34,109 nt of DNA from Clostridia bacterium (GTDB lineage Bacteria > Bacillota > Clostridia > Oscillospirales > CAG-272), in contig JAFXAN010000053.1 of the NCBI GenBank assembly GCA_017517035.1, positions 1 to 34,109 of the forward strand, written 5' to 3'. Below the pieces are notes generated by a model that made no database searches, was not told the DNA's origin, and saw only the letters and a list, made by a program, of their open reading frames with translations. Below are positions 1 through 34,109 of this stretch, piece by piece; position 1 is the first letter of the stretch, and each line of letters opens with the position of its first letter. The position numbers were made by a program, and so were the translations under genes.

Positions 1-322
1 CGACCGACGCCGCCGTCGGCTCGCGCGACCTTTTAAAAAAGGTCGATCAAAACTTCGAAAAAGGTAATTTTTATTGCTGTTTATCTGTGTTTCTACGGAA
101 ATTTTACGGAAATTTCATGTAGAAAAACTTAGCATCAATTTACTCTCGAGTCATTCTGAGCGTAGCGAAGAATCTACGTGCGCTAAAGGATGATAATCTC
201 ACAGCAGTCAAAAACGAGCGGAACGCAGTGGAGTCGAACCCATAGGGCAATGCGACAGCATTGGGGTATAATTTCACCGTCTCCGCCTGTTCGATAAATT
301 ACTGTTTATAAATATAAAGCAA
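1..322. repeat. Non-coding interspersed-repeat region
   Basis: No credible gene is present. The stretch is a mosaic of short inverted repeats. Bases 1-16 form a GC-rich hairpin around CCGACG/CGTCGG, and 27-45 pair GACCTTTT with AAAAAGGTC. Bases 92-125 form an imperfect hairpin with TTCTAC and GTAGAA ends. Bases 151-175 carry a 25-base string with the core GAGCGTAGCGAAGAA, which resembles a repeat seen in many Clostridia (recalled, not searched). Bases 248-263 form CAATGC-GACA-GCATTG. Bases 292-307 (CGATAAATTACTGTTT) are identical to the right end of the hairpin element at 17542-17706. A T-arm-like string (GGTTCGACTCC, minus strand, about 231-241) has no matching acceptor stem. Confidence 0.6.
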
Positions 323-351
323 AAGGGCGAAGCGATCTTGGCTTCGCCCTT
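323..351 (-). terminator. Rho-independent terminator of smpB
   Basis: An 11-bp perfect stem, AAGGGCGAAGC (323-333) with GCTTCGCCCTT (341-351), and a 7-base loop start five bases after the smpB stop. On the minus strand the stem is followed by TTGCTTTATA, a modest U-tract. Confidence 0.8.
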
Positions 352-355
352 ATTG

Positions 356-829
356 TCAGAAATCTGCATGCTTATTCTTTGTAAATCTCTCGATGTTGCG
401 GTCGCTTTCACGCTTTGCATCCGAATCTCTCTTATCATAGAGCTTCTTACCTCTGCAAAGCCCAACCTCCACCTTAACATATGATCCGGAAAAATAGAGA
501 GAAAGAGGAACGAGCGTAAAGCCTTTCTGCCCCACAAGCCCATGAAGCTTCATAATTTCTCTCTTGTGCATAAGAAGCTTTCTGTCTCGGAGAGGATCAC
601 GGTTGAAAATGTTTCCCTGCTCATAAGGGCTTATATGTATGCCCACAGCAAGAAGCTCGCCGTTTTTCACCTCGCAATAGGAGTCCTTCAGATTCACCTG
701 ACCGGCTCTTAAGCTCTTGACCTCTGTTCCCGAAAGAACGATTCCCGCCTCATATCTTTCATCCACAAAATAATCATGGAATGCTTTTTTATTTTGGGCA
801 ATTATCTTTTTCCCGCCCTTATCTGCCAT
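356..829 (-). CDS. smpB: SsrA-binding protein SmpB
   Basis: This 157-residue protein binds tmRNA and delivers it to stalled ribosomes for trans-translation. Length and sequence match the SmpB family. The N-terminal oligonucleotide-binding barrel includes [13 protein letters not shown] at about residues 29-41. A basic C-terminal tail ([18 protein letters not shown]) is the part that in the family enters the empty mRNA channel. The ATG at 829 is chosen because GAGGTG lies about 5 bases upstream; an in-frame start eight codons earlier has no such site. It lies 35 bases after the VOC gene and probably shares its transcript. The tmRNA gene (ssrA), often adjacent to smpB, is not recognisable in the 355 bases downstream. 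Confidence 0.97.
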
Positions 830-864
830 AGGTATCACCTCGCTTAATGTCAACTGCTTTTATT

Positions 865-1266
865 TTATACCTCGGTAGCCTTGAAAAATTCAACCTGTTC
901 CCCACCCGGAGCTATGACAAAAGCACAATTTATGATAATATTTGTCGGTTCAGAATTGACAGGCACATTTTTCGGAAGAATATGCGGTTTTCCTCCTGCG
1001 GCAATTGCCTTATTATAAGCCTCCTCAACATCGTCAACCTTAAATGCAAGATGGATATATCTGCTGTCCTGTTCCTCTTTTCCCGTTCCGTTTGAGAAAA
1101 GCTCGATATATTCGCCATTCCCCACATCAAGAAGTGCAATGGTCTTTTCGGGCCCTCCCCATTTTGCATAGAGGGTAAAGCCAAGCCCCTCCGTATAGAA
1201 TTTATATGACTCCTCAAAATTATTAACAGCCAAAGCCACATGATGTATTCCGTTTACAATACTCAT
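865..1266 (-). CDS. VOC/glyoxalase-fold protein, possibly methylmalonyl-CoA epimerase-like
   Basis: This 133-residue protein has the two beta-alpha-beta-beta-beta modules of the vicinal oxygen chelate superfamily. The four expected metal-ligand positions are visible: His8 or His9 (GIHHVAL), Glu55 (YIEL), His72 (IHLAFKV) and Glu126 (QVEFF). The arrangement resembles lactoylglutathione lyase or methylmalonyl-CoA epimerase, but the substrate cannot be assigned from sequence alone. The start at 1266 follows GGAGG by 7 bases; longer in-frame starts lack a ribosome site. It has its own promoter (1296-1324). smpB follows 35 bases later, so the two are probably co-transcribed. Confidence 0.88.
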   Translation of the reverse strand: MSIVNGIHHVALAVNNFEESYKFYTEGLGFTLYAKWGGPEKTIALLDVGNGEYIELFSNGTGKEEQDSRYIHLAFKVDDVEEAYNKAIAAGGKPHILPKNVPVNSEPTNIIINCAFVIAPGGEQVEFFKATEV

Positions 1267-1295
1267 ATTGAAACCTCCAAAATTCATTATTATAT

Positions 1296-1324
1296 ATTTT
1301 AACAGAAAAAGCACAATATGTCAA
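1296..1324 (-). promoter_or_regulatory. Promoter for the VOC-smpB transcript
   Basis: TTGACA (1319-1324 on the complement), a 17-base spacer and TAAAAT (1296-1301) give a near-consensus sigma-A promoter about 30 bases upstream of the VOC start. Confidence 0.75.
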
Positions 1325-1358
1325 TATGCTTCCATCTTCAAAAGCATTAAACACATTA

Positions 1359-2258
1359 TCAGAATACTGTTTTTTTAATAACATCCCCAATGAGCCTGTC
1401 CATTATATCCGCTCTCTTGATATAATCAAGATACGCTCTCGGAACAAATGTGGTTTTGTTTTCTATTGCATCGAATTTTTTTCGCGCCAAAGCCTTTTTT
1501 TCCTCAAGCGATTTATTTTGAAGCCAGCCAGCCTCAAAAATATCACAGTATTCAACATATCTCAGAGTGTGAAGCTCTTGCTCGGCATCAAATCTTTCCT
1601 TGTTCCACGCCTCAAATTCAAATTCCGTTTCGGTATCGATATTCGGTATCTCACCAACCTCATATAGAAAGGTTTGGGCCATTATGTGATATCCTCTCGC
1701 CGTCGGATGAACTCTGTCGGGGGATATGACCCCCTCCGAAAGAAGCGGTTTCATTGCTTTTTTATAGTCCACCACAAAGCAGTCATATTTTTTTGCAAGA
1801 CTGTAAAGAAATTCACCGCATTCGTCAAGACGGTGCTGACAGTGAAGGTTTTCTTCTGCACCCTCACTCTCCTCATCATATGGAACGGGGATGCAAATAA
1901 CAGCCTCGGCGCCCGAGGTCTTTATTTCGCAGATGATCCTTTCATAGCAATCTTTATAAATATCAATCGCTGATCGCAACAGCTCTTCTCTGCCGGGAAA
2001 ATTTTTGTGTTTTTCCTCAAGAAGCCATCTTTCGATATCGTTTATACCGAACATTGTTATAACGATGCTTGGATTATAGTGCAAGCAAAACGAATGTAGA
2101 TATTCGATTGCTTTTTTTGCAGTTCCGCCCGAAACGCCGCAATTAAAACATTTTATCTTATATTTTTTACGAAGAGTCTGATAAACCTCCGCCATATAAA
2201 GCCCGCCTGCGGTTATACTGTCACCGAGAAAGCAAACTATGTCTTTATCCTTAAACAT
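1359..2258 (-). CDS. SGNH/GDSL-family hydrolase
   Basis: This 299-residue protein is a probable esterase or carbohydrate deacetylase of the SGNH superfamily. The four blocks are present: nucleophile Ser14 in FLGDSITAGG, Gly41 in CGVSGG, Asn73 in FGIND, and the Asp181/His184 pair in SPDRVHPTARGYH. No signal peptide or membrane segment is seen, so it should act in the cytoplasm. The hydrolase fold is complete by about residue 200. A further 100 residues rich in charged and aromatic amino acids (FEAWNKERF, DYIKRADIMDRL) form an extension I do not recognise. GGAGG precedes the ATG, and the gene has its own strong promoter. The substrate is unknown. Confidence 0.9.
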   Translation of the reverse strand: MFKDKDIVCFLGDSITAGGLYMAEVYQTLRKKYKIKCFNCGVSGGTAKKAIEYLHSFCLHYNPSIVITMFGINDIERWLLEEKHKNFPGREELLRSAIDIYKDCYERIICEIKTSGAEAVICIPVPYDEESEGAEENLHCQHRLDECGEFLYSLAKKYDCFVVDYKKAMKPLLSEGVISPDRVHPTARGYHIMAQTFLYEVGEIPNIDTETEFEFEAWNKERFDAEQELHTLRYVEYCDIFEAGWLQNKSLEEKKALARKKFDAIENKTTFVPRAYLDYIKRADIMDRLIGDVIKKTVF

Positions 2259-2285
2259 AAAAAACCTCCATAAAACATTTTTGCT

Positions 2286-2314
2286 ATTATAACACTAACA
2301 ATCAGAGTTGTCAA
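2286..2314 (-). promoter_or_regulatory. Promoter for the SGNH hydrolase
   Basis: TTGACA (2309-2314, complement), a 17-base spacer and TATAAT (2286-2291) make a full consensus sigma-A promoter. A TG two bases before the -10 hexamer also gives an extended -10. Confidence 0.85.
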
Positions 2315-2341
2315 GGGAAAAAGTGCGTTTCATTATGCCAC

Positions 2342-2920
2342 TCAGCTTTGACCTATTATACCAAGAAGAACCTTACGCATAACAGCAATACTTTTATCAG
2401 GATTTGAAAAATCGGTTTTTTCAAGATATACAACCGTTCCGTATATCAAGGTCTTTAAAAGATACTCTATTTCGCTCTTTTTTTCATCGTCATATCCCAT
2501 ATCATCCGCATATTTACCTACAAGAGAAACTATTCTGCACCATATTTTTTCTCTTTCTGTCATCTGTTCATCGGTCATTCCGCTGCCGATGGGAAGCATT
2601 ATCGAAAGATAATTGGGATTTGCTATGAGAAAGCGCACATTGGCAATGCACGACTCCACTATCTGCCTACCGATATCCCCATCAAATGCCTTTTCGATCT
2701 GCTCACACATCATATCCCATCTGGAGTTTATATATGAAATGATGGAAAGAACAAGCTCGTCCTTGTTCTTGAAATGTCGGTAGGGAGCGGCGCAGGACAC
2801 CTCACACATGGATGCAACTCTGCGCAGGGAAAAATCATTAAGCCCGTGAAGTTCGATCTCCTTTATGCCGGCAATTAACAGCCGTTCACGAATACCCTCA
2901 TCAAAATTAGCACTTTTCAT
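2342..2920 (-). CDS. TetR-family repressor, probable regulator of the aromatic operon
   Basis: This 192-residue TetR-type one-component regulator has an N-terminal helix-turn-helix (RERLLIAGIKEIELHG then FSLRRVASMCEVS and APYRHFKNKDEL, about residues 10-55). The helical C-terminal domain has no recognisable ligand signature. The ATG at 2920 follows GGAGGT by 7 bases; a TTG five codons earlier is rejected because it sits on that site. The gene is divergent from the aromatic amino acid operon. The intergenic region carries two copies of TTAACA-S-TGTTAA, one after each -10 box. Autoregulation and repression of the operon are inferred from that placement. The ligand is unknown; an aromatic amino acid or pathway intermediate would fit the neighbourhood. 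Confidence 0.92.
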   Translation of the reverse strand: MKSANFDEGIRERLLIAGIKEIELHGLNDFSLRRVASMCEVSCAAPYRHFKNKDELVLSIISYINSRWDMMCEQIEKAFDGDIGRQIVESCIANVRFLIANPNYLSIMLPIGSGMTDEQMTEREKIWCRIVSLVGKYADDMGYDDEKKSEIEYLLKTLIYGTVVYLEKTDFSNPDKSIAVMRKVLLGIIGQS

Positions 2921-2942
2921 ATAAAACACCTCCAAAGATTGA

Positions 2943-2955
2943 TTAACACTGTTAT
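2943..2955. promoter_or_regulatory. Putative TetR operator over its own promoter
   Basis: TTAACACTGTTAT matches the TTAACA-N-TGTTAA palindrome at 12 of 13 positions and touches the tetR -10 box (2954-2959). A bound repressor should block open-complex formation. It shares the 12-mer TAACAGTGTTAA with the operator at 3043-3055. Confidence 0.75.
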
Positions 2956-2982
2956 TTTAACATAAAATTCCCGAAAAATCAA
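2954..2982 (-). promoter_or_regulatory. tetR promoter
   Basis: TTGATT (2977-2982, complement), a 17-base spacer and TAAAAT (2954-2959). The -10 box is directly followed by the operator palindrome. Confidence 0.75.
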
Positions 2983-3001
2983 GTTTTTTCTTGAATTTCT
3001 A

Positions 3002-3030
3002 TTGACTTTTTTCAAAAAAAGGTGTATAAT
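3002..3030 (+). promoter_or_regulatory. Promoter of the aromatic amino acid operon
   Basis: TTGACT (3002-3007), a 17-base spacer and TATAAT (3025-3030) form a near-perfect sigma-A promoter. Its strength implies that control is by repression, consistent with the operator at 3043-3055, which covers roughly +6 to +19 of the transcript. Confidence 0.88.
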
Positions 3031-3042
3031 ACCTACATCATG

Positions 3043-3055
3043 TTAACAGTGTTAA
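3043..3055. promoter_or_regulatory. Putative TetR operator of the aromatic operon
   Basis: TTAACAGTGTTAA is a perfect 13-bp palindrome around one central base, extending to GTTAACAGTGTTAAC at 3042-3056. It lies between the -10 box and the ribosome binding site (AAAAGGAG, about 3065-3072), a classic repressor position. Its near-copy lies at the tetR promoter. Confidence 0.78.
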
Positions 3056-3080
3056 CTTTTTCAAAAAAGGAGACGCCACT

Positions 3081-4283
3081 ATGAACGAAAAAATGTACGG
3101 TCTTGGCTCTGCCAGATCGGTTATACGAGAGATATTTGAATATGGCAAAGCAAGAAAAGCTGAAATCGGTGATGAAAATGTTTTTGATTTCAGCCTTGGC
3201 AATCCAAGCGTACCTGCTCCCCTATGCGTAAAAGAAACTCTTTGTGACCTTCTCGAAACCAAAGACCCTGTTTCACTTCACGGTTATACCTCCGCTCAAG
3301 GCGATGCCGAGGTTAGAAAAAAGATATCACAGTTCATAGAAAAAGAATACAACAGCGAAAACACTCCCGTTTCATCTCCCGATCTTATCTATCTTACATC
3401 GGGGGCAGCGGCAGCTCTCACTTGCACTCTCACCGCAATTCTCAATAAGGGCGATGAAGTGCTTGCACTTGCTCCTTTTTTCCCCGAATACCGTGTTTTT
3501 GTTGAAAGAACGGGAGCTTCTCTTGTGACTGTTCCCTGCAAAAGCGGAAGTATGCGTCCCGATCTTGATCTCATCGAGGATGCAATTAATGAAAAAACCG
3601 CCGCAATAATCATAAATTCCCCCAATAATCCGACAGGTGTTGTTTATCCCGAGGAGGATATCATAGGGCTGTCGAAGCTGCTAAGCAAAGCATCCGAAAG
3701 CATCGGACACCCCATATACCTTATCGCAGATGAGCCATACAGAGAGCTGGTATACGGAGATTGCTTTGTTTCTTATATTCCCAATTACTACGAAAATACG
3801 GTTGTCTGCTACTCACTGAGCAAATCCCTCTCGCTCCCCGGTGAGAGGATCGGATATGTCTCGGTAAGTCCGAGAACAAAAGATGCTCAAAAGCTATATC
3901 TTGCACTTTGCGGAGCGGGACGGGCACTTGGATTTGTTTGTGCAACAAGTCTTTTTCAATATATGATGGCATCTCTTCTCGGAAAAACATCGGATGTCTC
4001 GGCATATGAAGAAAACCGTGATATCCTTTGCTCTGCTCTCGCTGAATACGGATTCAGCGTGACAAAGCCAGATGGAGCATTTTATCTTTTCGTAAAATCC
4101 CCGATCTCTGATGCGAAAAAGTTTTGCGAAAAAGCCAAAGAATATGAGCTTCTTCTCGTTCCAAGCGACAGCTTCGGAGTGGAAGGCTATATCAGAATAT
4201 CATATTGCGTAAAGAAAGAACAAATAGAAAGATCACTGCCCGCATTCAAAGCACTTGCGGAGCATTACAGAAAAGGTGAATAA
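3081..4283 (+). CDS. Class I/II PLP aminotransferase, probably aromatic
   Basis: This 400-residue fold-type I aminotransferase has NSPNNPTG (residues 179-186), Asp217 in IADEPYRELVY for the pyridine nitrogen, and the PLP Schiff-base Lys248 in YSLSKSLSLPGERIGY. It is the first gene of an operon that otherwise makes phenylpyruvate and prephenate or hydroxyphenylpyruvate. Transamination to phenylalanine and tyrosine with glutamate as donor is therefore the likely role, inferred from context; motifs alone do not separate aromatic from aspartate or alanine aminotransferases. GGAG lies about 9 bases before the ATG. The stop is one base from the pheA start, suggesting coupled translation. Confidence 0.92.
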   Translation: MNEKMYGLGSARSVIREIFEYGKARKAEIGDENVFDFSLGNPSVPAPLCVKETLCDLLETKDPVSLHGYTSAQGDAEVRKKISQFIEKEYNSENTPVSSPDLIYLTSGAAAALTCTLTAILNKGDEVLALAPFFPEYRVFVERTGASLVTVPCKSGSMRPDLDLIEDAINEKTAAIIINSPNNPTGVVYPEEDIIGLSKLLSKASESIGHPIYLIADEPYRELVYGDCFVSYIPNYYENTVVCYSLSKSLSLPGERIGYVSVSPRTKDAQKLYLALCGAGRALGFVCATSLFQYMMASLLGKTSDVSAYEENRDILCSALAEYGFSVTKPDGAFYLFVKSPISDAKKFCEKAKEYELLLVPSDSFGVEGYIRISYCVKKEQIERSLPAFKALAEHYRKGE

Positions 4284-4284
4284 A

Positions 4285-5379
4285 ATGAACGGACTCGAAA
4301 AAGCAAGACAAATTATAAACGAGGTTGACACCGAGATGGCAAAGCTCTTTGAAAGACGAATGAGAGCTGCCGAAATGGTGGCGGAATATAAAAAAGAAAA
4401 CGGTCTGCCGATTCTCGATTCGGGCAGAGAAGATGAGATCATCAAAAACGGATCAATGAGAATCGAGGACACGGTTCTTCGTGAATACTATGTCAATTTT
4501 TTGAAAGACACCATGAAGGTTTCAAAGCAGTATCAATCCCGCCTTATTGAAGGGATGAAGGTTGCATACTGCGGAACAGAGGGAGCTTTTGCTCATATTG
4601 CAACAAAAAAGATGTTTCCTACCGCCATCAGCGTTGCTTATCCCGATTTTGCAAGCGTCTATGAAGCAGTTGTGAGGGGGGATTGCGATGCGGCTGTTCT
4701 CCCCGTTGAAAACAGCTATAACGGAGAGGTGGGACAGGTGACCGACCTGCTCTTCTCCGGAAGCCTTTATGTGAACAGTATGCTTGAGCTGGCAGTATCC
4801 CATGACCTTCTGGGAACTGCGGATGCAGAGCTTTCGGATATAAAGGATGTTGTCAGCCATCCTCAGGCTCTTGCTCAATGCGCAGAATACCTGAGAACAA
4901 ATTCACTGACCCCACATGAATTTACAAATACTGCACTTGCCGCAAAGCATATTGCGGAGAAGTGTGATAAATCATTTGCTGCAATTGCAAGCGAGGAGGC
5001 GGCAGATATCTTCGGTCTTAAGGTCCTTGCAAGAAACATAAACGCAAGCCGCAGCAATACCACAAGATTTGCAGTTCTTTCAAGATCGGAAAATATACCG
5101 ACATCAAAGAAAATGGATGTCTACTCGGTGCTTCTCTTCACGGTCAAGCACGAGGCAGGCTCTCTTGCAAAGGCACTTGACATTATCGGTGCATACGGCT
5201 TCAATATGAGAACTCTCAGAAGCCGTCCCATGAAAGAGCTTCTCTGGCAGTATTATTTCTATATCGAAGTTGAAGGAAATGTCCATACAGAAGAAGGAAA
5301 AGAAATGCTCAGAGGACTTTCAGCCTGCTGTGATCGACTGAAAATGGCAGGAACATTTACAAAACAGGAGCAAAACTGA
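4285..5379 (+). CDS. pheA: Bifunctional chorismate mutase/prephenate dehydratase (P-protein)
   Basis: This 364-residue fusion converts chorismate to prephenate and then to phenylpyruvate. Residues 1-80 are an AroQ-type chorismate mutase (FERRMRAAEMVAEYKKENGLP, then SGREDEII, supplying the Arg, Lys, Asp and Arg active-site positions). Residues about 93-270 are the dehydratase, with CGTEGAFAH, PVENSYNGEV and the catalytic Thr-Arg-Phe (NTTRFAV). Residues about 282-350 are an ACT domain (HEAGSLAKALDIIGAYGFNM, LRSRP), which in the family gives feedback inhibition by phenylalanine. The start at 4285 follows AGGTG. It begins one base after the aminotransferase stop and ends one base before aroB. Confidence 0.96.
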   Translation: MNGLEKARQIINEVDTEMAKLFERRMRAAEMVAEYKKENGLPILDSGREDEIIKNGSMRIEDTVLREYYVNFLKDTMKVSKQYQSRLIEGMKVAYCGTEGAFAHIATKKMFPTAISVAYPDFASVYEAVVRGDCDAAVLPVENSYNGEVGQVTDLLFSGSLYVNSMLELAVSHDLLGTADAELSDIKDVVSHPQALAQCAEYLRTNSLTPHEFTNTALAAKHIAEKCDKSFAAIASEEAADIFGLKVLARNINASRSNTTRFAVLSRSENIPTSKKMDVYSVLLFTVKHEAGSLAKALDIIGAYGFNMRTLRSRPMKELLWQYYFYIEVEGNVHTEEGKEMLRGLSACCDRLKMAGTFTKQEQN

Positions 5380-5380
5380 T

Positions 5381-6406
5381 ATGAAGCTTAGAGTGAATCT
5401 TGCCGAAAAAGGCTATGATATCATAATAGAGCGAGGAGTTCTTTCGAGAGCAGATGAGCATCTGAAGCTTGATCGAAAGGTTCTCATCGTCACAGATTCG
5501 GGCGTTCCGAGGGAGTATGCGGAAGCGGTTGCAGAAAAATGCAAAAACGGATATATCGTCACAGTTCCCGAGGGCGAGGGAAGCAAATCCTTCGCTATGC
5601 TCGAAATGCTTTGCCGCAAGATGCTTGATAAAGAATTTACCAGAAGCGACTGTGCTGTTGCCGTAGGTGGAGGAGTTGTTGGCGATCTTACGGGATTTGC
5701 CGCCGCTTCATTTATGAGAGGAATTGATTTTTACAATATCCCCACAACGCTTCTTTCACAGGTGGATTCATCGGTTGGAGGAAAGGTTGCTGTCAACCTT
5801 GACAGCGTCAAAAATATAGTCGGAACATTCTATCAGCCAAAAAAAGTGCTTATTGATCCCAATGTTCTTTCAACTCTTCCCCACCGTCAGATTTCAGCAG
5901 GGCTTGCGGAATCGCTGAAAATGGCAATAACAAGCGACAAAGAGCTTTTTGAAATTTTCAAAAGCAGAAAAGCCGAGGATGATATCGTAGAGGTAATTCG
6001 CCGCTCGCTTCTTGTGAAGATCAATGTTGTTGAGCAGGATGAAAAAGAGCTGGGTCTGCGCAAGGTGCTGAATTTCGGTCACACTTTGGGACACGGCATC
6101 GAAGGTGCTTCGGGAATGCGTGAGCTTTACCACGGTGAATGCGTTGCACTGGGAATGATACCTATGTGCTCGGATTCACTTCGATGCGATCTTATCGAAA
6201 TTCTCAAATCTCTTGATCTCCCCACAAAGGTAAACGGTGACCTTGAAGAAATGCTCAGAGTTGCAACACATGATAAAAAGAGAGACGGCGGAAGCATTTC
6301 AGCAGTATTTTCCGATGAGGCAGGCAGCTTTGAATTCAAAAAAATGCCCATTGAAGAATGGAAGGACCTCATGCGTGAGCGTTTTTCCCCATATATTGAG
6401 AGGTAA
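5381..6406 (+). CDS. aroB: 3-dehydroquinate synthase
   Basis: This 341-residue NAD- and metal-dependent enzyme converts DAHP to 3-dehydroquinate, the second shikimate step. Visible family signatures are PEGEGSKS, the glycine-rich VGGGVVGDLTGFAAASFMRG, PTTLLSQVDSSVGGKVAVN, and the metal-site segments GLAESLKM, NFGHTLGHGIE and YHGECVALGM. Length is typical of bacterial AroB. GGAG in the last codons of pheA serves as the ribosome site. It is separated by one base from pheA and two from aroC. Confidence 0.97.
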   Translation: MKLRVNLAEKGYDIIIERGVLSRADEHLKLDRKVLIVTDSGVPREYAEAVAEKCKNGYIVTVPEGEGSKSFAMLEMLCRKMLDKEFTRSDCAVAVGGGVVGDLTGFAAASFMRGIDFYNIPTTLLSQVDSSVGGKVAVNLDSVKNIVGTFYQPKKVLIDPNVLSTLPHRQISAGLAESLKMAITSDKELFEIFKSRKAEDDIVEVIRRSLLVKINVVEQDEKELGLRKVLNFGHTLGHGIEGASGMRELYHGECVALGMIPMCSDSLRCDLIEILKSLDLPTKVNGDLEEMLRVATHDKKRDGGSISAVFSDEAGSFEFKKMPIEEWKDLMRERFSPYIER

Positions 6407-6408
6407 TA

Positions 6409-7497
6409 ATGAAAAATACATTCGGAAACAGCATCTCATATACGCTCTTTGGTGAAAGCCACGGAGAGGAGATAGGAATAATCATCGACGGACTTGCTCC
6501 CGGAGTTGAGATCGACGAAGAATATATAAAGCTACAGCTTATGCGTCGCAGACCACATGGAAAGATATCAACAGCAAGACAGGAAAAAGACGAATACCGC
6601 ATAGTTAGCGGTGTTTTTGAGGGTAAGTCCACCGGAACACCGATATGTATCCTCATACCAAACACAAGCAAAAAAAGCGGTGACTACAGCTCACTTGCAG
6701 AAATTCCCCGCCCCGGTCACGCAGATTTTGCGGCAGAATGTAAATACCACGGCTTCCAAGACTACCGAGGAGGCGGTCATTTTTCGGGAAGGCTTACAGC
6801 TCCCATCGTTGCAGCCGGTGCGATCGCACAAAGCGTTCTTAAGAAAAAAGGCATTTACATCGGAACTCATATAAAATCCATCGCAGGCAAAAAAGACCGT
6901 GATTTTTCTTGCCTTGAGGATGATATCAAGGCTCTCTCGGAAAGCATCTTTCCCGTTCTTTGCGAAGCATCGGAAGAAATAATGCGAGAGGAAGCTGAAA
7001 AGGCAGCACTTGATGGCGATAGCGTTGGCGGTATTCTTGAATGTGCAGTCATCGGAATGCCCGGCGGCATCGGTGAGCCTTGGTTCGACAGCGTCGAAAG
7101 CATTCTTTCTCATGCACTTTTTTCGATTCCGGCAGTTAAGGGCGTGGAATTCGGTGCAGGCTTCGGTTTTTCCGAAATGAGGGGAAGCGAGGCAAACGAT
7201 GCCTTTGAAACCGACGGTGAAAAAATATATACAAAAACAAACAACAATGGCGGAATCAACGGTGGGATCACAAACGGAATGCCGATCATCTTCCGTCTTG
7301 CCATAAAGCCCACCCCTTCAATTTTCAAGGAGCAGGAAAGCGTCAATATGAAAACAAAGGAAAATGCTTCCCTTAAGATAGAGGGAAGACACGACCCTTG
7401 CATCGTTCACAGAGCTGCCCCTGTTGTGGATGCTGTTGTGGCAATGGTTCTCTGCGATCTTCTTGCAGGCAGATTCGGCACAGATTTTCTTTCATAA
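6409..7497 (+). CDS. aroC: Chorismate synthase
   Basis: This 362-residue FMN-dependent enzyme converts EPSP to chorismate, the last common step. Family blocks are visible: LFGESHGEEIGIIIDGLAPG at the N-terminus, RRRPHGKISTARQEKDEYRI, the flavin-site region RPGHADFAAECKYHGFQDYRGGGHFSGR, NNNGGINGGITNGMP, and KIEGRHDPCIVHRAAPVVDA near the C-terminus. Both catalytic His segments (ESHG and RHDPCIVHR) are intact. GAGAGGTAATA precedes the ATG, only 2 bases after the aroB stop. A flavin reductase, needed by monofunctional chorismate synthases, is not encoded nearby. Confidence 0.97.
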   Translation: MKNTFGNSISYTLFGESHGEEIGIIIDGLAPGVEIDEEYIKLQLMRRRPHGKISTARQEKDEYRIVSGVFEGKSTGTPICILIPNTSKKSGDYSSLAEIPRPGHADFAAECKYHGFQDYRGGGHFSGRLTAPIVAAGAIAQSVLKKKGIYIGTHIKSIAGKKDRDFSCLEDDIKALSESIFPVLCEASEEIMREEAEKAALDGDSVGGILECAVIGMPGGIGEPWFDSVESILSHALFSIPAVKGVEFGAGFGFSEMRGSEANDAFETDGEKIYTKTNNNGGINGGITNGMPIIFRLAIKPTPSIFKEQESVNMKTKENASLKIEGRHDPCIVHRAAPVVDAVVAMVLCDLLAGRFGTDFLS

Positions 7498-7506
7498 GAG
7501 GTAAAA

Positions 7507-8745
7507 ATGAAATACGGATGTATCGGTGAGCATCTCGGGCACTCCTTCTCAAAGGAGATACATAATGCCCTTGCTCCCTATGAATATGAAATATGCGAGG
7601 TTGAAAGAAATCATCTTGACATTTTCATGGAAAAGCATGATTTTCTCGCAATAAATGTTACGATTCCATATAAAGAGATGGTCATTCCGCATCTTTATTA
7701 TGTTTCGGACACAGCAAAAGAGATCGGAGCCGTAAACACGATCGTCAACCGTGACGGAAAGCTTTACGGCTATAATACCGACCACTTTGGCATGAGTGCG
7801 CTTATAAAAAGAATGGGGCTTGAGCTCTCGGGCAAAAAGGTGGCAGTTCTCGGAAGCGGCGGAACAAGCAAAACCGCCTACGCTGTTGCAAAGGACATGG
7901 GAGCTTCCGAAATTATAAAAATCAGTAGAAGCGCAAAGGAAGGAGCCTGCACCTATGAGGAGCTTTACCTTAACCATGAAAACACGGAGATAATCATCAA
8001 CACAACTCCCTGCGGAATGTTCCCACATCCCCACGAAATGCCAATTGATCTTGACAGATTGCCATGCGTCAAGGGTGTTGTTGATGCAGTTTATAATCCA
8101 CTTCGTACTCTTCTTGTAAGTGAGGCGAAAAAAAGAGGCATCTGCGCCGAGGGCGGTCTTTTTATGCTTGTAGCGCAGGCTGTGAGAGCTTCCGAGATCT
8201 TCATTGACACGAAATATTCAGAAAAGGACACCGAAAAGGTATATAAAAAGGTACTTTCCGAAAAAGAAAATATCGTTCTTTGCGGAATGCCGGGAAGCGG
8301 AAAAAGCACAGTCGGCGCTCTTCTCGCAAAAGAGCTTGGCAGACCTTTTATCGACACGGACAGCCTCATCATCGAGCAAACGGGAACAGAAATTTCCGAT
8401 ATTTTTGCAAATCAGGGTGAAAAGGTCTTCCGAGATATAGAGGAAGAAATAATCAGAGAAAAAGTCCTGTCTATAAGCGGGGCTGTGATCGCAACGGGAG
8501 GCGGTGCGATCCTCAGAGAAAACAATGTGAGAGCCTTAAAGCAAAACGGAAAGCTGTTTTTCCTTGACAGACCTCTCATGGATCTGATGCCCACCGATGA
8601 CAGACCACTTGCAAGCACAGCGGAAGCCATAAAAAAGCGTTACGAAGAGCGTTATGAGCTTTACAAAACTGTAAGCGATATAAGAATAGATTGCGATAAT
8701 CTCCCCGAAAAAATTGCAGAAGAAATAATTAAGGAGCATTTTTGA
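7507..8745 (+). CDS. aroE-aroK: Fused shikimate dehydrogenase-shikimate kinase
   Basis: This 412-residue protein carries two consecutive activities in one chain. Residues 1-240 are AroE: Ser13/Ser15 (GHSFS), catalytic Lys56 (VTIPYKE), Asn77 (AVNT), catalytic Asp92 (YNTDHFG), NADP loop VLGSGGTSKTA (114-124) and Gln224 (LVAQAVRASE). Residues about 254-412 are AroK: Walker A GMPGSGKST (260-268), Asp283/Asp285 (FIDTD), Arg309 (FRDIE), GGGA (331-334) and lid Arg366 (DDRPLAS). All key residues look intact, so both steps (dehydroshikimate to shikimate to shikimate 3-phosphate) should work. Shikimate pathway fusions are known elsewhere, such as AROM in fungi. AGAGGTAAAA precedes the ATG. Confidence 0.95.
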   Translation: MKYGCIGEHLGHSFSKEIHNALAPYEYEICEVERNHLDIFMEKHDFLAINVTIPYKEMVIPHLYYVSDTAKEIGAVNTIVNRDGKLYGYNTDHFGMSALIKRMGLELSGKKVAVLGSGGTSKTAYAVAKDMGASEIIKISRSAKEGACTYEELYLNHENTEIIINTTPCGMFPHPHEMPIDLDRLPCVKGVVDAVYNPLRTLLVSEAKKRGICAEGGLFMLVAQAVRASEIFIDTKYSEKDTEKVYKKVLSEKENIVLCGMPGSGKSTVGALLAKELGRPFIDTDSLIIEQTGTEISDIFANQGEKVFRDIEEEIIREKVLSISGAVIATGGGAILRENNVRALKQNGKLFFLDRPLMDLMPTDDRPLASTAEAIKKRYEERYELYKTVSDIRIDCDNLPEKIAEEIIKEHF

Positions 8746-9194
8746 TGAAATTTTATATAATCAACGGACCGAACCTCAATATGCTCGGCATAAGAGAGCC
8801 GGGACACTATGGAAAGACAGACTATTCAGAGCTTTGCAATATGATAAATGAGCATTGCGAGAAAAAAGGAATTGAAGCCGTGCTTTATCAGTCAAATCAC
8901 GAGGGTGATCTGGTTGATAAAATACAGGAAGCCTACTTTATGGGAGCTGACGGCATAGTCATAAATCCGGGGGCCTATACACACACAAGCATTGCACTTC
9001 TCGATGCGGTCAAATCAACTTCTCTTCCAACAGTTGAGATACATATTTCGGCAGTTGAAACAAGAGAAGCATTCAGACAGATCAGCTATATAAGAGAAGC
9101 TTGCATAAAAACGATAACAGGAGAGGGTGTCATGGGATATCTCCATGCCATCGACGATCTCTCCGCCTATCTCCGAAAGGAGATTGATGAATGA
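8745..9194 (+). CDS. aroQ: Type II 3-dehydroquinate dehydratase
   Basis: This 149-residue enzyme dehydrates 3-dehydroquinate to 3-dehydroshikimate. The type II signature INGPNLNMLGIREPGHYG at the N-terminus includes the lid Arg and Tyr. QSNHEG, NPGAYTHTSIALLDA (substrate-binding Asn and catalytic His in the family) and EIHISAVETREAFR follow. The ATG at 8745 overlaps the preceding stop (TGATG), with AAGGAG at 8731-8736. It overlaps aroA by 4 bases (ATGA). Confidence 0.96.
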   Translation: MKFYIINGPNLNMLGIREPGHYGKTDYSELCNMINEHCEKKGIEAVLYQSNHEGDLVDKIQEAYFMGADGIVINPGAYTHTSIALLDAVKSTSLPTVEIHISAVETREAFRQISYIREACIKTITGEGVMGYLHAIDDLSAYLRKEIDE

Positions 9195-10411
9195 AAGTTA
9201 TTATAACACCGTCAAAAGCAACGGGAGCAGTAAAAGCTCCCCCCTCAAAGAGCATGGCACACAGACTTCTTATTTGTGCCGGAATGTGCGAGGTAGAAAG
9301 CATCATCCACGGAATATCGGAGAGTGAGGATGTTTCCGCAACTCTTGACTGTCTCTCTGCAATGGGGGCGAAGTACCAAAGAATAGAAGACGGCGAAACT
9401 ATAAAGATCAGAGGCGTGGATTTTACAAAAGCTGCACCTTCCGAAGCACTTAATTGCCGTGAAAGCGGAAGCACCGTCAGATTTTTTATCCCCCCTGCCC
9501 TGCTTTCGGGAAACACTGTTATGTTCAGAGGAAGCGAAACTCTGATGAAACGCCCAATGGATGTCTATAAAAAGCTCTGCGATGATGGCGGAATGCTCTT
9601 TATCCAGGATGGCAACAGCATAGTTGCCAAAGGCAAGCTGACATCCGGCAATTATACCGTTGTCGGCAATATCAGCAGCCAGTTTATAAGCGGTCTGCTC
9701 TTTGCACTCCCAATGTGCGAGGGAGACAGCACAATAAGCATAATTCCTCCAATCGAGAGCCGTTCATATATCGAGCTTACACTCTCTGCCCTTGCAACAT
9801 TTGGCGTAAAGGCTGAATGGAAGGACGACCACACCCTGTTCGTCGGCGGATCTCAAAGATATAAGGAATGTGAGGCAGTGGTTGAGGGAGATTATTCAAA
9901 TGCAGCTTTTCTTGATGCCCTCAATATTCTCGGAGGGGATGTTAAAACCGAAGGACTTTTTGAGAACAGTATTCAGGGTGACAGCGTTTATCCCAGATAT
10001 TTTGAGATGATCGCAAAAGGCTCTCCGTCAATTCATATAGGTGACTGTCCCGATCTGGGACCTATCATGTTTGCTCTTTCTGCAGCAAAATTCGGCGGAA
10101 TTTTCAGCGGAACACGGCGCCTCAAGATAAAAGAATCGGACAGAGCAAGCGTTATGGCAGAGGAGCTTCGAAAATTCGGAGTATCTGTTACGGTAAATGA
10201 CGACAGCGTTGTCATCTATCCTTCGGAATTTCGCAAGCCCACAGAGCCGCTATTCGGTCACAATGACCACAGAATAGTAATGTCACTTGCCGTTCTTCTT
10301 ACAATTACCGGCGGTGAAATTGAGGGTGCCGAGGCGGTGACAAAGAGCTTCCCTGATTTCTTCGAAAAAATATCCTCACTCGGAATAGGAGTAGAAAAAA
10401 TTGATACTTAA
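9191..10411 (+). CDS. aroA: EPSP synthase (3-phosphoshikimate 1-carboxyvinyltransferase)
   Basis: This 406-residue enzyme joins PEP to shikimate 3-phosphate, giving EPSP. Family motifs are PPSKSMAHRLLICAG (phosphate-binding Lys and Ser), NCRESGSTVRFFIPPALL, SSQFISGLLFALPM, IKESDRASVMAEEL and GHNDHRIVMSLAVL. The PEP-site loop reads ESGSTVRFF where the E. coli class I enzyme has NAGTAMRPL; this resembles class II EPSP synthases, which in the literature are often glyphosate-tolerant. That tolerance is inference only. It overlaps aroQ by 4 bases and tyrA by 11 bases. Confidence 0.96.
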   Translation: MKVIITPSKATGAVKAPPSKSMAHRLLICAGMCEVESIIHGISESEDVSATLDCLSAMGAKYQRIEDGETIKIRGVDFTKAAPSEALNCRESGSTVRFFIPPALLSGNTVMFRGSETLMKRPMDVYKKLCDDGGMLFIQDGNSIVAKGKLTSGNYTVVGNISSQFISGLLFALPMCEGDSTISIIPPIESRSYIELTLSALATFGVKAEWKDDHTLFVGGSQRYKECEAVVEGDYSNAAFLDALNILGGDVKTEGLFENSIQGDSVYPRYFEMIAKGSPSIHIGDCPDLGPIMFALSAAKFGGIFSGTRRLKIKESDRASVMAEELRKFGVSVTVNDDSVVIYPSEFRKPTEPLFGHNDHRIVMSLAVLLTITGGEIEGAEAVTKSFPDFFEKISSLGIGVEKIDT

Positions 10412-11267
10412 TAAGGACACAAAAATACTGATAGTCGGTCTCGGTGTTATCGGAGGCGGCTATGCAAAAGCTCTTTCAAAAAAGGGCTATAAGGTCAAGT
10501 GTATAACGAGAAAGCAATCGGATATCGACTATGCGCTTGAGCATGATATGGTTATCGGCGGAAGCCCCTTCCCCGATCCCGATCTTATTAGCGAGGCAGA
10601 CCTTATCGTGGTCGCCCTTTACCCACAGGCATTTATTGATTGGGTAAAGGAATATCAAAAACATATGAAGCCCGGTGCAATACTCAATGATGTTACCGGT
10701 GTCAAGGGCGGAATCGTAAACGAGGTTCAGAGCTTCCTTCGCAGGGATGTTGAATTTATCGCTTCCCACCCCATGGCTGGTAGAGAGCGGAGCGGAATCG
10801 AATATAGTGATGATATGGTCTTCAAAGGAGCTAACTTCATCGTAACTCCAACCGAAAAGAACACAAAAGAAGCCATCGAATTTTGTAAAAGCCTTGGCGA
10901 GGAGCTGGGATTTGCAAAAATCAGCGAGCTTTCCCCCGAGGATCATGATTCAATGATCGCATTTCTCTCGCAGCTTACTCATGTTATCGCAGTAACACTG
11001 ATGACAAGCAATACAAAGGAGGGACTTGAAAAATATACAGGTGACTCCTTCCGAGATCTTACAAGAATTGCAAAGATCAATGACCGAATGTGGTCAGAGC
11101 TTTTCCTTTGTAATAAGGAAGCACTGCTCTCCCAAATGGATGCCTTTGCAAAGGAATTTGAGCTTTTCAGAAATATGCTGTCAGAGGGCGATGAAGAAGG
11201 TATGAGAGAAAAAATGAGGCTCTCAACATCACGCCGCGGACTTTTCGACAAACCCGCACAAAATTAA
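10401..11267 (+). CDS. tyrA: Prephenate dehydrogenase, TTG start
   Basis: This 288-residue NAD(P)-dependent enzyme oxidatively decarboxylates prephenate to 4-hydroxyphenylpyruvate. The N-terminal Rossmann fingerprint is LIVGLGVIGGGYAKAL. ASHPMAGRERSGIEYSDDMVFKG holds the catalytic His and the substrate-binding region, and SQLTHVIAVTLM follows. There is no ACT or chorismate mutase domain, so feedback may act elsewhere. No ATG lies near the Rossmann strand. The TTG at 10401 follows AGGAG (10388-10392) by 8 bases and is the only start that keeps the first beta strand, so it is the called start. It overlaps aroA by 11 bases. Confidence 0.93.
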   Translation: MILNKDTKILIVGLGVIGGGYAKALSKKGYKVKCITRKQSDIDYALEHDMVIGGSPFPDPDLISEADLIVVALYPQAFIDWVKEYQKHMKPGAILNDVTGVKGGIVNEVQSFLRRDVEFIASHPMAGRERSGIEYSDDMVFKGANFIVTPTEKNTKEAIEFCKSLGEELGFAKISELSPEDHDSMIAFLSQLTHVIAVTLMTSNTKEGLEKYTGDSFRDLTRIAKINDRMWSELFLCNKEALLSQMDAFAKEFELFRNMLSEGDEEGMREKMRLSTSRRGLFDKPAQN

Positions 11268-11300
11268 AAAGGAATATCAAAGAAAGAAGGTATATAAACC

Positions 11301-12332
11301 ATGAATATGCAATTTTACAGAAAGTTACCCATTCCGAAGGAAATAAAGGAGCAGTTCCCCGTTTCAAGCGAGCTTGCAGCGCTGAGAGAAAAATGCGTTA
11401 ACGATATGAAGGACATTTTTGCAGGAAGAAGCGACCGTTTTCTTCTTATAATCGGTCCTTGTTCTGCAGATAAAGAGGATTCTGTTATCGAATATATCTC
11501 TCGTCTCAGAGATGTTCAGGATAAAGTTGCAGAAAAGATCATGATCGTTCCGAGAATATATACGAACAAGCCAAGAACCACAGGCGACGGTTATAAGGGA
11601 ATGCTTCATCAACCCGATCCCAATTCGGCACCCGACATTCTCAAGGGTCTTATCTCCATAAGAAAGCTTCATATGCGTGCCCTTTCCGAAACAGGCTTCG
11701 CTTGTGCGGATGAAATGCTCTACCCCGAAAACCACCGTTACCTTTCCGATGTGCTTGGCTACAGCGCAATCGGAGCACGCTCTGTTGAAAATCAGCAGCA
11801 CAGACTTACAGCCAGCGGTCTTGATATTCCCGTTGGTATGAAGAACCCAACAGCGGGAGACCTCTCGGTTATGATGAATTCGATCACCGCCGCTCAGCAT
11901 TCTCATGTTTTCCTCTATCGTGGATGGGAGGTTCAGAGCCAGGGAAATCCCTATGCTCACGCAATTCTCCGTGGATATGTTAACGATCACGGTCAGTCAC
12001 TTCCTAACTACCATTATGAGGATCTTATAAAGCTCAGCGAGATATATGCGAAGAGCGGACTTCAGAATCCCGCAGTTATAGTTGATACAAACCACGCAAA
12101 CTCGGGCAAAAAATATGATCAGCAGCCCAGAATCGCAAAGGAGATTCTCCACAGCTGCCGTCATTCCGATGATGTAAAGAAACTGGTCAAGGGTCTTATG
12201 ATCGAAAGCTATCTTGAGGACGGTTGCCAGAAGATCGGCGAAAATGAGGTTTGGGGCAAGTCCATCACCGACCCGTGCCTCGGATGGGAAAAGACAGAAA
12301 AGCTCATCTATGATCTTGCAGATCTTCTATAA
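11301..12332 (+). CDS. aroF: Class I DAHP synthase (AroFGH type)
   Basis: This 343-residue enzyme condenses PEP and erythrose 4-phosphate, the first committed step. Class I-alpha landmarks are LLIIGPCSADKED, the metal/PEP segment PRTTGDGYKGMLHQPDP, FACADEML, GARSVENQQHR, GMKNPTAGD, VIVDTNHANSGKK and GLMIESYLEDG. It differs from E. coli AroG in several spots (TTGDGY for TTVGWK), as in other Firmicute members. No ACT or fused chorismate mutase domain is present. It is the last gene, 33 bases after tyrA, behind its own AGAAGG site. I use aroF generically; the isozyme name is not implied. Confidence 0.95.
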   Translation: MNMQFYRKLPIPKEIKEQFPVSSELAALREKCVNDMKDIFAGRSDRFLLIIGPCSADKEDSVIEYISRLRDVQDKVAEKIMIVPRIYTNKPRTTGDGYKGMLHQPDPNSAPDILKGLISIRKLHMRALSETGFACADEMLYPENHRYLSDVLGYSAIGARSVENQQHRLTASGLDIPVGMKNPTAGDLSVMMNSITAAQHSHVFLYRGWEVQSQGNPYAHAILRGYVNDHGQSLPNYHYEDLIKLSEIYAKSGLQNPAVIVDTNHANSGKKYDQQPRIAKEILHSCRHSDDVKKLVKGLMIESYLEDGCQKIGENEVWGKSITDPCLGWEKTEKLIYDLADLL

Positions 12333-12347
12333 TTAAGAATATAGTTC

Positions 12348-12376
12348 AAAAGGGATTGAATTTTTCAATCCCTTTT
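12348..12376. terminator. Bidirectional terminator, aromatic operon and AraC gene
   Basis: A 13-bp perfect stem, AAAAGGGATTGAA (12348-12360) with TTCAATCCCTTTT (12364-12376), and a TTT loop lie between convergent genes. A/T runs at both stem ends suit termination in either direction. Confidence 0.85.
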
Positions 12377-12394
12377 GCCTATTTACTTACCGTT

Positions 12395-13279
12395 TTAAAT
12401 CTCCTTTTTTAAAAGAAATGATGGACACACACCGTATTCAGCCTTAAAAGCGCGACTGAAGGTATAGATCGAGGAATACCCCATCAGCTCCGCAATTTCA
12501 CCCACACGCAAATTTTTTTCAAGCAAAAGAATCTTTGCCCTTTCAAGTCTGCACCGTCGATAATAATCCTTCAAGGTATCACCTGTAATTTCATGAAAAA
12601 GATCCGAAAGATAGCTGTAATTATAATTCAGTGTATCTGAAAGCTCCCCAAGTCCCTTTATCGTATATATATGTGTGTCTATATAATTCATAATTCTGTA
12701 GCAAAGCTCATCTGCTCTGCCTACGTTAGTACCGGTGTAAGACACGGACGATACAGAGCGAAATCCTCTTATCAGATAAAAAACGACCTGTTTGAATATC
12801 GTCTCCAAAATAATATCCGAAAATCTTTCACTTCCGCTTATCTCAGCAATAGCGTTACTTACAAGATAATTTATCCTGTCATCGGAAATTATTCGGCTTT
12901 CAGCGTCTATGCAATTTTGCATTATTGCCTCAAGCTCATCTTTTATCATCTCATCTTTCGCTTCAAATGAAAAAAAATCAAATTTCAAAGGAAGATCAGA
13001 ATCCGATTCAATACCGTGCAGATCACCGGGAAAAGAAAGATATATCTGTCCACGACAAACAGAAACAGATTTATGATTAGTTTTTACTCTTCCCTTTCCA
13101 TCGGTAATTATCGTTAACTCAAACCAATTTCTGTGCAAATGTTCATTTATAACAGTATGCTCTGAGCAATGCATCCTTCCGATTTGAACAAGTGAAATGT
13201 CCCCATAGCTTCTCGGACTATCCAAAAAAGACTTATCCAAATGATATCGCATCTCATAGGATTTGTTTTTATCTTTCAT
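12395..13279 (-). CDS. AraC-family regulator, divergent from the Gfo/Idh pair
   Basis: This 294-residue protein has an N-terminal cupin-like sensor (EHTVINEHLHRNWFELTIITDGKG, typical of sugar-sensing AraC proteins). The C-terminal pair of helix-turn-helix motifs falls at about residues 195-294 (IKGLGELSDTLNYNYSYLSDLF and RVGEIAELMGYSSIYTFSRAFK). GAGGT sits about 10 bases before the ATG. Its promoter is strong. It faces an oxidoreductase gene whose promoter lacks a -35 box, which suggests that it activates that gene in response to a sugar or polyol. The ligand is unknown. Confidence 0.92.
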   Translation of the reverse strand: MKDKNKSYEMRYHLDKSFLDSPRSYGDISLVQIGRMHCSEHTVINEHLHRNWFELTIITDGKGRVKTNHKSVSVCRGQIYLSFPGDLHGIESDSDLPLKFDFFSFEAKDEMIKDELEAIMQNCIDAESRIISDDRINYLVSNAIAEISGSERFSDIILETIFKQVVFYLIRGFRSVSSVSYTGTNVGRADELCYRIMNYIDTHIYTIKGLGELSDTLNYNYSYLSDLFHEITGDTLKDYYRRCRLERAKILLLEKNLRVGEIAELMGYSSIYTFSRAFKAEYGVCPSFLLKKEI

Positions 13280-13306
13280 TTGTGATCAACCTCATTTCTA
13301 TATACA

Positions 13307-13335
13307 ATTATATTGCTTTTAAATACGAATGTCAA
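13307..13335 (-). promoter_or_regulatory. Promoter of the AraC gene
   Basis: TTGACA (13330-13335, complement), a 17-base spacer and TATAAT (13307-13312), a full consensus. Confidence 0.85.
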
Positions 13336-13442
13336 TAAAATATCAAATATTTTTAAGATATAAAACAGCCTTTTGATAAAAAAACAAAAAAATGCTAAAT
13401 TTTATGCAAAAATATGACATTTTATTTGTTTTGATTTGATGC

Positions 13443-13448
13443 TATAAT
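13443..13448 (+). promoter_or_regulatory. -10 box of the Gfo/Idh operon, no -35
   Basis: TATAAT lies 38 bases before the ATG at 13481. The -35 position (13420-13425) reads TTTATT. The absence of a -35 fits activator dependence, plausibly on the divergent AraC protein. The 13340-13430 interval is very AT-rich, and no convincing direct repeats were found. Confidence 0.5.
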
Positions 13449-13480
13449 TAAATAAAAAATATCGGAGGTTTAAAACCATT

Positions 13481-14542
13481 ATGAAAAAAACAGCAATTGC
13501 AATTATAGGTTGCGGAAGAATCGCTCAGAATGCCCATTTTCCCGCACTTACAACACTCGAAAATGTCAGAATTAAATATGCCTGTGATCTTATTCCCGAA
13601 AAGGCAGAGGCAATGAAGGAAAAATATCCTGCAATTGAACAGGTCATTACCGATTATAAAATTGCACTGGATGACCCGGAGGTCGAGGCTGTATTCGTGC
13701 TCACACCAAACTATGCACACTATACAGTTACCATGGATTCACTTCGTGCAGGTAAGCACGTAATGTGCGAAAAGCCTATTACTGTTAATTATCAGCTCTC
13801 AAACGAAATGGCAGAGGAAGCAAAAAAACAGAACAGAATTCTTAACATTGGTGTTTGTAACCGTTACCACAAATCGGTTGAAAAGCTTGAGGAAATGTAC
13901 CGTACAGGTAAATTCGGCAATCTCTATCATGTTTACTGCTCATTCCGTTCATTCCGTTCTATTCCCGGCCTTGGCGGTGCATTTACAACAAAAGCTCAGT
14001 CCGGCGGTGGTGTGCTTATAGATTGGGGCGTTCATTTCTTCGATCTTATCCTCTATATTCTCGGCGGCGCGAAGCTTAAAAGCCTGACCTGCGATACATA
14101 TTGCGAGATGGCAAAGGATATGAAGTCCTATAAATATCACGGAATGTGGGCAGAGGACACAAAGGATATCGAAAACGGTGTCAACGATGTTGACGATTTC
14201 ATCACAGGATATATAAGAACTGACAAAGCAAGCATTTCCTTCAACGGTGCATGGGCACAAAATCTTGACAAAGACGAAATGTTTGTTGATTTCCTTGGAG
14301 ACAAGGGGGGCGCAAGGCTCAATTACGGAAATTTTTTTGAATTTTGCAGCGGTGAAACCCTTGAAACAGAGAATCCTGAATATGATATTCCCAATATGTA
14401 TCTGCGCGAGGATGAGGATTTTATCCATTCTGTAGAAACAGGCGAAAAGAACCGTAACCATATAGAGAATGTTCTCGAAAGCGCAAAGCTGCTTGATTCA
14501 CTCTATAAGTCCGCAGAGCTTCGCCGCGAAATCGAGGTTTGA
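13481..14542 (+). CDS. Gfo/Idh/MocA-family oxidoreductase
   Basis: This 353-residue NAD(P)-dependent dehydrogenase, probably for a sugar, inositol or sugar acid, has an N-terminal Rossmann domain with IIGCGRIAQNAHFPAL and the family Glu-Lys-Pro motif (MCEKPITV) carrying the catalytic Lys. The C-terminal alpha/beta substrate domain includes GGGVLIDWGVHFFDLILYIL, the His of which is typical of the family active site. GGAGGT lies 12 bases before the ATG. The next gene starts 2 bases after its stop and is a degenerate homologue. The substrate cannot be given. Confidence 0.93.
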   Translation: MKKTAIAIIGCGRIAQNAHFPALTTLENVRIKYACDLIPEKAEAMKEKYPAIEQVITDYKIALDDPEVEAVFVLTPNYAHYTVTMDSLRAGKHVMCEKPITVNYQLSNEMAEEAKKQNRILNIGVCNRYHKSVEKLEEMYRTGKFGNLYHVYCSFRSFRSIPGLGGAFTTKAQSGGGVLIDWGVHFFDLILYILGGAKLKSLTCDTYCEMAKDMKSYKYHGMWAEDTKDIENGVNDVDDFITGYIRTDKASISFNGAWAQNLDKDEMFVDFLGDKGGARLNYGNFFEFCSGETLETENPEYDIPNMYLREDEDFIHSVETGEKNRNHIENVLESAKLLDSLYKSAELRREIEV

Positions 14543-14543
14543 T

Positions 14544-15386
14544 GTGAAAAAAATAGGCTTTGTTGACTATTATATAAGCGAATGGCATGCAAATAACTAT
14601 CCCGCTTGGATAGAGGAGGTTTGCCAAAAGCTCGGATTTGATTATAAAGTATGCTATGCATGGGCAGAGGAACGTATTTCGCCCATAGACGGTGTTACCA
14701 CAGAAGAATGGTGTGAAAAGTTCGGTGCAAAAAAATGCGATACCCTCGAAGAGCTTTGCGAAAAAAGCGATGTTATCATCGTTCTTGCGCCTTCAGACCC
14801 AGAAAAACACCTTCAATATGCAAAGACCGTACTGAAATACGGCAAGAGAACATATATAGACAAGACCTTTGCACCTTGCCTTGATGAAGCAAAGGATATC
14901 TTTGCACTTGCCGAAAGGTATAATACCCCCTTTTTCAGCACATCAGCTCTGCGATATGCAAGTGAGCTTGAAAAATGCGAAAATTGCAACAGAATAAAGA
15001 CTGTCGGAGGTGGTAGCAATTTATGTGAATATATCATTCATCAAGTTGAGATGGTCGTTCACAAGCTCGGAATCGGTGCCACTCACATCACCGCAAAGGA
15101 AACTGAAGACAATGCTGTTTTCAGCCTAAAATATCCCGACCAAAGAGAAGCAAGTATGACCTTTGCTTATAATGGCTCTCCTTTCATTGCTGAAATGTCA
15201 AACTGCAAGGATACATTTTCTGAAGAAATCCAATCAAATTTTTTCGGAACACTTATGGAAAAAATACTTACATTTTTTGAAACCGGAAAAAGCGATTTTT
15301 CGGGAGAGGAGACCCTTGAGGTCATGAAGATACGCGACGGCGTCTTCGTTTCCGAAAAATCACCCGAAAAATGTATCGAGCTTTAA
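14544..15386 (+). CDS. Degenerate Gfo/Idh-like protein, GTG start
   Basis: This 280-residue protein has the two-domain outline of Gfo/Idh/MocA proteins but departs at the active site. The N-terminus reads KKIGFVDYYISEWHANNYPAW in place of a GxGxxG loop, and the family EKP becomes DKT (TYIDKTFAP). A Gly-rich turn (TVGGGSNLCEYIIHQVEMVVHKLG) and two later helices are retained. The GTG at 14544 is chosen because GAGGT ends 5 bases before it and it follows the upstream stop by one base. It may be a partner subunit, bind a non-nucleotide ligand, or act on an unusual substrate. It is clearly in one operon with the preceding enzyme. Confidence 0.82.
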   Translation: MKKIGFVDYYISEWHANNYPAWIEEVCQKLGFDYKVCYAWAEERISPIDGVTTEEWCEKFGAKKCDTLEELCEKSDVIIVLAPSDPEKHLQYAKTVLKYGKRTYIDKTFAPCLDEAKDIFALAERYNTPFFSTSALRYASELEKCENCNRIKTVGGGSNLCEYIIHQVEMVVHKLGIGATHITAKETEDNAVFSLKYPDQREASMTFAYNGSPFIAEMSNCKDTFSEEIQSNFFGTLMEKILTFFETGKSDFSGEETLEVMKIRDGVFVSEKSPEKCIEL

Positions 15387-15406
15387 TGGTGAAAATTGTT
15401 TCACCA
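15387..15406 (+). terminator. Hairpin after the Gfo/Idh operon
   Basis: TGGTGAAA-ATTG-TTTCACCA is an 8-bp perfect hairpin directly after the stop. It is followed by CAATATAAAAA, not a U-tract, so it may be a weak terminator or 3'-end stabiliser. Confidence 0.45.
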
Positions 15407-15422
15407 CAATATAAAAAAAGCC

Positions 15423-15451
15423 TTGACAAGAAGGTAAAATGATGATATAAT
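15423..15451 (+). promoter_or_regulatory. thrS promoter
   Basis: TTGACA (15423-15428), a 17-base spacer and TATAAT (15446-15451), an exact consensus, with transcription expected near 15458. Confidence 0.9.
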
Positions 15452-15457
15452 TATACC

Positions 15458-15695
15458 GTTAAAGGCTTTGAAAGAAAGAGTAATCAAAGAAAACCGTTCA
15501 GAGAGAGGGACAAATGCTGTGAGTCCCTTACGGAGCTTTGCCGAAAACCGTTCCCGAGCCGCAATGCGTAAAATCATTTTTTTGAAAAGCATTGTCGTAT
15601 TCCTGCGTTAAAGGATTTTGAGTTAAAGATCAAGGTGGAACCGTGTATATGCACCCTTGTCGGTATTTTTTGCCGCATTGGGTGCTTTTTATATG
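15458..15695 (+). promoter_or_regulatory. T-box leader controlling thrS
   Basis: The leader between the promoter and thrS has T-box architecture. There is a stem I region with AGAGAG (about 15500-15505) and a distal GGGAC/GTCCC hairpin. A plausible ACC threonine specifier lies at 15547-15549. The T-box sequence AAGGTGGAACCGTG (15632-15645) matches the usual AGGGTGGNACCGCG closely. A terminator (GCACCC at 15651-15656 with GGGTGC at 15681-15686, then TTTTT) competes with an antiterminator pairing AAGGTG (15632-15637) with CACCCTT (15652-15658). Uncharged tRNA-Thr should promote read-through. The specifier position is inferred without a fold. Confidence 0.92.
15651..15690 (+). terminator. T-box attenuator terminator
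   Basis: The outer stem GCACCC/GGGTGC and inner CGGTA/TGCCG (15661-15665, 15671-15675) are followed by TTTTT. This is the terminating conformation of the thrS leader. Confidence 0.85.
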
Positions 15696-15733
15696 TTTAT
15701 TAAAATTTATCATAAATCAAAGGAGAAAAAAAG

Positions 15734-17497
15734 ATGAAAGTCATTTACAACGACGGTCATGTGGCTGAATGCGCTCCCGAAGAAGAGCTTCATATACTTC
15801 GCCACAGTGCCGCACACATTATGGCACAAGCTATAAGCCGCCTTTACCCCGAAGCAAAGTTCGCTTACGGCCCCGCAAATGAAAAAGGCTTCTACTATGA
15901 TGTAGATCTGGGCGAAACAAAGCTCACAGAAGAGGATCTTCAGAACATCGAAAAGGAAATGAAGAAGATCACAAAGGAAAATCTTCCGATCAAGCCCTTT
16001 GCTCTTCCCCGCGAGGAAGCTATCAAGCTCATGGAAGAGAGAGGCGAGATCTATAAGGTCGAGCATATTGGAGATCTCCCCGAGGATGCAACCATCACAT
16101 TCTACCAGCAGGGCGATTATATTGATATGTGTGTTGGCCCTCATATCTGCTATACAAAAGCACTGAAGGCTTTCAAGGTTATGGATCAGTCGGGCGCATA
16201 TTGGAAGAATGACAAGAATAACAAGATGCTTACCCGTATCAAGGGTATCGCATTCCCAAGCCAGGCAGAGCTTGATGAATATCTGAAGCTCCTTGAGGAG
16301 GCTGAAAAGCGTGACCACAGAAAGATCGGTAAGGAAATGAAGCTCTTCATGTTCAGCGAAGAGGCTCCCGGCTTCCCCTTCTTCCTTCCCAAGGGTATGC
16401 TTATCAAAAATACCCTCATCGACTATTGGAGAGAGATCCATACAAGAGAGAACTATGTTGAAATCCAGACTCCCCTTATTATGAACCGTCACCTCTGGGA
16501 GACCAGCGGACATTGGGATCATTATAAGGACAATATGTATTCAACAACGATCGACGAGGAAACATATTGCGTTAAGCCTATGAACTGCCCCGGCGGAGTT
16601 ATGGTTTACCGCAGTGATCTCCATTCCTACAGAGATCTTCCCATAAGAGCAGGCGAGCTTGGCCTCGTTCACAGACATGAGCTTAAGGGTGCGCTCCACG
16701 GTCTTTTCCGTGTTCGTTGCTTCACACAGGACGATGCTCATATCTTTATGACACGAGAGCAGATCACAGACGAGATTGTCAGTGTTGTTCACCTTATCAA
16801 TGAGGTCTATGAAAAATTCGGCTTCAAATACAGCGTTGAGCTTTCTACCCGTCCCGAGGACAGCATGGGTAGCGACGAGGATTGGGAAGCAGCAACAAAC
16901 GGTCTTAAGAACGCACTTGAAAAGCTCGGTCTTCCCTACACCATTAACGAAGGCGACGGCGCATTCTACGGACCGAAGATAGACTTCCATCTTGAGGACT
17001 CTATCGGCAGAACATGGCAGTGCGGCACAATCCAGCTTGACTTCCAGATGCCCATCAACTTTGAGCTTGAATATACAGACGACAAGGGCGAAAAACAAAG
17101 ACCCATCATGATCCACAGAGTTTGCTTTGGCTCGATCGAGCGCTTCATCGGTGTTCTTACCGAGCATTTTGCAGGTAAGTTCCCCACATGGCTTGCTCCC
17201 GTTCAGGCAAAGGTTCTTCTTGTTTCCGAAAAGTGTGCGGAATACGGTGAAAAAGTCTATGAGGCTCTCCGTGCGGCAAAGGTTCGCTGCGAGCTTGATA
17301 ACAGAAATGAGAAGATCGGCTATATGATCCGTGAGGCACAGGTCATCGACCGTGTTCCCTATATGCTCATCATCGGTCAGAAAGAAGCAGAGGAAGGCAA
17401 TATTTCCGTTCGTAACCGTGATACCGGTGCAACAGAAACAATGTCCCTCGATGACTTCATCGCAAAGATCACAAGCGAGATCAAGGAAAGAAAGTAA
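15734..17497 (+). CDS. thrS: Threonyl-tRNA synthetase lacking the TGS domain
   Basis: This 587-residue class II synthetase charges tRNA-Thr. It begins almost directly in the editing (SAD) domain (HSAAHIMAQA at about 24-33; MCVGPHICYTKAL). The family's usual 60-residue N-terminal TGS domain is missing, explaining the short length against about 640 in E. coli. The catalytic core has MNCPGGVMVYRS (zinc Cys), motif 2 RHELKGALHGLFRVRCFTQDDAHIF and motif 3 GSIERFIGVLTEHF. The C-terminal anticodon domain starts near PTWLAPVQ. GGAG precedes the ATG by about 10 bases. It is monocistronic and under T-box control. Confidence 0.97.
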   Translation: MKVIYNDGHVAECAPEEELHILRHSAAHIMAQAISRLYPEAKFAYGPANEKGFYYDVDLGETKLTEEDLQNIEKEMKKITKENLPIKPFALPREEAIKLMEERGEIYKVEHIGDLPEDATITFYQQGDYIDMCVGPHICYTKALKAFKVMDQSGAYWKNDKNNKMLTRIKGIAFPSQAELDEYLKLLEEAEKRDHRKIGKEMKLFMFSEEAPGFPFFLPKGMLIKNTLIDYWREIHTRENYVEIQTPLIMNRHLWETSGHWDHYKDNMYSTTIDEETYCVKPMNCPGGVMVYRSDLHSYRDLPIRAGELGLVHRHELKGALHGLFRVRCFTQDDAHIFMTREQITDEIVSVVHLINEVYEKFGFKYSVELSTRPEDSMGSDEDWEAATNGLKNALEKLGLPYTINEGDGAFYGPKIDFHLEDSIGRTWQCGTIQLDFQMPINFELEYTDDKGEKQRPIMIHRVCFGSIERFIGVLTEHFAGKFPTWLAPVQAKVLLVSEKCAEYGEKVYEALRAAKVRCELDNRNEKIGYMIREAQVIDRVPYMLIIGQKEAEEGNISVRNRDTGATETMSLDDFIAKITSEIKERK

Positions 17498-17504
17498 TAT
17501 AACT

Positions 17505-17534
17505 AAAGAGGCTGTTAATTCAGCCTCTTTTTTT
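17505..17534 (+). terminator. thrS terminator
   Basis: AAAGAGGCTG (17505-17514) pairs with CAGCCTCTTT (17521-17530), with a six-base loop, followed by more T residues. Confidence 0.9.
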
Positions 17535-17541
17535 CTCCGTT

Positions 17542-17706
17542 AAACAGTAATTTAACGGTGAGTGAAAACGAAATTTGTAGGGGAGATCATTGATCGCCCG
17601 AAAAAACAAACGGCGTAAAATAACGATATTTTGAGCTGTTTATGAGACGGGCGATCAATGATCTCCCCTACAAATTTCGTTTTCACTCACCGATAAATTA
17701 CTGTTT
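17542..17706. repeat. MITE-like long inverted-repeat element
   Basis: Two 58-bp arms (17542-17599 and 17649-17706) are reverse complements with one mismatch and enclose a 49-base centre without coding capacity. The whole 165-bp unit would fold into a long hairpin. It sits precisely between two terminators, after thrS and after the convergent lipoprotein gene. The outer 16 bases of the right arm (CGATAAATTACTGTTT) recur at 292-307. No transposase is present, and target-site duplications were not established. Confidence 0.85.
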
Positions 17707-17718
17707 GAATAACAAAAC

Positions 17719-17752
17719 AACCGCATCAATGCCATATAAGCATTGATGCGGT
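17719..17752 (-). terminator. Terminator of the phosphoesterase operon
   Basis: A 12-bp perfect stem, CCGCATCAATGC (17721-17732) with GCATTGATGCGG (17740-17751), lies 8 bases beyond the lipoprotein stop. It is followed on the minus strand by TTGTTTTGTTATT. Confidence 0.85.
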
Positions 17753-17760
17753 CATGTTTT

Positions 17761-19965
17761 TCACCCAAGATTATATATTTTTTGTTTTTGTCCGCTATTT
17801 GCGCCAATTCTCGTTGCAACAAGGGTGTTATCATCGGTGATGGTGAAAATGGTAAAGCTCTGCTCGGTGATCGTTCCCTTAACCGGCTTTTCTGCATCAG
17901 GCTCGGATTCACCGTTATTCTCAGAAGCATTATCTTGATTCAAAAGAATAAGCTGAATAGCATTGTCGCTGAGATCATCTCCAACCTCATCATATGGAAC
18001 GCTCATATAATATTCTCCGTTCTTTGTCTGGGAGACAAGATCAAGATCAAGATGACGGTGTCCTGTTATGCAGAAAACCTCACCCTCAAATTTATTTCCC
18101 GAAAAATCATAGTTCATAATTCTTGATTTTTCACCGTTTTCACAGCCGAAAAGCTTACCTGAGAACGCATTGTTTCCGCTTGCTGAGAAACTTACCGATG
18201 TACCGCCCTCAAATGCACTGAGCATACTGAAAAGGTCCTTATGATATGTTTGATTTGGAGTGCTTTTATCATAGAGCATATGCCCTGCCACCACAACATC
18301 ATAATCCGAATACTTCTCGGATATCTCGCTAAACATTTTGCCAAGGAATTCATACTGTGAGGGATGGAATTTCCAAAGCTCACGGTTGAGAATTGCAAAG
18401 TCTGTAACCGTAAGCGCGCCTGTGTTGAGAACGATATAGCAGATCTTGCTATCATGGTCATAATAAGCATAATGCATCTTCGCCCAACATACGAGATTTT
18501 CGTACATTTCATCAGCAGTATAGCTTACATTTCCAAAAAGCTTGTTATATGCTTCCGCATCCTCGGGAGCAACATTATTGAGAACAAAATCGGTTATCTC
18601 GCTTCTGTTTTCTTCAATTATATCAAGCAAAACCTCATCATAGACAACATTTCCGTTCTTCTTACCCCCTTCCTCGATATGAGCAAAGGTAGCTTCGTAA
18701 ATATCCTTGTCACTAAGGAGAATATCCATATCGTATGTTGATGCATCTTCATCCCTTGAGTTTCTGGAAGCTGTGAGATTTGAATCATGATTGCCTATGG
18801 CATACATTCCGTCCTCACCGAAGAAATCAAAGAATTTTGTCTCCATTGAACGCTTTAGCTGCTCAAGAGCTTCAGCATATGTTTTTTCACTATGGTGAGG
18901 GTCGCCAAGATGAATGACCTTTTTTATTCCTGTTTTTTCTCTTACATAATCCATAAGCGCCGCAGATTTTCCTACATTTCCGCCGCCGCTGCTGTAATGG
19001 GTATCTGTAATTGCAATAAATGATCTGCCCTCGGGAAGTGTTTCAAGCTGAGCATCAATATGCTCTATCCAATAATCGTCAAGAGGAACATAAAACTCTG
19101 TTTTTGTAAAACTGCAAACCTTTTCAATTGCAGCTCTGTCATCCTCGTTTTTAACGCTTATAATGAGATCCTCATTATCGGGAAAAGCATTCTCTCCCAC
19201 CTCAAAGCCCGTGGAATTGAATATGATACTAACAAGCGCCTCACAATCCGCAAAAGCTTCTTTTCCAATTTTTTCGATGCCTATTCCAAGCGATATTTCC
19301 TTGAGAGATGAACATCCCTCAAAAGTAAATTCGGTTATTCTTTTTATCTGCCTTGGAAAAATAACTTTTTCTATAGAAGAACATCCGCAAAAAAGTGATT
19401 CTGAAAAATAGTTATCTCTGTTTGAGGGAGTACCGTATCCAACACCCGAAAGGTCGATCACATTTTCTTGTTTGTTATCACCGAACCATACTGTTTTAAG
19501 TGAAGATGAGCCATAGAAAAGCCCGCTTGTTTCCGCATTGTTTTCCTCTACCCAGAAATTTTGCTTATCACCCACAAAATGAACGCTCAAAAGATTCGGC
19601 ATCAAGGCACAAAGATTTCTCTCAGCACTTCCGACTGCCTCATTTGCTCGGTCACCGCTATATACGATTTTTCCCGCAAATCGCTCGATCTCAATATGAG
19701 TAACCTTATCGCGAAGCGGCTCAATGGCAAGAAGATATTCGGCATTTGAAGCATCAAACTGCTTTGCCTTGTTTCCCTCTTCCATTGTTATCTTAAGAAC
19801 ACCCGATTCATCAAGTGACCAAGAAAATTCACCCGTGACAGTTCCTTTTGTATAAAACCCGTCATTATCGGGAGTTAAAACAGGTGCATCTGCCGTGTCA
19901 TCGCATGAGACAAAAAGCAAGGAAAAAGCCAACAAAAGAACAAAAGTCAAAATTATTCTTTTCAT
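17761..19965 (-). CDS. Predicted lipoprotein: LRR_5 repeats plus metallophosphoesterase
   Basis: This 734-residue protein starts with a lysine-arginine, a hydrophobic stretch and a lipobox-like LLFVSC at about residues 16-21, predicting lipidation and outward anchoring on the membrane. Residues about 40-290 contain BspA-type leucine-rich repeats (LFCGCSSIEKVIFP, FEGCSSLKEISL, IGKEAFADCEALVSI). From about residue 290 a calcineurin-like phosphoesterase follows, with metal-site motifs TDTHYS, GDPHHS, GNHDSN, GHMLYD and GHRHLD. This half is clearly paralogous to the cytoplasmic protein at 20757-22055. AAGGAGG lies 4 bases before the ATG. It starts 9 bases after the SGNH gene stop. Substrate unknown. 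Confidence 0.9.
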   Translation of the reverse strand: MKRIILTFVLLLAFSLLFVSCDDTADAPVLTPDNDGFYTKGTVTGEFSWSLDESGVLKITMEEGNKAKQFDASNAEYLLAIEPLRDKVTHIEIERFAGKIVYSGDRANEAVGSAERNLCALMPNLLSVHFVGDKQNFWVEENNAETSGLFYGSSSLKTVWFGDNKQENVIDLSGVGYGTPSNRDNYFSESLFCGCSSIEKVIFPRQIKRITEFTFEGCSSLKEISLGIGIEKIGKEAFADCEALVSIIFNSTGFEVGENAFPDNEDLIISVKNEDDRAAIEKVCSFTKTEFYVPLDDYWIEHIDAQLETLPEGRSFIAITDTHYSSGGGNVGKSAALMDYVREKTGIKKVIHLGDPHHSEKTYAEALEQLKRSMETKFFDFFGEDGMYAIGNHDSNLTASRNSRDEDASTYDMDILLSDKDIYEATFAHIEEGGKKNGNVVYDEVLLDIIEENRSEITDFVLNNVAPEDAEAYNKLFGNVSYTADEMYENLVCWAKMHYAYYDHDSKICYIVLNTGALTVTDFAILNRELWKFHPSQYEFLGKMFSEISEKYSDYDVVVAGHMLYDKSTPNQTYHKDLFSMLSAFEGGTSVSFSASGNNAFSGKLFGCENGEKSRIMNYDFSGNKFEGEVFCITGHRHLDLDLVSQTKNGEYYMSVPYDEVGDDLSDNAIQLILLNQDNASENNGESEPDAEKPVKGTITEQSFTIFTITDDNTLVATRIGANSGQKQKIYNLG

Positions 19966-19974
19966 TTTTCCTCC

Positions 19975-20655
19975 TTAACGGTATTCTTCAACCGTTTGCC
20001 TGATTTTCTCCCACAAGCAGTCCGCAATTGCCTTCATACCCGCGTCATTGGGGTGATTATAAAGACCACGGTACTCGGTATTAAAGCGAATATCATCTCC
20101 GAGTAAAACATATGTATCACCGTATTTTTCCGCAACGATTTCCTTTGATTTATCCAGATAAGGCTTATTATAAAATCCCTGAACATGGAAAAAGTCAACA
20201 TCTCTATCGCCGGCAAGAGTATTTCTGAAACGCTCATAAGCCTCGCCGAAAATCACTGTTGCATTTTCAAATCCTACCTCTTCTGCCCACTTCCACGCAA
20301 CATTAGCTCCAAAGAACATGATGACAAGATTAGGCTTAAATTCAACCGCGCCCTCAAATTCCTTTTTCAGGTCATTCATCGTAAGAAATTCACGCTCAAA
20401 ATCAGAAACATGACAAATTCCAACAGATGCATTGGGAACTGTGTCTAAAATATACTTTTTCACAACATGAACATAATCATTTTCAAGACAGCTCGCCGCC
20501 ATTCCGCAATCAAGATCCCATCCGATATCGGGTTTCGGATCATGGTGAGTTATCGAATTGCCCACAAAAAGCACTCTTAAACCTTCATGAGGCTCGAAGA
20601 AAAATTTCTTATATACCTGCTTTGCCGCAGGAACCTTGTTTTCTTGTAAATCCAT
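19975..20655 (-). CDS. SGNH-type hydrolase, cytoplasmic
   Basis: This 226-residue SGNH-superfamily protein has nucleophile block VGNSITHHD (Asn in place of the Asp of GDS, which occurs in the superfamily), a possible Asn block in MFFGANVAW, and the C-terminal catalytic pair in NHPNDAGMKAIAD. No signal peptide is seen. AGGGGA lies upstream of the ATG. It lies between two phosphoesterase genes on the same strand, 101 bases after one and 9 before the other, suggesting a shared substrate pathway. It may be a carbohydrate esterase, but the substrate is unknown. Confidence 0.87.
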   Translation of the reverse strand: MDLQENKVPAAKQVYKKFFFEPHEGLRVLFVGNSITHHDPKPDIGWDLDCGMAASCLENDYVHVVKKYILDTVPNASVGICHVSDFEREFLTMNDLKKEFEGAVEFKPNLVIMFFGANVAWKWAEEVGFENATVIFGEAYERFRNTLAGDRDVDFFHVQGFYNKPYLDKSKEIVAEKYGDTYVLLGDDIRFNTEYRGLYNHPNDAGMKAIADCLWEKIRQTVEEYR

Positions 20656-20756
20656 TTTTAATTCCCCTTTTATAATACATTATACGTATATCATAACACA
20701 TCATATTTCTTTTTGAAATGTCAAAAGCAAAGAAAAAACCGTCGAAAATAAAGAAC

Positions 20757-22055
20757 TTACGAATTATATGAAAAAGTTCCGCCTTCGCCTGCACCGATTT
20801 TTGTTATGACGACCTTACCGTCATCTTTAATTGTTACGATATCAAAGGTGTTTTCAGTGGTAGTGCCGGGGATCATCTCGAAGTCAAGATCATCTGCAGG
20901 CTTTTCAAAGCAGTCGTTATTTACAAGGAAAAGGAACATTGCGTTATCGGGATATTGTTTTCCTGCCTCATAAGGCTCATTCACATGTTCAGTTCCGTCC
21001 TCGTCGTTATACCATATATAGCAGCGCTCTCTGTGCCAATGACCTGCCATTGTAAATATGGTCTTGTTGAATTTGCTACCCGTAAAATCATAGCTCTTGT
21101 GCATATCACCGATAAGTATCTTCGCATTGTCGCACTTATCGGGAACATCAAATTCGACCTTCGATTTTGCCCTGAATGCCTGAAGCATCTTATAAATTCC
21201 ATGGCTTCCGCCGCCCTCACCGGGTCTCTGCGTTGCAAACATATGACCTACCACCGCAATGTCATATCCCTCGGGAGTTGACATAAGAGTTTCAGCAAGC
21301 CAATCATATTCAACGGGGAAGATTGCTGTCCAGAGCATTTTCAGAACATAGAAGCCCATAAGCCCACAGTCTCCCGTATCCATAACGATATATCTGATTT
21401 TGTTTTCGGGATCGTCATAATGGTAGTGCATCTTTGCCCAGAAGGGTGCCTGCCGCCTCATTTCCTCGGGAGAATAATGGATTCCGTCCTCTTTTCCCAC
21501 ATATGGATATTCAAGCTGATCAAGCTTTGCCAGCATTTTTTCGTCAAAGCATACCATATCCTCAATATGTCTCACCGATGCATTATATATTTCCTCTTGC
21601 GTTGCAAGATAATTGAATGCACCACCGCCATCAACGCCCTCAACCTCGGGATTTTCCTCACGGCGGCTGACACCAAGCCAAACACAAACATTTGTATCAT
21701 GGTTTCCTACAGCAAAAAGTCCGTCATGTCCGAAAACATCAAAAAAATATTCTTCCATCGAAACATGGATCTCCTCGCAAAGATCCTGAAGATCATCCTG
21801 CCCTCTCAGCGGATCCCCAAGATTGAGCACCATTCGGATGCCTGTTTTTTCTCTTATATATTTGATAAGAGCGGTGGTTTTTCTCGAATTTCTCGCCCCG
21901 CCCTTGGTAAAATGCCAGTCTGTGCAAACGATGAAGGATTTCCCCTCGGGAATCTCCTTTATCCTCTCGTCAATATGCTCCTTCCAATAACCGTCGATCT
22001 CCATATCGACTCTTGAAGGCACACCGTCTATACTGTATTTTATTTCTTCGCTCAT
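20757..22055 (-). CDS. Cytoplasmic metallophosphoesterase, paralogue of the lipoprotein
   Basis: This 432-residue calcineurin-like phosphoesterase without a signal peptide has metal and catalytic motifs in order: CTDWHF, GDPLRG, GNHDTN, GHMFAT and GHWHRE. It aligns with the C-terminal half of the 17761-19965 product from the first helix (DGYWKEHIDERI against DDYWIEHIDAQL; YIREKTGIRMVLNLGDP against YVREKTGIKKVIHLGDP). This indicates duplication, with one copy gaining a lipoprotein leader and leucine-rich repeats. The ATG at 22055 follows TAGGAG by about 9 bases; an earlier in-frame start is not supported. It is the first gene of a probable three-gene operon from the promoter at 22089-22117. 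Confidence 0.92.
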   Translation of the reverse strand: MSEEIKYSIDGVPSRVDMEIDGYWKEHIDERIKEIPEGKSFIVCTDWHFTKGGARNSRKTTALIKYIREKTGIRMVLNLGDPLRGQDDLQDLCEEIHVSMEEYFFDVFGHDGLFAVGNHDTNVCVWLGVSRREENPEVEGVDGGGAFNYLATQEEIYNASVRHIEDMVCFDEKMLAKLDQLEYPYVGKEDGIHYSPEEMRRQAPFWAKMHYHYDDPENKIRYIVMDTGDCGLMGFYVLKMLWTAIFPVEYDWLAETLMSTPEGYDIAVVGHMFATQRPGEGGGSHGIYKMLQAFRAKSKVEFDVPDKCDNAKILIGDMHKSYDFTGSKFNKTIFTMAGHWHRERCYIWYNDEDGTEHVNEPYEAGKQYPDNAMFLFLVNNDCFEKPADDLDFEMIPGTTTENTFDIVTIKDDGKVVITKIGAGEGGTFSYNS

Positions 22056-22088
22056 TTGTCTCACTCCTACCGAAAAAATTACATTAAA

Positions 22089-22117
22089 ATTATACACCTA
22101 AATAGACATTAAGTCAA
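22089..22117 (-). promoter_or_regulatory. Promoter of the phosphoesterase/SGNH operon
   Basis: TTGACT (22112-22117, complement), a 17-base spacer and TATAAT (22089-22094). Confidence 0.85.
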
Positions 22118-22135
22118 TAAAAACGGTAAAAGTTG

Positions 22136-22164
22136 TTGCAAAAATATACAAAATATGTTAAAAT
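22136..22164 (+). promoter_or_regulatory. Promoter of the deacetylase gene
   Basis: TTGCAA (22136-22141), a 17-base spacer and TAAAAT (22159-22164). Only about 20 bases separate it from the divergent promoter, so the two could be co-regulated. Confidence 0.7.
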
Positions 22165-22186
22165 GGTAGATAAGGTAGGTGATTTT

Positions 22187-22990
22187 ATGATTCAATTTAA
22201 TTTGTTCCCCGGCGGAGTTCGCCGTGTTGTAACTTTCAGCTATGATGATGGTTCCGAGAATGATGTTCGTCTTGTTGAGTTATTCAATAAATACGGTGTC
22301 AAGGGAAGCTTTCATCTCAATGCCGGAAAATACAAAGATATGGGCGATGAAGAGCTTGATGCCATCGAAAAGCTCTATATAGGGCATGAAATATCCTGCC
22401 ATACCGTAAATCACGGATGGCTCACAAGAATGCCTTATGCAACCGCTACCAGGCAGGTGCTTGAGGATAGGATGATTCTCGAAAAGATCGCAAAATATCC
22501 CGTGAGAGGAATGTCTTATCCCAGCGGTGATTATAACGAAAAGGTCTGCGAGATCCTTTCTGCTTGCGGAATCGAATATAGCAGAACCTGCAAGGCGACA
22601 ATGGGAGCAACAGAGATTCCGGAAAATCCCCTTATGTGGCATCCAACCTGCCACCATAAGGATGCGCTTCCCATTGCCGAGAAATTTATGGAGGATCTTG
22701 ATTCCCAGTGGCGCAGACCTCTGCTTTATATCTGGGGACACGCTCATGAACTCCGCACCGAGGATGATTGGGTTTATATGGAAAAGCTCGTCTCAACTCT
22801 TGCACGCTCGGAAAAAATCTGGTATGCAACGAATATTGAGATTATTGACTATATGAATGCTCTTCGTATGCTACATATATCCGCAGATGAAAAAATACTT
22901 CAAAATCCCACAGGTATTGATCTTTGGATTGAGCTTGACAAAAAAGAAAACATAAAAATTCCCGCCGGAGAAACTGTCAGATTGGCGTAA
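22187..22990 (+). CDS. Polysaccharide deacetylase-like protein (CE4 fold), cytoplasmic
   Basis: This 267-residue NodB-homology protein has motif 1 VTFSYDDGSEND (catalytic and metal Asp20/Asp21), motif 2 EISCHTVNH (metal His pair), a motif 3-like MSYPSGDYN and a C-terminal IWGHAHEL. It lacks the secretion signal usual for peptidoglycan or chitin deacetylases, so it probably acts on an intracellular sugar derivative. The ATG at 22187 is preferred because AGGTAGGTG ends about 6 bases before it and the longer reading lacks one. It is divergent from the phosphoesterase/SGNH genes, suggesting one carbohydrate pathway. Confidence 0.88.
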   Translation: MIQFNLFPGGVRRVVTFSYDDGSENDVRLVELFNKYGVKGSFHLNAGKYKDMGDEELDAIEKLYIGHEISCHTVNHGWLTRMPYATATRQVLEDRMILEKIAKYPVRGMSYPSGDYNEKVCEILSACGIEYSRTCKATMGATEIPENPLMWHPTCHHKDALPIAEKFMEDLDSQWRRPLLYIWGHAHELRTEDDWVYMEKLVSTLARSEKIWYATNIEIIDYMNALRMLHISADEKILQNPTGIDLWIELDKKENIKIPAGETVRLA

Positions 22991-23064
22991 TTGCCAAATT
23001 GCACCCCATATTTTGGTGGAGCATTGATTAAATTGCTATATTTAAACAAAAAAGTCTAAAACGC

Positions 23065-23093
23065 TTGACAAATCTGAATATTGGGTGTATAAT
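23065..23093 (+). promoter_or_regulatory. Promoter of the argGHF operon
   Basis: TTGACA (23065-23070), a 17-base spacer and TATAAT (23088-23093), an exact consensus. An inverted repeat overlaps it. Confidence 0.9.
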
Positions 23094-23098
23094 ATTCA
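23075..23098. promoter_or_regulatory. Putative operator in the arg promoter
   Basis: TGAATATT-N8-AATATTCA is a perfect 8-bp inverted repeat spanning the spacer and the -10 box. The TGAAT and ATTCA half-sites are those recognised by ArgR-family repressors, but the usual gap is 4 bases and here 14 separate the TGAAT and ATTCA cores. It could be two overlapping ARG boxes or another repressor site. Confidence 0.5.
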
Positions 23099-23143
23099 CA
23101 TAATAATTATTTTTTGCATATTTATTCACGGAGGTCTTTTATT

Positions 23144-24361
23144 ATGAATAAGGAAAACATCAAAAAGGTCGTTCTTGCATATTCGGGAGGTCTTGATACA
23201 TCAATCATCATCCCGTGGCTCAAGGAAAATTATAATAATTGCGAGGTAATTGCCGTTTCGGGTAATGTTGGACAGGCTGACGAGCTCGAGGGACTTGAAG
23301 AAAAGGCTATCAAAACAGGCGCATCCAAGCTCTATGTTCTCGACCTTACAGACGAGTATGTTGATGAATACATCATCCCCACAATGAAGGCAGGCGCAGT
23401 TTATGAGGAATATCTCCTCGGAACAAGCCATGCACGCCCCTGCATTGCAAAGGGTCTTGTTGAGATCGCAATCAAGGAAGGCGCTGATGCCATCTGCCAC
23501 GGCTGCACAGGTAAGGGTAATGACCAGGTTCGCTTTGAGCTTGCCATCAAGCATTTCGCTCCTAATATGCCCATCATCGCTCCTTGGCGTGAGTGGGATA
23601 TCAAATCCCGTGAGGAGGAGATAGACTATGCAGAGGCACATAATATTCCCCTCAAGATAAACCGTGAAACAAACTATTCAAAGGATAAGAACCTCTGGCA
23701 TCTTTCACATGAGGGACTTGACCTTGAGGATACGGGAAATGAGCCGCAGTACGAGAAGCCCGGCTTCCTTGAAATGGGTGTTTCTCCCATCATGGCCCCC
23801 GACACTCCCACATATATCACTCTCGATTTTGAGCAGGGCGTTCCCGTTGCTCTCAACGATGAAAAGATGAGCGCAAAGAACATCATCCTTAAGCTCAATG
23901 AGATCGGCGGCGCTAACGGCATCGGTCTTCTTGATATCGTTGAAAACCGTCTCGTCGGTATGAAATGCCGTGGAGTTTACGAAACCCCCGGCGGAGCTAT
24001 TCTCTATAAGGCACACAGCGTTCTGGAATCCATCTGCCTTGACAAGATGACATCTCACGAAAAGCAGAAGCTCTCCATCACATTTGCAGAGCTTGTTTAT
24101 AACGGTCAGTGGTTCACACCTCTCAGAGAAGCTCTTTCTGCCTTTGTTGATAAGACACAGGAAAGAGTTACAGGTAAGGTTCGCCTCAAGCTCTATAAGG
24201 GCAATATGATAAATGCAGGCGTTTGGAGTCCCTATTCACTCTATAGCGAGGAGATCGCAACATTCGGTGAAAGCGATTATAACCAGAAGGATTCCGAAGG
24301 CTTCATCAACCTCTTCGGTCTGCCGATCAAGGTTCAGGCAATGGTTGACGGAAAAAAATAA
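23144..24361 (+). CDS. argG: Argininosuccinate synthase
   Basis: This 405-residue enzyme joins citrulline and aspartate with ATP. The N-type ATP pyrophosphatase loop AYSGGLDTS is at residues about 11-19, followed by [26 protein letters not shown] (nucleotide and citrulline region) and [11 protein letters not shown]. Length is typical. The ATG at 23144 follows CGGAGGT (about 23129-23135). It is the first gene of argG-argH-argF. The upstream ornithine-forming genes (argC, argJ, argB, argD) are not in the window. Confidence 0.97.
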
Positions 24362-24378
24362 TATAGTTTTATTTTGGA

Positions 24379-24402
24379 TTTTCGGGCGTTCACGCCCGAA
24401 AA
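24379..24402 (+). promoter_or_regulatory. Intercistronic hairpin between argG and argH
   Basis: TTTTCGGGCG-TTCA-CGCCCGAAAA is a 10-bp perfect stem in the 68-base gap, without a U-tract. It probably stabilises or partially attenuates the transcript. Confidence 0.55.
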
Positions 24403-24429
24403 TCTTGTTATACGGAAAGGATTTTTAAA

Positions 24430-25800
24430 ATGGCAAAAATGTGGGCAGGAAGAACTGCGGGAAATGTTGACAAGATCGCAGACGACTTCAATTCCTCGAT
24501 ACACTTCGACTGCAAGATGTACCGCCAGGATATAAAAGGAAGCATGGCTCATGCTGCAATGCTGGCGGCTAAAAATATAATCACAAAGGAAGAAGCCGAT
24601 ACACTTATCGACGGTCTTGACGGCATCCTTTCGGATATTGAGAACGGAAAACTGGACTTCGATATGGACGCCGAGGATATCCATATGTTCGTTGAGCAGG
24701 TACTGACCGAAAGGCTCGGTGATGTGGGCAAAAAGCTTCACACAGCAAGAAGCCGAAACGATCAGGTTGCACTTGATATCCGTATGTATCTCAGAGATGA
24801 GGCAGAGGATATGATCAGAATGCTGAAAAAGCTCATCTCCTCCATCACAGATAAAGCAGAGGAATATAAGGCAACCATTATGCCCGGCTATACCCATCTC
24901 CAGAGAGCACAGCCCATAACATTCGGACATCATCTTATGGCATATGCTATGATGCTTCTCCGTGATATCGACAGAATAAGTGACTGCAAGGCTCGCATGA
25001 ATTTCTCCCCCATCGGCTGCTGCGCTCTTGCGGGAACGACCTATGATACAGATCGTCGTTTTGAGGCTGAAAAGCTTGGATTTGATGGAATTTGTCTCAA
25101 TTCTCTCGACGGTGTTTCGGACAGAGATTTCTGTCTTGAGCTTCTCTCATCACTTTCGATACTAATGATGCACCTTTCACGGTTTTCAGAAGAAATAATT
25201 CTCTGGTCAAGCTGGGAATTTAAATTCGTTGAGCTTTCGGATTCATATACGACAGGATCATCCATCATGCCCCAGAAAAAGAATCCGGATATGGCAGAGC
25301 TTGTGAGAGGAAAAACAGGCAGAGTTTATGGTGATCTTATGGCGCTTCTCACAACGCTGAAAGGGCTTCCCCTGGCATATAATAAGGATATGCAGGAGGA
25401 TAAGGAAAGCATTTTCGATGCCCTTGAGACGGTGAAAATGTGCCTGCAGGTATTTGACGGCATGATAAGCACTATGAAAGCTATTCCCGAGAATATGAAA
25501 AAGGCTGCACAGGGCGGATTTATTAACGCTACCGATCTTGCAGACTATCTTGTAAAGAAGGGACTTCCCTTCCGCTCGGCTTATAAGATCTCAGGCTCGA
25601 TCGTTGCCCATTGCATCGCAGAAAAAACAGTTCTTGAGGAGCTTCCTCTTGAAGTCTATAAGAGCTTCAGTGAGCTTTTTGAAGCAGATCTCTATGATGA
25701 GATCAGCCTTGAAACTTGCGTGAGAAAAAGAATAAGCGAAGGCGGCACATCGGTGGAATCAGTCGAAGCACAAATTAAATTTGTAAAAGAAAAGATTTAA
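24430..25800 (+). CDS. argH: Argininosuccinate lyase
   Basis: This 456-residue member of the fumarase/aspartase superfamily splits argininosuccinate into arginine and fumarate. Signatures are the N-terminal MWAGRTAG, HTARSRNDQVALD, PGYTHLQRAQPITFGHH (catalytic His region) and the mobile superfamily loop GSSIMPQKKNPD with the catalytic Ser. GGAAAGGAT lies about 7-10 bases upstream. It is the second gene of the operon, 23 bases before argF. Confidence 0.97.
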   Translation: MAKMWAGRTAGNVDKIADDFNSSIHFDCKMYRQDIKGSMAHAAMLAAKNIITKEEADTLIDGLDGILSDIENGKLDFDMDAEDIHMFVEQVLTERLGDVGKKLHTARSRNDQVALDIRMYLRDEAEDMIRMLKKLISSITDKAEEYKATIMPGYTHLQRAQPITFGHHLMAYAMMLLRDIDRISDCKARMNFSPIGCCALAGTTYDTDRRFEAEKLGFDGICLNSLDGVSDRDFCLELLSSLSILMMHLSRFSEEIILWSSWEFKFVELSDSYTTGSSIMPQKKNPDMAELVRGKTGRVYGDLMALLTTLKGLPLAYNKDMQEDKESIFDALETVKMCLQVFDGMISTMKAIPENMKKAAQGGFINATDLADYLVKKGLPFRSAYKISGSIVAHCIAEKTVLEELPLEVYKSFSELFEADLYDEISLETCVRKRISEGGTSVESVEAQIKFVKEKI

Positions 25801-25823
25801 GTTAAACAGTAAAGGAGGAAAAT

Positions 25824-26810
25824 ATGTTATCCCTTAAAGGAAAGCACTTTTTAAAATTACTTGATTTTACTCCCGAAGAAATAGAAGGGCTTATTGACCT
25901 TGCAGCATCTCTCAAGGCAAAGAAAAAGGCAGGAATCGCTCACAGAGAATGCGAGGGCAAAAATATTGCACTGATTTTTGAGAAGACCAGCACGAGAACC
26001 CGTTGCGCTTTTGAGGTTGCGGGAGCTGATCTCGGTATGCACCCTGTTTATCTTGACCCATCGGGATCGCAGATCGGTAAAAAAGAGAGCATTGCAGATA
26101 CAGCAAGAGTTCTGGGGCGAATGTTTGACGGCATCGAATACCGCGGCTTTGGTCAGGAGATAGTTGAGGAGCTTGCAAAATATGCGGGAGTTCCGGTTTG
26201 GAACGGTCTTACAAATGAATATCATCCAACGCAGATCCTTGCGGATTTCCTCACAATAAAAGAGCATTTTGGTTCTCTCAAGGGCAGAAAGCTGGTCTAT
26301 ATGGGTGACGCAAGATACAATATGGGCAATTCCCTTATGGTCGGCTGCGCTAAAATGGGTATGCACTTTGTGGCTTGCACAAACAAAAAGTATTTTCCGG
26401 ACTCCGAACTCGTCTCCGAATGCAAAAAAATAGCAAATGAAACAGGCGCAACCATTGAGTTTTCCGAGGATACAGATGCAGTCAAGGGCGCGGATGTTAT
26501 CTATACCGATGTTTGGGTCTCCATGGGTGAGCCGGCGGAGGTTTGGAAGGAAAGGATAGAGGATCTTACACCCTACCGTGTAACTTCGGAAATTATGAAG
26601 AAAGCAGGCGAGCAATGCCGCTTCATGCATTGTCTGCCCGCATTCCATGATCTGAAAACTACAGTAGGAAAAGAGATATACGAAAAATTCAGGCTTACCG
26701 AAATGGAAGTTTCCGACGAGGTATTTGAATCCTCCGCTTCAATCGTCTTTGATGAAGCCGAAAACAGAATGCACACAATAAAAGCAGTTATGCTTGCAAC
26801 ACTCAGATAA
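25824..26810 (+). CDS. argF: Ornithine carbamoyltransferase
   Basis: This 328-residue enzyme makes citrulline from ornithine and carbamoyl phosphate, or can run in reverse in arginine fermentation. Motifs are [13 protein letters not shown] (carbamoyl phosphate), [13 protein letters not shown] and [10 protein letters not shown] (ornithine site Cys). GGAGG lies about 7 bases before the ATG. Being grouped with argG and argH, and without arginine deiminase or carbamate kinase nearby, it is read as biosynthetic. The catabolic alternative (arcB) remains possible. Confidence 0.96.
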
Positions 26811-26848
26811 AGAAAAACCGATTCACTGCAGTGAATCGGTTTTTCTTT
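26809..26848. terminator. Bidirectional terminator, argF and citrate synthase
   Basis: A 40-bp perfect palindrome starts within the argF stop codon and ends within the citrate synthase stop. The CCGATTCACTG core is flanked by AAAGAAAAA and TTTTTCTTT, giving a U-tract in both directions. Confidence 0.93.
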
Positions 26849-28205
26849 ATCTATCGGATAATGCTATATAAGCTTTTTCTTCCTTTACATTGATATATGC
26901 CGGGCGAATGATTTTGCCCGCATTTTGTATTTCTTCCATTCGGTGAGCACTCCAGCCGGCTATTCTTGCAACTGCAAATATAGGTGTGAAAAGCTCATAA
27001 GGAAGCCCAAGCATTTTATAGACCATTCCCGAATAAAAGTCAACATTTGCACTGACGCCCTTATACATTTTGCGTTTTTCCGCAATGATTTCGGGAGCCA
27101 TTTTTTCAACAGACTCGTACAGCTCAAATTCCTCCTGCATTCCCTTTTCCACAGACAGCATTTTTGCATAGTGTCTGAGAATATCGGCTCTGGGGTCTGA
27201 AAGAGAATAAACCGCATGACCCATTCCATAAATCAATCCCGCATTGTCAAAGGCTTTTTTATCAAGAAGCCTTATGAGATAATCTTTGATGGCATCCTTA
27301 TTCTTTGTATCAATATTTGCTTTCATATCGTCAAACATCTGCATAACCTTGATATTTGCACCGCCATGACGCGGTCCTTTGAGCGAACCAAGCGCAGCAG
27401 ATATCGCAGAATAAGTATCTGTTCCCGAAGATGTAACAACATGGGTCGTAAAGGTTGAATTGTTTCCCCCTCCGTGCTCTGCATGAAGTACAAGCGCAAG
27501 ATCAAGAAGTTCTGCTTCCAGAGCAGAATATTGTCCGTCCTCACGAAGTATATAAAGAAGATTTTCCGCTGTTGTCAGCTCTTTTTTAGGATAGTGAATG
27601 AAAAGACTTTGTCCGTTATGATAATGCTGAAAGGACTGATAACCATAAACTGCAAGAAGAGGAAACTGCGCAATAAGCTGAAGGCACTGACGGAGAACAT
27701 TTGCAGGAGAAATATCATCAGGATTTTCATCATAAGCATAAAGCGCAAGAACACTTCTTGAGAGAATATTCATCATATCCTTGCCGGGAGCTTTGAGTAT
27801 CATATCACGAACAAAGGACGGCGGGAGCGAACGGTAGAGCGAAAGCTGATCGCAAAATTTTTCCAGCTCATTTTTATTCGGAAGATCCGAGAAAAGCAGC
27901 AAATATACCGTTTCTTCAAAGCCGCGGCGATTATCCTCTGTGAAGCCTTTTACGATATCCCGAATATTAACGCCTCTATAATAAAGCTGACCTTCACACG
28001 GAATAATATTTCCTTCCGCATCCTTATCCTTTGCCTTTATATTCGAAACCTCGGTAAGTCCTGCAACAACTCCGTTTCCGTTGATATCTCTAAGCCCTCT
28101 CTTAACATCATGTTCAGAATACATTTCGGGAACTATATTATTTCTCATGCCCGAAAGCTCCGAAAGCTCTCTAATATATGGGGTTATTTCGGAATAATTT
28201 ATCAT
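26847..28205 (-). CDS. gltA: Citrate synthase
   Basis: This 452-residue protein condenses acetyl-CoA and oxaloacetate. Family signatures are HAEHGGGNNSTF (catalytic His), GPRHGGANIKV (second His), GMGHAVYSLSDPRADIL, NVDFYSGMVYKMLGLP (catalytic Asp) and RIAGWSAHRMEE. In an anaerobe without an evident full citrate cycle, its likely role is the oxidative branch to 2-oxoglutarate and glutamate, the nitrogen donor and precursor for arginine made by the convergent operon (inference). A Re-type synthase is excluded by fold. Methylcitrate synthase remains a distant alternative. AGAGGTC precedes the ATG. Confidence 0.95.
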   Translation of the reverse strand: MINYSEITPYIRELSELSGMRNNIVPEMYSEHDVKRGLRDINGNGVVAGLTEVSNIKAKDKDAEGNIIPCEGQLYYRGVNIRDIVKGFTEDNRRGFEETVYLLLFSDLPNKNELEKFCDQLSLYRSLPPSFVRDMILKAPGKDMMNILSRSVLALYAYDENPDDISPANVLRQCLQLIAQFPLLAVYGYQSFQHYHNGQSLFIHYPKKELTTAENLLYILREDGQYSALEAELLDLALVLHAEHGGGNNSTFTTHVVTSSGTDTYSAISAALGSLKGPRHGGANIKVMQMFDDMKANIDTKNKDAIKDYLIRLLDKKAFDNAGLIYGMGHAVYSLSDPRADILRHYAKMLSVEKGMQEEFELYESVEKMAPEIIAEKRKMYKGVSANVDFYSGMVYKMLGLPYELFTPIFAVARIAGWSAHRMEEIQNAGKIIRPAYINVKEEKAYIALSDR

Positions 28206-28246
28206 TTTGACCTCTTTTCCACCTGTTTTGGTAACTGTTTCTTTTA

Positions 28247-28275
28247 ATTATACCATAAAATTGTGAAAAAGTCTA
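28247..28275 (-). promoter_or_regulatory. Citrate synthase promoter
   Basis: TAGACT (28270-28275, complement), a 17-base spacer and TATAAT (28247-28252), about 40 bases before the ATG. Confidence 0.78.
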
Positions 28276-28291
28276 TATTTATATGGTTTTT

Positions 28292-30506
28292 TTAATACGC
28301 CACCTCTGCGTGTCTTATGAAGGAATCCTGCTCCGCCTTTGAAAGATTTACAAAATAAGCATTCCAGCCGCAAAGACGAACTTGAAGATTTTTATATTTT
28401 TCGGGATATTTCTGTGCTGCGCGTAGAACCTCGGGGTCAAAAACATTTCCGTGCATTGCCATTCCGCCCTTTGCAAAATAAGTCATAAGAATACCGTAAA
28501 AGGCATCAATTCCATCCTCGCCGCTGACAGCGGAGGGATGAAGAACAACATCAAGAACTGCACCGTTGGGGAAAAGGCTGTGATCATAACAGCATACCGA
28601 ATTTATAAGTGCGGTGATTCCGTTTCTGTCAGCTCCCACCGTTGCGCAAAGATTCTTTGAAAGTGGATCTCCCGCATTTCTTCCATCGGGAGTTGCCATT
28701 GTTTTTGCACCCATATCAAAGCATTTATTTATCGAAAATGATCCCGGCTTGAAAACACCGCCTCTGGCATTTTTTCTCCCCAAAAGCAAGGAAGAGCAGT
28801 ATTCTGAAAATTCCTTTGTAAGCGCATCTGCACCCTCATTTCCGTTTCCGTATTTTTCCGGAAGATTGCGGGCAATGAGGCGAAGCTTTTCGCTTCCCTC
28901 CCAATTATTTTTTAACACTTCAAAAAGCTCGGCAAGAGTAAGTCTCTTTTCATCATAAACAATCCTTTTGATAGCCGCAAGAGAATCTACAAGGCTTGCA
29001 ATCGAATAAAACTGAATAGCAGTATTGTTGTAGTCTGCACCGCCCTCATAAACATCAAGACCGATTTCTGCGCTTTTATCATACATAGCCGAAAGAATCG
29101 GATCGGGATATATCTCCGTATAATGCTTTTCAATTTCACAGATACGCTTATATGAAACATCGGTAAGATGCTTGATTTGAGCCTTTACAGCATCCTTCAG
29201 CTCCTCAAAGCTGTTGGGAATCTTTGTCTCAAGACCGATAACCTTGCCGCTTGCAAGATCTCTTCCTTGGTTTATCACAAGTTCGATCGCTTTTGGTGTG
29301 CTTACATGCCCCGCTCCCGTGCATCCTATTTCTTTGCCCCAAACAGTCGGCTCATAGCATCCGATGGGAACATAATTTCTCGCATCAGACTCGGTTATAC
29401 CAACCTTCATAAGGGAGCTTACAACAGATTCATCAGACAGGAAAACATAGCTGCTGTTACCGCCTCTAATATTGCAAAGCACTGTTTTTATAAGCTTTTC
29501 CGGACTTTTTCTCGAAACTCTCACATGAATTTTCGGGGAATTTATATTGATGGCATTGAAGGAATCGACAATGAGATATGTCATCTCATTTGTAATATCC
29601 TCGCCATTCCCGTCAACTCCGCCGATGCAAAGAGGCGTTCCGTACTGATCTCCGAAAGCATAGAATTTTCCAAAGAAAAATTTTAGCATTTCGGAAATTT
29701 CTTCTTTTGTATATTTTCCCTCCGCTATATCATTTTTGTAAAAAGGATATAGCATGGTATCAAGTCTGCCAAGGGTTCTGACTCTTGAACCGCCAACATT
29801 TTCGTGAACAAAAAAGTAAATTATGAGGAGCTGCAGTGCTTCATATGTGTTTTTCGGTGCTCCCATGGCAATTTATGAGGAGCTGCAGTGCTTCATATGT
29901 GTTTTTCGGTGCTCCCATGGCAATAGAATCAAGTGCAGCTGCATTTTCGGGATTTGATTCTCTGACAGCAGAAGCAAGTCTATGGCAAAAAGCAAGAATC
30001 GCCTCGTATGTTATTCGGCACGAGGTATAAAAATCCTTTTGCTTTTCTGTAAGTCCTTCCCTTTCGGAATATTTGTTAATTCTATCGAGAATTCCCTTAA
30101 AACCAACCTTTAAAAGCAGATCGGAATTAGGAGAAATATGGCCAAAATCCTCGTTACCATCACAAGCACCAAAACCAACTATTAATTCAAAGGTTTTCCA
30201 TTCCGTTTCTCTCAAGAGCTTTTCAACAACCTCATTTTTCCAAAGCCATCTTTGATGAGAAAAAATGTTTCCCGAATCTATCTTATCCTGAAAAATATCA
30301 TCATCCACAATTGCTATTCTTGCATTTTTCAGCACAAGGTCATATGTCAATGCTTTTATTATGCACCTCGGCTCGTCCTTGACCTTTTCATAGAACTTTT
30401 CATATTCTACCTTAAGCTCTTCTGCCGAAAAGCCGCTGTTTTCCAGCCAATTTACAACTTTGAACTGTTCAGTCAGACTTTTATTTTGTCTGTCATATTT
30501 TTTCAT
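28292..30506 (-). pseudogene. Glycyl radical enzyme gene frameshifted by a 52-bp duplication
   Basis: Removing one copy of the 52-bp repeat at 29821-29924 gives a continuous 720-residue protein of the pyruvate formate-lyase/diol dehydratase superfamily. As written, the frame from 30506 stops inside the second copy met by transcription, after about 220 residues. The rest (28292 onwards) is an open frame starting at MGAPKNTYEA. The C-terminal part has the thiyl site PIGCYEP, with GCxE typical of the dehydratase-like branch, and a glycyl-radical loop RLCGWNAYF near the end. No activating radical-SAM gene or microcompartment gene adjoins. GGTGG lies about 5 bases before the ATG at 30506. It may be a true pseudogene, a reversible switch, or a sequencing artefact. 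Confidence 0.88.
29821..29924. repeat. Exact 52-bp tandem duplication
   Basis: Bases 29821-29872 are repeated without change at 29873-29924. 52 is not a multiple of three, so the duplication shifts the glycyl radical enzyme frame. Both copies encode MGAPKNTYEALQLLI on the minus strand. Confidence 0.98.
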
Positions 30507-30530
30507 AAAAACCACCATCCTTCCGCTATC

Positions 30531-30558
30531 ATTATATCACAAGGGAAAAATTTTACAA
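30531..30558 (-). promoter_or_regulatory. Promoter of the glycyl radical enzyme gene
   Basis: TTGTAA (30553-30558, complement), a 16-base spacer and TATAAT (30531-30536) with an upstream TG (extended -10). Confidence 0.65.
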
Positions 30559-30576
30559 TGAATATTTCAAAACCAC

Positions 30577-30605
30577 TTGACGATTTCGACACAAATGTGT
30601 ATAAT
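30577..30605 (+). promoter_or_regulatory. Promoter of the divergent AraC gene
   Basis: TTGACG (30577-30582), a 17-base spacer and TATAAT (30600-30605). It lies back to back with the glycyl radical enzyme promoter. Confidence 0.85.
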
Positions 30606-30626
30606 CAAAAAAAAGGATGTGAGAGA

Positions 30627-31406
30627 ATGAAAAACTTTATGAATACAAATCACAATATTTCGTCAATCGAATTTGCCAGCCGTGTAAATTCTAAAACCGC
30701 AAAAAAAGTACATACAAACAGAGCATGTCACGGACTGGTTCTTCACACGAGCGGCGACAGAACATATGTTTTTGACTCGGGAAAACGGGTAAGAGCCGCA
30801 GAAAACGATATAACATATCTTCCCAAGGGGGCAAATTACATAGTTGAAAACACCGGAAACGGAGAATGCTATGCGATAAACTATCTGACCTCTGATGATG
30901 TTTCCTACGAGCCTTTTTCGTTAAAGGCGAAAAATCCATCTCTTTTTCTTGAATACTACAAAAAAGCTGAAAGGGTCGGAAAAATCAACAATCAAGTTGC
31001 ACAAATGGAAAACAAATCTCTGCTATATGCAATAATCTGTGCGCTGATAAATGAATTTGAGGCAGGCTATGCGCCCAAAAGTCAACTTGCCGTTTTGCGT
31101 CCCGCTATAAAGTATATTGACGAAAATTTCTCGAAAAAAAGTATCGATATACCTTATCTTTCAGAAATGTGCGGAATAAGTGAAACATATTTCAGAAAGC
31201 TTTTTTTGAAAGCATACGGAACTTCTCCCATAAAATATGTCCGTTCACTGAAAATTGAAAGAGCAAAAGCCCTGCTCTCCTCGGGACTTTATTCTGTCAC
31301 CGAGGCAGCAGAGCTTTCGGGCTGGAACGACGAAGCCTATTTCAGCCGTGAATTCAAAAAAACTGTTGGAGTATCCCCTTCCGAATCTTCAAAGTCGGAA
31401 ATTTAA
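30627..31406 (+). CDS. AraC-family regulator next to the glycyl radical enzyme
   Basis: This 259-residue protein has an N-terminal beta-rich sensor (HGLVLHTSGDRTYVFDSGKRV) and a C-terminal AraC/XylS domain at about residues 150-255, with IDIPYLSEMCGISETYFRKLF and SVTEAAELSGWNDEAYFSREFK. The ATG at 30627 follows AAGGA by about 9 bases. A longer open frame upstream has no ribosome site and covers the promoter. Divergence from the glycyl radical enzyme suggests that it regulates it, with the enzyme's substrate or product as possible effector. It ends 13 bases from the convergent ferritin gene. Confidence 0.92.
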   Translation: MKNFMNTNHNISSIEFASRVNSKTAKKVHTNRACHGLVLHTSGDRTYVFDSGKRVRAAENDITYLPKGANYIVENTGNGECYAINYLTSDDVSYEPFSLKAKNPSLFLEYYKKAERVGKINNQVAQMENKSLLYAIICALINEFEAGYAPKSQLAVLRPAIKYIDENFSKKSIDIPYLSEMCGISETYFRKLFLKAYGTSPIKYVRSLKIERAKALLSSGLYSVTEAAELSGWNDEAYFSREFKKTVGVSPSESSKSEI

Positions 31407-31419
31407 TTTTCCCCTTGCA

Positions 31420-31932
31420 TCAAAGTACAAGCGAGGGAGCGCTGTAAACTCTTGCGCCAAGCTCGGAATTAAGCATATAGAGACTCTTTGGATCAGAACC
31501 GAAAAGCTCCATTTTTGTGATAAGATCATTGGCATTGGTCTCTTCCTCGCCCTGTTCCTTCACAAACCAATCAAGGAACTGCATTGTTCTGAAGTCCTTT
31601 ACATCGTATGCAGCACCGTAAATATCGTTTATAAGCGATGTTACATACTCCTCATGCTCAAGTCCTGCCTTAAGTACATCCATATGGCACTCGAATACCT
31701 TATCAGGCTTCGGAATCGCCTCAAGAGTTACCTCCTGATTCTCATTCTGAAGATACTGATAAAAGAGCATCGCATGATCTCTCTCCTCCTGTGCCTGGAT
31801 CATATACCAATTTGCAAAGCCGTCAAGTCCCTTTGCCTTAAAATAGTTTGAAAAATCAAGATACAGATAAGCTGAATAAAACTCTTTATTGATCTGCTGA
31901 TTAAGCAGATCACGAACCTTTGCATTCATCAT
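31420..31932 (-). CDS. ftnA: Ferritin
   Basis: This 170-residue non-haem ferritin stores iron as ferric mineral in a 24-subunit shell. Ferroxidase-site residues are visible: Glu17 (NKEFYSAYLYLD), the Glu/His pair in QAQEERDHAMLFY and the later QGEEETNAN segment. Length is typical. AAGGAGG lies 8 bases before the ATG at 31932. It follows desulfoferrodoxin by 25 bases and is probably co-transcribed with it, linking superoxide removal to iron sequestration. Confidence 0.96.
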   Translation of the reverse strand: MMNAKVRDLLNQQINKEFYSAYLYLDFSNYFKAKGLDGFANWYMIQAQEERDHAMLFYQYLQNENQEVTLEAIPKPDKVFECHMDVLKAGLEHEEYVTSLINDIYGAAYDVKDFRTMQFLDWFVKEQGEEETNANDLITKMELFGSDPKSLYMLNSELGARVYSAPSLVL

Positions 31933-31957
31933 TTAACTGTCCTCCTTATGTCAATTC

Positions 31958-32341
31958 TTATATATCTGCCTTCCAAAGTCCGTGAAGATTGCAGTAAGCA
32001 TATACCGCAAGAGGCTTCTCGTCTGCAAGAGCAAACTCAACTTCAGGCGCACCGCCAACCTGGAGGCACTTGCGCTGACCGCCTCTGTCTGTCTGGAGAT
32101 ATACCCAAAGGATGCTATGCTCCTCTACCATGGGATGATCGACAGAGCCAACCTTCACCTTAACAACATTTCCTTCAACGCTTACAACGGGAATGTGCTT
32201 TTCGTGGCTTGCTTCAACCACGCCAGCCTCGAGCTTTGTCATGTTCTGACCGCAGCACTTCATGGGCACGCCCGCATCATTGATCATTCCTACAAGATTT
32301 CCGCAATGCTCGCAGATATAAAACTTATTGTTTGAACACAT
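31958..32341 (-). CDS. dfx: Desulfoferrodoxin (superoxide reductase)
   Basis: This 127-residue two-domain protein reduces superoxide to peroxide in anaerobes. Residues 1-37 form the desulforedoxin domain with centre I ligands Cys10, Cys13, Cys29 and Cys30. The rest is the reductase domain, with centre II ligands His49, His69, His75, Cys117 and His120, and the active-site Lys48 (HEKHIP). All ligands are present. GGAGG precedes the ATG. Its promoter has TATAAT but no -35, and a Crp-like palindrome is centred near -41, suggesting activation by the divergently encoded regulator. Confidence 0.97.
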   Translation of the reverse strand: MCSNNKFYICEHCGNLVGMINDAGVPMKCCGQNMTKLEAGVVEASHEKHIPVVSVEGNVVKVKVGSVDHPMVEEHSILWVYLQTDRGGQRKCLQVGGAPEVEFALADEKPLAVYAYCNLHGLWKADI

Positions 32342-32382
32342 AATTAAAATCCTCCGTGTTATGTTTTTTATTTTATGGCTAT

Positions 32383-32388
32383 ATTATA
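32383..32388 (-). promoter_or_regulatory. -10 box of dfx-ftnA, activator type
   Basis: TATAAT on the minus strand. The -35 position (32406-32411) reads CAGAAA, a poor match. The expected start near 32376 places the centre of the 32410-32424 palindrome at about -41. Confidence 0.7.
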
Positions 32389-32409
32389 GCATTTATTTTT
32401 TATTTTTTC

Positions 32410-32424
32410 TGTGACTGAGTCACA
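32410..32424. promoter_or_regulatory. Crp/Fnr-type operator between dfx and the regulator gene
   Basis: TGTGACTGAGTCACA is a perfect palindrome around one central base (TGTGA-N5-TCACA), one base tighter than the E. coli CRP site. It lies about -41 for dfx and about -46 for the regulator's own promoter. Confidence 0.78.
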
Positions 32425-32427
32425 TTA

Positions 32428-32456
32428 TTGACATGAAAACATTTTAGTGATATAAT
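32428..32456 (+). promoter_or_regulatory. Promoter of the Crp/Fnr regulator gene
   Basis: TTGACA (32428-32433), a 17-base spacer and TATAAT (32451-32456) with an upstream TG, a full consensus needing no activator. The adjacent operator could give autoregulation. Confidence 0.88.
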
Positions 32457-32489
32457 TATAAAGTAAATAATACCGTTGGGAGTAAAAAA

Positions 32490-33164
32490 ATGGAAAAAAA
32501 CGAACTGATAGAGCTTTTCGAAAAGGTTTTTCCCTTTTGGAACAAGATGAGTGAGACGGACAAAGAAACCTTCTGCCGCACGGCACACCATGTGGTTTTC
32601 AAAAAAGGGACAAATGTTCATAATGGCAACGAGTGTACCGGTGTTATTCTTATAAAGAGCGGAAGCCTGCGTCTCTATATGCTCTCCGAGGATGGCAAGG
32701 AAGTCACCTTATATAGGCTTTTTCCCGGGGAAATGTGTATGCTCTCCGCATCCTGCGTCCTTGATTCAATAACCTTTGATGTTTATGTTGATTCTGAGGA
32801 AAACAGCGAATGTATCGTTGTTGGCGGATGCGCCTATGAGGATCTATCGAGAAGACTTGTGGATGCAAAGCTTTTTGCTCTTGAAACAGCACTCAGTCGT
32901 TTTTCAGATGTCATGTGGGTAATGCAGCAGATCCTTTTCATGAGCATGGACAAGCGCCTTGCAATCTTTTTGCTGGACGAGATCGCTCAAAAAGGAGGCG
33001 ACACCGTCGCTCTCACCCACGAGCAGATCGCAAAATATATAGGCTCTGCCCGTGAGGTGGTTTCAAGAATGCTTAAATATTTTGCTTCCGAGGGACTCGT
33101 TGAAGCATCGAGAGGCGGCATCAAAATTCTTGATAAAAAGCGTCTTCGTGAAATGTCACTTTAA
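32490..33164 (+). CDS. Crp/Fnr-family regulator of the redox module
   Basis: This 224-residue protein has an N-terminal cyclic-nucleotide-binding-type barrel (residues about 25-115: VVFKKGTNV, LIKSGSLRLYMLSEDGKEVTL, LFPGEMCMLSASC), a long dimerisation helix (about 118-145) and a C-terminal winged helix. The recognition segment SAREVVSRM combines the Arg-Glu of CRP with the Ser-Arg of FNR. Six cysteines (29, 49, 83, 89, 108, 114) lie in the sensor, without the N-terminal FNR cluster spacing; a redox or metal signal is plausible but unproven. It overlaps convergent trxA by 9 bases. Confidence 0.94.
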   Translation: MEKNELIELFEKVFPFWNKMSETDKETFCRTAHHVVFKKGTNVHNGNECTGVILIKSGSLRLYMLSEDGKEVTLYRLFPGEMCMLSASCVLDSITFDVYVDSEENSECIVVGGCAYEDLSRRLVDAKLFALETALSRFSDVMWVMQQILFMSMDKRLAIFLLDEIAQKGGDTVALTHEQIAKYIGSAREVVSRMLKYFASEGLVEASRGGIKILDKKRLREMSL

Positions 33165-33461
33165 AAGTGCAAGTATCTGCGCCTTGGGGCGTGCGCCCGT
33201 GACCTTATTTACTACCTCTCCGTTTTTCATCACCACAAGCGTTGGAATGCTCATAACTCCAAACTCACTTGCAAGCTCCCCCTCTTGATCTACATTGATC
33301 TTTCCGATAACAAATTCGGGGTTTTCATCTGCAATTTGGTCAATAATGGGAGATACCATCTTGCAAGGGCCGCACCAATCTGCATAGAAATCAAGAAGGA
33401 CGGGCTTTTCACTTGCTTTTATTTCTTCAAAATTCATTTTATTAATCTTAATAGCTGACAT
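33156..33461 (-). CDS. trxA: Thioredoxin
   Basis: This 101-residue thioredoxin has the redox motif ADWCGPCKM (Cys30, Cys33), the Asp buried beneath it (LLDFYADWC) and the cis-proline loop SIPTLVVMKNGE. It reduces protein disulfides and can supply electrons to peroxide-removing enzymes. GGAG lies about 8-11 bases before the ATG. The 3' end overlaps the Crp/Fnr gene by 9 bases. The promoter is of the same activator type as that of dfx. No thioredoxin reductase gene is nearby. Confidence 0.97.
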   Translation of the reverse strand: MSAIKINKMNFEEIKASEKPVLLDFYADWCGPCKMVSPIIDQIADENPEFVIGKINVDQEGELASEFGVMSIPTLVVMKNGEVVNKVTGARPKAQILALLK

Positions 33462-33487
33462 ATTCCTATCTCCTTATTTTTTATTTT

Positions 33488-33522
33488 TGTCACAGTCAAA
33501 GCTTCTCTCCTTGACTGTGACA
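33488..33522 (-). promoter_or_regulatory. 5' leader hairpin of trxA
   Basis: TGTCACAGTCAA (33488-33499) and TTGACTGTGACA (33511-33522) are perfect 12-bp inverted repeats with an 11-base loop. The predicted transcript begins near 33518, so the stem would form at the very 5' end. It may stabilise the mRNA or act as a further regulator site. Confidence 0.6.
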
Positions 33523-33524
33523 TT

Positions 33525-33530
33525 ATTATA
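33525..33530 (-). promoter_or_regulatory. -10 box of trxA, activator type
   Basis: TATAAT on the minus strand. The -35 position (33548-33553) reads CTGAAA. The predicted start near 33518 is 41 bases from the centre of the operator at 33552-33566. Confidence 0.7.
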
Positions 33531-33551
33531 TCATATTTTTTCCGCATTTTC

Positions 33552-33566
33552 AGTGATAAAGTCACA
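33552..33566 (-). promoter_or_regulatory. Crp/Fnr-type operator of trxA
   Basis: Read on the minus strand, TGTGACTTTATCACT matches the dfx operator in both half-sites (TGTGACT-NNN-TCAC) and spacing, with its centre about -41 from the predicted start. Confidence 0.72.
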
Positions 33567-34109
33567 AAAAACAAACCAAAATTTGGTTTTCAAACAGGAA
33601 TTTATCGAACTGTCGGATTTGCTGAACGGTAGTATACGGAAATTGTTTATTTGAGGAGAAGTTAGTTACTGCGTAGGCGCTCATGCCGCGCGGCACTTCC
33701 TTTGGCCCGCCCCAAAGGAAGCAAAAGTCTCCCAAGGCGTTCCCCCTTGGGTATCTCCCTTTTTAAGTCTGAACCAACGCAGACAAAAGACTTTGCCTTT
33801 GGCAAAGCTCTTTTGCTCTGCTGTAAGTGCTCTCATATTCCCATTTGCGGCATAAAGCACCGCCGCAAGTGGGGCACAACTTTTGGCTCTTATGTCGCTC
33901 ACACAAATAATATTATAAGTAACGCACGCCATTTCGTCTCGTTACGCTCCGCGACGATTTGAAAACAAAAACCTTCTTTTCGACAAACAACTGCTTAAAT
34001 ATGAACATTCAAAATAGTTAGTTTTTACAAGGTATTGTTTCACCGTTTCCAAAATCTTTATATCAAATTCTCGCGAAGCGTAAGGGGATAATATGGCGTG
34101 TGTCTGTAA
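33567..34109. repeat. Non-coding, hairpin-rich repeat region
   Basis: No supported gene is seen. Successive hairpins are visible: CTTCCTTTGG with CCAAAGGAAG (33696-33721), CCCAAGG with CCTTGGG (33731-33751), and CTTTGCC with GGCAAAG (33791-33807). The bias and an 83-residue open frame rich in Ala, Gly and Cys resemble interspersed repeats common in Clostridia (recalled, not searched). The last 150 bases are AT-rich and featureless. Confidence 0.55.

Follow-up and report, generated by a model that had tools for sequence, protein, structure and literature searches.

In the window analysed here (the whole stretch of 34,109 nucleotides), a PFL2-type glycyl radical enzyme (GRE) gene on the minus strand was found to be split into frames of 225 and 524 codons by an exact tandem duplication of 52 bp (Table 1). 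This is likely to be a recent, spontaneous and revertible loss-of-function duplication in one of about 20 GRE genes of a gut-type member of the Clostridia.

Table 1. Coordinates of the split GRE gene, the duplicated unit and the divergent regulator in the window.
Feature	Position	Strand	Description
5' fragment, 225 aa	29841..30518	-	contains neither the active-site Cys nor the radical Gly; stop lies inside the second copy
3' fragment, 524 aa	28292..29866	-	matches Pfam PFL-like and Gly_radical; carries the motifs GCYE and RLCGWNAYF
First 52-bp copy (gene direction)	29873..29924	-	original frame, ...IAMGAPKNTYEALQLLI; aligned to the single copy of the relatives
Second 52-bp copy	29821..29872	-	arriving ribosomes read the shifted frame, NCHGSTEKHI-stop
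Divergent AraC-family regulator	30630..31406	+	divergent AraC-GRE pair kept beside most orthologues

The duplication was detected by TRF as an array at 29821-29924 with a period of 52, 2.0 copies, a 100% match and a score of 208, the next-best array in the window scoring 44. The two copies are identical and lie head-to-tail, and the exact match stops at the unit borders; from the base composition, the chance expectation for an exact run of 52 bp in 34 kb is about 6e-27. As 52 leaves a remainder of 1 on division by 3, a change in copy number alters the reading frame. With one unit, 594, 52 and 1529 bases are joined in frame to give 725 codons including the stop, whereas with two units the gene is out of frame. 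The restored product is 724 aa long when counted from the first ATG and 720 aa from the fifth codon. An earlier, sequence-only reading of this DNA had described a GRE gene that was frameshifted by the exact duplication, that regained a 720-residue frame on removal of one copy and that was otherwise free of decay. This description is borne out by the TRF result, the identical copies, the split ORFs and the frame arithmetic, with 720 corresponding to the fifth-codon start; no further stop or frameshift was found in the ~2.2 kb of the gene outside the duplication, and the GCYE and RLCGWNAYF motifs are both present.

In this assembly the enzyme is encoded in two frames instead of as one continuous polypeptide, the form found in the intact relatives, and a loss of enzyme activity caused by the duplication would be predicted. 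The 3' ORF could only be made via internal initiation at an ATG inside the second copy, from which a truncated product may arise. Independent restart at this ATG was considered and rejected, as visual inspection showed no purine-rich site upstream and the resulting protein would be missing roughly the first 200 residues. For rescue by ribosomal frameshifting, ribosomes in the 5' frame would have to slip by +1 or -2 within the ~30 nt between the stops in order to enter the 3' frame; this was not proposed because, on our reading of the sequence, an A-run in this interval would favour -1.

The assignment to the GRE family is based on the 3' fragment, which matched PF02901 (PFL-like, E=4.8e-98) and, at the C-terminus, PF01228 (Gly_radical, E=1.8e-19). 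The active-site Cys/Glu motif GCYE is located at residues 169-172 of the 3' ORF and aligns with GCVE of 2f3o, while the glycyl radical loop RLCGWNAYF is at residues 497-505. The closest solved structures were those of PFL2, glycerol dehydratase and hydroxyproline dehydratase (2f3o, 1r8w and 6vxc), and the best NCBIfam model was TIGR01774. The window gene therefore shares the PFL-like barrel, the Cys-x-Glu motif and the glycyl radical motif with the PFL2/glycerol-dehydratase-type GREs (TIGR01774), but it differs from them in its length of ~720 aa and its weakly conserved N-terminal third, and the 3' ORF missed all of the curated NCBIfam subfamily cut-offs (HypD, CutC, HpfG, PflD and others). 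The intact relative at locus L027, a 720-aa GRE from a sheep colon Clostridia MAG, was likewise below every subfamily cut-off. The neighbours of this relative are a divergent AraC regulator, a GDSL hydrolase, an EamA transporter and a radical-SAM activase.

To determine the ancestral state, the 5' and 3' fragments were aligned separately to each relative. In 11 near relatives (loci L027-L033, L035-L037 and L045), with 46-60% identity across the 3' part, the alignment of the 5' ORF ended at query residue 214-215 and that of the 3' ORF began at query residue 1-4, the two overlapping by ~15 residues on the same relative. The segment is thus present once in all 11 relatives, and no exact tandem repeat of at least 20 bp was found in their loci, so the single copy can be regarded as ancestral. 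Judging by these sequences, this genome alone among those examined carries the duplication.

The sequence-only reading had left three explanations side by side, namely a very recent event, an on/off switch by repeat slippage and an assembly artefact. An artefact, in which the organism really has one copy and the second was introduced by assembly or library preparation, would be in keeping with a single metagenome-type assembly (3.07 Mb in 165 contigs) and with a join that lacks microhomology. The contig ends, however, point to the assembler used. At 58 of 158 contig ends, including the start of the window, the longest exact match elsewhere was 141 bases and none was longer, compared with at most 33 bases at random internal positions used as a control. 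The largest default k of MEGAHIT is 141, and the 141-base end overlaps are the signature of a MEGAHIT run whose final k was 141. As this k is larger than the 104-bp array, the whole array fits within one k-mer or graph node. The 21-mers across the junction did not occur anywhere else in the 1.746 Mb (57% of the genome) that was read for the genome-wide scans; therefore, the junction must come from the reads. A chimeric read would need to outnumber the true sequence in order to survive assembly. No second, one-copy match was found in the genome, and a second locus of this kind was rejected. Contig concatenation or a scaffold-overlap artefact was also rejected, since the overlaps are of 141 and not 52 bases, the junction occurs once and no internal N gaps were found in the sequence read, in which two short contigs were wholly masked. 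An artefact is therefore now very unlikely.

The contig also continues through the site. MEGAHIT progressively removes edges with low local coverage (PMC7299287), and from this behaviour of the assembler the two-copy form would be expected to have dominated the sample, with the one-copy allele not being abundant. This bears on phase variation, in which the duplication would form and collapse often enough to switch the enzyme within a population and the resulting heterogeneity would be selected. The unit that is not divisible by 3, the exact copies and the intact remainder of the gene all agree with such a switch, and there is a direct precedent in the reversible duplications in the pneumococcal capsule ORFs cap3A, cap8E and tts (serotypes 3, 8 and 37) that abolish expression (Waite et al. 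2001, 2003, as cited in PMC4243769 and PMC4022640). These duplications are spontaneous and can give high-frequency phase variation. For the window gene, however, a switch that is reversible both ways would need a repeat or microhomology in both states, and 0 bp was found at the unit ends on either side. Re-formation would thus be untemplated, the relatives carry no repeat at the site, and it is the single such site in 1.75 Mb. Of the slippage switch proposed from the sequence, the expected loss of a copy stands, but the ON state offers no repeat or microhomology and the genome scan revealed no comparable sites. Phase variation under selection is consequently an unlikely explanation, and it is likewise unlikely that the duplication represents one state of a natural two-state population, with heritable on/off expression of an oxygen-sensitive metabolic enzyme in a gut Clostridia species through de novo duplication and slippage loss.

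The gene could alternatively be an ordinary pseudogene on its way out and fixed in the lineage, which would fit with redundancy from the other GRE genes in the genome (~20, all open over their matched length), with the absence of an activating enzyme adjoining the gene on this contig and with an orthologue (locus L034, genome G388) that carries an independent small frameshift at another site (~1530-1540). Set against this are the ~2.2 kb free of any further lesion, the identical repeat copies and the intact catalytic motifs, and several intact orthologues likewise have no strong activase match within their 1.5-kb flanks. We regard fixed decay as highly improbable. Among the explanations put forward earlier, the very recent event is the best supported, with identical copies, an intact gene and a single copy in the relatives; the recency itself is judged from the first two, as no second strain of the species was found. 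By a rough neutral estimate, which assumes that ~15% of changes are disruptive, the divergence since the duplication would be below about 1%.

With regard to the origin of this recent duplication, the best direct match near the unit ends was 4 bp, and a microhomology-mediated origin was rejected because the ends themselves have none. An inverted repeat (GAATCAA/TTGATTC) adjoins the unit; hairpin-induced slippage was rejected as well, the folding being no better than that of shuffled sequences (z of -0.5 and -0.8). Taken together, these results indicate that de novo formation is untemplated and presumably rare. Direct repeats arranged in tandem are unstable, and template switching during replication readily deletes them without RecA (PMC8378479). 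The loss of one copy would be templated by 52 perfect bases, and reversion from OFF to ON is likely. The locus is thus inferred to be asymmetric, easy to turn from OFF to ON and hard to turn from ON to OFF, which is the pattern of a spontaneous mutation and not of a tuned switch. In the mechanism that we propose, a replication template switch, without end microhomology, probably copied the segment once. Because the extra 52 bp shift the frame, ribosomes would meet a stop after about 11 codons of the second copy and no active enzyme would result, until the array is lost again by replication slippage, presumably at a measurable rate, and the gene is restored. The duplication would then be a revertible loss-of-function allele instead of an evolved switch, with no selection for switching.

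In the genome-wide scan, the 52-bp array was the sole exact tandem duplication with a unit of more than 42 bp, the remaining ones having units of 12-15 bp, plus one of 42 bp. It is therefore not systematic, and neither a family of similar artefacts nor one of similar contingency loci was found in the 1.746 Mb. The 42-bp repeat (locus L117, 961-1046) codes for a His/Asp-rich stretch, and its length is divisible by 3. A CRISPR-like array was also observed (locus L094, 16472-16850), with a 36-bp repeat at 66-bp spacing in about six copies.

Comparable events are known from other organisms. In the pneumococcal capsule genes, as in the window gene, a tandem duplication within an ORF abolishes function, and reversion by copy loss is expected; there, however, variation of a surface structure was seen in culture, whereas the window provides a single assembled allele, that of a metabolic enzyme. 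In the E. coli assays of Lovett (PMC8378479), deletion within an intragenic tandem direct repeat also restores the frame, but those repeats were engineered, 101 bp long and on plasmids, while the array in the window is natural and 52 bp long. Subgenic duplication also leads to a premature stop in ssp1 of fission yeast, which is reversible, although the ssp1 duplications have microhomology at their ends (reviewed in PMC13207564) and the one in the window has none.

If both alleles co-exist in guts, duplication-based phase variation, known from surface capsules, would also apply to a catabolic enzyme that is sensitive to oxygen. The present case shows that inferring the assembler k from contig-end overlaps allows subgenic tandem duplications in metagenome genomes to be screened for artefacts without reads. 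Caution is also needed with frameshifted gene calls, as these may conceal a revertible allele.

The other GRE genes (loci L007-L026) lie on contigs C4, C8, C21, C28, C35, C51, C65, C72, C111, C121, C122, C125, C126, C141 and C142, and about 20 is a large number of such enzymes for one genome. Clear activating enzymes were fewer than the GREs, with ~7 places above the TIGR02494 cut-off, and several GREs of the type of the window gene had no activase nearby. Adjoining the AraC-GRE pair in the window, at 31420-33461, are genes for ferritin, desulfoferrodoxin, a Crp-like regulator and thioredoxin (the last two by ORF reading); together they form an oxidative-stress cluster, and its location next to an enzyme that is sensitive to oxygen could be coincidental. 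Dispersed repeats, with a 55-base core at more than 40 places and longer variants of up to 141 bases, were found at many contig ends and also at positions 1-141 and ~33738-33815 of the window, and those at contig ends are probably the cause of the assembly breaks.
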